The notes under the pieces: generated by a model
What the model was told of the DNA's origin: nothing
The model's database searches: none
Seen by the model: the letters and a program-made list of their open reading frames with translations, nothing else
Made by a program: the position numbers and the translations under genes
In this document: positions 1 through 64,000 of the stretch, piece after piece
Layout: every line of letters starts with the position of its first letter
Position numbering within the stretch: position 1 is the first letter of the stretch
From: Leisingera sp. SS27
GTDB taxonomy: Bacteria; Pseudomonadota; Alphaproteobacteria; Rhodobacterales; Rhodobacteraceae
Assembly (NCBI RefSeq): GCF_028368855.1
Contig: NZ_JAQNCY010000002.1
Coordinates: forward strand, 186,001 to 250,000
Length of the DNA: 64,000 bases
Direction of reading: 5' to 3'

Positions 1-1
1 C

Positions 2-1456
2 ATCGATGCACCGCATGACCGGCGCATCAACTCCGCCACCCGCTTCTGGGACAGCTCCGGCTTCTCGGTCTCGATCGGCCCCAGCGGGCTGTCGCTGGAC
101 GTCGACAGCATCGCCTCTTTGGTGGCCGGCGGCATCGAGTTCGACTCGGTGTTTGACGGCGGCCAGACCGTTGGTCCCGGCACAGTGTTTGACATCCACA
201 CCGACGAGGCCGCAGCCCGCCGCACCGCCTTTGCGCGCACCCTGTCCGGCGGGGTTGCCGTCGCGGTTGCCTTTGACGAGTCGGTGGCGGGCCTGGCCAG
301 CGGCGCGGAGGTTCAGCTGCGCGGCGTCAAGGTCGGCGAGGTCAGCAGCCTCAACGCAGCCATTCAAAGCGGCAGCGACGAAGCCGAGGTGCGGCTGATC
401 GCCAAGCTGCTGCTGGAACCTGGCCTGATGGGCCTGCCGCGCGGTGCGGGCGAGGCAGAAGCGCTTGATTTCCTTGAACAGGCGGTGGCCGGCGGCCTGC
501 GCGCGCGGCTGGCCTCTGCAGGCCTGTTCAGCTCGGAACTGCTCGTCGAGCTGGTGACGCTGGAGGACGCGGCCCCCGCAGCCTTCAACCGCGAAGCAGA
601 ACCCTTCCCAGAGCTGCCAAGCGCCCCCTCCGACCTGCCCGATTTCACTGCCACCGCCGAAGGCGCGCTGGAGCGCATCAGCGAACTTCCGGTGGAAGAG
701 CTTATGGCGCAGGCCATCGCCACCCTCGCCAGCATTGAAAACCTGGCCGCTGCCGACAGCACCCGTCAGGCACCCGCCGCTGCGGTGGCGCTGCTGGAGG
801 ACACCCGCGCACTGCTTGCCGATCCGGGCACCCGCGCCCTGCCGGGAGAGCTGCAGGCGGCTGTATCCGACGTGCGTGCCCTGCTGGCAGATCTGCAGCA
901 GGGCCGGGCTGCGGCCAATCTTGCAGCCGCGCTGGAACAGGGCAGCCAGGCCGCCGCCAGCCTTGCCGCGGCGTCGGATGAACTGCCCGCGCTGGTCGCC
1001 GATTTCCGGGCACTGGCGGCCAAGGCGAATTCGCTGGAGGCCGAGGAGCTGATCCGCTCAGCCAGCCAGCTGATAGACAGCGCCGATGCGGTAATCGGCA
1101 CAGAGGGCGCCCGCGCCCTGCCCCCGGCCCTGACCGCTGCGCTGGAGGAAATGCAGGCCACACTGGAAGACATGCGCCAGGGCGGGCTGGTGGAGAATGC
1201 CAATGCCACCATGGCCTCTGCCCGCGGTGCCGCAGACGCTGTGGCGGCCGCTGCCGAAGGACTGCCTGCACTTTCAGCCCGGCTTGAGCGTCTGGTGGCC
1301 CAGTCCGAGGCACTGATCGCCTCCTATGGCGGCCGCTCCAGCTTCAACTCCGAAACCCTGGACGCGCTGCGCGAGATCAAGACCGCTGCCCGTGCGGTGT
1401 CCCAGCTGGCACGCAAGATCGAACGCGACCCGAATTCCCTGCTGTTTGGAAGATAA
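2..1456 (+). CDS. pqiB: PqiB/MCE-domain intermembrane transport protein, 5' truncated
   Basis: The reading frame is open from base 2, so the start lies outside the window. The visible part begins in a TRFWDSSGF...LASLVAGGIEFD segment typical of PqiB, followed by an MCE domain (VAVAFDESVAGLASGAEVQLRGVKVGEV) and a long Ala/Leu/Glu-rich helical tail. PqiB proteins form periplasm-spanning MCE tubes anchored in the inner membrane that move lipids between membranes, and they usually carry three MCE repeats, so only the last part is seen here. The next gene, two bases downstream, encodes the partner lipoprotein PqiC, which supports the assignment. The helical tail is longer and less conserved than the MCE part. 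PqiA should lie upstream, outside the window. Confidence 0.88.
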   Translation: MDAPHDRRINSATRFWDSSGFSVSIGPSGLSLDVDSIASLVAGGIEFDSVFDGGQTVGPGTVFDIHTDEAAARRTAFARTLSGGVAVAVAFDESVAGLASGAEVQLRGVKVGEVSSLNAAIQSGSDEAEVRLIAKLLLEPGLMGLPRGAGEAEALDFLEQAVAGGLRARLASAGLFSSELLVELVTLEDAAPAAFNREAEPFPELPSAPSDLPDFTATAEGALERISELPVEELMAQAIATLASIENLAAADSTRQAPAAAVALLEDTRALLADPGTRALPGELQAAVSDVRALLADLQQGRAAANLAAALEQGSQAAASLAAASDELPALVADFRALAAKANSLEAEELIRSASQLIDSADAVIGTEGARALPPALTAALEEMQATLEDMRQGGLVENANATMASARGAADAVAAAAEGLPALSARLERLVAQSEALIASYGGRSSFNSETLDALREIKTAARAVSQLARKIERDPNSLLFGR

Positions 1457-1457
1457 G

Positions 1458-2015
1458 ATGATTAACACCCTGAAATTTCTGCTCCCCATCACCCTGCTGG
1501 CGGCCTGCGCCGGGAGCAACGATCCACGCTATCTGATTTCCTCTGCACCGGGTGAAACCGTCGCAAACCTGCGCTCCCGTTCGATTGAGGTGCGGCTGGT
1601 GTCGCTGCCGTCCTATGCCGCGGCCTCGGACATCGTTGCGGAGGGCGAAGGCGGAGCGCTTTATGCGCTGGGTGGCGCGCAATGGGCAGACGATCCGGCC
1701 CGCGGCATGACCGCCGCCCTGGCCCGCGGGTTGAACGAGCGCACCGGCGCGGCCGCAGCCATTGAGCCCTGGCCGCTGAACACCGGCCCGGACGCGCGTC
1801 TGGATGTGCGGGTGGATCAGGTCTATGCCCGCGCCGATGGCCAGTTTGAACTGTCCGGCCAGTTCGCGGTCTCCTCGCCCGAGGGCACAGTGCGCGAATT
1901 CGTGAAGCGGTTTGACATCACCACGCCCGTCGACGGCGCCGGCCCGGCTGCCACCGCCGATGCCCTGGCACTGGCACTGGCAGAACTGGCCCGCCAGGTC
2001 TCAAAATCCCTTTAG
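1458..2015 (+). CDS. pqiC: PqiC-like outer-membrane lipoprotein (ABC transport auxiliary family)
   Basis: A 185-residue protein starting at the ATG at 1458, one base after the pqiB stop, so the two are translationally linked. It opens with a lipoprotein signal (MINTLKFLLPITLLAAC, lipobox LLAAC with the Cys at residue 17) and continues as the ABC_trans_aux/DUF330 fold (YLI, IEVRLVSLPSYA, LDVRVDQVYA, REFVKRFDITTPV). In the family PqiC is an outer-membrane lipoprotein that docks the end of the PqiB tube. A longer in-frame ORF starts at 1326, but that part lies inside pqiB and would bury the signal peptide, so it is rejected. The gene converges on the RidA gene. Confidence 0.87.
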   Translation: MINTLKFLLPITLLAACAGSNDPRYLISSAPGETVANLRSRSIEVRLVSLPSYAAASDIVAEGEGGALYALGGAQWADDPARGMTAALARGLNERTGAAAAIEPWPLNTGPDARLDVRVDQVYARADGQFELSGQFAVSSPEGTVREFVKRFDITTPVDGAGPAATADALALALAELARQVSKSL

Positions 2016-2046
2016 GCCGCCCGGCTGAACTCTTCCGGCGTGCCTG

Positions 2047-2385
2047 TCAGCAGGCCGCGGTCACGATGATCTCCACCTTCAGGTCCGCCCGCGCCAGCCT
2101 GGCCTCGCCGCAGGCCCGGGCCGGGGCGTGGCCTTGCGGCACCCAGGCATCCCAGACCGCGTTCATCTCCGCAAAGTCCTTCATGTCGGCCAGCCATACT
2201 ATCGCCTGCAGGATCTGCTGCGGCGAGGACCCGGCCTTCTCCAGCAGCGCCTCGACGCGGGACAAGCAGTCGCGGGTTTGCGCGGCCACGTCAGCGCCGT
2301 CCCCGACCTGGCCGCACAGATAGGCCACGCCGTTGTGCTTCACGATCTTGCTCATCCGGGCGCCGGTGTCGATCCGTTCGATCAT
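2047..2385 (-). CDS. RidA family (YjgF/YER057c/UK114) enamine/imine deaminase
   Basis: A 112-residue Rid protein with the typical opening [19 protein letters not shown] and the C-terminal [18 protein letters not shown] segment, which carries the conserved active-site Arg of RidA enzymes. Rid proteins hydrolyse reactive 2-imino or 2-enamine acids to 2-oxoacids and ammonia. It lies 9 bases after the flavin/iron-sulfur dehydrogenase gene and is the last gene of a seven-gene operon. That is where an imine hydrolase would be useful, because flavin amine dehydrogenases release imines. The link to this dehydrogenase is inferred from position. The family is clear; the substrate is unknown. Confidence 0.88.
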
Positions 2386-2394
2386 CTTGTTCTC

Positions 2395-3789
2395 CTATTC
2401 AGCGGCATTGGCGGAGAGGTTCTCCATCGCGGCCAGTTCACCCAGTGTCACCGGCTTGATCGGCGGCCGGATCCGGTAATAGCCGGTTTCATCGGGTGTC
2501 TGCCCGTTGGCCTCGGCCAGCAGCGCGGTCACGGTCAGTCCGCAATAGCGGCCCTGGCACGGCCCCATACCCGCGCGCCCGAAGGCCTTGGCCTGGTTCG
2601 GGCCGAGACAGCCGAGCCTGGCATAACTGCGGATGTCGCCCGCGGTGACTTCCTCGCAGCGGCAGACGATGGTGCTGTCCGCGGGCCGCACAGCGCCCGC
2701 AAAAGGCGGATAGGCGGCATCCAGGAACGGGCGCACCGCGGTTTCCCGGCTGCGGCGGCTGAACAGCGGCGCGGCCAGGCGGTCGCGCTCCTGTGCGGTG
2801 ATCCGGCCCAGTTCCTCTGCCGCTTTCAATGCTGCAATCCGGCCCGCATATTCGGCCGCCATTGCACCGCTGATGCCCGCGCCGTCGCCAGCGATCAGGA
2901 CACCGTCCCTGCCGGTCTCGCCCCATTTTCCAGTCTCAGGCACAAAACACTGCTGCGCGTCTGACCAGACATGCGGCACATTGATTGAGCGTGCGGCCTG
3001 GGTGTTCGGCACCACGCCGTGATGCAGCAGGACGGTACCGCAGGCGATGCTGTGCGCCTGCCCCTTGCTGCGGAAGGTCACCGCCTCGGCCGCGGTGCTG
3101 CCGGCCACCGCGATCTCCGTGGCACCGGTATAGCGCGGCACGCCGGCTCGCTTGATTTCTGCCAGCATCTTCAAGCCCTTGGCCAGATAGCGCCATCCGC
3201 GCAGCGCGCCGGACAGGTGGCGGGCTGCTGCCAGCGGGCTGGCCCCGGTCTGGGTCTCAACCAGTGACAGCGGCGGCGTGCCCGCCCGCACCATCTGTGC
3301 CGCAATCAGATAGAGCAGCGGCCCGCTCCCGGCGAGCACGGCGCGGCGCGGCAGGACGCCGGATTGCTTCAGCAGGATCTGCGCGGCACCTGCGGTCATC
3401 ACGCCCGGCAGGGTCCAGCCTGGGACCGGCATCGGACGCTCCAGCGCGCCGGTGGCCAGGACTACCCGGTCCGCGTCCACCTGCCCTGCCCGGCCCTGTC
3501 GGCTAAAGGAGATGCGGAACCCGTCCTCAATGGCCCAGACAACGGCACCTGGCAGGTGGGTGATCCCGGCCCCGCCAAGACCCGCTGTCAGGGTTGCCCC
3601 ATGCAGATACTCTTGCCCCAGAATAGCGCCGCGCGGCCCGCCCGCGCGGTCCACCTCGCGGTAGATCTGCCCGCCGGGGCGGTTCTGCTCGTCCAGCAGG
3701 GTGACGCTCAGGCCCTGCCGAGCGGCTTCTGCTGCGGCCGCCATGCCAGCCGGGCCTGCGCCGATGATTGCCAGGTCACAGCGTTTCAT
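2395..3789 (-). CDS. NAD(P)/FAD-dependent oxidoreductase with C-terminal BFD-like [2Fe-2S] domain (HcnB / OoxA / LhpE-like subunit)
   Basis: A 464-residue protein. The N-terminus has a dinucleotide-binding motif (LAIIGAGPAGMAAA, then LLDEQNRPGGQIYRE), a second nucleotide site sits mid-protein (AVLAGSGPLL), and an FAD-closing stretch reads GVLIAGDGAGISGA. The C-terminus has the Cys set of a BFD-like [2Fe-2S] domain (IVCRCEEVTAGDI ... GPCQGRYC). This is the large subunit of heterotrimeric dehydrogenases of the hydrogen-cyanide-synthase, opine-oxidase or D-hydroxyproline-dehydrogenase type. The ATG at 3789 is preferred because its product begins directly with the Rossmann strand; a longer frame reaches 3819. 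It overlaps the ferredoxin-like subunit gene by 14 bases. The true substrate cannot be read from the sequence. Confidence 0.85.
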   Translation of the reverse strand: MKRCDLAIIGAGPAGMAAAAEAARQGLSVTLLDEQNRPGGQIYREVDRAGGPRGAILGQEYLHGATLTAGLGGAGITHLPGAVVWAIEDGFRISFSRQGRAGQVDADRVVLATGALERPMPVPGWTLPGVMTAGAAQILLKQSGVLPRRAVLAGSGPLLYLIAAQMVRAGTPPLSLVETQTGASPLAAARHLSGALRGWRYLAKGLKMLAEIKRAGVPRYTGATEIAVAGSTAAEAVTFRSKGQAHSIACGTVLLHHGVVPNTQAARSINVPHVWSDAQQCFVPETGKWGETGRDGVLIAGDGAGISGAMAAEYAGRIAALKAAEELGRITAQERDRLAAPLFSRRSRETAVRPFLDAAYPPFAGAVRPADSTIVCRCEEVTAGDIRSYARLGCLGPNQAKAFGRAGMGPCQGRYCGLTVTALLAEANGQTPDETGYYRIRPPIKPVTLGELAAMENLSANAAE

Positions 3790-4087
3790 TGCCAGCCTCC
3801 GCTTCATGCGGGCGGGCAATTTTCATGTCCTCCTCGACTTCCAGCATACAGGCCTGCTGCACCCGGCCGCCGGTTTCCACCAGGCATTCGAAACAGGCGC
3901 CCATCATGCAAAACGGCGCCCGCGGCGCGCCCGACACAGGCGTGTGGCGAAACACCTGCACGCCAGCCGCCAGCAGCGCGGCAGCCAGGTTGGCGCCTGC
4001 GGGCAGGTCCAGCGGCAAACCGTCAAACCAGACCCGCACGCGGGGGGCATCATCTGCCAGCTCAAGAAACGGGGAATCGGTCTTCAC
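3776..4087 (-). CDS. Small (2Fe-2S) ferredoxin-like subunit (HcnA / LhpF-like)
   Basis: A 103-residue protein starting at a GTG at 4087 behind a good ribosome binding site (GGAGG seven bases upstream), inside the end of the preceding oxidase gene. The frame runs back to 4237 without a stop, but that extension is a shadow of the oxidase gene. The iron-sulfur ligand set is visible as PFCMMGACFECLVE followed by QQAC, typical of the HcnA/LhpF plant-type [2Fe-2S] subunit. It would pass electrons between the flavin subunits. The three dehydrogenase genes overlap at both junctions, as expected for a stoichiometric complex. Length fits HcnA. Confidence 0.83.
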   Translation of the reverse strand: MKTDSPFLELADDAPRVRVWFDGLPLDLPAGANLAAALLAAGVQVFRHTPVSGAPRAPFCMMGACFECLVETGGRVQQACMLEVEEDMKIARPHEAEAGNETL

Positions 4088-5162
4088 TGAACACCTCCAG
4101 ATCAGGGGCGGCTGCGGTGCCTTCCAGCCAGTCAGGCAGGAACAGCGCATGGGCCGCGGCCAGGGTGATGCCGCTGTGGCAGGTGACAAGGTAAGCGCCC
4201 GGCATCTCGGGGCTTTCCTGGTAGATCGGCAAGCCATCGGGCGACAGAATACGCAGGGCGCCCCAGCTGCGCACCAGCTGCGCGCGGGCCAGCGCCGGAT
4301 AGGCGGCGATGGCCTCTGCGGCGAGGCCCGACAGACCCGGCTGCGTCACGCCGTCATCCAGCCCGACCTCTTCGTTGGTGGCGCCGATCTGGATGCCCCC
4401 CTCATCCACTTGACGGGCAATCAGCGAGGGGCGGTTGATCAGTTTCGGCATCTTCTCGGTGATCAGCACCTGGCCGCGCTGTGGCCGCACCGGTGCCTTG
4501 AAACCCAGCTTGGGGCCCAGCTCCATCGCGCCAAGGCCTGCCGAAAGCATTACCTTGCCCGCCGTAACCACGGTGCCGTCGCTGCACTGGACCTTGAAGA
4601 CATCGGGCTTGGACACGCCGTTAACGGTCTTGCCGTTCAGAACCCTGCCGCCCAGCCGCCGCACGTCCTCTGCCAGAGAGACCAGCAGGCGCAGCGGGTT
4701 TGCGTGGCCGTCCTGGTGGTGCAGGATCGCGCCTGCGACCTTGGGGCCGATATGCGGCTCCTCGCGGCTGAGCGCATTGCGGCCCAGAACCTCGTAAGGG
4801 TAGTTGCCGCCCAGCTTGTCCTTCAGCGCATCGTACTGCGCCACGGTGGTATAGAGCGTTTCCTCGGAGAAATGCAGGTCATAACCGCCGTTCTGCTGCA
4901 ACCCGACAGAGCGGCCGGTGCCGTCCTCCAGTTCCGCCGCAAATCCGGCCCAGGCGGCAGCGGACTGCTGGCTCCAGCTGGCATAGCGCGGCTGCTTCAT
5001 GCCCTTGGACTGCACCCAGACCAGGCCGAAGTTGCCGCGGCTGGCCCGGAACGCGCCGTCATCGCCGTCCAGCACCGTGACACGCTTGCCGCGCCTGAGC
5101 AGCCCCCAGGCCACCGACAGGCCGACAACGCCGCCGCCGATCACTGCATAGTCTGCTTCCAT
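4062..5162 (-). CDS. DadA-family FAD-dependent amine/imino-acid oxidase (HcnC / LhpB-like catalytic subunit)
   Basis: A 366-residue DAO-superfamily flavoenzyme. FAD-binding signature VIGGGVVGLSVAWGLLRRGKRVTVLD at the N-terminus, LSAGLGAMELGP mid-protein, and a C-terminal YLVTCHSGITLAAA substrate/FAD motif typical of glycine and D-amino-acid oxidases. In the HcnABC, opine-oxidase and D-hydroxyproline-dehydrogenase complexes this subunit oxidises the amine. It sits between the TRAP receptor gene and the ferredoxin subunit, with 26 bases of overlap with the latter. The imported compound is therefore probably a secondary amine, D-amino acid or opine. True cyanogenesis is less likely, because the operon has its own solute importer and a RidA. 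Confidence 0.85.
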   Translation of the reverse strand: MEADYAVIGGGVVGLSVAWGLLRRGKRVTVLDGDDGAFRASRGNFGLVWVQSKGMKQPRYASWSQQSAAAWAGFAAELEDGTGRSVGLQQNGGYDLHFSEETLYTTVAQYDALKDKLGGNYPYEVLGRNALSREEPHIGPKVAGAILHHQDGHANPLRLLVSLAEDVRRLGGRVLNGKTVNGVSKPDVFKVQCSDGTVVTAGKVMLSAGLGAMELGPKLGFKAPVRPQRGQVLITEKMPKLINRPSLIARQVDEGGIQIGATNEEVGLDDGVTQPGLSGLAAEAIAAYPALARAQLVRSWGALRILSPDGLPIYQESPEMPGAYLVTCHSGITLAAAHALFLPDWLEGTAAAPDLEVFSEDRFPVS

Positions 5163-5231
5163 CCTGCCGCTTCTCCGGGGTTGGCTGCGGTTGCGGGACG
5201 GCGCACGGCCGCCCCCGTCCTTGATACGGGA

Positions 5232-6224
5232 TTACTTGCCGATCTGGTCAAGAATGCTCTGGCCCCAGCCGGCGCCAACGTCTTCCAGAACCACCGGCCA
5301 GACGTCTTGGCGCACCTTGGCGGCCATCGCGGCCAGTTCGCCGGCGCTCAGATCGACCACCTTGGCCCCCAGCTCATCGGCCAGGCGCTGCTCCCATTTG
5401 CCCTGATCCTTTTCGGCGACGGTCCAGCGCTGCGCTTCAAACTCCGCCGCGGCGGCTTTCAGCGCCTCCTGGTCTTCGGCGTCCAGCTCAGCCAGCGAAC
5501 CGTTGGAGATGATCATGTACCAGACCTCAAAGTGGGTGTTGGCAGGCACATAGGCCTTGGTCACATCGCGGAACGAAGCGTAATAGCCTTCGGCGCCGGA
5601 ACCGATGACGCCGTCAACCACGCCGGTCTGGATCGCGGTGAACGCCTCGGAGAAGGGGATTGGCGACGGAATGTAACCCAGCGCCTCGCCGGTCAGCTGG
5701 AAGCTCTTGATGCCGGGCACCCGCACCTTGATGCCGTTGGATTGCGACGGGTCGCCGGGGCTGACCGCATCGGTATTCAGCGCAATGCCGCCGAAATACA
5801 CCGGGTAGGCGGCCAGCATGGTGATGTCCTGTTTGGCATAAAGCTCTGCCATCACGTCGCGCACCGCACCGCCGGGGCCGTAGATCTTGCGCGCTTCATC
5901 CCAGTTATTGGCCAGATAGGGGAAGGAGCTGATCTGCATCCGGCGGTCCGCCGCGGCAGCTGCGGGCTGGGTCGCCATGTCGATGGCGCCAACGCTGATG
6001 CGCTCCTGCACAGTGGTGTAATCGCCGAGCGCAGAGGCAGGGAAGATGTTGATAGACACCTCGCCGCCGGTGGCCTCATCCACCTGGGCTGCAAAGGCGC
6101 GCAGCTCCTTGTCGATGGTGGTGTCCTGGGGACGCACGTGGCTCATCTTGAGGTCGGCGGCCGAGGCGAGGCCTGCCAGCGACATCAGGGCAGCAGCAGC
6201 GGTGCCGGTCAGAAAGTGTTTCAT
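5232..6224 (-). CDS. TRAP transporter solute-binding protein, DctP family
   Basis: A 330-residue periplasmic receptor. Sec signal peptide (MKHFLTGTAAAALMSLAGLASA, cleavage about residue 22), then the DctP fold: LKMSHVRPQDT, KELRAFAAQVDEATGGEVSINIFPASALGDY, the FSEAFTAIQTGVVDGVIG motif containing the family's carboxylate-contact region, and AYVPANTHFEVWYMIISN. It delivers a small, usually carboxylate-bearing solute to the DctQM membrane pair. The gene order here is Q-M-P followed by the flavin dehydrogenase genes, so its ligand is probably the dehydrogenase substrate. The ATG lies behind a GGAGGA ribosome site. Confidence 0.9.
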   Translation of the reverse strand: MKHFLTGTAAAALMSLAGLASAADLKMSHVRPQDTTIDKELRAFAAQVDEATGGEVSINIFPASALGDYTTVQERISVGAIDMATQPAAAAADRRMQISSFPYLANNWDEARKIYGPGGAVRDVMAELYAKQDITMLAAYPVYFGGIALNTDAVSPGDPSQSNGIKVRVPGIKSFQLTGEALGYIPSPIPFSEAFTAIQTGVVDGVIGSGAEGYYASFRDVTKAYVPANTHFEVWYMIISNGSLAELDAEDQEALKAAAAEFEAQRWTVAEKDQGKWEQRLADELGAKVVDLSAGELAAMAAKVRQDVWPVVLEDVGAGWGQSILDQIGK

Positions 6225-6269
6225 GGGTAGTCTCCTCCGTAGGGTGTCTGGTGTTTGTCAGGGGTGGGG

Positions 6270-7568
6270 TCAGTAGCCGAAGAAACGCGGCAGAAAGAGC
6301 GACAGGTCGGGCCACAGCGAGGTCAGGAAGACCACCGGCACATAGCCTGTCAGGATCAGGATCATTGCGGGCGGGATCACCTTGGTGACCTTCACATTGC
6401 CAATCCGCGCGCCGAGGTAGAGGATCGAGGCATAGGGCGGGGTGACACCGCCCATCGCGGTATTGACGCCCATGATCGCGGCAAACTGCACCGGGGTGAC
6501 GCCGATCGCCTGCATCAGCGGCAGCAGCAGCGGCGCAATCAGGATGATGGCGGTGACGTCGTTCACGACCATGCCGACCAGGAACAGCAGGATATTGATG
6601 AAGATCAGCAGCAGCACCTTGTTGTCGGTAATCTCGAAGATCGCGCTGACCATCTTCTGCGGGATCGCCTCATAGACGAACATCTGGCTCAAGATCATCG
6701 AGAACAGGATCATCACCATGATCGCGCCCACCGCCGTGGCGGCTTCCTTGCCGGCCTCCAGGAAGCTGTTCCACTTCAGCCCCTTGTAGATGAAGAACCC
6801 AACCGGCAGCGCATAAATCACCGACAGCGCGGCGGCTTCGGTCGGGGTCATGATGCCGCCGTAGATGCCGCCCAGGATGATCACCGGCATCAGCAGTGCC
6901 GGGGTCGCGTTAAAGCCTTTCTTGGCCACATCGCCTGCCAGCTGGGAGAAGGTGGGCGCGTCATCCAGCACCAGGTTGAACTTGCGGCTCATCCACAGGT
7001 TCATGGCCGAGAAGTTGAACATAATCAGCAGGCCCGGCCCCAGGGTCGCCAGGAAGCAGGCGAGGATCGAGGTATCGGTCACCCAGCCATAGACGATCAT
7101 GGTGACAGACGGCGGGATCAGCAGCCCAAGGATTGAGGAGTTGGCAATCAGCGCGGTGGCGTATTCCCGCGGGTAGCCGCGCTTTTCCATCTCGGGGATC
7201 AGCAGCGGACCGATGGCAGCGATGCCGGTCAGGCCGGAGCCGGAGATCGCGCCGATGATGGCGCAGCTGACCGCGGCCACAACACCCAGGCCGCCGCGGA
7301 TATGCCCGATGAAGGCATTGACGAAGTTCAATAGCGAGGCAGCAATGCCGCTGGCCGACATGATGGTGCCCGCCAGAACAAACAGCGGAATGGCCAGCAG
7401 AACCGGGTTGCCCAATTGCTGGGAGCCCCACAGCATCATGCCCTTCATGGTCACATCGCCCAGGAAATACATGATCATCAGAGCGGCGCCGAAACAGTAG
7501 GGCAGCGGCACGCCCAGGGTCAGGGTCAGAACCAGAACGGCGATGGCAAGGAGTGCGATTTCAATCAT
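6270..7568 (-). CDS. TRAP transporter large permease, DctM family
   Basis: A 432-residue polytopic membrane protein with the DctM pattern: MIEIALLAIAVLVLTLTLGVPL, PLFVLAGTIMSASGIAASLLNF, GSGLTGIAAIGPLLIPEM, LIPPSVTMIVYG, GIYGGIMTPTEAAALSVIYAL and VNTAMGGVTPPYASILYL. It forms the sodium-coupled transport channel together with DctQ. The ATG at 7568 is chosen because it gives a normal DctM N-terminus and overlaps the dctQ stop by four bases; the frame extends to 7754 but that part lies inside dctQ. Second gene of the operon. Confidence 0.92.
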   Translation of the reverse strand: MIEIALLAIAVLVLTLTLGVPLPYCFGAALMIMYFLGDVTMKGMMLWGSQQLGNPVLLAIPLFVLAGTIMSASGIAASLLNFVNAFIGHIRGGLGVVAAVSCAIIGAISGSGLTGIAAIGPLLIPEMEKRGYPREYATALIANSSILGLLIPPSVTMIVYGWVTDTSILACFLATLGPGLLIMFNFSAMNLWMSRKFNLVLDDAPTFSQLAGDVAKKGFNATPALLMPVIILGGIYGGIMTPTEAAALSVIYALPVGFFIYKGLKWNSFLEAGKEAATAVGAIMVMILFSMILSQMFVYEAIPQKMVSAIFEITDNKVLLLIFINILLFLVGMVVNDVTAIILIAPLLLPLMQAIGVTPVQFAAIMGVNTAMGGVTPPYASILYLGARIGNVKVTKVIPPAMILILTGYVPVVFLTSLWPDLSLFLPRFFGY

Positions 7569-8035
7569 TTTGCGGCTCCGGCGCGCAGGGCGTTGATATG
7601 GCGCAGCAGGTGCACCGCGGTGTAGAGCATCATCAGGGCCAGACCGGCCACGAGCGCCACTTCGGAATAGAATGTCGGCAGGTAGAGCGTCGGGCTCTCC
7701 TTCCAGACCCGCCAGGCGTACTGGGTGTATTCCCAGGCCCAGCTCAGCAGCCACAGGCCGACGGTCAGGCTGATGACTTCACCGATGATCGCCAGCACGG
7801 TATGGCCGCGCTCTGTCTTGATGGCGATTTCCAGCACGTTGGCGCGGATGTGGGTGTCCTCGCGCGAGGCGTTCACGGCGCCAAGGATGTACAGCCAGAT
7901 GGTCGGATAGAGCATGGTCTCCTCCAGCCCCATCACCGGGATCTGCAGCAGGTAGCGGGTGACCACCTGGACGAACTGGCCAAGGGCCACCAGGCAGATC
8001 AGCCCGGTCAGCAGATATTTTGAAAATGTGTCCAT
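7565..8035 (-). CDS. TRAP transporter small permease, DctQ family
   Basis: A 156-residue membrane protein with four predicted transmembrane segments (starting LLTGLICLVALGQFVQVVTRYLLQ; LYPTIWLYILGAVNASREDTHIRANVL; VLAIIGEVISLTVGLWLLSWAW; VALVAGLALMMLYTAVHLL). The GLEETMLYPTIWL and EDTHIRANV stretches are typical of DctQ. It is the accessory subunit that pairs with the DctM gene, whose start overlaps this stop. It is the first gene of the operon, reading away from the LysR gene across a 112-base shared regulatory region. Confidence 0.9.
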   Translation of the reverse strand: MDTFSKYLLTGLICLVALGQFVQVVTRYLLQIPVMGLEETMLYPTIWLYILGAVNASREDTHIRANVLEIAIKTERGHTVLAIIGEVISLTVGLWLLSWAWEYTQYAWRVWKESPTLYLPTFYSEVALVAGLALMMLYTAVHLLRHINALRAGAAK

Positions 8036-8147
8036 CTGTCCTCCTTCCGGTGTCCCCGCACCGGGTTTGGCGGATTTGGCTGGACAAGGGGCATAAGATC
8101 AATTTCAAAATATCTGTTACTCCATAAACTGACTTGATACCCCAACC

Positions 8148-9110
8148 ATGAACTTCTCGATCCGCCAGATCTTCACCTTCCGCGAGGTCATGCGCAGCGG
8201 CTCCATCTCCCAGGCCGCGCGCACCGTCGGGCGCACCCAGCCCGCTGTCAGCACGATGATCTCCACGCTGGAGGGCGAGCTGGGCTTCAGCCTGTTCGTC
8301 CGCGAGCAGGGCAAGCTGATCCCGACGCCGGAGGCCCGGTTCTTTCTGGAGGAATGCGAGACCGTTTTGGAGCGCATCGAACGGGTCGAGCGCACGGTGA
8401 GCAAGATCCGCAGCCACGAGGCCGGCAAGCTGCGCATCGCTTGCCACCCGGCGGCAGCCGGGCTGTTCATGCCGCGGATTCTAACGGATTTTCTGCAGGG
8501 CAAGGATGAGCTTGAGGCGGCACTGATCATGCGGTCCTCGGACGTGATCGAGGACCTGATCGCGTCGCAGCAATTCGACATCGGCTTTGCCGAGACCCCT
8601 GCCCCGCGCCCCTCTGTCCGGCAGATGGATTTCGATCTGGAATGCGTCTGCGTGGTGCCCGCCAGCGACCCGCTTGCGGCAGCCGCAGAGATCACCCCGC
8701 AGGATCTGGACGGCAAACCGATGGCGGTTTTGTTCGATCAGCATCCGCTGACGGTCCAGACTGAGACCGCATTCCACCGGAGCGGCTGCCGGTTCCGCAA
8801 GCGGCTGGAACTGCGCACCTGGGCACCCGGCCTGCAATTTGTTGCGGCAGGCATCTGTTACATGATCTGCGACATGATCACCGCCTACAGCTGCCTGCAG
8901 CAGCGCCAGACCACAGAGGATCTGGTGTTTCGCCGGTTCCGCCCGCGAATCGGAACCGGCGTATCGATCCTGACGCCGGGCTACGCCACCCAGTCGCTGA
9001 CCTCCAAGGCGTTCACAGAGCAGCTGTGCAACGCCATCGAGAACATGCAGGCGGAAATGGAAACCTGCCTTAGCCGCCAGGGGCAGGCCTCCCCCGCGCC
9101 CCCGCAATAA
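8148..9110 (+). CDS. LysR-family transcriptional regulator
   Basis: A 320-residue LysR protein: N-terminal winged HTH (MNFSIRQIFTFREVMRSGSISQAARTVGRTQPAVSTMISTLEGELGFSLFVREQ written in part as the usual LTTR helix set), then a periplasmic-binding-type effector domain from about residue 90 (GKLRIACHPAAAGLFMPRI; DIGFAETP; LECVCVVPASDPLA). It is transcribed away from the TRAP/amine-dehydrogenase operon with 112 bases between them, the usual layout for a LysR activator and its target. Its ligand is likely the imported substrate or its product. No strong ribosome site is seen before the ATG. Confidence 0.9.
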   Translation: MNFSIRQIFTFREVMRSGSISQAARTVGRTQPAVSTMISTLEGELGFSLFVREQGKLIPTPEARFFLEECETVLERIERVERTVSKIRSHEAGKLRIACHPAAAGLFMPRILTDFLQGKDELEAALIMRSSDVIEDLIASQQFDIGFAETPAPRPSVRQMDFDLECVCVVPASDPLAAAAEITPQDLDGKPMAVLFDQHPLTVQTETAFHRSGCRFRKRLELRTWAPGLQFVAAGICYMICDMITAYSCLQQRQTTEDLVFRRFRPRIGTGVSILTPGYATQSLTSKAFTEQLCNAIENMQAEMETCLSRQGQASPAPPQ

Positions 9111-9194
9111 TGCGCACCTCGGCAGCGCGATTGCGGCGGACGGCGCGCGGGATATTCTCCGCGCAGCCGCCCTGCCTTCAATCCGTTTCCCTTG

Positions 9195-10745
9195 TCAGAA
9201 AATTGCTGCTGGCAGCCAGGTGGCAAGACCGGGAACCAGCCAGACCAGCAGAACGCCCAGCGCCTGCAGCCCGATGAACGGCACCACCCCCTGGTAAATC
9301 TGGCGGGTGGTGACCTCTTTCGGCGCGGCGCCGCGCAGGTAAAACAGCGAAAAGCCAAAGGGCGGCGTCAGGAAACTGGTTTGCAGGTTGATCGCAATCA
9401 GAATGCCCAGCCAGACCGGATCATGGCCCATCAGGATCAGGGCCGGCGTCACCAGAGGCAGCACGATCACCGAGATCTCAACGAAATCGAGGAAGAAGCC
9501 CAGCACAAAGATGAACAGCATGCAGAACAGAAGCGCGCCGGTCGGGCCGCCGGGCATGCTGCCCAGGAAGTGCGCCACCCGCTCCTCGCCGCCCAGCCCG
9601 ATGAAAACCAGGGAGAACATGCCAGCCGCCAGGATGGTGGCAAAGATCATCGCCGTCATGGTGGCGGTTGAGGTCAAGGCCTCATGCAGGATGCGCTTCT
9701 GCAAGCCGCTGCGCAGGGCAGCCACGATGGCAACACCCCCTGCCCCCGCCAGCAGCGCATAGAAAACGCCCGCCGCCAGATCGCCGGCGCCCAGATCGCT
9801 GCGCTGCAGACGCACCGGATGCACCCCGGACAGGATCCCCAGCAGGATCAGTGCCGCCGCGCCGAACAGGATCAGCCGCGCCGGGCCGCCTGCCCTTGCG
9901 CCCGCCATCAGCAGGGCGCCGATACCGCCCACAGATGCCGCCTCCGTCGGGGTGGCAACACCGCCCAGAATGGCGCCGAGCACAGCAAAGATCAGCAGAA
10001 CCGGCGGCACCACCGCGCGCACAACGTCGCCGCTTGCCGGGCGGGCCGCCCCGGCCGGGGCTGACGGCATGTCCTGCGGCCGCAGCAGGCCGCGGATCAG
10101 AATATAGAGAAGATAGAGCAGCACCAGCACCAGCCCCGGCACCAGCGCCGCGGCAAAGAACTGGCCCACCGACAGCGCCTCAACCGAGAATTTGCCCTGC
10201 TCATACTGGGCCTGCTGGTAGGCGTTCGACATCACGTCGGCCAGGATGATCAACAGCGTCGACGGCGGGATGATCTGCCCCAGCGTGCCCGCCGTGCAAA
10301 CAATGCCTGAGGCCACCCGCGGATCATATCCTGCGCGCAGCATGGCCGGCAGGGCGATCATGCCCATCGCCACCACCGTCGCGCCGACAATCCCGGTTGA
10401 GGCCGCCAGCAGCGCCCCCACCAGTACCACGGAAATGCCCAAGCCCCCCTTCAGCTGGCCGAACAGCCGTCCCATGGTATCCAGAAGTTCTTCCGCGATG
10501 CGGCTTTTCTCCAGGATCGCCCCCATCAGCACGAACAGCGGAATGGCGATCAGCACCTCGTTGCTGAGGAGGCCAAAGGCCCTCTGGCCCAGCGCCCCCA
10601 GCAGCGAGATGTCCATCACCCCCAGCACCCAGCCGAGATAGGCAAAGATCACCGCCACACCGGCAATGGAGAACGCGACCGGAAACCCCATGAGGATCGC
10701 CGCCATCAATGCGGCGAACATGATCAGGTCAAGATAGGCGGTCAT
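9195..10745 (-). CDS. TRAP transporter large permease (mannitol/chloroaromatic-type DctM)
   Basis: A 516-residue DctM protein, longer than the first one because of an extra central segment (about residues 200-330) with added hydrophobic helices. Family motifs: VLMGAILEKSRIAEELLDTM, LLAASTGIVGATVVAMGMIALPAML, TLGQIIPPSTLLIILADVM, ILGGVATPTEAASVGGIGALL, FFLDFVEISVIVLPLVTPAL and INLQTSFLTPPFGFSLFYLRG. Such long DctM proteins go with TakP-type receptors for 2-oxoacids, lactate or aromatic acids. It shares one base with the dctQ gene before it, so the order is P-Q-M. Confidence 0.9.
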   Translation of the reverse strand: MTAYLDLIMFAALMAAILMGFPVAFSIAGVAVIFAYLGWVLGVMDISLLGALGQRAFGLLSNEVLIAIPLFVLMGAILEKSRIAEELLDTMGRLFGQLKGGLGISVVLVGALLAASTGIVGATVVAMGMIALPAMLRAGYDPRVASGIVCTAGTLGQIIPPSTLLIILADVMSNAYQQAQYEQGKFSVEALSVGQFFAAALVPGLVLVLLYLLYILIRGLLRPQDMPSAPAGAARPASGDVVRAVVPPVLLIFAVLGAILGGVATPTEAASVGGIGALLMAGARAGGPARLILFGAAALILLGILSGVHPVRLQRSDLGAGDLAAGVFYALLAGAGGVAIVAALRSGLQKRILHEALTSTATMTAMIFATILAAGMFSLVFIGLGGEERVAHFLGSMPGGPTGALLFCMLFIFVLGFFLDFVEISVIVLPLVTPALILMGHDPVWLGILIAINLQTSFLTPPFGFSLFYLRGAAPKEVTTRQIYQGVVPFIGLQALGVLLVWLVPGLATWLPAAIF

Positions 10746-11239
10746 CAGGTGTCACCTTCGGAAAACAGGCGGATCAGCAGCGCAAGCGACTGCAGCATTA
10801 CCAGCACGCAAAAGGCCGGGATCAGCGTTTTCAGCAAGAACACGGCCTCAATACCGCCAACAGCCAGCGGGCCTTCGAGAATGGACCAGGAATTGCGCAC
10901 CGACGGCCAGGACCAGTAAAGCAGTGCCGCCATTGAGGGCAGCAGCAGAAACAGATGGCCGAAGATGTCGATGCGGCGCTGCGCCCGGCGGCTGAGGCCG
11001 GCATAAAACACATCCACCCGCACATGCTTGTCGACCAGCAGCGTATAGCCCGCGGCCAGCATGAACAGGGTGGCATGCATATAGAGAACGCTCTCCTGCG
11101 CGGCGATTGAATTGACCCCGAACACATAACGCCCGACAACAATGGCAAACTGTGCCAGCACCATGATCAGCGCCAGCCAGCGCACCACATGCGCCAGCCA
11201 CCGGTTCACACCGTCCAGCGCATCTGCAACCCGTTGCAT
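10745..11239 (-). CDS. TRAP transporter small permease
   Basis: A 164-residue membrane protein with four hydrophobic segments (WLALIMVLAQFAIVVGRYVFGV; LYMHATLFMLAAGYTLL; IFGHLFLLLPSMAALLYWSW; AVFLLKTLIPAFCVLVMLQSLALLI) and the DctQ signature AGYTLLVDKHVRVDVFY. It is the accessory subunit of the second TRAP transporter, between the receptor gene and the large permease gene. The ATG at 11239 lies behind GGGGAGAG. Confidence 0.9.
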   Translation of the reverse strand: MQRVADALDGVNRWLAHVVRWLALIMVLAQFAIVVGRYVFGVNSIAAQESVLYMHATLFMLAAGYTLLVDKHVRVDVFYAGLSRRAQRRIDIFGHLFLLLPSMAALLYWSWPSVRNSWSILEGPLAVGGIEAVFLLKTLIPAFCVLVMLQSLALLIRLFSEGDT

Positions 11240-11300
11240 CCTGCTCTCCCCATCAAAAAACCGGCGCCCGATGCGGCGGGCGCCGACTGTCTTGCCGCTA

Positions 11301-12386
11301 TCAGTAACCCATCACCGAGGCGCGGGCATTCATCTGGCCATTGTCGGCATAGCTCATGTAGCCGCCAACACTGTCGCGGTAGGCCAGGAAGCTTTCGGTG
11401 ATGCGGCGCACCAGCTCGTCCTCGTCTTCCTGCAGTTCCGCGATCACCTCCTTGGCGGCAGTGCCCATTGCGGCGATCACGTCTTCCGGGAACATCTTCA
11501 CCTGCACGCCATCCTCGTCGACCATCTTCTTGAGCGCCAGCGCGTGTTTGGTGGTGTATTCGGTCCAGACCGGGTTGTAGAGGCTCTCGCAAGCCAGCGA
11601 CACAACCTGTTTCAGGTCATCGGGCAGCTCGGCAAAGGCATTGGCATTGACGCCGCATTCCTCAGCCGAGGACGGCTCACCCACCCCGGGCCAGTAATAG
11701 TTCTTGGCCACCTGGTAATAACCAAGCGCGCTGTCGGTCCAGGGGCCGATGAACTCACCCGCGTCCAGCGCACCGGTCTGCAGGCCCTGGAACATTGCCG
11801 GGCCGCTGGTGGCCTCTGCCGCCATGCCCAGTTTCGAGGCCATCTCCGACGCCAGGCCCGTGGTGCGGAACTTCAGCCCCTTCAGGTCTTCAGCGGAGTT
11901 TATCTCTGTCTTGAACCAGCCGCCCCACTGCGGGCCGGAGTTGCCGCACAGGAACGGCTTAATGCCGAAACGGCCGTACATCTCGTCATAGAGCGCTTGG
12001 CCGCCGCCGTGGTACAGCCAGCCGAACTGCTCATCCGCGCGCAGGCCGAACGGCTGCGAGCCGAACAGCAGGATGCCCTTGGACTTGGAGCCCCAATAGG
12101 CCGGCACCGCGTGATACAGCTCAGCCGTGCCTTCGGACACAGCGTCGAACACGCCCCGGCCCGGCACCAGTTCGCCCGCGGCAAACAGTTTCACCTCGAT
12201 CCGGCCGCCCGACAAGGTGGTGATCCGGTCGGCCAGCATCTGTGCCGCCACACCCGGTCCCGGCAGGTTCTTGGGCCAGGCCGTGACCATCTTCCACTGC
12301 ATCTTGCCCTGGGCGATGGCCGGGCTGGCCAGCGTGGCCGCAGCCGCGCCCATTGCGCCGGCTTTCAAGAATGAGCGTCTTTCCAT
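11301..12386 (-). CDS. TRAP solute-binding protein, TakP/DctP7-like, twin-arginine exported
   Basis: A 361-residue receptor. The N-terminus MERRSFLKAGAMGAAAATLA is a twin-arginine signal (RRSFLK) with cleavage after ASPAIAQ. The mature part has the hallmarks of the TakP subfamily: WKMVTAWPKNLPGPG, VKLFAAGELVPGRGVFDAVSEG, HAVPAYWGSKSKG, GNSGPQWGGWFKTEI and GEFIGPWTDSALGYY. TakP relatives bind 2-oxoacids, lactate or aromatic carboxylates with a bound cation. Its transcript runs divergently from a HutC-type regulator, with a large palindrome between them that is a good candidate control site. Confidence 0.9.
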   Translation of the reverse strand: MERRSFLKAGAMGAAAATLASPAIAQGKMQWKMVTAWPKNLPGPGVAAQMLADRITTLSGGRIEVKLFAAGELVPGRGVFDAVSEGTAELYHAVPAYWGSKSKGILLFGSQPFGLRADEQFGWLYHGGGQALYDEMYGRFGIKPFLCGNSGPQWGGWFKTEINSAEDLKGLKFRTTGLASEMASKLGMAAEATSGPAMFQGLQTGALDAGEFIGPWTDSALGYYQVAKNYYWPGVGEPSSAEECGVNANAFAELPDDLKQVVSLACESLYNPVWTEYTTKHALALKKMVDEDGVQVKMFPEDVIAAMGTAAKEVIAELQEDEDELVRRITESFLAYRDSVGGYMSYADNGQMNARASVMGY

Positions 12387-12466
12387 GTCTCCAGTCCTCC
12401 GTCTGTCGGTGCATCTGCGGCGGGCCGCGCACGGCAGCGCAGATATTGATATTTTGTACGCGCTTT

Positions 12467-12494
12467 ACATTAATATGTAGCTACATAATAATGT
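12467..12494. promoter_or_regulatory. 28-bp near-perfect palindrome, likely GntR operator
   Basis: Left arm ACATTAATATGTAG and right arm CTACATAATAATGT pair at 13 of 14 positions; the inner 14 bases (TATGTAGCTACATA, 12474-12487) are perfectly symmetric. The core has the GT...AC spacing of GntR/HutC operators. It lies between the divergent TRAP receptor gene and the GntR gene, so it could control both. Function is inferred from symmetry and position. Confidence 0.6.
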
Positions 12495-12586
12495 CAATCA
12501 CGGTTGCGCGGGTTCAATTCGCCTTTCCGCGCAGAATGCAATATGGAGCGGCGGAGCGAATTTTCCCGTTTGGCCTGGGGAGGACG

Positions 12587-13288
12587 ATGACGGACAAGCA
12601 GCGGCATTCCTGGGTGAGCATCCGGGACAGCATCCGGGAGATGATCCTGAACTCCACCTACGGGCCGGGGGACAAGCTGCCGCGTGACGAAGAGTTTGCT
12701 GCCCAATTCGGCTGCGCCCGCTCCACGGTGCACCGGGCGATGCGCGACCTGGCCCAGAGCGGGCTGGTGGAACGGCGCCGCAAGGGCGGCACCACGGTGC
12801 GGCGCGACCCGGTGACGCGCGCAACGCTCAACATTCCGATCACCCGGCTTGAGGTTGAACAGAAAGGCAGCACCTACGGCTACCAGCTGATCCGGCAATC
12901 CGTGCAGCCGACCAGCCCGGCCATCATGGCCAACTTCGCCCTTCCGGAGGCCCGGCCGATGCTGCGCGTCGAGGCGCTGCACCTGGCTGACAGCCGCCCC
13001 TATATTTTCGAGGATCGCTGGATCTGCCTGGAAACTGTGCCGGAGATCACATCCGTTGACCTGACCCGCGAAAGCGCAAACGAATGGCTGGTCCGCAACC
13101 GTCCCTACAGCCGCTGCGACCTGCGCCTCTATGCCCGCCCCGGCTCCGCCAACGACAGTGAGATACTCCAGAGCAAGCCCGGAGACGCGCTGTTTGTTAT
13201 GGAGCGCACCACCTGGATCGGCGAAGCTCCGATCACCAGTCTCAGTGCGGTTGCTCATCCGGGCTACCAGCTGTTCACCCAGGGCTGA
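12587..13288 (+). CDS. GntR-family (HutC subfamily) transcriptional regulator
   Basis: A 233-residue protein. Winged HTH at residues 1-75 (SIRDSIREMILNSTYGPGDKLPRDEEFAAQFGCARSTVHRAMRDLAQSGLVERRRKGGT in pieces is the classic GntR domain), followed by a UTRA ligand-binding domain (MLRVEALHLADSRPYIFEDRWI; GDALFVMERTTW; YQLFTQG at the C-terminus). The ATG at 12587 follows GGGGAGG; the frame extends upstream to 12353 but through the operator region. HutC proteins are often repressors induced by histidine-degradation products, yet no hut genes are visible here; the adjacent TRAP system is the likelier target. Confidence 0.88.
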   Translation: MTDKQRHSWVSIRDSIREMILNSTYGPGDKLPRDEEFAAQFGCARSTVHRAMRDLAQSGLVERRRKGGTTVRRDPVTRATLNIPITRLEVEQKGSTYGYQLIRQSVQPTSPAIMANFALPEARPMLRVEALHLADSRPYIFEDRWICLETVPEITSVDLTRESANEWLVRNRPYSRCDLRLYARPGSANDSEILQSKPGDALFVMERTTWIGEAPITSLSAVAHPGYQLFTQG

Positions 13289-13370
13289 CGGGCCGCACCG
13301 CCGCACCCTGCCTGTGTCAAAACGGCCTGCCGGAAGCCGCATTGCGTGAACGTTCTTTGCCGTCATGAAT

Positions 13371-13385
13371 GCAACTTATTGTTGC
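13371..13385. repeat. Inverted repeat upstream of LOV gene
   Basis: GCAAC-TTATT-GTTGC, two perfect 5-base arms. It overlaps the region just after an alternative LOV start at 13369, which supports the later start at 13417. It may be an operator or the leader hairpin of the LOV mRNA; short enough to be chance. Confidence 0.3.
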
Positions 13386-13416
13386 GACTCGCTGCTGCTC
13401 GGATCACTATGATGCC

Positions 13417-13965
13417 ATGGCAGCATTCTTCAACGATCACAGCGGCTTCGACGCCCTCTTCAACACGTTCGATCGCAGCAGTGTTGCGCTTTCGCTGGCG
13501 GATTCCACCCTGCCGGACAGCCCGCTTGCCGGGGTCAACAGCCCGTTCTGCGAACTGACCGGCTACGGCGCGGAGGAGGTTCTGGGGCGCAATTGCCGCT
13601 TTCTCCAGCCCCAAGGCGGCGCCGGCCCCGTGCGCGAGCGGATGCGTGAATTCCTGACGGACCCGGCAGCCGGACAGGCGCGTTTCCTGCTGGTGAACCA
13701 CCGCAAGGACGGCAGCAGGTTTCTGAATCTGGTCTTCATGGCCAAGCTGATGCGCAGCGGCCAGCAGGTGGCAGTGCTCGGGTCCCAATTCGAGGTCAGA
13801 GGACGCAGCAGCACTCCCGCCGAACTCTATGACCGCGCCTTGACAGAGGACTTGAGGCGGATTGAGGAGGCCAGCAAGGTGCATGATCTCGTGTTTCTTG
13901 AAAACTATGAAACACGCGCCTCGGCACAGGCCATCATTGCGCAGTCCAAGCTCGACTACGGATAA
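13417..13965 (+). CDS. Short LOV-domain (PAS) blue-light photoreceptor
   Basis: A 182-residue protein with one PAS/LOV domain and no output domain. The flavin-adduct motif GRNCRFLQ is intact: photoactive Cys at residue 60, with N59, R61 and Q64. The rest of the LOV core follows (PFCELTGYGAEEVLG before it, FLLVNHRKDGSRFLNLVFMAKL after it, with the N-Y/H-RKDGS strand that contacts FMN). A C-terminal helical extension (residues 125-182, AELYDRALTEDLRRIEEASKVHDLVFLE) could be a dimerisation or Jalpha-like helix. Short LOV proteins occur in roseobacters such as Dinoroseobacter. The ATG at 13417 is preferred; an alternative at 13369 adds 16 residues. The partner is unknown. Confidence 0.85.
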   Translation: MAAFFNDHSGFDALFNTFDRSSVALSLADSTLPDSPLAGVNSPFCELTGYGAEEVLGRNCRFLQPQGGAGPVRERMREFLTDPAAGQARFLLVNHRKDGSRFLNLVFMAKLMRSGQQVAVLGSQFEVRGRSSTPAELYDRALTEDLRRIEEASKVHDLVFLENYETRASAQAIIAQSKLDYG

Positions 13966-14038
13966 CCGGGGCAGCGCGCACCGCACGGCCCCCTTCAGCG
14001 GGCCTGGGCGCCCGGCCTGCTGTGCTGCGGGCAAGCCA

Positions 14039-15457
14039 TCAGCAGGCATCCTTCCCGCCGGCGGCAACACCCGCTCCGGCCTTCAGCAAACGCGCCAGGG
14101 TCTGCCAGCAGGCCTCGTCCTGCATCTGGCTTACGTTGAACCGCATGAAGGGCGTCCAGCCCTGCGACACGCTGAAAACATTGCCCGGCGCCAGCACCAG
14201 CCCCTCGTGCAGCGCGGCGCGCGCAAGCACCGCCGCATCCATCCCGCCCGGCAGTTCGCACCACAGGTAAAAACCGCCGCGCGGCTGCACCCAGGGCCGG
14301 ATTCCCAGCTCTGACAACCGCACCTGCGCCTCCGCCCGGCAGCGGCTCAGCCGGTGGCGCAGGGCTTCCAGGTGCTTGCGACAGCTGCCATCCGTCAGCA
14401 CCGTGTGCAGCAGCTCCGCGACCATCGGGCTGGGGCCGCTGAAGTTCACCGCAACCTGCAGGTCGGTCAACGCCTCAATCCAGCTGCCGCGGGCCGCGAT
14501 ATAGCCGCAGCGCAGCGAGGCCGAGAGTGTCTTGGAAAAACTGCCGGTCCGCACCACCCGCTCCAGCCCGTCCAGCGTGGCCAAACGCGGGGAGGCTTCG
14601 GGCTCGAAGCCCGCAAAGATGTCGTCCTCGACAATGATCAGGTCATGCTGCGCGGCCAGCGCCAGCACCCGGTGCGCCACCGGCGCGGCAACCGTGGCCC
14701 CGGTCGGATTATGCAGCGCTGAATTGGTCAGATAGAGCCGCGGACGATGCTCCGCCAGCGCCGCCTCGAAACATTTCAGGTCCGGGCCATCCAGCGTGTA
14801 GGGCACCCCGATGATGCGGATCTGGTGCGCCCGCAGCAGCGCCTGAAAATTGAAGTAACAGGGATCATCGACCAGAACGGTGTCGCCCGGGCGCAGCAGC
14901 ATCCGGCAGACCAGATCCAGCGCCTGCGAACCGGAGCCGGTCAGCAGCACCTGATCCGGCGGGCAGGCCAGCCCTTGGTCGAAAAGCTGACGGCTGATAT
15001 GGCGCCGCAGCCCGGCGGCGCCCTTGGAACTGCCATAGTCCGTCAGCACCGCCTCCGGTGCCGCCGCCAGCGCCCGCATCGCCCGGCGCAGCGAGGCCAC
15101 CGGCATCCAGTCCTCCGGCAGCCAGCCGCAGCCGGGCTTGGGCGCATCCGTGCCCGCGTCCAGCGACTGCCGCGCCACCCACAGGGGGTCCACCTCGCGC
15201 GCCAGCTGCGGCCCGGTCTCAGACACCGCAAAGGGCTGCGGTTTGGCAGCCACATAAAACCCTGCCCCGCGCCGGGCCCGGATCACGCCCTCGGCGGCCA
15301 GCACATCATAGGCCTCCGCCACGGTGGAGGGCGACACGCCCAGCTTGGCCGCACAGCCCCGAACCGACGGCAGCTTGTCGCCGGCCACCAGCGCCCGCGA
15401 GGTGATGCGCCGCCGGATGTCATTGATAACCAGCGCACGGCGGGAGGGCTTTGCCAT
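14039..15457 (-). CDS. MocR-type regulator (GntR HTH fused to class I aminotransferase-like domain)
   Basis: A 472-residue PdxR/MocR-family protein. GntR winged HTH at residues 1-75 (INDIRRRITSRALVAGDKLPSVRG; GVSPSTVAEAYDVLAAEGVI), a linker, then a fold-type I PLP domain with LLTGSGSQALDLVCRMLLRPGDTVLVDDPCYFNF, the HNPTG motif, IIVEDDIF, and a PLP-lysine in GSFSKTLSASLRCGY. MocR proteins sense PLP-amino acid adducts and control adjacent genes. It diverges from an EamA exporter with CTGTAT repeats between them. The start at 15457 removes a long upstream extension that would cross the shared promoter. Confidence 0.9.
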   Translation of the reverse strand: MAKPSRRALVINDIRRRITSRALVAGDKLPSVRGCAAKLGVSPSTVAEAYDVLAAEGVIRARRGAGFYVAAKPQPFAVSETGPQLAREVDPLWVARQSLDAGTDAPKPGCGWLPEDWMPVASLRRAMRALAAAPEAVLTDYGSSKGAAGLRRHISRQLFDQGLACPPDQVLLTGSGSQALDLVCRMLLRPGDTVLVDDPCYFNFQALLRAHQIRIIGVPYTLDGPDLKCFEAALAEHRPRLYLTNSALHNPTGATVAAPVAHRVLALAAQHDLIIVEDDIFAGFEPEASPRLATLDGLERVVRTGSFSKTLSASLRCGYIAARGSWIEALTDLQVAVNFSGPSPMVAELLHTVLTDGSCRKHLEALRHRLSRCRAEAQVRLSELGIRPWVQPRGGFYLWCELPGGMDAAVLARAALHEGLVLAPGNVFSVSQGWTPFMRFNVSQMQDEACWQTLARLLKAGAGVAAGGKDAC

Positions 15458-15468
15458 GGGAGACCTCA

Positions 15469-15520
15469 CTGTATTGCTCCAGACGCCAATACAGGTTTGC
15501 AAAACTGTATGGATCTGTAT
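15469..15520. promoter_or_regulatory. CTGTAT repeat cluster between MocR and exporter genes
   Basis: Perfect 8-base inverted repeat CTGTATTG (15469-15476) / CAATACAG (15487-15494) with a 10-base spacer, followed by two direct CTGTAT copies at 15505 and 15515, exactly one helical turn apart. MocR regulators typically bind spaced direct repeats in such divergent regions. The binding is inferred, the repeats are seen directly. Confidence 0.6.
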
Positions 15521-15575
15521 CTGTCTATGGCACGCCTGCAGTCTTAGAAAGCCCAAAAGACAAGGGAGACAGGCA

Positions 15576-16436
15576 ATGCAGGCATCATTTTCGGGCTGGG
15601 GCAGCGGGTTGTTGGGCGTTGTGATCTTCAGCGGATCGCTGCCTGCAACCCGTGTTGCGGTGGGGATGCTGGACCCGGTGTTCCTGACGTCAGCCCGCGC
15701 AGTCATAGCCGCCCTGGCCGGTGCCGCGCTGCTTCTGCTGCTGCGCCAGCCGGTGCCGCGCCGTCAGGACCTGCTGCCGCTGGCAGTGGTCGCGGGCGGA
15801 GTGGTGATCGGCTTTCCGCTCCTGACCGCGATGGCGCTGCAGCACATCACCGCCGCGCATTCGACCGTCTTCATCGGCCTGCTGCCGCTGGCGACCGCCA
15901 TCTTCGGCGTGCTGCGCGGCGGCGAGCGGCCCGGCCCGCTGTTCTGGCTGTTTTCCATCCTCGGCAGCCTTGCTGTTGCGGGGTTTGCCTTGTCGCAGAA
16001 TGCGGATGTGTCGCTTGCTGGCGATGCGCTGATGCTGGCAGCCATTACCTTATGCGGTCTGGGTTATGCCGAAGGCGCACAGCTGTCGCGGCGGCTGGGC
16101 GGCTGGCAGGTGATTTCCTGGGCGCTGGCGCTGGCGCTGCCGGTGATGGTACTGACTGCGCTGGCCGCCCGGCCCGAAACCCTTGCGGGGCTCAGCCTGC
16201 CGGTCTGGATCAGCCTGGGTTATGTCTCAATGTTCTCGATGCTGATCGGATTTGTATTCTGGTACCGCGGCCTGGCGCTCGGCGGCACCGCGGGCGTCGG
16301 GCAGCTGCAGCTCTTGCAGCCGTTCCTGGGCCTGATGCTGGCGGGCTGGCTGCTGTCAGAGCCGGTGGCCCCCGCCATGCTGGGCGCCACGGCGTTTGTG
16401 GTGCTCTGCGTCGCCGGCGCCAAGCGGTACGCGTGA
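15576..16436 (+). CDS. DMT-superfamily (EamA) transporter
   Basis: A 286-residue membrane protein of about ten hydrophobic helices in two EamA repeats: first half GLLGVVIFSGSLPATRVAVG ... ITAAHSTVFIGLLPLATAIFGVL, second half LMLAAITLCGLGYAEGAQLSRRL ... FWYRGLALGGTAGVGQLQLLQPFLGLMLAGWLL. The paired layout and the GLLPLATA and LQPFLGLMLA stretches are typical of metabolite exporters. The ATG at 15576 follows AAGGGAGA. The divergent MocR gene suggests export of an amino acid or amine. Confidence 0.88.
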   Translation: MQASFSGWGSGLLGVVIFSGSLPATRVAVGMLDPVFLTSARAVIAALAGAALLLLLRQPVPRRQDLLPLAVVAGGVVIGFPLLTAMALQHITAAHSTVFIGLLPLATAIFGVLRGGERPGPLFWLFSILGSLAVAGFALSQNADVSLAGDALMLAAITLCGLGYAEGAQLSRRLGGWQVISWALALALPVMVLTALAARPETLAGLSLPVWISLGYVSMFSMLIGFVFWYRGLALGGTAGVGQLQLLQPFLGLMLAGWLLSEPVAPAMLGATAFVVLCVAGAKRYA

Positions 16437-16444
16437 CGGCCTGA

Positions 16445-16472
16445 TGGCCGCCAAGCAGGCTCTGGGCGGCCA
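16445..16472. terminator. Possible hairpin between convergent genes
   Basis: TGGCCGCC and GGCGGCCA form a perfect 8-bp stem around a 12-base loop between the exporter and nucleoside hydrolase genes. No T-run follows on either strand, so it is only a candidate terminator. Confidence 0.3.
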
Positions 16473-16474
16473 GG

Positions 16475-17395
16475 TTACGGCAGCAGCGCCAGCCGTTTCA
16501 GGAACAGCGCCTTCACAGCCTCCGCCTCCACCGTCATGCAGACCTTGACCGGCGCCCGCCCGCTGTCCGGCGCAGCCAGCGTGGCGCCAGAGGTTTCGCC
16601 CTCGCAGGACACCTGCAAGGCAACGTCGCGCATTCCGAACAGTTCCGGGTTGGTGCAGGCAATCACCGCCGCCGGATCATGCAGCGAGCAGCCGTTCTTG
16701 CCCGCAACCTCCAGATAGAACTTCAGATAGAAATAGGACATCTCCTGCAGCATGCCGCCCAGTTCCGGCGACTTGGCGGCGATTGCCTCGAAATCCTCCG
16801 CCAGGCACAGGATGCGGTGGGTGACGTCGAGCCCCACAAACACCACCTTGGAACCGCCCTGGCAAACCACATCCGCCGCGTGCGGGTCATGGTAGATGTT
16901 GGCCTCTGCGTGGGGCGTGATATTGCCGCCCTCCTCCAGAGAGCCGCCCATCACCACAATGGATTTCACGTTATCAATGAACTCCGCATCACGCTGCATC
17001 GCCAGCGCGATATTGGTCAGCGGGCCGATCGGGCAGACCACCAGCTCCCCCTTGTGCTCGCGTGCCATCCGGCAGAGGAAAGCCGCGGCGTCCTCCTCCA
17101 GCGGTTTGCCCTTGGGCTCTGCCGCCGGGATGTCGCCAAAGCCCTCGTCGCCGTGCACATGGGAGGACGGTTTGAACGGCGGCAGCACCAGGGGCGCGGT
17201 GGCACCAGAAGCCACAGGCACGTCCAGATCCGCAGCCTCCAAGAGGCGCAGCGCGTTGCGGGTGGCTGTTGCGGTGGTCACATTGCCGAAGATCGTGGTC
17301 AGACCCAGGAGGTCAATATCCGGGGCCGCGGCGGCATAGAAGATCGCCATCGCATCGTCGATGCCCGGATCGGTGTCGATAATCAGTTTCACCAT
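16475..17395 (-). CDS. Nucleoside hydrolase (IunH/RihA family)
   Basis: A 306-residue inosine-uridine nucleoside hydrolase. The N-terminal calcium-binding signature KLIIDTDPGIDDAMAI is intact, followed by GLTTIFGNVTTATATRNALRLLEAA, LVVCPIGPLTNIALAM, VVMGGSLEEGGNITPHAEANIYHDPHAADVV and CSLHDPAAV, which holds the catalytic-site His-Asp. These enzymes cleave ribonucleosides to ribose and base in salvage. It precedes pth on the other side by 31 bases in the same direction but no common function is evident. Substrate preference cannot be told. Confidence 0.92.
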   Translation of the reverse strand: MVKLIIDTDPGIDDAMAIFYAAAAPDIDLLGLTTIFGNVTTATATRNALRLLEAADLDVPVASGATAPLVLPPFKPSSHVHGDEGFGDIPAAEPKGKPLEEDAAAFLCRMAREHKGELVVCPIGPLTNIALAMQRDAEFIDNVKSIVVMGGSLEEGGNITPHAEANIYHDPHAADVVCQGGSKVVFVGLDVTHRILCLAEDFEAIAAKSPELGGMLQEMSYFYLKFYLEVAGKNGCSLHDPAAVIACTNPELFGMRDVALQVSCEGETSGATLAAPDSGRAPVKVCMTVEAEAVKALFLKRLALLP

Positions 17396-17426
17396 CTGCC
17401 TGTCTCTTTCTGTTTTCAGCCTGAGC

Positions 17427-18104
17427 TTACTTGAACTTGTCCATCAGTTTTTCCAGCGGCGAGCGGGTATCCGGCGCCGGTTTCTCCTTGGCGGGCTGCT
17501 TCGCCTCAGCCTTGGATTTGGTGGTGGAGCTGCGCGGCGGTGCGACCCGCAGGGCTACCGCATTCATGAACTTGCCGCCATCGCCCTTGGCCAGCTCGGC
17601 CGCGCCATCCGAAATCCCGCGCATCAGGTCATCCAGCCAGCCCTCATCCGCCTTGGGGAAATCGCGCAGAACATAGCCCGCCACCGCGTCCTTGTGGCCC
17701 GGATGGCCGATCCCCAGCCGCACCCGCGCGTAATCGGCCCCGATGTGCGAATGGATTGAGCGCAGCCCGTTGTGGCCCGCATGGCCGCCGCCCTGTTTCA
17801 TGCGCGCCTTGCCCGGCGCCAGGTCCAGCTCGTCATGCAGCACCACCACATCGGCGGGCGTCAGCTTGTAGAACCGCATCGCCTCCCCCACCGACTGGCC
17901 GGACAGGTTCATGAAGGTCTGCGGCTTCAAGAGCAGCACTTTGTCGCCGCCCAGGTTGCCCTCGCAGATCAGCGCCTGGAACTTGGACTTCCAGGGGGAA
18001 AACCCGTGATCGCCAGCAATCCGGTCCAGCGCCATGAAGCCGATGTTATGGCGGTTGCGCTCATACTTCGGGCCGGGATTGCCAAGACCGACAAAGAGTT
18101 TCAT
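17427..18104 (-). CDS. pth: Peptidyl-tRNA hydrolase
   Basis: A 225-residue Pth. N-terminal MKLFVGLGNPGPKYERNRHNIGF contains the conserved Asn and catalytic His, followed by KPQTFMNLSGQSV, VVLHDELDLAPGKARMKQGGGHAGHNGLRSI and RVRLGIGHPG. It recycles peptidyl-tRNA released by stalled ribosomes. The C-terminus has an Ala/Pro/Lys-rich extension (about residues 190-225) beyond the usual length. The ATG at 18104 is chosen because the protein then starts with the canonical strand. In many alphaproteobacteria it follows rplY; here a DadA-like gene lies between them. Confidence 0.95.
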   Translation of the reverse strand: MKLFVGLGNPGPKYERNRHNIGFMALDRIAGDHGFSPWKSKFQALICEGNLGGDKVLLLKPQTFMNLSGQSVGEAMRFYKLTPADVVVLHDELDLAPGKARMKQGGGHAGHNGLRSIHSHIGADYARVRLGIGHPGHKDAVAGYVLRDFPKADEGWLDDLMRGISDGAAELAKGDGGKFMNAVALRVAPPRSSTTKSKAEAKQPAKEKPAPDTRSPLEKLMDKFK

Positions 18105-18182
18105 GGGGGACCTGCCCGATCTGCGTTTCAAGGAAACCGAGTGATGCCCTATTTGGGCCGCGGAATCCAGACCCGCGCGGCG

Positions 18183-19424
18183 TCAGGCAAAGCTGCGGTC
18201 CGCTGCAAAAGGCGCCAGATCCACGTTGGGCTGGCGGCCTTCCGCCAGGTCCGTGATCAGCCGCCCGGTAATGCCACCCAGGGTCAGCCCGATATGCTGG
18301 TGGCCAAAGGCATAAAGCACCCGGTCCGACTGCGGGCTGCGCCCAATGACCGGCAGAGAATCCGGCATGGTGGGGCGGTAGCCCAGCCATTCGCTGCCGG
18401 GTGCGGGCAGCGGCCCCAGCATCTCAGCCCCCTTGCGGGCGATATAGGCCAGCCGGCACCTGTTCATGGGTGCATCCAGCGCTGCGATCTCCACCGTTCC
18501 GGTGAGCCGCAGGCCTTGCGCATGGGGCACCGCATAAAATCCGGCCTCTCCCCAGCCCACGGGCCGCGTCACCCTGTGCGCCTCGTCCTCAAACATCACG
18601 TGGTAGCCGCGCTCGGTGCCAAGCGGCAGCTTCCGCGTGCCTGCCCCCGCGATCCGGTTGGAGAAAGCACCGCTGGCAATCACCGCATGGTTTGCCGTGA
18701 GGCTCTGCCCGCCGGCCTGCAACTCCACGCCAGTGCCCGAGGCGCTGACCGACTCTGCCTTGGCACGCAGGGTTGCGCCGCCCAGGGAGGCAAAGGCCCG
18801 GTGCATCCGGGTGATGAACTCCAGCGGATCGCGCAAACTGCGGGCTGCATGGAAATGCACCGCGCGCCTGATGGGCAGGTGCAGCCCCGGTTCCATCTCC
18901 AGCGCTTCCTCCGGGTCCACCTCGCGCCAGGGCACACCCAGAGCGCGGCGGCGCTCCAGCCCATCGCTGGCAGCCTTGGCGGCCTTCTCTGTTGACCAGA
19001 CCGACAGCTGGCCACGCTCCACCACCAGATCCTGCGCGCCCGCGGCCTCGATCAGCGGATTGATCCCGGCATCGGCATGCGAGAGCAAATCCGCAAGATG
19101 ACCCGCGATCCGGCGTGCGGGCCCGGCACGGCAGTTTGCAAGGAAAGACAGCATCCAGCGCGGATTGCGCAGCGCATGGGCATAGGACAGCGACAATGGG
19201 CTGTCTTTGGAAAACATCAGGCTGGGCAGCGAGGTCAGCACCGAGGGATCATTCACCGGCAGGCAGGCATAGGTCGCCAGCGTGCAGGCGTTGCCATAGC
19301 TGGTGCCCGATCCCGGATCCTCCGGGTCGATCAGCAATACCTTGTGGCCGCGCATTTGCGCCCAGAGCGCGCAGCTCATCCCCACAATGCCCGCGCCCGC
19401 AACGGCGATATCGTAGTCCGCCAT
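18183..19424 (-). CDS. DadA-family FAD-dependent D-amino-acid dehydrogenase-like oxidoreductase
   Basis: A 413-residue flavoenzyme. FAD signature IAVAGAGIVGMSCALWAQMRGHKVLLID at the N-terminus, GTSYGNACTLATYACLPVN typical of DadA-like proteins, VIASGAFSNRI for the second FAD contact and YAFGHQHIGLTLGGITGRLI at the C-terminus. DadA-type enzymes oxidise D-amino acids and pass electrons to the respiratory chain. The substrate is not evident and no alanine racemase or transporter is beside it. It lies between rplY and pth in the same direction; the rplY terminator separates it from rplY. Confidence 0.85.
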   Translation of the reverse strand: MADYDIAVAGAGIVGMSCALWAQMRGHKVLLIDPEDPGSGTSYGNACTLATYACLPVNDPSVLTSLPSLMFSKDSPLSLSYAHALRNPRWMLSFLANCRAGPARRIAGHLADLLSHADAGINPLIEAAGAQDLVVERGQLSVWSTEKAAKAASDGLERRRALGVPWREVDPEEALEMEPGLHLPIRRAVHFHAARSLRDPLEFITRMHRAFASLGGATLRAKAESVSASGTGVELQAGGQSLTANHAVIASGAFSNRIAGAGTRKLPLGTERGYHVMFEDEAHRVTRPVGWGEAGFYAVPHAQGLRLTGTVEIAALDAPMNRCRLAYIARKGAEMLGPLPAPGSEWLGYRPTMPDSLPVIGRSPQSDRVLYAFGHQHIGLTLGGITGRLITDLAEGRQPNVDLAPFAADRSFA

Positions 19425-19504
19425 GCCCGTCTCCTCCCGTCCTCAGAGCGAAATGGGACAGCCGCGCGGGCAAAAGTCAATCACCTGCAAAGGACCCGCC
19501 GCAC

Positions 19505-19535
19505 AAAAGAAAACGGGCCCCCGATCGGGAGCCCG
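19505..19535 (-). terminator. Rho-independent terminator of rplY
   Basis: On the minus strand a GC-rich hairpin (CGGGCTCCCGATCGGGGGCCCG, arms at 19514-19535) is followed by TTTTCTTTT. It lies 28 bases after the rplY stop. Confidence 0.75.
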
Positions 19536-19563
19536 CAAAACCGTTGCCCGATGGGCGCAGGCC

Positions 19564-20202
19564 TTATGCTTCTGCAGCTTCTGCCGCTTCGCCTTCTTCG
19601 CCTTCGCCTTCTTCGTCATCGGAAGAGGACAGGCCGCCGGGCGACGCGATGTTTGCAATCACGAAGTCGCGGTCGATGGTCGGCTTGGTGCCGTTCGGCA
19701 GCTCGATCGACGAGATGGTGACAACGTCGCCGATGTTCAGGCCTGCCATGTCGACAACCAGCTTCTCGGGGATGTCGCCGGCGGTCACAACCAGCTCAAC
19801 CTCGGGGCGGGTCACGTTCAGCATGCCGCCCTTCTTGATGCCGGGGGCCTGGTCTTCGTTGATGAACTCAACCGGGATGTACAGGTTGATCTTCGAGGTG
19901 CGGCGCAGACGCATCAGGTCGAGGTGGGTCGGCAGGTCCTTCACCACGTCACGCTGAACGTCGCGGCAGATCACGCGCACGTCTTCGTGGCCTTCCACTT
20001 TCAGGTTCCACAGGGTGGACTTGAACTGGCCGGCTTTCAGCTTTTTCAGCAGCTCGTTGAACGGAACCTGGATTGCCAGCGGCTCTGCATCGCCACCGTA
20101 AACCACACCCGGAACCATGCCTGCGCGGCGCGCAGCGCGAGCGGCGCCCTTGCCTGTCCCCGCACGTTCCTGGACTACGAGATCAGGAATCTCTTTTGCC
20201 AT
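19564..20202 (-). CDS. rplY: 50S ribosomal protein L25/Ctc
   Basis: A 212-residue long-form L25 (Ctc type). N-terminal 5S-rRNA-binding L25 domain ([71 protein letters not shown]) and a C-terminal TL5 domain ([38 protein letters not shown]). The last 25 residues are strongly acidic ([21 protein letters not shown]), common in marine alphaproteobacteria. The ATG at 20202 gives the standard MAKE start. Confidence 0.95.
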
Positions 20203-20300
20203 CTTAATTCTCCAATATGACTGCCGGGGTGCCTCCAAGGCTGTCACCCCGCGTGAAGCCGTGCCTATAGCCCCGTTCAGCCAGTTTGGAAAGGGGTTTC

Positions 20301-20339
20301 ATGCCGCCGCACCCCTTGCGAACAGGGGTGCGGCGGCAT
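20301..20339. terminator. Strong hairpin after the di-haem protein gene
   Basis: A perfect 15-bp stem (ATGCCGCCGCACCCC with GGGGTGCGGCGGCAT) and a 9-base loop, starting 10 bases past the minus-strand stop at 20349. No T-run on the minus side, a short TTTT on the plus side. Probably the 3' end of the peroxidase-like mRNA. Confidence 0.55.
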
Positions 20340-20348
20340 TTTCCGGCA

Positions 20349-22094
20349 TCAGATCGACTTCAGGTACTCCAGCAGCGCCTTTTTGTCCGCCTCGGAGAGG
20401 CTGGTGCCGTAGTCGTGGCCGCAGCGGCTGTTGCCCGAATCAAGCTGATCGCAGCCGGTGGTCTCGATCACTTGATCAAAGGCGCTCTGCTCTGCCGCCA
20501 TGCCCACCGCCTCGATATCGTAGTTCGGGCCGGGCTTGAACGATGCGGGCCGGTCGGCTGGTGCTGTCAGCAGCGCTGTCAGTGTGGGCACGCTGCCATT
20601 GTGCAGATAGGGCGCAGCGGCCCAGATACCGGCCAGCACCCGCGCCTCATATTTACAGCTCTCTGCGTCGGTCATGGACTTGAGCAGCCCAGCCCTATCC
20701 CCGGTAGGAAACGCCTTGCGCAGATCCGAGAACCGCTCCAGCACCTCGTGATCATCCTCGGCTGAGGGTGTATCCCCCGCAGCTTTGGCCAGCGCCATGA
20801 AATCCTTGTCCGCGCCTGACAGCCCATGCTGCACAATCGCACCGACTACGGAAACCGCCAGCACATCAAAGGCTGATGCTTCGGCCCCCAGGGTGGTGCC
20901 GGTCAGCGGGATGGAGGCACCGTCCAGCACCCCGGTTTTCACGCTGCGCGCCAGAACGCCGCATTCACGGGTGTCAGTGCCCACATCCAGGACAGGCGTC
21001 GCATAGGTGGTGTGGAAGATCGAGCGGAACTTCCCTTTCTTCTTGCCGTGGCATTCAACACAGCCGCCGTCCGCCGTGTCCCGGTTAAAGACCGTCTCGC
21101 CCTGCGCCGCCAGTGTCTGGTCAAGCTCCCAGGGCCATTGCGGCGCACCGATATCCCAGATCCATTTCTCCAGCTCGCTCAGCCCCTCCCAATTGGCCGA
21201 ATTCACCGAGATGAAGTCCCGGTTGAACAGCCCGCCGGTCTTCGGCTGCGGATGGAACTCGCCAAAGACGCCATACACTTCGCCCAGGTTCCGGGACAGC
21301 CCCAGCAGATCATTGCCATTGGCCGCAAACCCTGGCCATTGGGTGTAATCCTGCCGCGCCGCGTTCCACAGGAACGGATAACGTGCTGGCGCATCCGCCA
21401 CCGCTATATTGTCCGGGATCAGGTAATCATCCACCGCTTCGCCGATGTCGAGGCCGGCCAGACGGTTGAAGATCATCGAAATCGCATCCAGCCGGGCGGG
21501 TGCCCAGGCCGGATCCGGCAGCGACCGGTCGATCAGGGTGTGGAACCGCTTGCTCCAGACCTCGACCTCAGCCCGCAGCGCCGCTTCGGCAGCCGGGTCC
21601 GCACCGGAACCCAGCACCCGATCTGCAAAGGCGTCAAACGCGTCATCCGTTGCCAGCACTGCCAGCACCGCATCATCCAGATCCTTGAGGAAGCTTTGGA
21701 AGTCGACAATCCCCGGGCCGCCGTCGATGCGGTAGGCGGTGCCGCTCACCTCAATCTGGCGGGTGTGGCAGGCGGCGCAGCTCATGCCCACAGCCATATC
21801 CGTACCGGTTCCATTGGTGGTGAAACCGGCCGGCAGGTCGGCCTGCTGCCGCCCCGCCATCGGCAGGTAACCATAGCGGGCCAGCGCATCATGCAGGAAC
21901 GCCTCGCCATCCGGCAGGGTCAGCGCCCGCATCCAGGCAATCGGCATGATCCGCGCGCCCTGATCCTGGGTGTAGAACTGCTGGCGCAGACTGGGTGTCC
22001 AGTCGCTGCCCTGATTGACATAAACCGTCTGCGCCGCCGCCGGCGCCGCCATCGCTGCCGCACCAATTGCGCAGGTTGCTAAAAACGTCCGCAT
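20349..22094 (-). CDS. Di-haem cytochrome c peroxidase-like (MauG-type) periplasmic protein
   Basis: A 581-residue exported protein. Sec signal MRTFLATCAIGAAAMAAPAAAQ, then two CxxCH haem-c sites: MSCAACHTRQ (about residue 110) and GGCVECHGKKKG (about residue 345). The first site is followed by a stretch IDGGPGIVDFQSFLKDLDDAV and the middle contains YPFLWNAARQDYTQWPGFAANGNDLLGLSRNLGEVYGVFG, and the C-terminus YEARVLAGIWAAAPYLHNGSVPTL, shared by the di-haem peroxidase/MauG superfamily. It is far longer than bacterial CcpA (about 330 residues), so its reaction is unknown. It stands alone between rplY and lldD with its own terminator. Confidence 0.8.
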   Translation of the reverse strand: MRTFLATCAIGAAAMAAPAAAQTVYVNQGSDWTPSLRQQFYTQDQGARIMPIAWMRALTLPDGEAFLHDALARYGYLPMAGRQQADLPAGFTTNGTGTDMAVGMSCAACHTRQIEVSGTAYRIDGGPGIVDFQSFLKDLDDAVLAVLATDDAFDAFADRVLGSGADPAAEAALRAEVEVWSKRFHTLIDRSLPDPAWAPARLDAISMIFNRLAGLDIGEAVDDYLIPDNIAVADAPARYPFLWNAARQDYTQWPGFAANGNDLLGLSRNLGEVYGVFGEFHPQPKTGGLFNRDFISVNSANWEGLSELEKWIWDIGAPQWPWELDQTLAAQGETVFNRDTADGGCVECHGKKKGKFRSIFHTTYATPVLDVGTDTRECGVLARSVKTGVLDGASIPLTGTTLGAEASAFDVLAVSVVGAIVQHGLSGADKDFMALAKAAGDTPSAEDDHEVLERFSDLRKAFPTGDRAGLLKSMTDAESCKYEARVLAGIWAAAPYLHNGSVPTLTALLTAPADRPASFKPGPNYDIEAVGMAAEQSAFDQVIETTGCDQLDSGNSRCGHDYGTSLSEADKKALLEYLKSI

Positions 22095-22192
22095 CAAAAC
22101 CTCCCGATGCCAAATAAAACAACTCGAAGTTGCGCGCATGCGGGAGGCTTGGACAGCAAAAACTCCGTTCGATTGTCGTTATTGCGCTGGCT

Positions 22193-23359
22193 TCACGCTT
22201 GCCAGCGGCCGCCGAAGTCTTCCGGGATCAGCAGGTTATGGCGCCCCAGCGCCTCAACAGAGCGTTCACCGCACAGCGCCATGGTGGTATCCAGCTCCTT
22301 CTGGATCACTTGCAGCGCCGCAGTCACACCCTTCTGACCCATGGCGCCCAAGCCATAAACGAAGGCGCGCCCGATCATGGTGCCCTTGGCCCCCAGCGCC
22401 AGCGCCTTCAGCACGTCCTGTCCGGAGCGGATGCCGCTGTCCAGATGCACCTCAACATCGCTGCCGACGGCATCCATGATTTCCGGCAGCATCCGGATGG
22501 AACTCAGCGCGCCATCCAGCTGCCGCCCGCCGTGGTTCGACACCACGATGGCATCGGCCCCCAGATTTGCAGCCATTTTCGCATCCTCGGCATCCAGGAT
22601 CCCCTTAAGGATCACCTTGCCGCCCCACATCTCCATCAGCTTTTCGACCTTGCCCCAGTCCAGAGCGGGGTCGAACTGCTCCGCCGTCCAGGCGCCCAGC
22701 TGCGAGGTGTCGGAGACGCCATGCACATGACCCACGATATTGCCGAAGTTGCGCCGCTTGGCGCCCAGCATCTGCAGGCCCCAAGTCCACTTGGTCATCA
22801 GGTTGGCGATGGTGGACGGGGTCAGCTTGGGCGGGGCGGACAGCCCGTTCTTCAGATCCTTGTGACGCTGGCCCAGGATCTGCAAGTCCAGCGTGATCAC
22901 CAGCGCCGAGCACTTGGCATCCTTGGCGCGCTGGATCAAGCGGCGGATATAGTCGTCGTCTTTCATTGTATAAAGCTGGAACCAAAACGGTTTGGAGGTC
23001 GCCTCCGCAACCTCCTCGATCGAGTTGATCGACATGGTGGAGAGCGTGAAAGGCACCCCGAACTCTTCCGCTGCGCGCGCCGCTTTGATCTCGCCATCGG
23101 CATGCTGCATGCCCGTCAGCCCCACCGGTGCCAGTGCCACCGGCATCGCCACGTCCTGGCCGATCATCCGGGTCGCCGTGGTGCGCCCGGTCATGTCCAC
23201 TGCCACCCGCTGACGCAGGCGGATCTGCTCAAAGTCCGAGGTATTCTCGCGGAAGGTCTGTTCGGTCCAGCTGCCGCTTTCGGCATAGTCAAAAAACATC
23301 CGCGGCACACGGCGTTCATAGATGCGCTTCAGGTCGTTGATATTGGTGATCACCGGCAC
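22193..23359 (-). CDS. lldD: FMN-dependent L-lactate dehydrogenase / alpha-hydroxy-acid oxidase
   Basis: A 388-residue member of the FMN alpha-hydroxy-acid dehydrogenase family. Visible motifs: PVALAPVGLTGMQHADGEIKAARAAEEFGVPFTLSTMS (FMN site), WFQLYTMKDDDY, LVITLDLQILGQRHKDLKNG, VILKGILDAEDA (catalytic-region Lys), VVSNHGGRQLDGA with the active-site His and Arg, and LALGAKGTMIGRAFVYGL. It oxidises L-lactate or a similar 2-hydroxyacid to the oxoacid. The likely start is a GTG at 23359 behind GGGAGAG, giving MPVITNINDLKRIY; ATG at 23380 is the alternative. A perfect inverted repeat lies 22 bases upstream. Confidence 0.88.
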   Translation of the reverse strand: MPVITNINDLKRIYERRVPRMFFDYAESGSWTEQTFRENTSDFEQIRLRQRVAVDMTGRTTATRMIGQDVAMPVALAPVGLTGMQHADGEIKAARAAEEFGVPFTLSTMSINSIEEVAEATSKPFWFQLYTMKDDDYIRRLIQRAKDAKCSALVITLDLQILGQRHKDLKNGLSAPPKLTPSTIANLMTKWTWGLQMLGAKRRNFGNIVGHVHGVSDTSQLGAWTAEQFDPALDWGKVEKLMEMWGGKVILKGILDAEDAKMAANLGADAIVVSNHGGRQLDGALSSIRMLPEIMDAVGSDVEVHLDSGIRSGQDVLKALALGAKGTMIGRAFVYGLGAMGQKGVTAALQVIQKELDTTMALCGERSVEALGRHNLLIPEDFGGRWQA

Positions 23360-23380
23360 TGGTTTCTCTCCCGATCTCAT

Positions 23381-23401
23381 TTGGTAAAGTTTATTTACCA
23401 A
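23381..23401. promoter_or_regulatory. Inverted repeat operator candidate upstream of lldD
   Basis: TTGGTAAA and TTTACCAA flank GTTTA: a perfect 8-base inverted repeat. A third half-site (TCGGTAAA) starts at 23408. Its position directly upstream of the lldD start fits an operator for a GntR/FadR or LldR-type repressor, which is not encoded in this window. Confidence 0.5.
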
Positions 23402-23449
23402 TTCATTTCGGTAAAGGCAACGCCCCCTTTGCCGCCCCCTTGGAAACGC

Positions 23450-23473
23450 AAAAAACCGCGCCCGAAGGCGCGG
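23450..23473 (-). terminator. Rho-independent terminator (trpA transcript)
   Basis: On the minus strand CCGCGCC-TTCG-GGCGCGG, a 7-bp stem with a stable tetraloop, is followed by six T residues. It lies about 150 bases beyond the trpA stop and just before the lldD promoter. A second GC hairpin (about 23531-23560) lies between. Confidence 0.75.
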
Positions 23474-23620
23474 CTATTAAAGAACAAATTTGCCTGACAG
23501 ATACGGACAGCCTGGCCGATAGGCCGGGCAGCGCCCGTCCCGCCCCCCACGGGGCGGGCGCTTCGCTTCCTGCCCCGCCGGGCCGGACGCTGCCCTCAGC
23601 TCCAAATCTGTAAGTAGAGG

Positions 23621-24412
23621 TCAGCCCTTATGAGCACCGTCCGCCAGCGACTTCACAAAGGCCAGCACCTCTGCCGGGGGCTTGCCTGCGCCGATCTGGC
23701 TGACGATGGCACTGCCCACGACCGCGCCGTCCGAAATAGACGCGATGTTCTGCGCCTTCTCCGGCGTGTTGATGCCAAAGCCCACGATGATGGGCAGATC
23801 CGTCGTTGCCTTGATGCGGGCAACCTCGGGCCCCACATCGCCGGCCTCGGCCTCAGCCGCGCCGGTGATGCCGGTGATCGAGACGTAATAGACAAAGCCG
23901 GAGGTGTTCTGCAGCACCTTGGGCAGGCGCGCGTCGTCGGTGGTGGGAGTCGCAAGGCGGATGAAATTCAGCCCCGCCTTTTGCGCCGGGATGCACAGTT
24001 CGTCATCTTCTTCCGGTGGCAGGTCCACCACGATCAGCCCGTCGATGCCGGCGGCCTTGGCGTCCTCCAGGAATTTCTCCACGCCGCGGTTGTAGATCGG
24101 GTTGTAGTAGCCCATCAGCACGATCGGGGTGGTGTCGTCGTCCTTGCGGAAATCGGCGGCCAGTTGCAGCGTCTTTTCCAGCGTCATGCCGCCGTCGAGC
24201 GCCCGCTGCCCCGCCAGCTGGATGGTTGGCCCGTCAGCCATCGGATCGGTGAACGGCAGGCCCAGTTCGATAATGTCGACACCGGCGCCCGGAAGCCCCT
24301 TCACCACCTCCAGCGAGGTGTCGTAATCGGGGTCGCCGGCCATCACATAGGTGACAAAGGCTTTCTTGCCGGCGGCATTCAGTTCGGCGAATTTGGCATC
24401 GATACGGGTCAT
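23621..24412 (-). CDS. trpA: Tryptophan synthase alpha chain
   Basis: A 263-residue TrpA. Hallmarks: the [46 protein letters not shown] region with the catalytic Glu in IIELGLPF and Asp in [50 protein letters not shown] and [13 protein letters not shown]. It cleaves indole-glycerol phosphate to indole, which is channelled to TrpB. Unusually it is separated from trpB (27284-28543) by ychF and other genes on the opposite strand, so the two subunits are not co-transcribed here. Confidence 0.96.
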
Positions 24413-24496
24413 GGGCGGGCCTTTTGAAATCTGTCCGCCCCGGTGTGCCGAATGTTGCGCGGGAAATCAATCCCGCGCGAGGTCCGGCGGTCCGGC

Positions 24497-24994
24497 TCAG
24501 CTGCCCAGCGGAATATGCCAGCGCAGTGTCAGCGAGTTCACGCCCGGGTTTTCATCCGCGGTGGAGGCGTTGGACTTGTGGCTGATGGCCAGCGACACAG
24601 CTTTGCCGTTCTGGAACCGCTTGCCCACCGCCAGCAGGCTGCGGATCTCGAAGGCGGACCCCAGATCGTTCTCCGGCGAGCTTTCGTGATAGGCGCCGGG
24701 CATGACGCTGGTTTCGATGAACCAGTTGTTGTTCAGGTCGATCAGGCCGCTGATGCCGATACCGGCAAAAACGTCGCCGGTCTCCACCACCTGCAAAGTG
24801 CCGCCAAACCGCGCCGACATACGCCCCTTTTCGTAAAACGGCGTGTGCAGGTATTCGGCAGCAAACAGGGCGCCGTTTTCAGCGGTCTCCCGGTGGTAAT
24901 CAGAATACCCCAGGCCCAGTGTCACTTCCTGCGCCGCAGCAGGTGCCGCCATGGCTGCCGAAACCGCAGCCGCCAGCAGAGTTGTCTTTTTCAT
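24497..24994 (-). CDS. PagL-like lipid A 3-O-deacylase (acyloxyacyl hydrolase family)
   Basis: A 165-residue outer-membrane beta-barrel candidate with a Sec signal (MKKTTLLAAAVSAAMAAPAAAQE). The C-terminal LAISHKSNASTADENPGVNSLTLRW carries the PagL His-x-Ser-Asn motif (His and Ser of the hydrolase triad); where Pseudomonas PagL has its Glu, this protein has Asn in the NPGVN stretch, which many relatives also show. Alternating strands such as TLGLGYSDYH and WFIETSVMPGAYH fit an eight-stranded barrel. PagL removes the 3-linked acyl chain of lipid A. The ATG at 24994 begins directly with the signal peptide. Confidence 0.72.
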   Translation of the reverse strand: MKKTTLLAAAVSAAMAAPAAAQEVTLGLGYSDYHRETAENGALFAAEYLHTPFYEKGRMSARFGGTLQVVETGDVFAGIGISGLIDLNNNWFIETSVMPGAYHESSPENDLGSAFEIRSLLAVGKRFQNGKAVSLAISHKSNASTADENPGVNSLTLRWHIPLGS

Positions 24995-25214
24995 TTCCAG
25001 CCCCTCGGAAAATAATGACTTTTGGCTAAGCTTTTTCAGGAGTCTTCTAAAACTCCCTAAACATTTGCCAAGGGGCTTATGGAAAATCAGTGTGCATACT
25101 GTCTGTGAAGCGGCACACAGTTCGCAACTGTGACACTTCTGCCAGACAGACTTGGCTTGCGCGGGCGTGCAATGCTGCCTAGAAGCAGCTCCCAAATGGC
25201 ATCAGGAGGCCGCA

Positions 25215-26312
25215 ATGGGCTTTAAAATGGGAATCGTCGGCCTGCCCAACGTGGGTAAATCGACGCTGTTCAACGCACTGACCAAAACCGCCTCGGCGCA
25301 GGCGGCCAACTTTCCGTTCTGCACCATCGAACCCAACGTGGGTGAGGTCGGCGTGCCGGACGCGCGGCTGGACAAACTGGCGGCGATTGCCGGCTCCAAG
25401 CAGATCATCCCGACCCGGATGACCTTCGTCGACATCGCGGGCCTGGTCAAAGGCGCCTCCAAGGGTGAGGGCCTGGGCAACCAGTTCCTGGCAAACATCC
25501 GCGAAACCGACGCCATCGCCCATGTGCTGCGCTGCTTTGAAGACGGCGACGTGACCCATGTGGACGGTCGCGTCGATCCGGTCACGGACGCCGAGGTGAT
25601 CGAGACCGAGCTGATGCTGGCCGACCTCGAAAGCATCGAGAAGCGCCGCGCCAATCTGGTGCGCAAGTTGAAGGGCAACGACAAGGAAGCCCAGCAGCAG
25701 GACCGCCTGCTGGCCGCCGCGCAGGCGATGCTGGAAGACGGCAAGCCTGCCCGCCTGGTCGAGGTTGACGCCGAGGACGCCAAGGCCTGGAAAATGCTGC
25801 AGCTGCTGACAACCAAGCCGGTCCTGTACGTGTGCAACGTGGGCGAGTCGGAATCGGTCGAGGGCAACGCCCATTCCGCCAAGGTCGCGGAAATGGCCGC
25901 CGCACAGGGCAACAGCCATGTGATCATCTCTGCCCAGATCGAGGAAGAGATCAGCCAGCTGGAAGCAGACGAAGCACAGATGTTCCTGGAGGAAATGGGC
26001 CTGGAAGAAGCCGGGCTCGACCGGCTGATCCGCGCGGGTTATGAGCTGCTGCACCTGGAAACATACTTTACAGTCGGCCCTAAGGAAGCACGCGCCTGGA
26101 CCATCCGCACCGGCACCGCGGCGCCGCAGGCGGCAGGCGTCATCCACGGCGATTTCGAGAAAGGCTTCATCCGGGCCGAAACCATCGCCTATGACGATTT
26201 TATCGCCTGCAATGGCGAACAGGGCGCCAAGGAAGCCGGCAAGATGCGGGCCGAAGGCAAGAGCTATGTCGTCAAGGACGGCGACGTACTGCACTTCCTG
26301 TTCAACACCTGA
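25215..26312 (+). CDS. ychF: Redox-regulated ATPase YchF (Obg family)
   Basis: A 365-residue OLA1/YchF ATPase. G-domain: Walker A GLPNVGKSTLFNAL, then TIEPNVGEVGVPDARLDKLAAI, DIAGLVKGASKGEGLGNQFLANIRE, a coiled-coil insert around residues 130-170, VLYVCNVGESES in place of NKxD (typical of ATP-preferring YchF), and a C-terminal TGS domain (LETYFTVGPKEARAWTIRTGTAAPQAAGVIHGDFEKGFIRAE). It acts on ribosomes and oxidative-stress responses. ATG at 25215 behind AGGAGG. In many genomes it accompanies pth; here it is 7 kb away. Confidence 0.95.
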   Translation: MGFKMGIVGLPNVGKSTLFNALTKTASAQAANFPFCTIEPNVGEVGVPDARLDKLAAIAGSKQIIPTRMTFVDIAGLVKGASKGEGLGNQFLANIRETDAIAHVLRCFEDGDVTHVDGRVDPVTDAEVIETELMLADLESIEKRRANLVRKLKGNDKEAQQQDRLLAAAQAMLEDGKPARLVEVDAEDAKAWKMLQLLTTKPVLYVCNVGESESVEGNAHSAKVAEMAAAQGNSHVIISAQIEEEISQLEADEAQMFLEEMGLEEAGLDRLIRAGYELLHLETYFTVGPKEARAWTIRTGTAAPQAAGVIHGDFEKGFIRAETIAYDDFIACNGEQGAKEAGKMRAEGKSYVVKDGDVLHFLFNT

Positions 26313-26336
26313 TCCGCATTTCAGCGAAAAGTTCAG

Positions 26337-26370
26337 CCGCCCGTCAGCCCCGCTGGCGGGCGGTTTGTAT
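26337..26370 (+). terminator. Rho-independent terminator of ychF
   Basis: CCGCCCGTCAG and CTGGCGGGCGG form an 11-bp stem with one G-T pair around CCCCG, followed by TTTGTATTT, 25 bases after the ychF stop. Confidence 0.75.
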
Positions 26371-26460
26371 TTGACAGCCCTGCCCCTGCTGCCGGAAATA
26401 CCGGGACGCACCGTGCAATCGCACTACACTTACTGGGGCACGCAGCAAGGCAGGTCTTCG

Positions 26461-26838
26461 ATGGAAAAAGACGACAGCATCAACGTATTGGGCGGCCCGC
26501 TTGCGCTTTGCTCCAATGGCCCGGTGACCGGCTTTTTCCGCGACGGCCATTGCAACACTTGCGCCGAGGATCAGGGCAGCCACACTGTCTGCGTGGTCAC
26601 CACGGCAGAGTTCCTGGCGTTCTCAAAATACGTTGGTAACGACCTGTCAACGCCGCGGCCGGAGTTCAGCTTTACCGGCCTTCAGCCCGGCGACCGCTGG
26701 TGCCTGTGCGCTGCCCGTTTTCTGCAGGCCGCGGATGAAGGCTGCGCGCCCAAGGTCCTGCTGGAGGCGACCCACATGCGGGCGCTGGACATCGTGCCGC
26801 TCAGCGTGCTGCAAAGCTACGCCGCCGACCCGGCGTGA
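26461..26838 (+). CDS. DUF2237 family protein
   Basis: A 125-residue protein of the DUF2237 family, recognised from INVLGGPLALCSNGPVTGFFRDGHCNTCAEDQGSHTVCVVTTAEFL, GNDLSTPRPEFSFTGLQPGDRWCLCAARFLQA and VLLEATHMRALDIVPL. Many conserved Cys (CSNG, CNTC, CVV, CLCAA) suggest metal binding or a redox role, but the function is unknown. The ATG at 26461 is the first Met of the conserved region. The next gene starts 30 bases later in the same direction. Confidence 0.82.
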   Translation: MEKDDSINVLGGPLALCSNGPVTGFFRDGHCNTCAEDQGSHTVCVVTTAEFLAFSKYVGNDLSTPRPEFSFTGLQPGDRWCLCAARFLQAADEGCAPKVLLEATHMRALDIVPLSVLQSYAADPA

Positions 26839-26868
26839 ACGGTGCCCCAGGCAGAAGGAGAACCAGCG

Positions 26869-27213
26869 ATGATGCGGATACTGGCACTGCTGGCGGCACT
26901 CAGCCCTGCTGCCGCAGCCGCGCAATCCCGCTGCAGCGGACAGACCCAGATCGATGCCAATTTCTGCGCCCAGGAAAAGTGGCAGCTTGCAGACGACGAG
27001 CTGAACCGCCTCTGGAAGCAGAAAAAAGCGCTGGCAGATGCCCGCGGCACAGGCGCGGCCCTGCTGGCAGAACAGCGCAGCTGGCTGAGGCAGCGCGACG
27101 CGGCGTGCAAGCCTGAACTGGCCGCGGGCGGCAGTGCGGCGCCGATGTTCTACTGGGCCTGCATGGAGGAAGAGACCCAGGCGCGTAATCAGGTGCTGCG
27201 GTCGCTGCGCTGA
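26869..27213 (+). CDS. LprI-like (DUF1311) secreted protein
   Basis: A 114-residue protein with a signal peptide (MMRILALLAALSPAAAAAQ) and an LprI/DUF1311 domain: CSGQTQIDANFCAQEKWQLADDELNRLWKQ, LLAEQRSWLRQRDAAC and FYWACMEEETQARNQVL. The four Cys residues of the domain are present and probably form disulfides in the periplasm. LprI of Mycobacterium is a lysozyme inhibitor; whether this one is cannot be told. ATG at 26869 behind AGGAG. Confidence 0.78.
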   Translation: MMRILALLAALSPAAAAAQSRCSGQTQIDANFCAQEKWQLADDELNRLWKQKKALADARGTGAALLAEQRSWLRQRDAACKPELAAGGSAAPMFYWACMEEETQARNQVLRSLR

Positions 27214-27218
27214 TCCGC

Positions 27219-27247
27219 AAAGAAAAGGCCCCGGAAACCCCGGAGCC
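27219..27247 (-). terminator. Rho-independent terminator of trpB
   Basis: Minus-strand hairpin GGCTCCGGGG-TTT-CCGGGGCC followed by TTTTCTTT, 37 bases past the trpB stop. It also lies just after the convergent LprI-like gene and could stop both transcripts. Confidence 0.7.
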
Positions 27248-27283
27248 TCATTCAGACAAAACAGAGGTGATGCGGCACTGGCC

Positions 27284-28543
27284 TTATTCCTCGAAGGTAC
27301 GGCCTTCCTCGGTGTCGGACATGTCAAAGCCCAAATGCTTGGCGACCGTGAACACGTCCTTGTCGCCGCGGCCGCACATGTTCATCACGATGATGTGGTC
27401 CTTGGGCAGCTCCGGCGCGATCTTCATCACGTGGGCCAGCGCGTGGCTGGGTTCCAGCGCCGGGATGATGCCCTCGGTGCGGCAGCTGACCTGGAAGGCC
27501 TCCAGCGCTTCCTTATCGGTGATCGAGACATACTGGGCGCGGCCCGTGTCATGCAGCCAGGAATGCTCCGGCCCGATACCCGGGTAGTCAAGACCAGCGG
27601 AGATCGAGAAGCCCTCCTGGATCTGGCCATCTTCATCCTGCAGCAGGTAAGTGCGGTTGCCGTGCAGCACGCCAGGGCGGCCGCCGGTGAGCGACGCGCA
27701 ATGCTGCATCCGGTCATCAACGCCTTTGCCGCCTGCTTCCACGCCGATAATGCTGACCGAAGGATCATCTAGGAACGGGTAGAACAGGCCGATGGCGTTG
27801 GAACCGCCGCCGATTGCGGCAATCACGGTGTCCGGCAGACGGCCTTCGCCCTCTTGCTCGGCCAGCTGCCAGCGGGTTTCCTTGCCGATGACCGACTGGA
27901 AATCACGCACCATTGCCGGATAGGGGTGCGGGCCGGCCGCGGTGCCGATGCAGTAGAAGGTGTCGCGCACGTTGGTCACCCAGTCGCGCAGCGCATCATT
28001 CATCGCGTCCTTCAATGTGCCGCGGCCAGAGGTGACCGGGATGACTTCAGCACCCAGCAGGCGCATGCGGAACACGTTGGGCGCCTGCCGCTTCACGTCA
28101 TGGGCACCCATGTAGACTATGCACTTGAGCCCGAACTTGGCGCAGACGGTGGCGGTGGCCACCCCGTGCTGCCCGGCACCGGTTTCGGCGATGATGCGGG
28201 TCTTGCCCATGCGGCGCGCCAGCAGGATCTGGCCCAGCACGTTGTTCACCTTATGCGCGCCGGTGTGGTTCAATTCGTCGCGCTTCATATAGATCTTCGC
28301 GCCGCCCAGTTCCGCCGTCAGGCGTTCGGCGAAGTACAGCGGGCTGGGACGGCCAACGTAGTGTTTCCACAAGCTCTCCATCTCAGCCCAGAAGGAGGGG
28401 TCGTCCTTGGCTTTGTTGTATTCTTCCTCAAGGCTCAGGATCAGCGGCATCAGGGTTTCCGAGACGAAACGCCCGCCAAAGATGCCAAAGCGGCCCTGTT
28501 CGTCCGGACCGTTCATGAAGCTATTGAAAAGATCGTCGGCCAT
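27284..28543 (-). CDS. trpB: Tryptophan synthase beta chain
   Basis: A 419-residue TrpB. N-terminal [43 protein letters not shown]-lysine in [33 protein letters not shown], the GGGSNAIG phosphate loop, and [25 protein letters not shown]. It makes tryptophan from indole and serine. The start lies behind GAGGGAAG. It follows trpF in direction but after a 503-base gap with a possible promoter of its own. trpA is 3 kb further on behind opposite-strand genes. Confidence 0.96.
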
Positions 28544-29046
28544 GGTTCTTCCCTCACTTTCGCAGCGCCCGCCATGACTATATTGCAGCAGCGCCTTGGT
28601 AAAGGGAGATTGCGCAACCAGCTGTGCCCGGCCAAGGCCCCTGCCCTGCCGGTGTGCTGCTGCTGTTTGCTGTATGCTGCCTGGCCTGAGAGGCGCGAAG
28701 GTAAGGGTGGCGGCGCCGCCAAGGGGCGGAGGCGGGACGGGAGGGTTGCTCCCGCACGCGAAACGTCGTCTGTGCGTGCCCGTGCCAAGGGGCCCTGTTC
28801 CAAAGCGCCGGGGATGTCAGGCCCGGCAGTGACCGCGATCAATTGGAACTATGCCGCACGCCGCTTAAGATCCCGTGAGACCAGCGTACGCCGGGGGCGC
28901 AACACCCTAGCCGGTGCGCCTTGAAACAGCGGTTGCGCAGTGAGTATTTTTGGAAAGATGAAGATGCAGGCCCGGTGTTTTCACCTTTCCCCAAAGACTC
29001 AAATCCCGGCGGAGCCGCGATCGCTGCCAATGGGAAATGCAGGGCG
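28544..29046. other. 503-base non-coding gap between trpF and trpB
   Basis: No credible gene is seen; the reading frames crossing it are Arg/Pro-rich shadows without ribosome sites. It contains a possible trpB promoter (28577-28604) near one end and, at about 28940-28965, an AT-richer run (GTGAGTATTTTTGGAAAGAT) inside GC-rich sequence. Confidence 0.6.
28577..28604 (-). promoter_or_regulatory. Possible trpB promoter
   Basis: Reading on the minus strand, CTTTAC (28604-28599) and TATAGT (28582-28577) are 16 bases apart and end 33 bases before the trpB start. A modest match to a housekeeping promoter. Confidence 0.35.
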
Positions 29047-29700
29047 TCAGCCGCGGGCGACGCGGGCCGCCTTGGTGAAGGCTTCGATCAGAGCCGCATC
29101 TTTTTCACCCGGTGCGCCTTCGACGCCGGAGGAGACATCAACCTGACGCGCGCCGGTCATGCGGATCGCTTCTGCCACGTTTTCAGGTGTCAGCCCGCCG
29201 GCCAGCATCCAGGGTTTCTGCCAGTACTTGCGCCCCGCCAGCAGCCGCCAGTCAAAAGCGAGACCGTTGCCGCCGGGCAGCTTTGCCTCCTTCGGCGGCT
29301 TGGCGTCGATCAACAGCTGGTCCGCCACCTGCTCATAAAGCGCGATCTGGGGAATGTCGGCCGCATCGGCAATGCCCACCGCCTTCATCACCGGCAGCCC
29401 GTAGCGGGCGCGCACCTCGGCTACTCTTTCCGGAGATTCCTTGCCGTGAAGCTGCAGCATGTCGAGCGGCACCGCGCCGGTGATGGCATCCAGTTCATCA
29501 TCCGAAGCATTCACCGTCAGCGCCACCTTGCACAGGCCGATCGGGGCTTCGATGGCCAGCGCTGCGGCCTGGGCGATGGAGACATTGCGCGGTGATTTCG
29601 GAAAGAACACAAAACCCGCATAGGCTGCCCCGGCAGCGGCAACGGCCGACACGTCCTGCGGGGCGCTGAGCCCGCAGATCTTGACCCGGATGTCCGTCAT
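29047..29700 (-). CDS. trpF: Phosphoribosylanthranilate isomerase
   Basis: A 217-residue TrpF. N-terminal [36 protein letters not shown] includes the catalytic-site Cys-Gly of [52 protein letters not shown] with the catalytic Asp (LIDAK), [14 protein letters not shown] and [16 protein letters not shown] complete the barrel. It follows lapA by seven bases, so it is part of an ihfB-lapA-trpF operon. Confidence 0.95.
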
Positions 29701-29707
29701 TGCAGGC

Positions 29708-30058
29708 TCAGCTCGCGTCTTCGAGAAGCGCCAGGACCTCGTCCTTGCCTTCGTTCTTCTGCTTCTTGAGTCGGGTCACTTCACGGTTCAGCTTGCGCGC
29801 CTCGCGGGCCTTCTGGGCCGCTTCGCTGCGGTGCTTGTGCTCGCGGATCCATTCCCACAGAAAGCCGATCACCAGCCCCGCACCAACGCCGCCCAGCACC
29901 ACCACGAAAAGCGGCAGCGCTATGCTGTAGTTGAAACCGGCCAGTTCGGCAAAGGCTGCAGGCATCAGTTTCAGCTCAACCACCGTGCTGTTTGCCAGAC
30001 AGACGGACACCAGCACAATGGCCAGAGCCCCAAGAACCGCGTAGCGAATGTAACGCAT
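29708..30058 (-). CDS. lapA: LapA-domain membrane protein
   Basis: A 116-residue inner-membrane protein: two transmembrane helices ([18 protein letters not shown] and [23 protein letters not shown]) and a cytoplasmic coiled-coil tail ([28 protein letters not shown]). This matches the LapA (YciS) lipopolysaccharide assembly family domain. It shares one base with ihfB and sits in the usual alphaproteobacterial ihfB-lapA-trpF order. Confidence 0.82.
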
Positions 30059-30342
30059 CAGGCTTTCCCGTTCAGGCGGTCCCTCAAGAGTTTACCCGTC
30101 TTGAAGAACGGCACATGTTTCTCTTCGACTTCGACCGTCTCGCCGGTGCGGGGATTGCGGCCGGTGCGCGCGTCCCGCTTCTTGACCGAAAAGGCGCCGA
30201 AGCCGCGCAGTTCGACCCGGTCGCCGCGGGCCATGGCATCAGTCACTTCCTCGAACACCGTGTTCACGATCCTCTCCACATCCCGCTGATACAGGTGCGG
30301 GTTTTCGTCTGCAATCTTCTGAATCAACTCAGAGCGGATCAT
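30058..30342 (-). CDS. ihfB: Integration host factor subunit beta
   Basis: A 94-residue HU/IHF-family protein. [37 protein letters not shown] opens with the dimerisation helices, then [29 protein letters not shown] carries the DNA-intercalating proline arm (GRNPRTGE). It bends DNA for recombination, replication and sigma-54 promoters together with IHF alpha. The tail [14 protein letters not shown] is typical of the beta subunit. In related genomes it follows rpsA directly; here 3.8 kb of other genes lie between. Confidence 0.94.
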
Positions 30343-30861
30343 GTTCTTTTTCCTCCCAGGGTGCCGGTATGTTTTGGCTATTATTCTGAGAGTATAGGAA
30401 AATTCCGAGCGCGGGGGAACAAAATGCCGCAGGTTTGACGGGCAAATCGGCGGCTCTTTACCACCTTTTGAGGCCGCAAACCCCCAATCGCGGGCGGCAA
30501 AGCGCCGCCGCAGCGCGGCATCAGCACTGCCGCGCGGCGCTAGCCCGGTTTGATTCGGGGCGCCGCAAGCCTGTGCCGGTCACGCGCCGAAGACCGCACC
30601 TCTCCCCGCAAAGCCGCGCGGGATGCGGCATCTGCCGGCCTCGCATGCCGCATATGAAACTATATTTCCGGCAGGTAAAATTTTTCATTGTAAAGCGCCC
30701 GTCATCGCCCATGCTTTCCTGACCAGGCGCGTCAGCGGAACTGACCGGATCTGGTCCAATCTAACCGGCGCATCCGCCCTCTGGCGGCAACGGGCGCCGG
30801 CCTGTCAAAGCCGGTGGCAAACAACCGGCAGGACAGCAAACCAACTTGGAGAGAACTGGAA
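30343..30861. other. 519-base intergenic region between ihfB and the Amt-like gene
   Basis: Divergent promoter region without a credible gene. The ihfB end is AT-rich (about 30360-30415, containing TATTCTGAGAGTATAGG) and may hold its promoter; the middle is GC-rich; another AT-rich run is at 30655-30700. No clear riboswitch or small RNA was recognised. Confidence 0.5.
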
Positions 30862-32235
30862 ATGCCATTGGACATGAGCACGATACATGTACAGCAAGTC
30901 ACCCTGAATTCGCTGGTGCAGAACATTCTTTACGCATCCGGCATCGTCGGGGCCATCCTGGTCGTTGTCGGCCTGCTGCTGATCGACGCGGGCACCGCAC
31001 GGCGCAGGAACCTGTTCAACTCGACCATTGAAAAGACGCTGGGGTTCTTCCTCGGCTTTGCCACCTATTACGTCATCGGTTTCGGCCTGTGGGCCGGGCA
31101 GTATTACATCATGGAAGGCGCCACCATGATGGATTCCATCAACGACTGGTGGCTGGGCGGCGCCATGACCAATGCGCTGGCGCATCACACCGACCCGGCA
31201 ACATTTCCGGGGCTGAACACCTTCCAGATCTTCATCTTCTTCCTGGCGGTGTTTGCGGGCATTATCAACATTCTGCTGCATTTCGCGGTATCTGAGCGGA
31301 TGAAGGCCTCAGCCTATTTCATCACCTGCATTGTGGCCGCGGTGGTCTCCTCCGCGCTCAGCTGGGCGACCTGGGGCTCTGTCGGGCCGCTGACCAATGC
31401 AGGTTTCCACGACTTCTTCGGTGTTGGTTTTGTTTACCTGTTCCCGGCCGGCATGGCGCTGGTGTTCACCCCGAAACTGGGCGCGCGCCCCGGCATGATG
31501 GCACCGCACCCGCGGATCTCGGCCTATCTGGCACCGAGCATCGGCCTGTGCGCGCCGGGTCTCTTGCTGATCTTTGCAGGCCTGCCGATGGTGATCCTGT
31601 CCTGCCTGTTCTTCTTTGACCCTGAGGCGCTGGCGGTCAGCGTCACCATGGCCGACACCAGCGTCGGCATCGCCATCAACAACTACGCCATGGTCTGGGC
31701 CGGCGGCGCCATTACCGGGCTGCTGATCGCCTATGCCACTGGCAAATACGCCTATACCCTGCTGGGGCCGCTCGCAGGTTATGTCGCCGGCGCATCCGGC
31801 TTTGATGTATACCTGCCCTGGCAGGCCTTCATCGTTGGCCTGGTTGCACCTTTCGCCGCCTACGCCGTCTATGAGTTCACGCTGAAGCGCGGCATCGACG
31901 AGCATAAGCTGTTCCCGCTGTTCCTGGGCTGCGGCACCCTGGGCATGGTGCTGCTGGGGGTCTTCAAGGCCGGCACCCCGCGCGGCGGCTACTTTGGCAT
32001 TGAGGAAGGCGCCTATGCGTTCCAGCATGGCGAGATTTCGCTGGTAATGCAGCTGGCGGGCACTGCCGTCTGCATCGGCACAGGTGTTGTCACGGCACTG
32101 ATCCTGTCCTTCCTTCTGGAGCGCACCGTGGGCCTGCGGGTTTCGGAGGACGACCAGATAGACGGTCTGGACGGCAAGAACTGGGACCTGGAACCGGATG
32201 TTGTCACCCACGCGGACAGCGCCCAGCACGCCTGA
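30862..32235 (+). CDS. Divergent ammonium-transporter-family (Amt) membrane protein lacking both channel histidines
   Basis: A 457-residue protein of about eleven hydrophobic helices. The Amt C-terminal signature is clear (LLERTVGLRVSEDDQIDGLDG, compare TVGLRVPEEQEREGLD of E. coli AmtB), as is the LGPLAGYVAGASG repeat. Lining up DFFGVGFVYLFPAG with AmtB DFAGGTVVHINAAIAG puts Tyr where AmtB has His168, and FPLFLGCGTLG with FGVHGVCGIVG puts Phe where it has His318. Those two His form the conduction site of true Amt channels. So this may carry something else or act as a sensor. ATG at 30862 behind TTGGAGAGA. A terminator follows. Confidence 0.75.
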   Translation: MPLDMSTIHVQQVTLNSLVQNILYASGIVGAILVVVGLLLIDAGTARRRNLFNSTIEKTLGFFLGFATYYVIGFGLWAGQYYIMEGATMMDSINDWWLGGAMTNALAHHTDPATFPGLNTFQIFIFFLAVFAGIINILLHFAVSERMKASAYFITCIVAAVVSSALSWATWGSVGPLTNAGFHDFFGVGFVYLFPAGMALVFTPKLGARPGMMAPHPRISAYLAPSIGLCAPGLLLIFAGLPMVILSCLFFFDPEALAVSVTMADTSVGIAINNYAMVWAGGAITGLLIAYATGKYAYTLLGPLAGYVAGASGFDVYLPWQAFIVGLVAPFAAYAVYEFTLKRGIDEHKLFPLFLGCGTLGMVLLGVFKAGTPRGGYFGIEEGAYAFQHGEISLVMQLAGTAVCIGTGVVTALILSFLLERTVGLRVSEDDQIDGLDGKNWDLEPDVVTHADSAQHA

Positions 32236-32254
32236 TCCATCCTGAGCCGCATAA

Positions 32255-32282
32255 GGCCCCGGCAAGTGCCGGGGCCTTTTTT
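32255..32282 (+). terminator. Rho-independent terminator of the Amt-like gene
   Basis: GGCCCCGG and CCGGGGCC form an 8-bp stem around CAAGTG, followed by six T residues, 19 bases after the stop. Confidence 0.85.
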
Positions 32283-32349
32283 GTGCAGTTCGGGGCTGCA
32301 CCGCGAAGAATCGGCTATAGTTGACGTCATCAACACGGAGGAAACAACG

Positions 32350-32547
32350 ATGCTGTACCCGCTTGCCTCGCTTGAGGCTGACAAACTGGACGCGATCAAG
32401 AGCCTCGAAAAGGACATCGGCAGCCCGGTGGTGGCGCTGGCAGGTGTTGAGGCAACCACCGCCGCCCTGCCTGACGAGAAGCTAAAGAAGCTGCAGGAGC
32501 TGGAAGAGGAACTGGGCGTCGTGCTGGTGGCGGTGCGGCCGAACTAG
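32350..32547 (+). CDS. Small conserved-looking hypothetical protein
   Basis: A 65-residue acidic protein without signal or membrane segment. ATG at 32350 follows CGGAGGAAAC, a good ribosome site. The sequence is mostly helical: LASLEADKLDAIKSLEKDIG, then VVALAGVEATTAALPDEKLKKLQELEEELGVVLVAVRPN. The pattern helix-strand-helix-strand suggests a compact soluble domain. Function not recognised. It follows the Amt-like gene after that gene's terminator, so it has its own promoter. Confidence 0.65.
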   Translation: MLYPLASLEADKLDAIKSLEKDIGSPVVALAGVEATTAALPDEKLKKLQELEEELGVVLVAVRPN

Positions 32548-32591
32548 GGGCATCCGGGGATCCGCGAAAACCTGATCGTGCCACGGCGCCG

Positions 32592-33035
32592 TTAGCCGGA
32601 ACGCCGGAGCCGCCCGGTCATCTTCAGGCCATCACGGAAGTTCAAGCCCATCATGAACAGGTTTCCGGCGCCGGCGATCAGCTCAACCGTTTGGACCGCA
32701 TAGAACATGCCGTCAAATTCACCGGCCGCAGCCTTCCCGGCCAGGAACCAGGCGGCAGGGACGAGAACCAGCAAGCCATTCACCGCGATTACCGGCATGC
32801 GCTTCTTTTTGGCCCTCGCCGGAGCGTCTTTGCGCCGGCGGCCCATCGCCATCCCGGACCCGCCAACAATGATCATGGCCGGGATAAGGACAAACGTGCC
32901 TTTCAGGATTGTCTCTTTCACGGCCGCGATCATCTCGTGGCCCGCAAACAATTCACTTATGGCCGTTGATGTCCAAAAGGTCAGGATCATCAGAAAGCCA
33001 ATGGCGCCTGCAATGGCGTGAATCTTCGTTTTCAT
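32592..33035 (-). CDS. Hypothetical membrane protein
   Basis: A 147-residue protein with four hydrophobic segments: IHAIAGAIGFLMILTFWTSTAIS, TILKGTFVLIPAMIIVGGSGMAMG, PVIAVNGLLVLVPAAWFLAG and AVQTVELIAGAGNLFMMGLNF. A basic loop (GRRRKDAPARAKKKR) separates the second and third and is probably cytoplasmic. ATG at 33035 follows GGGAAG. Family and function not recognised. The next gene upstream encodes a small monooxygenase-like protein 35 bases away in the same direction, so they may be co-transcribed. Confidence 0.7.
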   Translation of the reverse strand: MKTKIHAIAGAIGFLMILTFWTSTAISELFAGHEMIAAVKETILKGTFVLIPAMIIVGGSGMAMGRRRKDAPARAKKKRMPVIAVNGLLVLVPAAWFLAGKAAAGEFDGMFYAVQTVELIAGAGNLFMMGLNFRDGLKMTGRLRRSG

Positions 33036-33070
33036 TTCACTTCCCAATTAGTTGGTCTGCCGGGCAGGCA

Positions 33071-33439
33071 TCAGGACGTGCAGCAGTTCGCCACGGCAAT
33101 CTTTTCAAACAAGTGGGGAGCCGTTACAGCGCTGGAGGGATAGTGGCCAAGCTGCTGTTGGAACTCCGGATTGGAAAACGCCGCACGGAAATCCGCAACG
33201 GAATCCCAGACCGCATAATTCAGATACATGCTGCCATCGCCGATGGCCTTGTGAAGCTGTGTGCTGATGTAGCCCGGCTGCTTCTTCATCCACAGGGCAT
33301 CATTTCTCCACGCTTCGACCAAGGCATCCTGCTCAGCAGGATCAACCGTGAAGAGGTTAACCAGAACGACCGGCCCTGCCTCGACCGCCAGCTGCTGATC
33401 AATGGGAAACTCAGGATCCAGGGGTTTGAAATTGACCAT
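33071..33439 (-). CDS. Antibiotic biosynthesis monooxygenase (ABM)-like protein
   Basis: A 122-residue ferredoxin-like alpha/beta barrel protein: GPVVLVNLFTVDPAEQDALVEAWRNDALWMKKQPGYISTQLHKAIGDGSMYLNYAVWDSVADFRAAFSNPEFQQQL is the ABM pattern (strand, helix with W, GYISTQLH strand, YAVWDS). Members act as small quinone or haem oxygenases, or simply bind ligands. It diverges from a MarR gene with matching TGACAA/TTGTCA half-sites in between, so it is probably the target of that regulator. Confidence 0.8.
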   Translation of the reverse strand: MVNFKPLDPEFPIDQQLAVEAGPVVLVNLFTVDPAEQDALVEAWRNDALWMKKQPGYISTQLHKAIGDGSMYLNYAVWDSVADFRAAFSNPEFQQQLGHYPSSAVTAPHLFEKIAVANCCTS

Positions 33440-33479
33440 CGCAGGTGCTCCTTGTATGCCGCTTCAACTTGGTGTCATG

Positions 33480-33522
33480 TTGTCATATAGGGATAAACAG
33501 CCACAATGACAACACATTGTCA
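33480..33522. promoter_or_regulatory. MarR operator candidates
   Basis: Perfect inverted repeat TGACAA-CACA-TTGTCA at 33507-33522, with a further TTGTCA at 33480 (part of GTTGTCAT, mirrored by ATGACAAC at 33506). It lies between the divergent ABM and MarR genes. Confidence 0.55.
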
Positions 33523-33539
33523 AATATTCGGGGAACGTC

Positions 33540-34028
33540 ATGCTTGAAGAGCAACGAAGCGAAGCGGGAGAAGCGGTAACGGAGCTGATTCTGGATGTGT
33601 TCCGGCTGAATGGCCGGTTGCAGATTGCTGGTGACCGCCTGGTTTCCGGGCTGGGGCTGACAAGCGCGCGATGGCAGATACTTGGCGCCATTGCCTATGC
33701 GGAAAAGGCGGAAACCGTCGCCTGGCACGCCCGTAACATGGGAGTTCATAGGCAAGGCATTCAACGGATCGTCAATGAGCTCAAGCGCGAAGGGATTGTA
33801 GAGTTTCAGCCGAACCCGCACCACAAGCGCGCTCAGCTAGTTGTCATGACGCCAAAGGGACGGGACCTGTATGATGCCGCCATTGCGATGCAGATCCCCT
33901 GGGTGAACGCGCTTGCCACAGATCTGTCACCAGAGGAAATCGCGGCGGCGCAGAAGGTTATTGGCCAGCTCAAGGCGCGCCTAGAAGAGGCGCCGACGTC
34001 CCAGGACGACAGCAGCTCCCGAAGCTGA
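33540..34028 (+). CDS. MarR-family transcriptional regulator
   Basis: A 162-residue winged-HTH protein: VTELILDVFRLNGRLQIAGDRLVSGLGLTSARWQILGAIAYAEKAETVAWHARNMGVHRQGIQRIVNELKREGIVEFQPNPHHKRAQLVVMTPKGRDLYDAA, read in pieces, follows the MarR order of dimer helix, HTH and wing (NPHHKRAQL). It diverges from the ABM-like gene and probably represses it and itself. The C-terminal ten residues are Ser/Asp-rich. ATG at 33540; GGGGAA just upstream may be the ribosome site. Confidence 0.85.
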   Translation: MLEEQRSEAGEAVTELILDVFRLNGRLQIAGDRLVSGLGLTSARWQILGAIAYAEKAETVAWHARNMGVHRQGIQRIVNELKREGIVEFQPNPHHKRAQLVVMTPKGRDLYDAAIAMQIPWVNALATDLSPEEIAAAQKVIGQLKARLEEAPTSQDDSSSRS

Positions 34029-34059
34029 CGCCGGGGGCGAACAACACCTTTCCCAAACA

Positions 34060-34090
34060 AAAAGCCCCGCAGATTTCTGCGGGGCTTTCC
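34060..34090. terminator. Bidirectional terminator between marR and rpsA
   Basis: GCCCCGCAGA and TCTGCGGGGC form a 10-bp stem with a tiny loop at 34064-34085. The minus strand continues TTTTTGTTT (rpsA side) and the plus strand TTTCCGTTT (marR side). Confidence 0.8.
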
Positions 34091-34117
34091 GTTTATTAAG
34101 CCGTGAGGCCGGGGAGA

Positions 34118-35797
34118 TTAGTCGCCCGACTTCAGTGCGGCGCCCAGGATGTCGCCCAGCGATGCGCCGGAGTCCGAGGAGCCATACTGTTCCACTGCTT
34201 CTTTCTCTTCCGCGATCTCGCGCGCCTTGATGGACAGGCCCAGGCGGCGGGTCTTGGAGTCGACGTTGGTGACGCGCACGTCGACCTTGTCGCCAACCGA
34301 GAAACGCTCGGGGCGCTGGTCGGCACGGTCGCGGGACAGGTCGGAGCGGCGGATGAAGGACTTCATGCCTTCGTATTCCACTTCGATGCCGCCGTCTTCG
34401 ATCGCGGTCACTTCCACGGTCACGATCGAGCCGCGCTTCACGCCGCCCACGGCTTCAGCGAACTTGTCGCCGCCCAGGGCTTTGATCGACAGCGAGATAC
34501 GCTCTTTGTCGACATCCACTTCGGAGACAACGGCCGAAACCATGTCGCCTTTGCGGTAATTCTGGATCGCGTCTTCGCCACGCTCGTCCCAGGACAGGTC
34601 GGAGAGGTGAACCATGCCGTCGATGTCGCCGTCGAGGCCGATGAACAGACCGAATTCGGTGATGTTCTTGACTTCGCCTTCGACCTGGGTGCCCTCGGGG
34701 TTGTTCTCGGAGAACACTTCCCACGGGTTGCGCATGGTCTGCTTGAGGCCCAGGGAGACGCGGCGCTTGGCACCGTCGATTTCCAGAACCATGACGTCGA
34801 CTTCCTGGGAAGTGGAGACGATTTTGCCCGGGTGGACGTTTTTCTTGGTCCAGGACATCTCGGAGACGTGGACCAGACCTTCGACGCCCGGCTCCAGCTC
34901 AACAAATGCACCGTAATCGGTGATGTTGGTGACGCGGCCCTTGTGCACGGAGGACAGCGGGTACTTGGCGCCAACCAGATCCCACGGGTCTTCCTGCAGC
35001 TGCTTCATGCCGAGGCTGATGCGGTGGGTCTCTTTGTTGATCTTGATGACCTGAACCTTGACGGTTTCGCCGATCGACAGGATCTCGGAGGGGTGGTTCA
35101 CACGGCGCCATGCCATGTCGGTGACGTGCAGCAGGCCATCAACGCCGCCCAGGTCAACAAACGCACCGTATTCGGTGATGTTCTTGACGACACCGTCCAC
35201 TGCCTGGCCTTCGGACAGGTTGCCGATAACTTCGGCGCGCTGTTCGGCGCGGGACTCTTCGAGGATCGCGCGGCGGGAGACAACGATGTTGCCGCGGCGG
35301 CGGTCCATCTTCAGGATCTGGAACGGCTGCTTCAGACCCATCAGAGGGCCTGCGTCGCGCACGGGGCGCACGTCAACCTGCGAGCCGGGCAGGAAGGCAA
35401 CAGCGCCGCCCAAGTCGACAGTGAAGCCGCCTTTGACGCGGCCGAAGATCGCGCCTTCGACGCGCTGATCGTCTGCGTAGGCTTTTTCCAGGCGGTCCCA
35501 GGCTTCTTCGCGGCGGGCCATCTCGCGGGAGATGACAGCTTCGCCACGGGCGTTTTCAGCGGCGCGCAGGAAGACTTCCACTTCGTCGCCGACTGCGATT
35601 TCAGCCGCTTCGCCGGGGTTTGCGAATTCTTTCAGATCAACGCGGCCTTCCATTTTGTAGCCGACGTCGATGATGGCCTGGCCGGCTTCGATTGCCAGCA
35701 CTTTGCCTTTGACAACCGAACCTTCGTCCGGGGTGTCCATTTCGAAGCTTTCGTTCAGGAGGGCTTCGAATTCCTCCATCGATGCGTTTTGAGCCAT
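34118..35797 (-). CDS. rpsA: 30S ribosomal protein S1
   Basis: A 559-residue S1 with six S1/OB repeats. The repeats are visible as recurring GxVxxITxxGAFVxL blocks: VVKNITEYGAFVDLGGVDGLLHVTDMAW, VTNITDYGAFVELEPGVEGLVHVSEMSW, VKNITEFGLFIGLDGDIDGMVHLSDLSW, plus two N-terminal non-RNA repeats (KGKVLAIEAGQAIIDVGYK; FGRVKGGFTVDLGGAVAFLPGS) and a final one. It binds mRNA on the 30S subunit. It has its own promoter with a leader of about 170 bases, where S1 autoregulation could act. The cmk gene that usually precedes it is absent; a KAP NTPase gene ends there instead. Confidence 0.96.
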   Translation of the reverse strand: MAQNASMEEFEALLNESFEMDTPDEGSVVKGKVLAIEAGQAIIDVGYKMEGRVDLKEFANPGEAAEIAVGDEVEVFLRAAENARGEAVISREMARREEAWDRLEKAYADDQRVEGAIFGRVKGGFTVDLGGAVAFLPGSQVDVRPVRDAGPLMGLKQPFQILKMDRRRGNIVVSRRAILEESRAEQRAEVIGNLSEGQAVDGVVKNITEYGAFVDLGGVDGLLHVTDMAWRRVNHPSEILSIGETVKVQVIKINKETHRISLGMKQLQEDPWDLVGAKYPLSSVHKGRVTNITDYGAFVELEPGVEGLVHVSEMSWTKKNVHPGKIVSTSQEVDVMVLEIDGAKRRVSLGLKQTMRNPWEVFSENNPEGTQVEGEVKNITEFGLFIGLDGDIDGMVHLSDLSWDERGEDAIQNYRKGDMVSAVVSEVDVDKERISLSIKALGGDKFAEAVGGVKRGSIVTVEVTAIEDGGIEVEYEGMKSFIRRSDLSRDRADQRPERFSVGDKVDVRVTNVDSKTRRLGLSIKAREIAEEKEAVEQYGSSDSGASLGDILGAALKSGD

Positions 35798-35980
35798 GAG
35801 GTCTCAGGTTTCCTTTACTAGTGTTTCTGGCCGGGCGGTTGTCTCCGCCGGTCTTGGTTAAGCCAGTCCAGAACGTGATCCGGAGCACATCTGATCAAAC
35901 AAACACAAAGGGCCGAGGTAGTCCCCAGCCCTGCTCAGATATGCCGCCCGGACGTTTGCCGCCCTTGTATTGACAGCGCG

Positions 35981-36009
35981 CGTATAGGCGGATTCCCAGG
36001 GTTGTGCAA
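35981..36009 (-). promoter_or_regulatory. rpsA: Sigma-70-type promoter of rpsA
   Basis: On the minus strand TTGCAC (36009-36004) and TATACG (35986-35981) are separated by exactly 17 bases. Transcription would start near 35974, leaving about 175 bases of leader before the rpsA ATG. Confidence 0.6.
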
Positions 36010-36022
36010 GGGAAAAGCCCTG

Positions 36023-37423
36023 CTAAGCCCGCCCCTCGTTGGGTCGCACATCGAATTGAGCCAAAGTATTCAAAGCAGCTTCGTGATCGGGGATGTAGCG
36101 CGGCCCCAGAAACAGACAAATTTTAGCCCAGTCACGCATGTTGCGCCCTTCCGGACATTCATACCGGTCCTCCGGAAGCCCGACCAAAGCCTGGCAATGC
36201 TCATGAACGAAAGAAGAAGCCGCATCATAGCGACCGAATTGCGCCTTCCCATTGTTCACATCCGTTTGAAACCTTTCCGCGACTTGCGGGGTCAGTCTAG
36301 CGCGAGGCAAAAGCTCCCAAAGCATTGCTTCAACAACGCGACCAGAGTTTATAAATGCAATGCCAACCAGCAAAGGCACGTCGAAAGGCCGATCCGCATA
36401 GCACCGCAAAGCCAGTTCGATTTTCAGCCGAACCCTCTTGATTTGTCGCATTGACATCTTTGAACGCACAGCCAATGCGCCAGCAAGAGCAGAGGCGCGT
36501 GCTAGAGTAAATTCAGGCCCTTCACCAAATGGAATTCCTTCAGGCAGTTCGCGAAACAACTGCTCTACTGCCTCCGAAAACACCTCATCGGTCAGCGGCA
36601 AAGCCAACCGTATGTCCACGAATTTGTCGAGGTAACGCTCCCCATCTTCAGGTTGGCCAAACCGGTTCGCTGCAAGACCCTCCAGATAGTGCGCATTGAC
36701 CATCAGGCAAAAGACGAACCCGTCATGTGCAAATACAAGTTTCATCGCTTCAAGAAAGGCTATTGCATAGTCCGGGTGGCACCGGTCCAGTTCGTCTACA
36801 AGAACAACTACGCGTTTCTCCGGTTTTTCCTTTTCTGGGTCCTCTCCAGTAAGAGCTGCCCTAAGTGCTTTCATTTGTTCAGGCAGGTCAATATTGCGTA
36901 CCCTCTCAGCCTCAATCTGAGCTGCAATCAGATTACCTGCTTTTTTTGACACCCCGTCGCTGAAGGCATCCAAATGCTCTTGCAAACTCTCCTGCCCTTC
37001 TAGTCCTTCGCTCATCTCGTCGGACAGATAGTCAACCAGTGCACCGGCACCTTGCCGCGCTGCAATGCCTCCTGCTGTCCGGGCCAACACACCCAAAACC
37101 TTCTTACCCTTGGCAAAGGCGGCATCTCGTTTTGGTGTGTCACTTTCTGGAAGCTTGTCGATTAGAGCACCTACAAATGTAAGAACTGGATCTCCGGTGT
37201 GATCAGCCATATGCGCATCGATCTGGATGACCACCTCACCTGAAGCTTCGAGATGTTTGGCCCATCGTTCTCGGAAGAACGTTTTTCCCCGGCCATATCC
37301 GGCTTCAATCGAGATCACCTTGGTGTCGTCAATCGTCTTGATCAGACGGGTGAAAGCCTCCCCGACGGACTTAAAACCTAAGAGGTCCCCCTCCCACACG
37401 TCCTCTGGTTCCTTGTCTTTCAC
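36023..37423 (-). CDS. KAP-family P-loop NTPase
   Basis: A 466-residue protein. The KAP P-loop domain is clear: FTRLIKTIDDTKVISIEAGYGRGKTFFRERWAKHLE with Walker A AGYGRGKT, then a long insert with a hydrophobic, Gly/Ala-rich stretch (VLGVLARTAGGIAARQGAGALVDYL, possible membrane contact), Walker B VVVLVDELDRCHPDYAIAFLEAMKLVF, and VNAHYLEGLAANRFG as sensor region. KAP NTPases are membrane-linked and include phage-exclusion proteins such as PifA. A GTG at 37423 behind GCGAGG is the likely start; a TTG at 37450 is possible. Base composition is visibly more AT-rich than its neighbours, pointing to transfer. Confidence 0.82.
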   Translation of the reverse strand: MKDKEPEDVWEGDLLGFKSVGEAFTRLIKTIDDTKVISIEAGYGRGKTFFRERWAKHLEASGEVVIQIDAHMADHTGDPVLTFVGALIDKLPESDTPKRDAAFAKGKKVLGVLARTAGGIAARQGAGALVDYLSDEMSEGLEGQESLQEHLDAFSDGVSKKAGNLIAAQIEAERVRNIDLPEQMKALRAALTGEDPEKEKPEKRVVVLVDELDRCHPDYAIAFLEAMKLVFAHDGFVFCLMVNAHYLEGLAANRFGQPEDGERYLDKFVDIRLALPLTDEVFSEAVEQLFRELPEGIPFGEGPEFTLARASALAGALAVRSKMSMRQIKRVRLKIELALRCYADRPFDVPLLVGIAFINSGRVVEAMLWELLPRARLTPQVAERFQTDVNNGKAQFGRYDAASSFVHEHCQALVGLPEDRYECPEGRNMRDWAKICLFLGPRYIPDHEAALNTLAQFDVRPNEGRA

Positions 37424-37516
37424 GTTCGCCTCGCCTTGAGTTTCCAGCAACTTTTCGGAGAGTAACGGTGCGCTACAACCGGCTTCAAGAGCGAACTGGG
37501 GATCACTCCAATCTGA

Positions 37517-38032
37517 TCAAGGTGCCTTGCGGCTGTACTCCTGCTCCAGCAGGACGACCCCCACCAGCACATAATCAACTGACACCCCTTCCCCCCGTAG
37601 CGGCAGGTAGATTTCGGACGAGCTGCGGTATTCCGGCAGCGGGCCGACATAAGGCAGCGCGGCGAGCAATGGCCGGGAAGTGGAGGCCACTTCGTGAAAA
37701 CAGCTCCAGATCATGGAACCGGGGCCAAAGCCAGGGTGTTCCGAGAGCCGGGTGCCAACGTATTTGTTGCCAAGCGTGTTGATGATCTTGTTGCGTACAT
37801 ACAGCGCCTTGAAATCGGCAGGTGCGCCGGTTTGTGTCCGTTCTATTTCATAAACGGACAGGACATTCGGCGCCGGGCGGGCATTTGGCAGCTCGAACTG
37901 CGTAAGCCGCGGAAAATCGCCATCATCAGAGGCGTTCCGCCAATGAAAAAACACCTGCTTCAGTTCCGGCTGCAGTTCGCCTGCAGAGAAATCAGAAGTA
38001 AACACGCCTTGGCTGCCCCCGGTAAAAAACAC
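37517..38032 (-). CDS. PAS-like (PAS_5 type) hypothetical protein
   Basis: A 171-residue protein from a GTG at 38032. The central and C-terminal part resembles the alphaproteobacterial PAS_5 group: VFFHWRNASDDGDFPRLTQFELP, a middle LYVRNKIINTLGNKYVGTRLSEHPGFGPGSMIWSCFHEV, and the closing YVGPLPEYRSSSEIYLPLRGEGVSVDYVLVGVVLLE, where the GP..Y....EIYLPL pattern is typical. It has no output domain. It lies next to the KAP NTPase gene in the same direction but in ordinary GC content. The start is uncertain because no good ribosome site is seen. Confidence 0.6.
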   Translation of the reverse strand: MFFTGGSQGVFTSDFSAGELQPELKQVFFHWRNASDDGDFPRLTQFELPNARPAPNVLSVYEIERTQTGAPADFKALYVRNKIINTLGNKYVGTRLSEHPGFGPGSMIWSCFHEVASTSRPLLAALPYVGPLPEYRSSSEIYLPLRGEGVSVDYVLVGVVLLEQEYSRKAP

Positions 38033-38214
38033 ACCATTTTTCGGCCCTTTGGAAGCGGCAAGAGCCGTGCCTTCTTTAATAGCACACAGCTGTTAATGTA
38101 GCCTGAAATCAGCATATTAAAGCTTTCAGAGCAATTGGATTGTCTTTTGCGCTCTGCAAGAGGGTGCTGGCAGGCGGCTGAATTTGCCGCCTGCTGCTAT
38201 CGCGCGAAGAGGCC

Positions 38215-38856
38215 TCAGGCGATCTCTGTCACGATGGTTTCACGGGATTTGCGCACCTTCTTCATCGGCAGCAGCCAATCGCCTTCCTCGGCGCGGTAGC
38301 CGAGCGGCAGCAGGAGGACCGAGCGCAGCCCCTTGTCCTTGAGGCCCAGAATTTCGTCGATCTTTTCCGGCGTGAACCCTTCCATCGGGGTGCTGTCCAC
38401 GTCCAGTTCCGCCGCCGCGGCCAGCGCAAAGCCCAGCGCGATATAGGCCTGGCGGGCGGCGTGGTCGTGGTTGGTGCGCGCCTCGCGCGGCAGATAGGTT
38501 GCCTTGAGATTGTCGTAATACTGGTTCAGCATCGGGATTTCGCCGCGCTCCTCGGTCATCTGGCGGGTTACCGCGTCGATACGGTCCTCGGAGTAGTTGT
38601 CCCAGGCGGCAAAGACGATCAGGTGCGAGCCGTCGGTGATCTGCGCCTGGTCCCAGGCGTGCGGGCGGATCTGCGCGCGGATCTCCGGGTTGGTGATGAC
38701 AAACACCTCAAACGGCTGGGTGCCGGACGAGGTCGGCGCCATGCGGATCGCCTCGATGATCTGGTCGACCTTTTCCTGCGGAACCGCCTTGACTGGGTCC
38801 ATTTTTTTGGTGGCGTAACGCCAGTTCAGTTTCTCGATCAGAGTGCTCTTGCTCAT
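38215..38856 (-). CDS. NAD(P)H-dependent nitroreductase-family flavoprotein
   Basis: A 213-residue FMN nitroreductase of the NfsB type: LIEKLNWRYATKKMDPVKAVPQEKVDQIIEAIRMAPTSSGTQPFEVFVI has the N-terminal FMN-contact RYATKK and the APTSSGTQPF motif; the middle YDNLKATYLPREART and HDHAARQAYIALGFALAAAAELDVDSTPMEGF, and the end LLPLGYRAEEGDW, match the family. It reduces nitro, quinone or similar compounds. It diverges from an HxlR regulator, a common pairing for oxidative or electrophile-stress reductases. ATG at 38856. Confidence 0.9.
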   Translation of the reverse strand: MSKSTLIEKLNWRYATKKMDPVKAVPQEKVDQIIEAIRMAPTSSGTQPFEVFVITNPEIRAQIRPHAWDQAQITDGSHLIVFAAWDNYSEDRIDAVTRQMTEERGEIPMLNQYYDNLKATYLPREARTNHDHAARQAYIALGFALAAAAELDVDSTPMEGFTPEKIDEILGLKDKGLRSVLLLPLGYRAEEGDWLLPMKKVRKSRETIVTEIA

Positions 38857-38970
38857 GCTTCCGGTCCTTTCAGGAAGGGTGGTATAAATTTGTAACCGGC
38901 TATATAAGCGGAACTGGAAAGGGCGCAAGAAGGCACATTCCTGAGCCCCGGTAACACGGAAGGAACCACC

Positions 38971-39348
38971 ATGGCGGAGGGTCAATGCCCGGAGTGCGGG
39001 CGCATCAATGAGGTGCTGTCGCGGGTCGGCGACCGCTGGAGCGTGCTGATTGTGATCTCATTGGCGCAATACGGCGTGCTGCGATTCAATGAGCTGAAGC
39101 GCCATCTGGGAATTTCCCAGCGGATGCTGAGCCTTACCTTGCGCGAGTTGGAGCGTGACGGGCTGGTGAGCCGGACCTATCACCCGACGATCCCGCCCAA
39201 GGTGGAATATGCACTGACGCCGCTGGGCGAGTCGTTCCGCGAACCGGTCAGGGCACTGGGACTGTGGGCGCTGGAGCATCTGCCAGTGATCGATGCGGCA
39301 CGGGCGGAGTTCGACGCTGCGGCGGAGGCGGAGAAAAAGACCGCCTGA
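38971..39348 (+). CDS. HxlR-family winged-helix regulator
   Basis: A 125-residue HxlR protein: CPECGRINEVLSRVGDRWSVLIVISLAQYGVLRFNELKRHLGISQRMLSLTLRELERDGLVSRTYHPTIPPKVEYALTPLGESF has the family's Cys near the N-terminus, the GDRWSVLIV helix, the recognition helix ISQRMLSLTLRELE and the wing. The Cys pair CPEC could sense electrophiles. It diverges from the nitroreductase gene over 114 bases and is likely its regulator. The last 20 residues are Ala/Glu-rich. Confidence 0.9.
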   Translation: MAEGQCPECGRINEVLSRVGDRWSVLIVISLAQYGVLRFNELKRHLGISQRMLSLTLRELERDGLVSRTYHPTIPPKVEYALTPLGESFREPVRALGLWALEHLPVIDAARAEFDAAAEAEKKTA

Positions 39349-39365
39349 AGCGGTGGTCTTCTTCT

Positions 39366-39635
39366 CTAGTTCCGAAAGGCCCAAACGCGGGCGTCCCGTT
39401 TCAGCATTGCCTGTTCTGCGGCGTCCAGACGTGCCACGGCTGCAGCGGGATCGCGGCTGCCGCCCGCCTTGGTCCAGAGCCTGAGCGCTGACGCCGGACT
39501 CCAGGGCAGGCACGCGTCCGCCAGCCACTGCCGCAGAGACGGCGGCAAAGCATCATAAGCCTGCATCGGATCCCCTGCCCTGCGCCGCCGTTTCAGGCGG
39601 GAGTTCAGATTGCGGAGCGCGCGGCGGTCAGCCAT
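39366..39635 (-). CDS. Small basic protein (DUF6525-like)
   Basis: An 89-residue protein: [54 protein letters not shown], an Arg-rich start followed by a helical MxxYDxLPPxLRxWLAxACLPWSP motif seen in small Rhodobacteraceae proteins annotated DUF6525 (recalled, not searched). Its ATG at 39635 overlaps the end of the cobW-family gene by eight bases, so it is translationally coupled to it and may share Zur control. Function unknown. Confidence 0.65.
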
Positions 39636-40827
39636 TGCGGCGCCAGCTTGGGAAAGGGTCTTCCAGCACGGACCAGGCCGGATCGAAGCCGTTGGCCGTT
39701 TCCGGCATAAGGCAGGCGTCCAGCCGCGCGGTGATCGCCTCCTTGTCCAGACCTGCGCCAATGAACACCAGTTCCTGCCGCCGGTCGCCCCAGGTTTCGT
39801 CCCAGTTCTGCAGAAATTCCTGCCGGGCCTCAGGATGAGACGGCCAGCGCTCCGTTGGCACCGCAGCCCACCACAGGCCGAGCGGGCGGACAGAGGATAT
39901 TGCCCCGGCCAGCGAGAACTCCGCAGCCCATTCGGGACGGGTGGCCAGCCAGAAATGCCCTTTGGCCCGGATTACGCCCGGCAGATCGCCGTTCAAAACA
40001 GCGTGGACCTGTGCGGGGTCAAAGGGGCGGCGGCCACGGTAGACAAAGGAGGAAATACCGTATTCCTCTGTTTCCGGAACATGGTGCTCAAAACCATAGA
40101 GCTCCTTGGCCCACAGCGGATGCTCGTGCGCCTTGTCAAAATTGAAACGGCCGGTGTCGAAGATGCGGTCCCCGTCTACTTCGGAGTAATCCGCCCGGAT
40201 CACCTCGGCATCCGGATTCAGCGCCTTGATGACCGCCATCGCCGCGGCGGTCTGCTCCGGTCCCGCGTCCGATACCTTGTTCAGGATAATGACATCAGAG
40301 AACTCGATCTGGTCTGTCAGCAGATTGACCAGGGTCCGGTCGTCCTCCGCGCCCAGGCTTTCACCGCGGTCGCTGAGGAAGTCATGGCTGGCGAAATCGC
40401 GCAGCAGGTTCACTGCGTCGACCACCGTGACCATTGTGTCCAGCCGGGCCACGTCTGAAAGGCTGGTGCCCTCCTCGTCCCGGAAATCGAAGGTCGCAGC
40501 CACCGGCAGCGGCTCAGCAATGCCGGTGCTTTCGATCAGCAAATAGTCGAAGCGCCCTTCAGCCGCGAGGCGGCGCACCTCCTGCAGCAGGTCGTCGCGC
40601 AGCGTGCAGCAGATGCAGCCGTTGGTCATCTCCACCAGCTTTTCATCCTGGCGTGACAGTTCCGTCCCGCCGCGCACCAAGTCCGCGTCGATGTTCACCT
40701 CGCTCATATCATTCACGATTACTGCAACCCTGCGGCCAGCGCGGTTGTTCAAAACTTGGTTCAAAAGTGTTGTCTTACCCGCCCCGAGGAAGCCCGAGAG
40801 CACTGTCACCGGCAGTCTGCCATCCAT
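39628..40827 (-). CDS. CobW/COG0523 GTP-binding metallochaperone (likely zinc)
   Basis: A 399-residue G3E GTPase. Walker [30 protein letters not shown] (the switch with Glu), the metal-binding CxCC motif in [31 protein letters not shown], and NKVSD as the guanine motif; a C-terminal CobW_C domain ([33 protein letters not shown]). COG0523 proteins under Zur deliver zinc to enzymes during starvation. A near-consensus Zur box sits 18 bases upstream, which argues for a zinc role rather than cobalamin synthesis. ATG at 40827; upstream GTG and TTG codons are possible. Confidence 0.87.
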
Positions 40828-40844
40828 CACGCACAAACCCTTTA

Positions 40845-40859
40845 TGTTATATCATAACA
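40845..40859 (-). promoter_or_regulatory. Zur box upstream of the cobW-family gene
   Basis: On the minus strand TGTTATGATATAACA; the proteobacterial Zur core is TGTTATA-N-TATAACA, so 13 of 14 defined bases agree. It ends 18 bases before the ATG, where bound Zur would block transcription. Confidence 0.65.
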
Positions 40860-41019
40860 ATCTTCAGGCAGAGTTAGCAGCCTGTCCCCCGGCCCGCAAG
40901 CCTGGAAACCGCGGGGATTGAAGCGCAGGAGGCAATCTTCTGCCAATATGCCGCAAACAGGCATTCAGGCGCCGTGTTTTTCCGCCAGCCTGAGGCCAAA
41001 GCCAAAAGGGAGGGACAGG

Positions 41020-42486
41020 ATGAGCCAACCGCCAAATTTTCTGGTCATCATCTCGGACGAGCACCGCAAGGATGCGATGGGCTGTGCAGGGCATCCTATT
41101 GTGAAAACTCCGAACCTGGACGCATTGGCGGCGCGCGGCACGATGTTCAGCTCGGCCTATACGCCCTCGCCCATGTGTGTTCCGACACGGGCAGCGCTGG
41201 CAACCGGAGACTGGATTCACAAGACCGGCCATTGGGACAGCGCAACGCCCTATGCTGGAGAACCGCCGAGCTGGATGCATGCCCTGCGGGAAACGGGCCG
41301 CGAGGTGGTGTCGATCGGCAAGCTGCATTTCCGCTCTGCCGGGGATGACAACGGGTTTACCGAGGAAATCCTGCCGATGCATGTGGTCGGAGGCGTCGGC
41401 TGGGCCATCGGCCTGCTGCGGGAAAACCCGCCGCCTTATGACTCTGCTGCAGAACTGGCCGGCGACGTCGGGGCGGGCAGCAGCACCTATACCGACTATG
41501 ACCTGGCGATCACCAAGGCCGCCGAAGCCTGGCTGGCCGACCCCAAGCGCCAGCAGCAGCCTTGGGCGGCCTTTGTGTCGCTGGTCAGCCCGCATTACCC
41601 GCTGACCTGCCCTGACGAATGGTACAGCCTGTACGATCCCGCGGAAATGGACTTGCCTGTGGGCTATGGCGAGGGGCTGCCGGAGCATGAGGAACTGCGC
41701 AACATCGCCGCCTTTTTCAACTACGATGACTATTTCGACGAACAGACGATGCGCGAGGCAAAGGCGGCCTATTATGGGCTGACGTCGTTCATGGATGATT
41801 GCGTGGGCCGGGTGATCAAGGCACTGGAGGCCAGCGGCCAATTGGAAAACACGGTGATCCTGTATGTGTCGGATCACGGCGACATGATGGGGGATCAAGG
41901 ATTCTGGACCAAGCAGGTGATGTACGAGCAATCCGCAGGGGTGCCGATGATCGCCGCCGGACCAGGCATTCCAGCGGGGCAGCAGGTGGCGACCTGCACC
42001 AGCCTGACTGACATCGCCGCCACTGCGCGTGAGGTCTGCGGCGCGGGGGAAGCCCCGGAATTGCCAGGCGTGTCGCTTCGCGCGGTTGCAAATGCGCCTT
42101 ATGACGAGGCCCGCACCGGCTTCAGCGAATACCATGACGGCGGGTCAAAAACCGGCGCCTTCATGGTGCGATGGGGCAAGTGGAAGTACGTCCACTATGC
42201 CGGGATGCAGCCGCAGCTGTTTGACCTGGAGGCGGACCCGAATGAGCAGGCAAACCGGGCGATGGACGGGGTCAATGATCCGAAGATCCAGGCGGCATTG
42301 GCTGAGGGTGCGCGGCGGCTGCTGGCAATCTGCGACCCGGAGGAGGTGAATGCCCGCGCCTTTGCCGATCAGCGCCGCAGGATCGCGCAGCTGGGCGGCG
42401 AGGAGGCCTGCCGCACGGCCTATGTGTTCAACCACACACCGACACCGGACGAGCAGGACGAAATGCGCGAAGGATCCCCGCTCTGA
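41020..42486 (+). CDS. Sulfatase (formylglycine type)
   Basis: A 488-residue alkaline-phosphatase-superfamily sulfatase. N-terminal metal site PNFLVIISDEHRKDAMGCAGHPIVKTPNLDALAARG, then the sulfatase signature CVPTRAALATG with the modifiable Cys at 53, Pro55 and Arg57, GKLHF (catalytic Lys and His), VSLVSPHYPL, and the second metal site VILYVSDHGDMMGDQG. The C-terminal FMVRWGKWKYVHYAGMQPQLFDLEADPNE is usual for type I sulfatases acting on small organic sulfates. No signal peptide is visible, so it is probably cytoplasmic. ATG at 41020 behind GGGAGGGA. No formylglycine-generating enzyme is in the window. Confidence 0.87.
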   Translation: MSQPPNFLVIISDEHRKDAMGCAGHPIVKTPNLDALAARGTMFSSAYTPSPMCVPTRAALATGDWIHKTGHWDSATPYAGEPPSWMHALRETGREVVSIGKLHFRSAGDDNGFTEEILPMHVVGGVGWAIGLLRENPPPYDSAAELAGDVGAGSSTYTDYDLAITKAAEAWLADPKRQQQPWAAFVSLVSPHYPLTCPDEWYSLYDPAEMDLPVGYGEGLPEHEELRNIAAFFNYDDYFDEQTMREAKAAYYGLTSFMDDCVGRVIKALEASGQLENTVILYVSDHGDMMGDQGFWTKQVMYEQSAGVPMIAAGPGIPAGQQVATCTSLTDIAATAREVCGAGEAPELPGVSLRAVANAPYDEARTGFSEYHDGGSKTGAFMVRWGKWKYVHYAGMQPQLFDLEADPNEQANRAMDGVNDPKIQAALAEGARRLLAICDPEEVNARAFADQRRRIAQLGGEEACRTAYVFNHTPTPDEQDEMREGSPL

Positions 42487-42540
42487 CTCTTGCCGCCTGT
42501 CCTGCCCTTGCCTAGGGTTCCTGGTCAGGAGGGCCATGCC

Positions 42541-42933
42541 ATGACACTGGAAGAGGCAATCGAAACCCAGCCGCTGTGGGTGCAGATCTGGGTCAACATC
42601 CTGTTTCTGGGCGCCTTTGTGCTGCCGCTGGCGCTGCTGATCTGGAAACCAGGCCGTCTGGCGGGGCTGGTCACTGTGGCCGCGAGCGTGCTGGCGGCAG
42701 CCGGTGTCTACTGGCTGTATGGGAAGCTGGGATATGTGCGGCTGCTGGGACTGCCGCATGTGATCCTGTGGACGCCTTTGATCTTCTGGCTGTGGCGGCA
42801 ACGAAAACGGCCGGAAATGCCCGTTTGGCCGCGGCGGATCATCCTGCTGGTCTGCGTGGTGATCGCGGTGTCGCTGGCGTTTGATTTTGCGGACGTGGCC
42901 CGTTACCTGCTGGGGGAACGGCGGCCATTCTGA
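42541..42933 (+). CDS. Hypothetical membrane protein
   Basis: A 130-residue protein with four hydrophobic segments: WVQIWVNILFLGAFVLPLALLIW, GLVTVAASVLAAAGVYWLY, LGLPHVILWTPLIFWLWR and IILLVCVVIAVSLAFDFADVA. The loop RQRKRPEMPVWPRR is basic and likely cytoplasmic. The family is not recognised. It follows the sulfatase gene by 54 bases on the same strand and may be co-transcribed, but no functional tie is evident. ATG at 42541 comes after CAGGAGGG. Confidence 0.7.
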   Translation: MTLEEAIETQPLWVQIWVNILFLGAFVLPLALLIWKPGRLAGLVTVAASVLAAAGVYWLYGKLGYVRLLGLPHVILWTPLIFWLWRQRKRPEMPVWPRRIILLVCVVIAVSLAFDFADVARYLLGERRPF

Positions 42934-42952
42934 ACCGCTCCTGCCCCGCGCG

Positions 42953-43000
42953 CAAAAGTTTTACTGAAAACTTTTGGTAATTTTCTTTTACAAGAAAATT
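42953..43000. repeat. Tandem AT-rich hairpins between convergent genes
   Basis: Two perfect hairpins three bases apart: CAAAAGTTTT-ACTG-AAAACTTTTG (42953-42976) and AATTTTCTT-TTAC-AAGAAAATT (42979-43000, 9-bp arms as read). They lie between the membrane-protein gene and the convergent reductive dehalogenase gene and stand out from GC-rich surroundings. They probably end both transcripts. Confidence 0.55.
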
Positions 43001-43024
43001 GTGCCGTTCCATCAGGACCGTGGC

Positions 43025-46000
43025 TCAGAGATCAATCTCCAGCACCCCCCCCGGCGCCAGCGCGCGGGACTGGCAGAGAATGATGGCGCCCTCGCGCTGC
43101 TTGTTCGACAGTACAAAGTCGCGGTGTTCAGCGTCGCCGGCAATAAGCCCGCATTTGCAGACCCCGCAGATCCCGTCGGAGCATTTCACATCCACGTGGA
43201 TGCCGCTTTCGGCCAGTGCTTCAGTTGCAGTCTTTTCCGCTGGAACCAGAATCTCGCGGCCCGATTTTGCCAGCTTCAGGGTAAAGGGATGGTTCTCGTA
43301 TTCGGGCTGTTCGGGAACCGAGAAATACTCCATGTGACGGGCCTCTTCGGGGAAGCCATTGGCTTCCGCCGCCTCCAGCACGGCCTGCATGTAGGCTTCC
43401 GGCCCGCAGGTGTAGACATGGCTGCCGGGGGTGTACCTCAGAACCTCCTGAAGGTCCGCACGGGTGCCCTGGTCGGAAAAATGCAGATGTACTTTATCAA
43501 TCCACGGCGCGGCTTCCAGATCCAATAAGAACCCTGCACTTATCTTTTTCGAATATGAAAAGTGGAATTCGAAGTCCCGGTCCAGAGCGTGCAAACGGTG
43601 AGCCATGGCGATCATCGGCGTCACCCCTATGCCGCCGCCCATCAGGTAGGATTTGGCGGCATCCTCTGCCAGCGGGAAGTGGTTGACCGGCTTGGATATG
43701 AAGACCAGCCGCCCCTCATCAAAGATCCGGTGCATGAGCCTGGACCCGCCGCGGCCTCCGTCTTCGCGCTGCACCGCAATCTGGTATTTCGACCGGTCGG
43801 CCGGATCGCCCGACAGCGAGTACTGGCGGAAAAATTCCGGCGCTACCACCACGTCGATGTGGGCGCCTGCGGTCGCCTGCGGGAGCGGCGCACCGTCCGG
43901 CAGGGAGAACTCATATTTGGTAACAGCCTCCGCCATCTGCTCGACCTTGGACAGGCGCACCCGCATGACCGGCGCTGCACCCTGATCAGCGGTATAGACA
44001 TGTTCCGGCGGCAGGCCTGCCGCGCGGCGGCGCTTGTGCTCCGCTGCCGGGATCATCGCCTGATAGGCAGCAATTCCGGCCTCGCGGTCCATCGGCGCGG
44101 GCCAGGCATAGGGCGGCGGCGCCAGCTGTGCGGGGTAGACCGCCAGCGTCTGGTCCTCAAACTTCAGATCTAAGTCCTTGGACAGCTTACGGGCATTCAC
44201 AGGATGCGGCGAGGGCGCGTAGGGCCCCTCTTCCACCATCTCCAGATCCCACCACCATTTCTTAGCGGTATTGACCTCGCCATGGCCCAGCGCGTCGTCG
44301 AGTTTTGCGAGCAATGGCGCGCTGCCCGGCATATTCATCGCGGCCCAGCGGAACGGCGCCTCTGCAAACAACCCTTCCAGGTTCCAGGGGCAGGTTTTCA
44401 TGCAGCGGCCGCACATCGCGCCGCCCGGTACAGTGACGCGGTAGGTGGTGCATTTCTGGCTGTCGGACTTCCAGATCTCGTAGCCGTTGAACATCAGCTT
44501 CGGCCCGGCGGTGATGGCGCCGGACGGGCATTCGCGGGCGCATTTGTTGCAGGCTTCACAGAACCGCTGCAGGCCGAAATCCACCGGTTTGTCGTGGGTC
44601 ATCGGCAGGTTGGTGGTCACGGCACCGGATTTCAGGCGGGGGCCGAGGAAGGGGTTCAGGATCACCTCGCCGATGCGGGAGACCTCACCCAGGCCCGACA
44701 GCAGCAACAGCGGCGGCTGCAGCACCTCGCCGTCCATCACCGAATGCACCCGGGCGGTATAGCCGAGGTTGCGGATCTGCTGCGCGATCACCCCGCCCAG
44801 CAGCGAGAACCGCAGATAGGCGCGCATCGACTGGGCGCAGGCGATCCAGTCATCACCGGAGGCGCCCTCCATCGTCTCATGGCCCTGGTCGATGATGATG
44901 CTGATGGCGTTTTCATGGTAGGGCGCCAGCACTTCGCCCGCCGCGTCGTGGGAGTAATATGCCCAGTCCGGGCAGCGCGAGAGGCCCACCGCGTCGCAGC
45001 CAAGGAAATAGGCGGCGGCCTTGATATTGGCGGCATTGCGGGCAGCGTCCGCGGCGCTGGGGTCGACCCGTGGCGCATGGTCGCCGTCCTGCAGCAGCAC
45101 CAAGGCCGCGAGCGAGGAGCGAAAGGCAAAGGCCGAAGAGGATTTGCGGACGTAGTTTCCGTTCTTCGCCGCCTCCTGCGGGCCCTTGCCGAGGTCGCCG
45201 AACAGGGAGCGTGCGAACATGTCAGCACGTTTCGGGACGCGCGCTACATTCACCTCGTCTATGTAGGTGGTTGGGTCTGCCACCCGCTTCAGGGTCTCGA
45301 ATGGGTGCGGGCCATCCATGAAGCGGCGCTTGGCGTAGGGGTCGCGGGTTGCAGCGCTCTTGGCGTGGGCGCCAAGTCCCAGCCGGTATTTGAGCCCCGG
45401 CGCCTGACCCGGCACCAGCGGCAGATCGGCGGCCAGTTCCAGCGTGGTGGTCACGGCAGCGATGCCGAAACGGCCGCCGAGGAACGGGTTTGCCGGCACA
45501 CCATCCTCATAGGTGGCAAGCCCGGCCTGCACCGCCAGCTTGCCCAGATGCACGTCACTGGCCGCACCGGTATGCGCGCGCGCCTCCCACCCCAGAAGGC
45601 GGATGTAGCTGGCAAGCGTCACCACGGTTTCCGCCGCCCGCAGGCAGGCGCGCTGGTTCTGCGCATCCGACAGCCAATCAGTGCCATCCTCGCCCGCTTC
45701 GGGGTCGCGTGGAAATTCGTATACGTAAACCAGTGCGTGCGTGTGGTGGCGGCAGTCCGCGGGCGGGGCCTGCATCGCCTCGCGCAGGTTCGCCATCACC
45801 ACGTCGATGCCGGAGGCAAAGGTCTTGGTCTGTTTCGTGCGCAGGGTTTCCGCCAGTGCCGCCACATCCGGGTTCACCAGCGGCGCGCCCAGCCAGGCGT
45901 CAGAGGGCACCGCGCAGGCGCCCGCCAGAGAGGCGTCGCAGAAGTAGCCAAAGGCCTTCAGATGATCCGTGCGCTCCTGCGGGTCGACAGGGATTTCTGC

Positions 46001-46222
46001 GCGTTCCTTTTTCACCAGCCCCTCGCGGGTGGCGTCCAGCATCGCCTGGTAGTCCCGCATTGCGTTGACGAGGGAGAGCGGCGCATCGGGGCGGCGGAAG
46101 CTGACCTGCGCCAGCGGCGGCAGTGCATCCAGTCCTTCGGGGGCCGCCTGCCGCACAAGGGTCTCCATCGGGTACGGCCCCAGGTGCACAGGCCGGTTGC
46201 GGTAGGAAAACAGCTTGCCCAT
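43025..46222 (-). CDS. Self-sufficient cobalamin-dependent reductive dehalogenase (RdhA fused to ferredoxin reductase)
   Basis: A 1065-residue cytosolic protein with no twin-arginine or Sec signal. Residues 1-700 are a BhbA/NpRdhA-type reductive dehalogenase; two [4Fe-4S] sites are visible as C555, C558, C561, C565 (FCEACNKCARECP) and C591 with C604, C607, C611 (CGRCMKTCPW). Y469, K531 and R595 keep the exact spacing of the Tyr426, Lys488 and Arg552 active-site residues I recall for NpRdhA (+43 each). Residues 750-1065 form a phthalate-dioxygenase-reductase-like unit: RQYSLS flavin site (799-804), GGGIGVTPM nucleotide site, CGP at 939-941, and a plant-type [2Fe-2S] set C1014, C1019, C1022, C1050. 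It would remove halogens from aromatics using NAD(P)H, without RdhB. MarR gene is 16 bases upstream. Confidence 0.9.
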   Translation of the reverse strand: MGKLFSYRNRPVHLGPYPMETLVRQAAPEGLDALPPLAQVSFRRPDAPLSLVNAMRDYQAMLDATREGLVKKERAEIPVDPQERTDHLKAFGYFCDASLAGACAVPSDAWLGAPLVNPDVAALAETLRTKQTKTFASGIDVVMANLREAMQAPPADCRHHTHALVYVYEFPRDPEAGEDGTDWLSDAQNQRACLRAAETVVTLASYIRLLGWEARAHTGAASDVHLGKLAVQAGLATYEDGVPANPFLGGRFGIAAVTTTLELAADLPLVPGQAPGLKYRLGLGAHAKSAATRDPYAKRRFMDGPHPFETLKRVADPTTYIDEVNVARVPKRADMFARSLFGDLGKGPQEAAKNGNYVRKSSSAFAFRSSLAALVLLQDGDHAPRVDPSAADAARNAANIKAAAYFLGCDAVGLSRCPDWAYYSHDAAGEVLAPYHENAISIIIDQGHETMEGASGDDWIACAQSMRAYLRFSLLGGVIAQQIRNLGYTARVHSVMDGEVLQPPLLLLSGLGEVSRIGEVILNPFLGPRLKSGAVTTNLPMTHDKPVDFGLQRFCEACNKCARECPSGAITAGPKLMFNGYEIWKSDSQKCTTYRVTVPGGAMCGRCMKTCPWNLEGLFAEAPFRWAAMNMPGSAPLLAKLDDALGHGEVNTAKKWWWDLEMVEEGPYAPSPHPVNARKLSKDLDLKFEDQTLAVYPAQLAPPPYAWPAPMDREAGIAAYQAMIPAAEHKRRRAAGLPPEHVYTADQGAAPVMRVRLSKVEQMAEAVTKYEFSLPDGAPLPQATAGAHIDVVVAPEFFRQYSLSGDPADRSKYQIAVQREDGGRGGSRLMHRIFDEGRLVFISKPVNHFPLAEDAAKSYLMGGGIGVTPMIAMAHRLHALDRDFEFHFSYSKKISAGFLLDLEAAPWIDKVHLHFSDQGTRADLQEVLRYTPGSHVYTCGPEAYMQAVLEAAEANGFPEEARHMEYFSVPEQPEYENHPFTLKLAKSGREILVPAEKTATEALAESGIHVDVKCSDGICGVCKCGLIAGDAEHRDFVLSNKQREGAIILCQSRALAPGGVLEIDL

Positions 46223-46238
46223 GGAAGGCCCCTTTGAG

Positions 46239-46691
46239 TTACAGCTTGGCGACGATGCGCGGCTCGTCCTGCAGCAGCCTGGCGGCGGATTGGCGCAGCG
46301 CAGAAAGTTCTTCGCCGCTCAGCTTGGCCTCAAAATACGCGGCGTTCTCCTGCGCGATGGGCAGCACCGCCAGCAGTGCGGCTTGCCCCGGCACGGTCAG
46401 CGCTACCCGGATTGAGCGCCCGTCGCCCTCTCCGCTGCGGCGGGTGATCAGCCCGCCGGCCTCCATCTGACGCAAGGCGCGGGAGGTGGCGGTGCGGTCG
46501 ATACCGATGAAATCAGCAATCTCCGAGGGGGTCGCCAGCCCCTCTTCCCCCGCGGCCAGCAGCACGCACCAGGTGACGCGGGTCAGCCTGTATTCCGCGA
46601 TGCGTTGTTCAAAACGGCGTTCGATCACGCGCGCCAGCATGGTGATCTGGTAGCCAAGGGATTGGTGCAGGTGGAAGCGTTGCTGAGTCAT
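46239..46691 (-). CDS. MarR-family regulator of the dehalogenase operon
   Basis: A 150-residue MarR protein: LGYQITMLARVIERRFEQRIAEYRLTRVTWCVLLAAGEEGLATPSEIADFIGIDRTATSRALRQMEAGGLITRRSGEGDGRSIRVALT, in order dimer helix, HTH (TPSEIADFIGIDRTATSRALRQME) and wing (GEGDGRSIRVAL). It precedes the dehalogenase gene by 16 bases, so the two are one operon. A perfect palindrome covers the bases just before the ATG at 46691, so it probably represses itself and the dehalogenase until a halogenated aromatic binds. A GTG at 46703 inside the palindrome is an alternative start. Confidence 0.88.
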   Translation of the reverse strand: MTQQRFHLHQSLGYQITMLARVIERRFEQRIAEYRLTRVTWCVLLAAGEEGLATPSEIADFIGIDRTATSRALRQMEAGGLITRRSGEGDGRSIRVALTVPGQAALLAVLPIAQENAAYFEAKLSGEELSALRQSAARLLQDEPRIVAKL

Positions 46692-46693
46692 GG

Positions 46694-46712
46694 TAATTGA
46701 CACTGTCAATTA
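46694..46712 (-). promoter_or_regulatory. Perfect 19-bp palindrome, MarR operator
   Basis: TAATTGACACTGTCAATTA: two 9-base arms around one C. It overlaps the start region of the marR-dehalogenase operon, where binding would block expression. Confidence 0.7.
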
Positions 46713-46849
46713 CTTTCCCATCAAAAGCCAGCGAAATCTGACCATGCCCTCCAGGCCATGGCCCGGATGGACGTAACGCGATCTGCGAGGCGTTGCATCA
46801 TTGCGGGCAGCCTGTATCGTCAAATCAGGCATGCTCTCAGGAGGTTAGC

Positions 46850-49138
46850 ATGAAATTCCGCTTTCCCATCGTCATCATTGACGAAGATTTCCGCTCCGAA
46901 AACTCTTCAGGCTCAGGCATCCGCGCCTTGGCCCAGGCCATTGAGGATGAAGGGTTCGAGGTGCAGGGCGTCACCGGCTACGGCGACCTGTCGCAATATG
47001 CACAGCAGCAGTCCCGCGCCAGCGCCTTTGTTCTGTCCATCGATGACGAGGAATTCACCACCGGCCCCGATCTGGACCCCGCTGTAGTCGCCCTGCGCAC
47101 GTTTATTGAGGAAGTGCGCTGGAAAAACGCCGATGTGCCGATCTACATCTACGGCGAGACCAAGACCAGCCGCCACCTGCCCAATGACATCCTGCGCGAG
47201 CTGCATGGCTTCATCCATATGTTCGAGGACACGCCGGAGTTTGTCGCCCGCCACATCATCCGCGAGGCAAAGAGTTACCTGGAAAGCATCCAGCCGCCGT
47301 TCTTCAGGAAGCTGCTGGATTACGCCGAGGACGGCTCCTACTCCTGGCACTGCCCGGGGCATTCCGGCGGCGTGGCCTTCCTGAAAAGCCCGGTCGGGCA
47401 GATGTACCACCAGTTCTACGGCGAAAACATGCTGCGGGCCGACGTTTGCAACGCAGTTGAGGAGCTGGGGCAGCTGTTGGACCATAATGGCGCGATTGGC
47501 GCCTCGGAACGCAATGCCGCGCGGATCTTCAACGCCGACCACTGCTATTTCGTGACCAATGGCACCTCGACCTCCAACAAGATGGTCTGGCATCACACGG
47601 TGGCACCGGGCGACGTGGTGGTGGTTGACCGCAATTGCCACAAGTCGATCCTGCATTCGATCATCATGACCGGCGCCATCCCGGTGTTCCTGAAGCCGAC
47701 CCGCAATCATTGGGGCATCATCGGCCCGATTCCGCATTCGGAATTCGAAATAGACAGCATAAAGGCCAAGATCCGCGCCAACCCGCTGCTGAAGGGCGTG
47801 GACGCCGATGCGGTGAAACCGCGGATCCTGACGCTGACGCAGTCGACCTATGACGGGGTGCTCTACAATACCGAGGTGATCAAGGGCCAGCTGGACGGCT
47901 ATACGGAGAACCTGCATTTCGACGAGGCCTGGCTGCCGCATGCGGCGTTTCACCCGTTTTATGGCAGCTATCACGCGATGGGCCGCAAGCGGGCGCGCAC
48001 CAAGCATTCGGTAACCTATGCCACCCAGTCGATTCACAAGCTGCTGGCGGGCATCAGCCAGGCCAGCCATGTGCTGGTGCAGGACAGCGAGGAGACCAAG
48101 CTGGACCGGCATCTGTTCAACGAGGCCTACCTGATGCACACCTCCACCAGCCCGCAGTATTCGATCATCGCCAGCTGCGATGTGGCGGCGGCGATGATGG
48201 AGCCGCCGGGCGGTACCGCGCTGGTCGAGGAAAGCATCATGGAGGCGCTGGATTTCCGCCGCGCCATGCGCAAGGTCGATGAGGAATACGGCGCCGATGA
48301 CTGGTGGTTCCAGGTCTGGGGCCCGGAGGATCTAGCCGAGGACGGGATCGGCAGCACCAACGACTGGGTTCTGAGGAAAACCGACGCCGACGGCGTGCAG
48401 GCGGGCGGCGAGGACAGCTGGCACGGCTTTGGCGACATGGCGCCGGGGTTCAACATGCTGGACCCGATCAAGGCCACCATCATCACACCCGGCCTCAAAC
48501 TGGACGGCCGGTTCGAGGACTGGGGCATCCCGGCCTCGATCGTGACCAAATATCTGGCCGAACATGGCGTGGTGGTGGAAAAGACCGGGCTTTATTCCTT
48601 CTTCATCATGTTCACCATCGGCATCACCAAGGGCCGCTGGAATTCACTGCTAAGCGCGCTGCAGCAGTTCAAGGACGACTTTGCCCGCAACCTGGCCGTG
48701 CCGCGCGCGATGCCGGAGTTCTGCGCCAGCCAGCCGCGGTATGAGCAGATGGGCCTGCGCGACCTGTGCCAGCATGTGCATGCGCTGTATTCCAAGAACA
48801 ACGTGGCGCGGCTGTCGACAGAGATGTACCTGAGCGACCTGACACCGGCGATGAAGCCGAGCGATGCCTTCAGCCAAATCGCCCGGCGCACCACCCAGCG
48901 GGTGCCGATTGATGATCTGGAAGGGCGCATCACCACCAGCCTGGTGACCCCCTACCCGCCTGGCATTCCGCTGCTGATCCCGGGCGAGGTGTTCAACAAG
49001 AAGATCGTGGAATACCTGAAGTTCAACCGCGCCTTCGGGCGGGAATGCCCGGGATTCGAGACCGACATCCACGGGTTGGTGCAGGAAACCGGGCCCGACG
49101 GGCTGACCCATTACTTCGCCGACTGCGTGGCGGAATAG
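46850..49138 (+). CDS. Orn/Lys/Arg decarboxylase, PLP fold-type I (biodegradative class)
   Basis: A 762-residue member of the large inducible-type family: an N-terminal wing (receiver-like) domain (residues 1-130, FPIVIIDEDFRSENSSGSGI), then the PLP core with SWHCPGHSGGVAFLKSP, HCYFVTNGTSTSNKMVWH, DRNCHKSILHS, HFDEAW (D358) and the PLP lysine K397 in ATQSIHKLLAGISQASHV, and a C-terminal domain (TPYPPGIPLLIPGEVF). These enzymes decarboxylate arginine, lysine or ornithine to a polyamine. Which one is not evident. ATG at 46850 behind CAGGAGG. It diverges from the marR-dehalogenase operon over 158 bases. Confidence 0.9.
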   Translation: MKFRFPIVIIDEDFRSENSSGSGIRALAQAIEDEGFEVQGVTGYGDLSQYAQQQSRASAFVLSIDDEEFTTGPDLDPAVVALRTFIEEVRWKNADVPIYIYGETKTSRHLPNDILRELHGFIHMFEDTPEFVARHIIREAKSYLESIQPPFFRKLLDYAEDGSYSWHCPGHSGGVAFLKSPVGQMYHQFYGENMLRADVCNAVEELGQLLDHNGAIGASERNAARIFNADHCYFVTNGTSTSNKMVWHHTVAPGDVVVVDRNCHKSILHSIIMTGAIPVFLKPTRNHWGIIGPIPHSEFEIDSIKAKIRANPLLKGVDADAVKPRILTLTQSTYDGVLYNTEVIKGQLDGYTENLHFDEAWLPHAAFHPFYGSYHAMGRKRARTKHSVTYATQSIHKLLAGISQASHVLVQDSEETKLDRHLFNEAYLMHTSTSPQYSIIASCDVAAAMMEPPGGTALVEESIMEALDFRRAMRKVDEEYGADDWWFQVWGPEDLAEDGIGSTNDWVLRKTDADGVQAGGEDSWHGFGDMAPGFNMLDPIKATIITPGLKLDGRFEDWGIPASIVTKYLAEHGVVVEKTGLYSFFIMFTIGITKGRWNSLLSALQQFKDDFARNLAVPRAMPEFCASQPRYEQMGLRDLCQHVHALYSKNNVARLSTEMYLSDLTPAMKPSDAFSQIARRTTQRVPIDDLEGRITTSLVTPYPPGIPLLIPGEVFNKKIVEYLKFNRAFGRECPGFETDIHGLVQETGPDGLTHYFADCVAE

Positions 49139-49145
49139 TAATAGT

Positions 49146-49171
49146 GGCGGCCACGTTTCCACGCGGCCGCC
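49146..49171. terminator. Hairpin between convergent decarboxylase and E1 genes
   Basis: GGCGGCC-A-CGT and ACG-C-GGCCGCC pair with one mismatch around TTCC, seven bases after the decarboxylase stop. No T-run is seen. Confidence 0.4.
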
Positions 49172-49210
49172 CCTGTGCTTCAACCTGATCTCGCAAGCTC
49201 AGACAGGCGT

Positions 49211-51595
49211 TTACCCGGCCGGCACCGCGTTGCTGACCCGTTTGCCGGCGGTCAACCCGTTCACCTTGGCCACGATAGCGGCAGCATCCAGCCCGTGGTG
49301 GCGGTAGAGATCACCGATGGTGCCGGTCTGGCCGAAATGCTCCACCCCCAGCGGGATGGTCTGGTGGCCGGCAACCCCGCCCAGCCAGGCAAGCGTCGCC
49401 GGGTGGCCGTCGATCACGGTGATCACCTTGCAGTGCGGCGGCAGACCGCCCATCAGAGTTTCAATATGGGACCTGGCGGCGGCGTTGCCGCGCGCGCGCG
49501 CCCGCTGCGCCGCGGTCCAGCCCGCGTTCAGCCGGTCGGCAGAGGTGACGGCCAGCACGCCCACGTCGCGGCGGCTTTCGCCGATGATTCCCGCAGCCTT
49601 GATCGCCTCCGGTGCCACCGCGCCCTGGTAGGCGATCACCACATCGCAGTTCGGCCCCGGTTTGCGCAGCCAGTAGCCGCCGTCGATGGCCCCCTGGCGG
49701 AAGTCCTCATCGGCGCGCTTGCCGGGCTGCTCCATCGGGCTAGTGGTGAGGCGCAAATAGACCGAGCCGCCGGTCTCGTCGCGCAGCCAGGTGCGCTCAT
49801 CCGGGTCGCCCTCGCCGTCGCGCTGCAGGTAGTCGAAGGCCCATTCCATGATCACTGCCAGCTCATCGGCAAAGGCCGGTTCAAACGCTGCCAGTCCGTC
49901 CTGCGACATGCCGATAAGCGGTGTGCCGATCGACTGATGCGCGCCGCCTTCGGGCGCCAGCGTCACACCCGACGGGGTGCCGACGATCATGAAACGCGCG
50001 TCCTGGTAGCAGGCATAGTTAAGCGCATCGAGGCCGCGGCAGACAAAGGGGTCGTAAACCGTGCCAATGGGGATCACCCGCTTGCCGAACAGCGAATGCG
50101 ACAGGCCCGCAGCGCCCAAGAGCAGGAACAGGTTCATCTCCGCGATGCCCAGCTCCAGATGCTGGCCTTCGGGGGCAAAGTTCCATTTCGCCGTCGACGG
50201 GATGCGGTGCTCGATAAAGGCATCCTTTTGCACCTCGCGGGCAAACAGCTTGCGCCGGTTGACCCAAGGCCCGAGCCCGGTGGTGCCGGTCACATCGGGC
50301 GAGGTCGTGAGGATCCGCGCCGCCAGTTCGCTGTCGCCCTTGGACAGATCATCAAGGATCTTGCCGAACGCCATCTGGGTGGAGATTTCGCGGGAGGTGC
50401 CGATGGCAATCGCGGGCACCGGCAGCGGCGCGTCGAAATGGCGGCGCGGGCCTTCGGCAAAGAACGGCACCTGACGCAGGAAGCCCTGCAGCGCGGCGGG
50501 GTCGGAAACGGTGGCGAAGGGCTCCCATTCCGCACCTTCCGCAACGCCCATATGGGCCTGCCATTCCGCCATCTGCGCCTTGGTCATCAGCCCGCCGTGG
50601 TTGTCCTTGTGGCCGGCAATCGGCGTGCCCCAGCCCTTGACCGTATAGGCCAGGAAGCAGACCGGGCGGTCGTGGCCGATGGATGCGAAAGTGTCCGCCA
50701 TCGTCTCGACGCAGTTGCCGCCGAGGTTTTCCATCAGCTCCGCCAGCTCATCATCGCTGCGTTTCTCAATCAGCGCGCTGACATCGCCCTGGTCGCCCAG
50801 ATCATCCATCAGGTGCTGCCGCCAGACCGCACCACCCATGTAGGTGAGCGCGGAATACTGCTGGTTCGGGCAGGCATCGATCCAGGCGCGCAAGCGCTCG
50901 CCTCCCGGCTCCTCGAATGCAGCCCGCTGCAAGGCGCCGTATTTCACCCGCACTACGTCCCAGCCGAAGGCGTCAAAGATCTTCTCGATCCGCTCGAACA
51001 GCCCCTCGCGGACGATGCCGTCCAGCGACTGACGGTTGTAGTCGATGATCCACCAGGTATTGCGCAGATCGTTCTTCCAGCCTTCCTGCAGCACCTCGTA
51101 GATGTTGCCCTCGTCCAGCTCAGCATCACCTGCCAGCGCCACCATACGGCCGGTGCGGGCGTCCTGTCCCCAGTCCTTGGCGGTGATGAAATCCTGCACC
51201 ATCGAAGCCAGCGCGGTGATTCCGACGCCCAGGCCGACAGAGCCGGTGGAGAAATCCACGTCATCCACGTCCTTGGTGCGGCTGGGATAGCTCTGCACCC
51301 CACCGAAGCCGCGGAAATTCTCCATCTTCTCGCGGGTCTGGTTGCCCATCAGGTACTGCATCGCATGAAAGACCGGCGAGGCATGCGGTTTCACCGCCAC
51401 CCGGTCGCCGGGCTTCAGTGCAGAAAAATACAGCGCCGTCATGATCGACACCATCGACGCCGACGAGGCCTGATGCCCCCCGATCTTGATCCCGTCCGCC
51501 TTGGGGCGGATGTGGTTCGCGTTGTGAATCATCCAATGCGACAGCCACAACAGCCGCTGTTCGATGGTCTTGAGGTGGGTCAGATCGGGGCGCAT
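49211..51595 (-). CDS. mdeB: Homodimeric 2-oxoacid dehydrogenase E1 / transketolase-like protein (MdeB-like)
   Basis: A 794-residue thiamine-diphosphate enzyme of the AceE-type E1 group. N-terminal HANHIRPKADGIKIGGHQASSASMVSIMTALYF, TPP/Mg site GDAELDEGNIYEVLQEGW followed by WIIDYNRQSLDG, FLAYTVKGWGTPIAGHKDNHGGLM, and the pyrimidine-binding half HLELGIAEMNLFLLLGAAGL plus a transketolase C-terminal domain. Its gene starts 11 bases after the methionine gamma-lyase gene. In Pseudomonas putida mdeA is followed by mdeB, an E1 relative proposed to use 2-oxobutyrate. The same role is inferred here; E2 and E3 are not in the window. Confidence 0.82.
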   Translation of the reverse strand: MRPDLTHLKTIEQRLLWLSHWMIHNANHIRPKADGIKIGGHQASSASMVSIMTALYFSALKPGDRVAVKPHASPVFHAMQYLMGNQTREKMENFRGFGGVQSYPSRTKDVDDVDFSTGSVGLGVGITALASMVQDFITAKDWGQDARTGRMVALAGDAELDEGNIYEVLQEGWKNDLRNTWWIIDYNRQSLDGIVREGLFERIEKIFDAFGWDVVRVKYGALQRAAFEEPGGERLRAWIDACPNQQYSALTYMGGAVWRQHLMDDLGDQGDVSALIEKRSDDELAELMENLGGNCVETMADTFASIGHDRPVCFLAYTVKGWGTPIAGHKDNHGGLMTKAQMAEWQAHMGVAEGAEWEPFATVSDPAALQGFLRQVPFFAEGPRRHFDAPLPVPAIAIGTSREISTQMAFGKILDDLSKGDSELAARILTTSPDVTGTTGLGPWVNRRKLFAREVQKDAFIEHRIPSTAKWNFAPEGQHLELGIAEMNLFLLLGAAGLSHSLFGKRVIPIGTVYDPFVCRGLDALNYACYQDARFMIVGTPSGVTLAPEGGAHQSIGTPLIGMSQDGLAAFEPAFADELAVIMEWAFDYLQRDGEGDPDERTWLRDETGGSVYLRLTTSPMEQPGKRADEDFRQGAIDGGYWLRKPGPNCDVVIAYQGAVAPEAIKAAGIIGESRRDVGVLAVTSADRLNAGWTAAQRARARGNAAARSHIETLMGGLPPHCKVITVIDGHPATLAWLGGVAGHQTIPLGVEHFGQTGTIGDLYRHHGLDAAAIVAKVNGLTAGKRVSNAVPAG

Positions 51596-51605
51596 GGTTC
51601 TCTCC

Positions 51606-52808
51606 TTACTCGGCGGCGTGCTGAACGGGGGCGGGCAAGGCCTGCTCCAGATCGGCCAGGATGTCGGCCACGTCCTCCAGCCCCACCGACAGGCGGATCA
51701 GCCCGTCGCTGATGCCGTGCTCAGCGCGCTCTTCCGGGGTGTAGGTCGAATGGGTCATCGAGGCAGGGTGCTGGATCAGGGTTTCCGCATCACCCAGCGA
51801 CACTGCCCGCTGGATCATCTGCAAACCGTTCATGAAGGCGATACCGCCCTGCAGGCCGCCCTCGACCTCAAAGGCAATCATGGCGCCGGGCTGCGCCATC
51901 TGGCGTTTGGCGACATCGGCCTGGGCAAAACTGTCATGCCCCGGGAAGGACACCGATTTCACCGCAGGGTGGGCGGCCAGATAATCCGCCACGGTTGCAG
52001 CAGAGGCGCAATGGCGGTCCATCCGCAGCGCCAGGGTCTTGAGGCCGCGCAGAATCAGCATGGCGTTGAAGGGCGCCATCACCGCACCTGTCATGTCCTT
52101 TATGCCGACCAGGCGGATTTCACCAATTTGCTCGGCGGTGCCCACGACAAGGCCCGCCACCACATCGCCGTGGCCGCCCAGGTATTTGGTGGCGGAATGC
52201 AGCACGATATCGGCGCCCAGTTCAATCGGGCGGGTCAGATAGGGGGTGGCATAGGTGTTGTCGACCACCACCTGCGCGCCTGCGGCATGGGCGATTTCTG
52301 ATGCCGCGGCGATGTCCACCAGCCGCATGTTCGGGTTGGCCGGGGTCTCGAAATAGACCACGCGGGTCTTGTCCGAAACTGCCGCGCGCAGGTTCTCCAT
52401 GTCGGTCATGTCGACATGGGTGATGGTAACGCCCCATTTCGCCAGCCCGTGGCGCATGAAGGCGAAGGTGCAGCCATAGAGCGTCTTGTCCACGATCACC
52501 TCGTCGCCGGGTGACAGCAGTGTCCACAGAACCGCGGTGATGGCGCCCATGCCGCTGCTGAGCGCCAAGCCCGCCTCAGCACCTTCCAGCGTGGCGATGC
52601 GCTGTTCCAGCAGGTCGCAGGTCGGGTTGGAGATCCGGCTGTAGATATGGCCTTGGCGCTCGCCTGCGAACATCTCGCCTCCGGCCTCCGCAGTGGCAAA
52701 GGTGAAGGTAGAGGTCAGGTGCAGCGGCGGCGTCAGCGCGCCTTCGTTGTCCTGCGGGTCATAGGCGTGGTGGATGGCACGAGTGGCAAAGCCGCCGGAG
52801 GTTTTCAT
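51606..52808 (-). CDS. mdeA: L-methionine gamma-lyase
   Basis: A 400-residue Cys/Met-metabolism PLP enzyme. The key residues of Pseudomonas MGL are present three positions lower: Y56 and R58 (YSRISNPT), Y111 and C113 (LYGCTF, equal to Tyr114 and Cys116, the Cys that marks true MGL) and the PLP lysine K208 (SATKYLGGHGD, equal to Lys211). It splits methionine to methanethiol, 2-oxobutyrate and ammonia. Operon with the E1-like gene, divergent from an Lrp regulator, as in mdeRAB. ATG at 52808 gives the correct N-terminus; the frame extends to 52859. Cystathionine gamma-lyase is less likely because of C113. Confidence 0.9.
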   Translation of the reverse strand: MKTSGGFATRAIHHAYDPQDNEGALTPPLHLTSTFTFATAEAGGEMFAGERQGHIYSRISNPTCDLLEQRIATLEGAEAGLALSSGMGAITAVLWTLLSPGDEVIVDKTLYGCTFAFMRHGLAKWGVTITHVDMTDMENLRAAVSDKTRVVYFETPANPNMRLVDIAAASEIAHAAGAQVVVDNTYATPYLTRPIELGADIVLHSATKYLGGHGDVVAGLVVGTAEQIGEIRLVGIKDMTGAVMAPFNAMLILRGLKTLALRMDRHCASAATVADYLAAHPAVKSVSFPGHDSFAQADVAKRQMAQPGAMIAFEVEGGLQGGIAFMNGLQMIQRAVSLGDAETLIQHPASMTHSTYTPEERAEHGISDGLIRLSVGLEDVADILADLEQALPAPVQHAAE

Positions 52809-52892
52809 GGGATGCTCCTGTCTGTTGTTACAGGCATCATCCGCCTGTTTCGACGGCAATGGATTGCGAAGTATTTCCAGATGAGTATTGAT

Positions 52893-52911
52893 ATTGGCAG
52901 ATTATGCCAAT
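52893..52911. promoter_or_regulatory. Lrp-type operator candidate between mdeA and mdeR
   Basis: ATTGGCA-GATTA-TGCCAAT, a perfect 7-base inverted repeat 12 bases before the Lrp ATG and 85 bases before mdeA. Lrp-family sites often have such AT-centred symmetric repeats. Confidence 0.5.
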
Positions 52912-52923
52912 GAGGGTGCAATT

Positions 52924-53382
52924 ATGGACAGCAAGGACCGCCAGATCATCCGCGCCCTGCAGCGCGACGGGCGGATGACCAACCAGGACCTGGCAGAGGC
53001 GGTGAACCTCTCCCCGTCCCCTTGCCTGCGGCGGGTGCGCAATCTGGAGGCCCAAGGTATTATCCAGGGCTACAGCGCAGTGGTGGATGCCAAGTCCTAC
53101 GGGCTGCCGATCACCGTTTTTGTCCGCATCAAGCTGGAGAGGCACGGCGAGGCGGACGTGAAGAATTTCGAGCGCAAGATGCAGCTGATCGAAGAGGTGC
53201 TGGAGTGCCACGTGCTGACCGGAGCGATGGACTACCAGCTGCGGGTGCTGGTACCGGATCTGGAGGCCTATGAAGAATTCATCCGCAACCGCATCCATCC
53301 GGTTGGCGGCATTGCGTCCATCGACACCAGTTTTGTCTATGGAACGGTCAAGCGGACAGCGGTGTTTCCACCTGCGCGCTAA
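52924..53382 (+). CDS. mdeR: Lrp/AsnC-family regulator (MdeR-like)
   Basis: A 152-residue Lrp protein: HTH part MDSKDRQIIRALQRDGRMTNQDLAEAVNLSPSPCLRRVRNLEAQGIIQGYSAVVDAKSYGLPITVFVRIKLERH, read in pieces, and the RAM effector domain (ECHVLTGAMDYQLRVLVPDLEAYEEFIRNRIHPVGGIASIDTSFVYGTVKR). The GAMDYQLRV segment is the typical amino-acid-sensing loop. It diverges from mdeA over 115 bases and is expected to activate it in response to methionine, as MdeR does. ATG at 52924. Confidence 0.88.
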   Translation: MDSKDRQIIRALQRDGRMTNQDLAEAVNLSPSPCLRRVRNLEAQGIIQGYSAVVDAKSYGLPITVFVRIKLERHGEADVKNFERKMQLIEEVLECHVLTGAMDYQLRVLVPDLEAYEEFIRNRIHPVGGIASIDTSFVYGTVKRTAVFPPAR

Positions 53383-53403
53383 GTTCTCATTTTCTTTGCG
53401 GGG

Positions 53404-53883
53404 TCACGCCTTGGCGGCCTGAATAACCAGCAAAAGCATCAGCGCCAGGGAAATGGCCGCCCCCATCGGCATCCTCCCTGGCGTCTGAAGCGAGGCCCAA
53501 CTCCGCCAAGCAGCGGCCTCTATTCGGACGAGCATAGTCAGTGCAAGGGGCACGGTGAGCATTGCGGCGCTAAAGCTCCAGCCAAATGCCGCCAGCGCAG
53601 AGGACGGCACAAACAGCATGGCCAGCGCCATCATCTTGACATCGCCGCCTGCCAGAACCCGTCCGCAAAACAATGCAAAGCACAGGGCAAAAACGATGCT
53701 GGCTGCCAGCAGACGCTGCCCGGTTTCCGCCAGCGGCAACAGCGGCGCGGTCAGCAGAAAGACCGCGGCCAATCCCAGCATCAGCCGGTTGGATATCCGA
53801 AGGTGCCGCAGATCCCCCGCTGCAGCCAGGATCAGCACCGGGCTGGCTGCAGCCAGCGGCAGCAGGTCCGCGATGCCTGTCAT
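53404..53883 (-). CDS. cpaA: Prepilin peptidase CpaA/TadV
   Basis: A 159-residue A24-family membrane protease with about five hydrophobic segments. The two catalytic Asp are in AAAGDLRHLRISN and AGGDVKMMAL (the GxGD motif, here GGD). It cuts the leader of Flp pilin and the TadE-like pseudopilins of the pilus locus. The ATG at 53883 overlaps the LuxR-type stop by four bases, so the two are coupled. The C-terminal half (GRMPMGAAISLALMLLLVIQAAKA) fits the family. Confidence 0.82.
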   Translation of the reverse strand: MTGIADLLPLAAASPVLILAAAGDLRHLRISNRLMLGLAAVFLLTAPLLPLAETGQRLLAASIVFALCFALFCGRVLAGGDVKMMALAMLFVPSSALAAFGWSFSAAMLTVPLALTMLVRIEAAAWRSWASLQTPGRMPMGAAISLALMLLLVIQAAKA

Positions 53884-54719
53884 GCGGCTGAGTTCCGCCG
53901 CGGCGTTTGCCCGGCGAAGGTGTCCACCGAGACCAGCCGGTAAACCAGCTCGCTCATGTTGCCGGTCTGAGTCTTGGCGTAGATGTTGCGCAGATGCGTG
54001 CGCAGCGTCGATTTCGAGATCCCAAGATCCGTTTGCACCCGCTTGGCCGTCTGCCCTTTGCTCAACAGCACGCAAACGCGGTACTCGGCGCGGCTCAGCT
54101 GGGCCGGGTTGTCCATGCTCAGCAGATGCGCTTGGACGCCGGCTCCGCGGGCCGCGCGCCGCTCTGTCAGGCAGGCCTCGGCGTAGAGCCCGGGCGACCG
54201 GTTGGTCCATGTCCGCACCAAGGTGCCGGAGATGATGTTCAGCAGCGCTTGCTGCACCGCACCGGGCCGGGTGGAGAAATGAACCTCCAGGAAATCGGTG
54301 TACTGGTTGCCGGACGACAGCGGGATCACCGCCAGTTCCACCAGATTGCGGGACGTGTGGAACCGGTCCAGAACCGGATCCGCCGCTTCATCGCTCATGG
54401 ATTTGTACCAGATCGCACCGGGTTTGGCCTTGTCCAGATAGCTGCCCAGCACCGAGCGGGCAAAGGAACGCTCCAATGGCGGTCCGTTTCCGCTGCCCGC
54501 AGCCCTGTCAAAGAACACTGATCCGGAAGCCCGGCCCTGGCCGGTTGATACCCTGCAAATTGCAGCTGCTTCCCCTTTAATGGCCGCCGCCAGTCCGCTC
54601 AACGCGTCCCTGAAAGGCGCACAGCCGTGCAAACACTCACACCAGCGCGCAATTGGCGCAATCATTCCGGCCTCAGCAGCCCGAATAGTGTGGGTGTCAA
54701 AAAGCGCATTGGTCCCCAT
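53880..54719 (-). CDS. LuxR-type HTH regulator in the tad locus
   Basis: A 279-residue protein. The C-terminal LuxR/GerE HTH is clear (about residues 205-265: LSRAEYRVCVLLSKGQTAKRVQTDLGISKSTLRTHLRNIYAKTQTGNMSELVYRLV). The first 200 residues match no domain I recognise; they are not an autoinducer-binding domain by pattern (a Cys/Trp-rich start ARWCECLHGCAPFRDALSGL). Its stop overlaps cpaA, so it is likely tied to pilus expression. ATG at 54719 opens the protein; a 251-base AT-rich leader lies upstream. Confidence 0.82.
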   Translation of the reverse strand: MGTNALFDTHTIRAAEAGMIAPIARWCECLHGCAPFRDALSGLAAAIKGEAAAICRVSTGQGRASGSVFFDRAAGSGNGPPLERSFARSVLGSYLDKAKPGAIWYKSMSDEAADPVLDRFHTSRNLVELAVIPLSSGNQYTDFLEVHFSTRPGAVQQALLNIISGTLVRTWTNRSPGLYAEACLTERRAARGAGVQAHLLSMDNPAQLSRAEYRVCVLLSKGQTAKRVQTDLGISKSTLRTHLRNIYAKTQTGNMSELVYRLVSVDTFAGQTPRRNSAA

Positions 54720-54838
54720 AACGCGCGTCCCCCCACAGCAATATTAACTTTTAACATAGCGCTTTTAGTAACTTAGCAAGCGCCTGTACTAATCAACTCC
54801 CTATTGCGTTCTCTTATGCTGGCCGGTTCATTCAATTG

Positions 54839-54854
54839 CGTCAAGAATTTGACG
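54839..54854. repeat. Inverted repeat upstream of the LuxR-type gene
   Basis: CGTCAA-GAAT-TTGACG, two perfect 6-base arms in the AT-rich region 54720-54970. A possible operator. Confidence 0.35.
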
Positions 54855-54970
54855 AAAAATGCGGTCAACCGTGCAAATTTACAATCATATGGCGATTTTT
54901 TCAGTCTTTTGGGCTTATTCCCCAGAACCAATTGCGGCCCAAAACAGCAATTGTCCAAGCTGAATTCGAA

Positions 54971-55972
54971 TCAGTTCGCAATGAAACGGATGTAACGGAT
55001 GACCACCGGGCCGATGGTGATCATGATCAGCGCAGGCAGCATCAGAGAGGCCAGAACCGCCGACATCTTGACCGGCAGTTTGCTGGCCATTTCCTGCGCG
55101 CGCATTTCCCGCTGATTGCGCAAATCCTCGGAATAGGTGGCCAGAGCCGCTGCCATGCTGGTGCCGAACTGCATTGACTGCAGGGCCACATTGGCAAACG
55201 ACCGGACCGTCTCTACGCCGGTGCGGCTGGCCATATCAAGCAGCGCATCCTGCCGCGCCCGACCGGCCTGGATCTGCCGCTGTACGCTGAGCAGCTCAAA
55301 GGCCAGATCCGGCGAAACCTGCGCCAGTTCGTTACCCACCCGTGTCATTGCGGCGTCGAAGCCCAGTCCGGAATCAACCGAAATGCGCATCAGGTCCAGC
55401 GCGTTGGGAAATGCCTCCTCAATCCGGCGGCGGCGGGCAGCGGCACGGGCGTTCAGCACATAGACCGGGCCGAAGAAGCCCGCCCCCACCAGCCCGCTCA
55501 GCGCCTGGAACACCTGCATGTTGGTCCAGCCCGCCACTTGCGCGGTGACCGGATTGGGCGGCAGCAAACCTGGTGTCTTGGCGGCGGCGATGACCAGCAG
55601 CAGGGCACCCGGCAGCGCCAGCCCGAGCAGAACACGGATCAAAGTGAAAGTACGCAGCGCCCCGGCCTGCGAAAACCCGGCCTGAGATAGCTTGTTCTCC
55701 AGTTCCGAGCGTTCCGTCATGCTGGCAGGCACAAAGGCTTTCATCAGCCCGCCAGGCTGGTCGGCAGGCGCCTTCAGCAGCGCCAGGTCCCGGGTTTGCC
55801 GGCGGCGGGTTTCACCCAGCGATGACAGCCGTGCTGCAGCGGGCGATTTCCGGGCCAGGCTGGCGGCCGCACCAAAGTAGATCAAAAGCACAGCTGCGGC
55901 CACCGCGGCGGCGGCCAACGCGCCGGGTGCCAGCCCGGTTCCAGTCAATACCCCTGTGACATATTCCTCCAT
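54971..55972 (-). CDS. tadC: Type II secretion F-like inner-membrane protein TadC
   Basis: A 333-residue GspF-domain protein: GALAAAAVAAAVLLIYFGAAASLA at the N-terminus, LLGLALPGALLLVIAAAKTPG, GSFFGPVYVL-like GAGFFGPVYVLNARAAARRRRIEEAFPNALDLMRISVDSGLGFDAAMTRV (the GspF motif) and MSAVLASLMLPALIMITIGPVVIRY at the end. It forms the inner-membrane platform with TadB. The gene is 15 bases after tadB. It is the last gene of the pilus operon here; TadD does not follow. Confidence 0.92.
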   Translation of the reverse strand: MEEYVTGVLTGTGLAPGALAAAAVAAAVLLIYFGAAASLARKSPAAARLSSLGETRRRQTRDLALLKAPADQPGGLMKAFVPASMTERSELENKLSQAGFSQAGALRTFTLIRVLLGLALPGALLLVIAAAKTPGLLPPNPVTAQVAGWTNMQVFQALSGLVGAGFFGPVYVLNARAAARRRRIEEAFPNALDLMRISVDSGLGFDAAMTRVGNELAQVSPDLAFELLSVQRQIQAGRARQDALLDMASRTGVETVRSFANVALQSMQFGTSMAAALATYSEDLRNQREMRAQEMASKLPVKMSAVLASLMLPALIMITIGPVVIRYIRFIAN

Positions 55973-55987
55973 GGCAGGCCTCCCCGG

Positions 55988-56979
55988 TCAGATCCTGAAA
56001 TTGACAAGTTTGCGCAGCATCAGCGCGTTCAGCACGGTCAGCAGGACGATCCCGGCCATCATCGGCCGGAACAGCGGATCTTCCGCCACACCCGCGTAGT
56101 AGTCCGGCGTCAGCACCGAGACGGCGGCAAAGATCACCAGCGGCAGGGCTGACAGCATCCAGGCGGTCAACCGCCCCTCGGAGGCCAGAGCATGCACTTT
56201 CCGGCGCAGGACAATACGGCTTCGGATGACCCGCGACAGGGTTTCCAGCATCACCGACAGGTCGCTGCCGGTGCCGTGCTGAATGCTGATGCTGGCAGCC
56301 AGGTATTGCGCATCTTCCAGCCCGGTCCGGTCCGCAAATTCCTGCACCGCATCCGGCAGATCGTCGCCATAGGTTACTTGATCGTAGATAATGCCCAGCT
56401 CGGTGCCTGCCGGATCCGGCATCTCGCGAGCCGCGATGCCGATCGAATTGTTCAGCGGGTGGCCAACCTTGAGGCCGCGTGCCAGCATTTCCAGCGCATC
56501 CGGCAGCTGGTGCATCAGCTTCTCCACCTTCTTGCGCTGCTGGCTGAGCAGCAGCGCAAACGGCACGCCAAAGCCGCCAAGAACCCCGATAACTAGCCCC
56601 TGAGGCAGACCCGCATACCGGACGGCGGCAACCGAGAACAATACCGTCAGCGCGGCGCAGCCAAGCCAGAACATGCCTGGGCTTAGCGGTACATCCGCCT
56701 GGCGCAGGATCTGCGGCAAGTCCCCTGCTACCGGATTACGCTGCCAGCCGGTCCGCTGCTGCGGCGGCTTGAGGATGGCGAGCCGTTCACTGCCGCTGCG
56801 CCCCTGTGCGATCATCCGCATCCGGCGGCTGCGGGAAGCCGCAGACCGGCCCTTGCGGCCCAGAATCTGCCGCAGCCCGGACATCAGCAGCAGCAAACCG
56901 ACTGCAATGCCGCAATAGACCGCGTAGCCTCCCAGCTGGCCGTTCCAGCTGTGCACTTCGTTCAACAGATCCTTCAGCA

Positions 56980-56980
<1 letters not shown>
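55988..56980 (-). CDS. tadB: Type II secretion F-like inner-membrane protein TadB
   Basis: A 330-residue GspF-domain protein: YAVYCGIAVGLLLLMSGL, VIGVLGGFGVPFALLLSQQRKKVEKLMHQLPDALEMLARGLKVGHPLNNSIGIAAREMPDPAGTELG (characteristic GspF block) and LPLVIFAAVSVLTPDYYAGVAEDP. It pairs with TadC to form the platform turned by the CpaF motor. It shares one base with cpaF and is followed by tadC. Confidence 0.92.
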
Positions 56981-58371
<1,391 letters not shown>

Positions 58372-58372
58372 C

Positions 58373-59605
58373 TCAAATCGCCTTTCCCTGCTGAGGCTGT
58401 GCCGCGCCGGCGCGGGCTTTTCTTGTTTCGATCAAGTCCCGGGACAGCCGCCGGATCGCCTTGGCAAGTCTGGAACGCCCGGCCGCAGCTGACAGCGGCA
58501 CCCCCCGGTCTGCCGCCGCAGATGCCGCCGACGGATCGTCAGGCAGCCAGTATTTGAACGGCTTTTGCAGCAGCTTGGAGGCTTCTTTATGATGGCTTGC
58601 TGTGATCAGCGGTTTGCGTTCGCGGCTGATCACGATGTCGGTCTGCAGGCTCATGCTGGCCTCGGCGTAGAAATCCAGCAACCGCCGCGCCTGGCTGATC
58701 GCAGGCACCGAGCTGCCGGTCACCATCAGCAGCCGTTCGCTGGCTTCCAGAACCGGCGTCAGCCACTCTGCCAACGCCCGCGGCAGGCCGATCACAACAA
58801 AGTCGAATTGCTGGCGCAAATGCGCAATCAGCGCCTGCACCTGCTCCGGTTTCAGCGCATGCAGCGGTGCAATTTCCGCCGGGGCTGCCAGCACCCACAG
58901 GCCGGGGGCGGCCTCGCTCATCGATTGTTCGGCAAAGACATTGTCGGGAACGAACCCCTCGCTTGCCAGCTCATAGAGACAGCGGTTCGGCGGCAGGTCG
59001 AGGAAGCTGCCGACGGAACCGAACTGCAGGTCCAGGTCCAAGAGGGCAACCCTGAACTCTGCCTCCTGCCGCCGCAGGCCGCGGCGCCGGGTCAAGCAGT
59101 CCGCAAGGTTCACGGCCAGCGTCGTCGCCCCTGCACCGCCGCAGGACTGGCTGACCGCGACCACCATTCCCTCACGGCTGCCGCGGGTGCTGACGCCGGC
59201 TAAGGGCTGTGGTTCTTCAGCTTTCAGGCATTTACGGATTGCGGCTGACATCTCATCGGCAGAGGCGGTTTCCGGCAGCACATCCTGAACCCCGGCCTCT
59301 GTCAGCAGGCGCAGGTCTGCAAACGGCATGCTGGTGTCCGCCAGTGCCAGGATTCGCGCACCGCCGCTGGTGTGACGCAGCATCTCTTTCACGGCCGCAG
59401 CCTCAGCAGCCGGGTCTGCCCCTGCGCGAAAGATGATCAGGTCGTTGTCCATGGCCAGCTGCAGGGCGGTGCCGTTGATTTCGCTGAGCGCTGATGCGCA
59501 TTTCTGCACCCCGGTTCCGGGCTGGAACTGCGCCACGCTGGCGACCAGCGCACAGACCGCCGGATCCTTTGAAATGACCACGATGGATTGTGTATCAGCC
59601 TGCAT
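58373..59605 (-). CDS. cpaE: CpaE/TadZ pilus localisation ATPase
   Basis: A 410-residue protein. Residues 1-135 are an atypical receiver domain (IVVISKDPAVCALVASVAQFQ ... LRLLTEAGVQDVLPETASADEMSAAI). Then a MinD/ParA-like domain with deviant Walker A VSQSCGGAGATTLAVNLAD, LLDLDLQFGSVGSFLDLPP and FVVIGLPRALAEWLTPVLEAS. It places the pilus machine in the cell. It lies between a TadE-like gene and cpaF in the operon. Confidence 0.9.
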   Translation of the reverse strand: MQADTQSIVVISKDPAVCALVASVAQFQPGTGVQKCASALSEINGTALQLAMDNDLIIFRAGADPAAEAAAVKEMLRHTSGGARILALADTSMPFADLRLLTEAGVQDVLPETASADEMSAAIRKCLKAEEPQPLAGVSTRGSREGMVVAVSQSCGGAGATTLAVNLADCLTRRRGLRRQEAEFRVALLDLDLQFGSVGSFLDLPPNRCLYELASEGFVPDNVFAEQSMSEAAPGLWVLAAPAEIAPLHALKPEQVQALIAHLRQQFDFVVIGLPRALAEWLTPVLEASERLLMVTGSSVPAISQARRLLDFYAEASMSLQTDIVISRERKPLITASHHKEASKLLQKPFKYWLPDDPSAASAAADRGVPLSAAAGRSRLAKAIRRLSRDLIETRKARAGAAQPQQGKAI

Positions 59606-59628
59606 CGGCCTCTCCTTTCTCTATCGCT

Positions 59629-60273
59629 TCAACCGCTCTGGCCCAGCGCCAGGTCCTCGCCCGGCAGCGAGACGCTCATCGGCGGGAACGGCACCGCAGC
59701 GCCGAGGCCGGAACCCCCCGCCGCGCCGGCCAGCGCCGCCAGCCGCCCCAGCGGCGACACGAATTGAAATGTCTGGTTTTGCAGCTCTACCGTGACCACG
59801 GGCACATAGGGCCCGCCCAGAAAGCCCAGGCTGCCGTCGTAGCTGTAGCTGAACGAAAGCGCGGCAATGGTGGCATCCGGCGGCATTGCGCCGCGCACCA
59901 GTCCCCAGATTTCGTTTGCCGTGGCATTGGCCGCACTGCCCGCGCAGGTCACTGTGCCCGCATCGAGGCAGATGTCCGTCCCCGCCCGGCAGGAGGTGCC
60001 GAATTCGGGCGGCGTGCCGGTGGCCGACGGGTCGCGCCGGTGAAATTCCGGCACCCCGGCGCAGGCCGGCGGCCGCACCGCCGCCACCCGCGCCGCAACA
60101 TTCATCGCCCGTTCCGCCACCACATAGTGAAACGCCATGCGGCCGAAGTCGATGATACCCATGAACAAAAGCAGGAACAGCGGGATGGTAACGCCCAGCT
60201 CCACCAGCGCAGCACCCTCCTGGTCCCTGCGGAACCGGTGCAGCGCTGCATATGCTTTCGTCAGCGCCTTCAT
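59629..60273 (-). CDS. tadE: TadE-like pseudopilin
   Basis: A 214-residue protein. The TadE motif is near the N-terminus: FRRDQEGAALVELGVTIPLFLLLFMGIIDFGRMAFHYVVAERAMNVAARVA, in pieces a basic stretch, Gly-then-hydrophobic helix cleavable by CpaA (cut expected after EG), and a helix. The rest is a periplasmic domain with Cys pairs (PPACAGVP; FGTSCRAGTDICL; GTVTCAG). Its ATG overlaps the previous gene stop by four bases. Function: minor pilin or assembly factor. Confidence 0.85.
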   Translation of the reverse strand: MKALTKAYAALHRFRRDQEGAALVELGVTIPLFLLLFMGIIDFGRMAFHYVVAERAMNVAARVAAVRPPACAGVPEFHRRDPSATGTPPEFGTSCRAGTDICLDAGTVTCAGSAANATANEIWGLVRGAMPPDATIAALSFSYSYDGSLGFLGGPYVPVVTVELQNQTFQFVSPLGRLAALAGAAGGSGLGAAVPFPPMSVSLPGEDLALGQSG

Positions 60274-60782
60274 GTTCCGAACACCCGGCTCTGGTCTGTG
60301 ATGACCGTATTGATGGTGGCACGGCTGCCGCCGTTCAGTTCAAAAACACCCGCAAAAGGAAAGGTCATGGTCAGGCTGGCCCGCACCGTCACAACCGGCG
60401 CAGGCGATATCCGGTAACTGCCTGCCTGGCAGGTCAGGCCGGGGGTGACAGAGGTCACCGCAAGGCTGGCCGGAAACAGCGCATCACCGGAAATGCTCTC
60501 GCGCACGATCGCCAGCAGTTGCGGCTGATGCGCATCCACTGATCCGCCGGAAGAGCAGATGTTCTGCGGTGCTACCCGCGCCAGATAACGGGCTGCATCG
60601 CGCACGCCGGAGATTGCAGCCTGGTAAGACCACATCATCCGCCCGCCCTCGATGATCACCGCAAAAACCAGCAGCATCACCGGCAGCATCAGTGCGAATT
60701 CCACCAGCACCGCGCCCTCTTCTCTTTTGCGGAAAGCAGCCCGACAGACTGCGGTAAGTGTTTTGCCAGCCATCCCGGTCAC
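60270..60782 (-). CDS. TadE/TadF-like pseudopilin
   Basis: A 170-residue protein with the TadE pattern AFRKREEGAVLVEFALMLPVMLLVFAVIIEGGRMMWSYQAAISGVRDAARYLA, again a charged segment, Gly and a helix cut by CpaA. The C-terminal part has a Cys pair (NICSSG; LTCQAG) that may form a disulfide. It overlaps both neighbours by four bases and is thus co-translated. Distinguishing TadE from TadF is not possible by eye. Start MTGMAGK at 60782; MAGK at 60773 is possible. Confidence 0.82.
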   Translation of the reverse strand: MTGMAGKTLTAVCRAAFRKREEGAVLVEFALMLPVMLLVFAVIIEGGRMMWSYQAAISGVRDAARYLARVAPQNICSSGGSVDAHQPQLLAIVRESISGDALFPASLAVTSVTPGLTCQAGSYRISPAPVVTVRASLTMTFPFAGVFELNGGSRATINTVITDQSRVFGT

Positions 60783-62254
60783 CTGTAGAGCTGCACAACA
60801 TCGCGGAAGATACCGGTGTCACCAGTGCCCCCGGCGCCGCCGCCTGCGCTGCCCACAACCTCGCCCCAGATATCCAGGGTCGGCGGCGAGGCGCCGTCGT
60901 CCCCCACCGGCTCAGTCAGGAAGATCTTCACGAATTCCTGCACCGGCACGTCAGAAGTTGCGCCGTTGATCGGGTTTGCGGAGCAGTCGATCCCCGCCGC
61001 AATCACCACCCGGCGCTGCGGGTTTGAGCTTTGATTTGGTGAGCACACCGGGCGACCGGTCTCGGCAAGACCCGACAGGATGCTGCCAGTGCCTCCGGGA
61101 CCGCCAGCGGCATCAATCTCTTCCAGGTAATACTCATAGCGGGTGGTGGCACCTGGGTGCGGGTCAACCCCGCCATAGTTAGTGCCGACATAATCCGTCC
61201 GTCCGGCCGACCAGTTGCCGTCGCCAAATCGTGTGCAGCCGCCGGAGGCAAAACATTCGTCGCGCGGCAGTCCAACGGTATCGGGCGACGGGTCCTCGTT
61301 ATTGCCGATGCAGCTGCCGCCGCCTTTACCTTTGCCGCCGCTGCTGGGCACGATGCCCTTGATGACATTCGGCGCAGGCGGATAATTGGAGTCGTTGCGC
61401 TTGCCGTTCATGATCGCCTTGTAGATATCGAAACGCACATTGAAGATGGCATCGCGGATGCCGACCTTCTGCCCCGGCTCAATATCGACACCGCGCTGGC
61501 TGAAGCACTGGGTGATGCTGCCTTCCGCCCCCAGCAGGCAGGCGTCCAGCTGTGCCCCGCTGAGCCCCGCGCACGGCCCTTCGTCGTCGACCAGCACCTT
61601 GGCCGGATCAAGAAAGCCGAAATCTCCCGGCCCCCAGGCGGAACCGCTGCCGCCGGAACGCAAAAGGATCATGTCGCCGATGCTGGCATCCGCCGAAAAT
61701 CCCGGCGGGATGCAGAACATCAGCGGGGTAATGTCACAGGCATATTGGGTGAAGCCCGCCACCGAGGTTGCGCCCGCCAGTTCATTCGGGCGGGACCGCC
61801 CGGTCAGCGCGGCAAATGCAGCTCCGTAGGTAGCCTGCACTGTGCTGGGCGTCGCAACGGCTCGGACAAAGGCCGCCTCTGCCGGGTCTGTGGTGACGGC
61901 GCTTAGGGCCGCGGTGTCATCATCCGGCAGTTCTGAATAGAAGGTGAGCGTGTAATCGGTGTCCCCGCTCAGCAGGCTGCTGCCGGTGCCGAAGGTCTTG
62001 CGGTCACTGATCAGATTGGCAGCAGCGGCCCGGGCGCGGGTGATGGCATCATCCTTACCGTCCAGCTCGCCTGCAGCCGCCAGCGCCACATTGTCGGTGT
62101 AGGCTTGCAGTTCGCTGCGGGTGATGCCGGTGCGGCCCAGGTCGAAAGACATCGCCGCGATCCCCAGAAGCACCACAAAGGTCAGCCCCCAGATAACCAG
62201 CATCGTGCCGCGCTCATCCTGTGCAAACTGTCTTATGCGGTTGTTCTGGCGCAT
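60779..62254 (-). CDS. tadG: TadG-like protein
   Basis: A 491-residue protein. N-terminal Tad pattern RQFAQDERGTMLVIWGLTFVVLLGIAAMSFDLGRTGITRSELQAYTDNVALAAAGELDG: charged residues, Gly, a membrane helix, then LQAYTDNVALAAAGELDG, the conserved TadG extension. The large periplasmic remainder is rich in Gly, Asp and Cys (CDITPLMFCIPPG; CIGNNEDPSPDTVGLPRDECFASGGCTRF), giving many possible disulfides. No von Willebrand A motif was noticed, unlike many TadG proteins. Start at 62254 has no strong ribosome site. Confidence 0.8.
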   Translation of the reverse strand: MRQNNRIRQFAQDERGTMLVIWGLTFVVLLGIAAMSFDLGRTGITRSELQAYTDNVALAAAGELDGKDDAITRARAAAANLISDRKTFGTGSSLLSGDTDYTLTFYSELPDDDTAALSAVTTDPAEAAFVRAVATPSTVQATYGAAFAALTGRSRPNELAGATSVAGFTQYACDITPLMFCIPPGFSADASIGDMILLRSGGSGSAWGPGDFGFLDPAKVLVDDEGPCAGLSGAQLDACLLGAEGSITQCFSQRGVDIEPGQKVGIRDAIFNVRFDIYKAIMNGKRNDSNYPPAPNVIKGIVPSSGGKGKGGGSCIGNNEDPSPDTVGLPRDECFASGGCTRFGDGNWSAGRTDYVGTNYGGVDPHPGATTRYEYYLEEIDAAGGPGGTGSILSGLAETGRPVCSPNQSSNPQRRVVIAAGIDCSANPINGATSDVPVQEFVKIFLTEPVGDDGASPPTLDIWGEVVGSAGGGAGGTGDTGIFRDVVQLYR

Positions 62255-62284
62255 GGTCCGGCAGGCCCCTTAGTGCGGTTTCTA

Positions 62285-63100
62285 TCAGCGGATTTCAGTT
62301 TCAGACACTTCGGTACCGCGGCGGATCAGAACGGTCCTGCGCGCAGGCTCTGCCGCCGGTTCCGGTTGCTGCACCTGCACATTCCGCAGCACATCATTCA
62401 GGCTGATCGACTCCAGCGGAACTTCCTCGGCGGCCGCCTCCTGGTTGCGCAAGGTCAGGCTCAGCGTGCCCGCGCGCTGCGCCAGTGCAAGGCGCTGGCC
62501 TTCGTCCGGAGTGACCTCAACCGTGACTGTGCGGGCGACGCCCGGCTGGTCAGTTTCCTGATTGGCATCCTGGTCCACTCCGATCACCCGGACGTTCTGC
62601 AGGATGGTCACCGTTTTCAGCCCGGCACCGCGGCCCTGGGTCAGCAGCACATCAACACTATCGCCTGGGGTCACAAAACCGCCCACTGCGGTTTCTGCGC
62701 TGACCTTGATGGCCATCGCGCGATGGTCCGGCTTGAGCGTCTGCACGATCGTCACTTTCTCACCAAAGTTTGAGACCTTGGACACCCGGATCAGCTCTCC
62801 CTGCGCAATCGCGCGACGGGCGCGGCGCGGCGGCTTTCCGGTATCCGGCAGCAGCGTGTCAAAACTGGTAAAGGTGCCAGCGGGCCGGGCTTCGGCCGGC
62901 CAGGAAATGGTGGTCAGGGATTGCGCGGTCAATGCCGTCCCGAAAGCGATATCCTGAGAGGCGACCACAACTTCGACCAGCGCAGGGCCTTCTGGGCTGC
63001 CTGTCACAGCCTGCCCCTCGATGTAATCCTTGGCCACATAGGCGGAACCGCCCGCCAGGGCCAATCCGGAAATCATGCTGAGAAGTGATGAAATATTCAT
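62285..63100 (-). CDS. cpaB: CpaB/RcpC pilus assembly protein
   Basis: A 271-residue periplasmic protein with an N-terminal membrane anchor (LLSMISGLALAGGSAYVAKDYI) and an SAF domain (VVVASQDIAFGTALTAQSLTTISWP ... RRAIAQGELIRVSKV), then AMAIKVSAETAVGGFVTPGDSVDVLLTQ and a C-terminal LSLTLRN stretch. CpaB binds peptidoglycan and helps the secretin in typical tad loci. Here the next gene is tadG, 30 bases on, where cpaC (secretin) would be expected. The ATG at 63100 lies behind AGGAAA. Confidence 0.88.
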   Translation of the reverse strand: MNISSLLSMISGLALAGGSAYVAKDYIEGQAVTGSPEGPALVEVVVASQDIAFGTALTAQSLTTISWPAEARPAGTFTSFDTLLPDTGKPPRRARRAIAQGELIRVSKVSNFGEKVTIVQTLKPDHRAMAIKVSAETAVGGFVTPGDSVDVLLTQGRGAGLKTVTILQNVRVIGVDQDANQETDQPGVARTVTVEVTPDEGQRLALAQRAGTLSLTLRNQEAAAEEVPLESISLNDVLRNVQVQQPEPAAEPARRTVLIRRGTEVSETEIR

Positions 63101-63272
63101 GCCAGGTTTCCTTTCGTCGCTGGCTGGCGCAGCAGAAGGGCGGTCCCGGCATTACGTCGGTGAATTTGTCCGCAGGCTTCCGCTTCCTGCCATGCTTGCT
63201 GCCACCAGTCGCCAGCGGCAGTCCTCTGGCGGCGCGGGGCATTCCCCCCGAAGCCCCGCGTCCGCCAAATTC

Positions 63273-63290
63273 CCTGACGTGAATCAGGGG
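63273..63290 (-). terminator. Hairpin at the end of the flp gene
   Basis: CCCTGA-TTCACG-TCAGGG on the minus strand overlaps the flp stop codon. A short perfect 6-bp stem without T-run; may protect flp mRNA or weaken read-through into cpaB. Confidence 0.4.
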
Positions 63291-63475
63291 GTGGGCGAGT
63301 TGGGCATAATCGCACCCGCCGCGTCCATGCCGTCTTCGACGTCGTTCGCCAGACGATCCAGAGCAGCAGTGCCCAGGGCCACCGCCAGCGCGATGGCAAT
63401 GCCGTATTCCACCAGTGTCACACCGCGCTCATCGCCGCGCAGCTTGGACAGCATCGTTTTCAGATATGCAGTCAT
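63284..63475 (-). CDS. flp: Flp pilin
   Basis: A 63-residue class IVb pilin: MTAYLKTMLSKLRGDERGVTLVEYGIAIALAVALGTAALDRLANDVEDGMDAAGAIMPNSPTP read in pieces. Cleavage by CpaA is expected in RG/VTLVEYG, leaving the characteristic Glu5 and Tyr6 of Flp pilins. It is the first gene of the pilus locus, 183 bases before cpaB, with its own hairpin. The ATG lies behind GGGAGACTG. Confidence 0.92.
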   Translation of the reverse strand: MTAYLKTMLSKLRGDERGVTLVEYGIAIALAVALGTAALDRLANDVEDGMDAAGAIMPNSPTP

Positions 63476-63717
63476 TTCAGTCTCCCATCAGATAGACGCC
63501 GGCACGCCGGCGGTTCATGTGGCTGCGGCGCCAAGTGGCACCGGCCTGCATTGACTCTACCGGGGGCTAAAAGAGCGGCGCATCAGCCTGAAAGGCCAGA
63601 AACACACGTCAGGGATGTATTATTTCCCGCTGCCGCGACAGCCGAATGCAGTTACCAGGAGCAGCTAAAATGCGCCGGCAGCTGCCGGGGCTTAGTACAG
63701 CGCCGCACAAGGAGGTG

Positions 63718-64000
63718 TCAGGCTGCAGCTTTCACCGAAGCAATCACGATATCCAGTGCCCGGTCCAGATCTCCGCGGGAGATGGTCAGCGGCGGCGAGA
63801 GGGTCAGCACGCTGCCCTGGCTGATCTTGTAGCTGAGGCCGCCTTCAAGGCAGGCGTAGTAGATCTGTTCTGCCTTGGCGATGCCGGGCGTCATGGTCTG
63901 CCGGTCCTCGACAATCTCCACCCCGAACATCAGCCCGCGGCCGCGGATATCACCGACAATGGACACTTGACCCAGTGCATCGCGCAGCCGCTCCAGCGAG
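63718..64000 (-). CDS. Class III PLP-dependent aminotransferase, C-terminal part
   Basis: The frame runs off the window at 64000. The visible C-terminal 93 residues start LERLRDALGQVSIVGDIRGRGLMFGVEIVED, where VGDIRGRGLMFGVE is the hallmark of class III (ornithine/GABA-type) aminotransferases, and end with SYKISQGSVLTLSPPLTISRGDLDRALDIVI. Substrate cannot be told from this part. Confidence 0.85.
   Translation of the reverse strand, partial: SLERLRDALGQVSIVGDIRGRGLMFGVEIVEDRQTMTPGIAKAEQIYYACLEGGLSYKISQGSVLTLSPPLTISRGDLDRALDIVIASVKAAA

Follow-up and report, generated by a model that had tools for sequence, protein, structure and literature searches.

The 1065-residue fusion protein encoded in the analysed stretch of Leisingera sp. 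SS27 DNA (64,000 nucleotides, hereafter the window) is very probably a self-sufficient catabolic reductive dehalogenase of the cytoplasm. To judge by its characterised relatives, this one large enzyme probably uses NADPH to remove bromine or iodine from phenols under aerobic conditions. The enzyme is neither rare nor new, and its design is already known: among characterised enzymes JtRdhA comes closest, having been purified from a related marine bacterium, and the design has been termed "self-sufficient catabolic RdhA" (PMC10463259). The main new detail is a likely dedicated gene switch, a marR gene with a palindrome, beside rdhA (Table 1).

Table 1. Features of the marR-rdhA region, in window coordinates
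Feature	Codons	Position	Strand	Basis or remark
rdhA-PDOR fusion gene (self-sufficient catabolic reductive dehalogenase)		43025..46222	-	ORF, family, PDB and fold matches
Vestigial N-terminal copy of cobalamin-binding core	75-275	45398..46000	-	Repeat match to 385-560
47-residue insert	107-153	45764..45904	-	Absent from NpRdhA; BhbA fills 46/47 positions
Functional cobalamin-binding core with S465, M466, Y469, K531	385-560	44543..45070	-	Alignment
Two [4Fe-4S] sites and R595	555-611	44390..44560	-	C555/C558/C561/C565; C591/C604/C607/C611
Phthalate-dioxygenase-reductase-like module (FMN, NAD(P), plant-type [2Fe-2S])	753-1065	43028..43966	-	Profile, PDB, fold
marR		46239..46691	-	Same direction as rdhA, 16 bp upstream of rdhA; PF12802
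Perfect 19-bp palindrome TAATTGACANTGTCAATTA		46694..46712	.	2 bp before marR ATG

The initial annotation had described an RdhA fused to a complete NAD(P)H-flavin-[2Fe-2S] reductase and had proposed a profile search with RdhA and oxidoreductase models, which bore out both halves. The RdhA part of the ATG-started frame scored 197.4 bits on TIGR02486 (reductive dehalogenase; curated cut-off 160.35), the model by which membership was judged because PF13486 left the window protein unreported in the Pfam scan. NpRdhA (4ras) matched residues 3-108 and 156-735 (E=8.1e-158), and phthalate dioxygenase reductase (2pia) matched residues 753-1061 (E=1.3e-55); Fer2 exceeded its cut-off at 985-1054, with the FAD_binding_6 and NAD_binding_1 models below theirs. 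An AlphaFold2 model built from 47 sequences (mean pLDDT 76.2, pTM 0.73) supports the predicted folds of both modules, with matches to 6zxx (TM 0.79 by target) and 2pia (TM 0.66). The cobalamin-binding core is duplicated (residues 75-275 against 385-560; hhalign profile-profile probability 99.6, E 4.8e-24), a repeat also found by single-sequence blastp (E 3.15e-13), and RdhA-PDOR fusions are known to carry a fusion-specific insert in the RdhA domain (PMC10463259). No clear sign of a preference for NADH or NADPH was seen in residues 886-901. The gene is under purifying selection, as dN/dS against four Leisingera orthologues is 0.077-0.105.

Two other identities were rejected. A respiratory, energy-conserving dehalogenase would share the RdhA core, which is common to PceA (4uqu, E 3.6e-33), but scores and architecture make this highly improbable: the best PDB matches are to the catabolic NpRdhA with PceA far lower, the window protein has a fused reductase, a vestigial repeat and a fusion-type insert, and no export signal was seen in the N-terminus on reading it by eye. 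That the protein is a large relative of epoxyqueuosine reductase (QueG) is scarcely credible. Its match to TIGR00276 is weak (residues 475-576, 25.5 bits against a cut-off of 200), whereas TIGR02486 is exceeded at 197 bits, and a separate frame (C23:70370-71209), 31% identical to residues 391-666, is presumably the cell's QueG.

At the active site, Y469, K531 and R595 align with Y426, K488 and R552 of NpRdhA at a constant offset of 43, exactly the spacing claimed beforehand. All three, with S465, M466 and F336, are invariant in 85/85 fused sequences, an alignment that counts the window protein and leaves out L090 (no stop-closed frame). The eight cysteines of the two [4Fe-4S] sites, likewise claimed, are conserved in the same 85 and in NpRdhA; those of the [2Fe-2S] site (C1014, C1019, C1022 and C1050) are cysteine in 84, 84, 85 and 84 of the 85, the gapped row presumably being the frameshifted L030, which the tree of fusions leaves out. 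NpRdhA K307, F310, P311, A419, N452 and F290 are not common to the window protein; since A352, Y357 and V495 replace K307, F310 and N452, the exact substrate may differ. In NpRdhA, K307 can hold a substrate carboxylate. Pocket geometry was taken from the sequence alignment because the AlphaFold2 model is weakest there (pLDDT <50 at 562-616, 449-457, 514-518 and 351-360).

The protein might instead be an RdhA-fold reductase for another phenol or a natural product, with dehalogenation as a side activity, given that the pocket residues away from the hydroxyl (A352, Y357, V495) differ from NpRdhA and that the neighbouring sulfatase, membrane-like protein and ZigA-like GTPase make up no halophenol pathway. 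We consider this improbable, however, as all 85 fusions share the residues with which NpRdhA holds and protonates its halophenol, BhbA adjoins ring-cleavage genes on pBHB, a Nitratireductor homologue lies beside pobA and ring-cleavage genes, and JtRdhA has a KM on bromophenols of 13-21 uM or less (PMC10463259).

JtRdhA, from the marine Jhaorihella thermophila, removes bromine and iodine from phenols at the expense of NADPH and does so in air as well (PMC10463259). By its published description it resembles the window protein in being an RdhA-PDOR fusion with no Tat signal, a duplicated core, two [4Fe-4S] clusters, the Y/K/R residues and the insert, the activity itself being that of JtRdhA (PMC10463259). 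The initial annotation's suggestion that halogenated aromatics are reduced in air thus holds for this design but was too wide, because JtRdhA accepted the bromo- and iodophenols it was offered but not the chloro- or fluoro-compounds (PMC10463259). The relatives it had named, BhbA and NpRdhA, are indeed homologous, but JtRdhA was not among them and NpRdhA has no reductase. BhbA, from plasmid pBHB of Comamonas sp. 7D-2, shares the domain order end to end, the triad and the insert (50.3% identity over 1059 positions), with F, S and S in place of M335, A352 and Y357; its neighbours on the plasmid are protocatechuate 4,5-dioxygenase genes and one for a transporter binding protein, and an adjacent marR was not found. 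NpRdhA (Nitratireductor pacificus; 4RAS, 6ZXU) shares the triad and the cluster cysteines (43.0% identity over 677 positions) but lacks the 47-residue insert. The electron-transfer modules of 2PIA and of the self-sufficient P450s 6LAA and 6KBH resemble the C-terminal part but are not joined to an RdhA.

Ros_A3X954 of Roseobacter sp. MED193 is, according to the accessible part of PMC13101508, a debrominase without a Tat signal that falls in a distinct cluster. It lacks the long N-terminal repeat, because its cluster motifs already appear at residues 283-294 and 337-345 in that source. This Roseobacter enzyme of another subfamily is oxygen-sensitive, losing its activity on oxygen exposure, which counts against our reading (PMC13101508, in part). 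A fused enzyme (L089), 67.6% identical to the window protein, is encoded in MED193 as well.

By analogy with JtRdhA and NpRdhA, the catalysis, NADPH use, oxygen tolerance and bromine/iodine preference of the window protein may be pictured as follows. Hydride from NAD(P)H would pass to FMN in the C-terminal module, from which electrons would travel one at a time through the [2Fe-2S] cluster and then the two [4Fe-4S] clusters until they reach the base-off cobalamin bound by the functional second copy of the core. There S465, K531 and R595 would hold the hydroxyl of an ortho-bromo- or iodophenol so that the ring sits over the cobalt; Y469, with K531, would donate the proton, the halide leaving as the ring gains hydrogen. 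If 4-hydroxybenzoate or 4-hydroxyphenylacetate were formed, they could enter the PobA/protocatechuate or other aromatic routes, and a profile search of the genome found PobA, protocatechuate dioxygenase beta and HmgA over cut-off. The earlier remark that the window holds no cobalamin genes carries little weight: looking for corrinoid genes elsewhere, as had been recommended, yielded six synthesis genes over cut-off (CobN, BluB, CobG, CobW, precorrin-8X methylmutase and precorrin-6A reductase). An Rfam scan of 40000-52000 at the gathering threshold returned no known RNA, cobalamin riboswitch included.

The association with marR, which had also been pointed out at the start, was strengthened by the wider comparison. 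The MarR protein scores 48.3 bits on PF12802 (cut-off 27); its longest ORF, 46239-46709(-), starts with TTG at 46709, and the ATG at 46691 is preferred. By tblastn, marR adjoins rdhA in 44 of the 85 relatives' loci, 43 of them in tandem, a count that leaves the window out, includes L090 and is the one used here; ORF clustering, with the window included and L090 left out, gave 42/85. The palindrome, a probable operator for MarR on sequence grounds, is the sole such site in the 4.8 Mb genome at up to three mismatches. At up to one mismatch its core occurs in 28/44 loci with marR against 0/41 without, and in 2/3008 random 750-bp stretches, a null that excludes the region of the site itself. Because Leisingera-type loci, nine of which are among the 44, were the source of the motif, the count was repeated without these nine, giving 19/35 against 0/41; Fisher p values on such counts ignore the relatedness of the loci. 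Nine of the 44 have no site within two mismatches.

It is unlikely, in our view, that marR is a mere passenger whose palindrome serves marR itself or something else, without control of rdhA. An adjacent marR went undetected in 41/85 loci (one of which, L057, has <500 bp upstream), as a passenger would allow, but the two genes lie 16 bp apart on one strand, the tandem recurs in 43/85 loci and the palindrome is unique in its genome. The tandem is also found outside Rhodobacterales, on an Aminobacter plasmid where the palindrome core has one mismatch, and in Leisingera the pair has stayed intact in another part of the genome, among different neighbouring genes. We infer that MarR, bound to the palindrome at the start of its own gene, probably represses both marR and rdhA, and would release the site once a halophenol or related phenol binds. 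Literature searches and the 'MarR' passages of PMC10463259 yielded no regulator of this kind for an aerobic reductive dehalogenase. The rdh clusters of Dehalococcoides mccartyi similarly contain marR-type genes, reported in the accessible part of PMC6299228 as negative regulators, but their targets are respiratory dehalogenases of another phylum.

A sample of 292 genomes from the host's order, taken as Rhodobacterales, contained 148 with a match to the fusion at E<=1e-80. The sulfatase, small membrane-like protein and ZigA-like GTPase near rdhA in the window are matched in Leisingera-type loci only, and neighbours in relatives include what we take to be a HAD phosphatase and trimethylamine-methyltransferase-like, DUF3572-like and PleD-like genes. 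The sulfatase gene (40918-42486) runs convergently to rdhA, and 7/9 Leisingera-type loci have a match to it close to rdhA (not L027 or L028; in L024 and L025 just 321 and 385 of 522 residues align). The rest of the 85 loci searched, some of them with short flanks, gave no match at E<=1e-15 and 60% coverage. A sulfatase-dehalogenase route for sulfated bromophenols is not claimed as part of the system, given this restriction. The initial annotation saw no RdhB in the window; the one short ORF that converges on rdhA as its direct neighbour (42490-42933) scored over the cut-off of no family model.

As one more member of a characterised class the enzyme is of minor importance; what is usefully added is how frequent it is in the host's order, together with a concrete regulator and a candidate operator, both open to test, for an aerobic reductive dehalogenase. 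We tentatively suggest, with slightly more doubt than conviction, that marR, palindrome and rdhA form an old, dedicated unit for halophenol sensing and aerobic debromination in marine Alphaproteobacteria. If so, aerobic debromination paid for with NADPH would belong by default, as an inducible trait, to a very common group of the surface ocean instead of being the preserve of pollutant specialists, and this MarR would be a bromophenol sensor ready for use. A response of MarR to bromophenols would be a pointer to the natural substrate and would yield a sensor for marine organobromine turnover.

We confirmed that the initial annotation was correct in observing a self-sufficient reductive dehalogenase (RdhA) in a marR operon, and the mechanism that it proposed is the best available. 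The encoded protein scores 197.4 bits against the NCBIfam reductive dehalogenase model TIGR02486 (cut-off 160.35) and was not reported in a search with Pfam PF13486. Residues 3-108 and 156-735 match NpRdhA, the reductase-free enzyme of Nitratireductor pacificus (4ras; E 8.1e-158; 43.0% identity over 677 aligned positions), and the remaining C-terminal part matches phthalate dioxygenase reductase over residues 753-1061 (2pia; E 1.3e-55), giving an RdhA-PDOR fusion. The assembly comprises 4.8 Mb in 30 contigs, with the window in contig C12. Over the full protein length, the nearest relatives in genome_contigs, a search that possibly left out the window's own genome records, were a Rhodobacteraceae MAG (95%) and Leisingera strains (at most 93%).

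Features of the rdhA region (window coordinates)
Feature	Position	Strand	Remarks
CobW-family GTPase	39628-40836	-	595.8 bits vs ZigA (zinc chaperone) cut-off 600
Sulfatase, convergent with rdhA	40918-42486	+	matched in 7/9 Leisingera-type loci, two shortened
rdhA-PDOR fusion ORF	43025-46222	-	1065 residues encoded
marR	46239-46691	-	
Candidate operator, TAATTGACANTGTCAATTA	46694-46712		immediately before marR ATG

The catalytic residues predicted from sequence held up in alignment: Y469, K531 and R595 fall on NpRdhA Y426, K488 and R552 with equal spacings, and F336, S465 and M466 on F291, S422 and M423. These six residues, together with all eight cysteines of the two predicted [4Fe-4S] clusters, are identical in 85/85 fused sequences (the window, 79 of the 80 genome_contigs loci and five plasmid loci). 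Six compared pocket residues differ, NpRdhA F290, K307, F310, P311, A419 and N452 being replaced by M335, A352, Y357, V358, C462 and V495. In NpRdhA, K307 forms a salt bridge with the carboxylate in one binding mode; BhbA, the Comamonas sp. 7D-2 plasmid fusion, has S where the window protein has A352. With these differences from NpRdhA the pocket could accept another ring substituent, which is the chief ground for caution about the exact substrate.

Residues 75-275 and 385-560 are diverged copies of one another (profile-profile probability 99.6), an internal repeat that is the vestigial duplication known from catabolic RdhAs (PMC10463259). A 47-residue stretch, 107-153, is absent from the aligned NpRdhA, while BhbA fills 46 of its 47 positions; a specific insert has been described for RdhA-PDOR fusions (PMC10463259). 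An AlphaFold2 model built from 47 sequences best matched NpRdhA structures (6zxx, TM 0.79 by target) and, in its C-terminal part, 2pia (TM 0.66). Its pLDDT drops below 50 at residues 562-616 and around the pocket, so the model is no test of pocket geometry.

The proposed operon arrangement was also borne out, with marR lying 16 bp upstream of rdhA in the same direction. Among 85 fetched relatives (80 genome_contigs loci and five plasmid loci), a MarR gene adjoins rdhA in 44 (43 tandem, one divergent), including a 59.6% identical Aminobacter plasmid copy (Hyphomicrobiales) with marR in tandem; none was found adjacent in the other 41, one of which has <500 bp upstream. In 57/84 rows of a quick-search tree with long outer branches, which serves as a picture only, rdhA is accompanied by one or more of three neighbour clusters that the loci share; Leisingera-type loci, among them that of the window, pair marR with rdhA and have none of these clusters. 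Besides the CobW-family GTPase of the table, a frame elsewhere (L112:7914-9029) exceeds the CobW cut-off.

The 19-bp palindrome has a single match genome-wide at up to 3 mismatches. Nine of ten Leisingera-type loci have an exact copy of its core and the tenth (L027) has one mismatch; the sequence further upstream has diverged in four loci (L026-L029). Within 750 bp upstream of rdhA, the core TTGACANTGTCAA occurs at up to 1 mismatch in 28/44 loci with marR, 0/41 without and 2/3008 random stretches from the same loci; at up to 2 mismatches the figures are 35/44, 4/41 and 83/3008, the core thus not being found in that range in nine marR loci. Because the site is unique in the genome and its core co-occurs with marR, there is good evidence for a putative local, dedicated MarR switch. 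MarR-type negative regulators of rdh genes have been reported in Dehalococcoides (PMC6299228).

Of 21 genomes of the genus, counting the window's own, 16 carry one full-length fused frame, and no fused match was found in two (G006, G009). In another, G013, the gene is split into two frames near residue 911 (G013:C136:35533-35542), and Leisingera sp. JC1 has a matching break (L030:11730-11784); the frames overlap and have 927 and 155 residues. The break may be a real split, a pseudogene or a sequencing error. Two further genomes hold fragments only (G002:C1:3325606-3326425 and G003:C1:3269401-3270089; 42-80% identity), which suggests decay of the gene in some lineages. The fusion is present in 7/16 genomes from other genera of the family; a full fusion was found in none of 24 more distant class members, two of which (G037, G043) match in the RdhA part but lack the reductase. 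Across the order, 148 of 292 sampled genomes at least 90% complete match at E<=1e-80, spanning 47/112 genera; among the matches listed, which leave out a few such as G245's, these are essentially end-to-end except in G157, G242 and G338. Some genomes (G153, G210, G279) each hold two full-length fused copies of differing identity to the window protein (for instance 72% and 62% in G210); these are possibly paralogues that act on different substrates. Eight of 72,556 plasmid records have matches spanning 80% or more of the protein, in Ruegeria, Tritonibacter (two), Jannaschia, Yoonia, Aminobacter, Comamonas and Nitratireductor. A copy on a Pimelobacter MAG contig labelled Actinomycetota (L065, NZZG01000008.1) groups in the tree with Maritimibacter (L097), and the contig is therefore probably misbinned.

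The initial annotation had suggested looking for corrinoid genes elsewhere in the genome, and six cobalamin genes score above cut-off (CobN, BluB, CobG, precorrin-8X methylmutase, precorrin-6A reductase and CobW), so that the host probably makes cobalamin. PobA, protocatechuate dioxygenase beta and homogentisate dioxygenase also exceed their cut-offs, and with them the cell could make use of debrominated products of the hydroxybenzoate type. All these genes lie on contigs different from that of rdhA.

Purification and assay of an enzyme built in the same way have already been reported. Published as full-length or self-sufficient catabolic RdhAs, the group includes JtRdhA of Jhaorihella thermophila, reported to contain cobalamin, FMN and about nine irons, to take electrons from NADPH with tight coupling, and to act on brominated and iodinated phenols both anaerobically and aerobically; the chlorinated and fluorinated compounds tested in that account gave no activity (PMC10463259). 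BhbA and the window protein share 50.3% identity across 1059 positions, and bhbA homologues are described as widely distributed across the Roseobacter clade, from which an oxygen-sensitive debrominase of another subfamily is also reported (PMC13101508). The gene is common in the order, and the modest new parts of our study are the association of marR with the operator and the frequency figure for Rhodobacterales.
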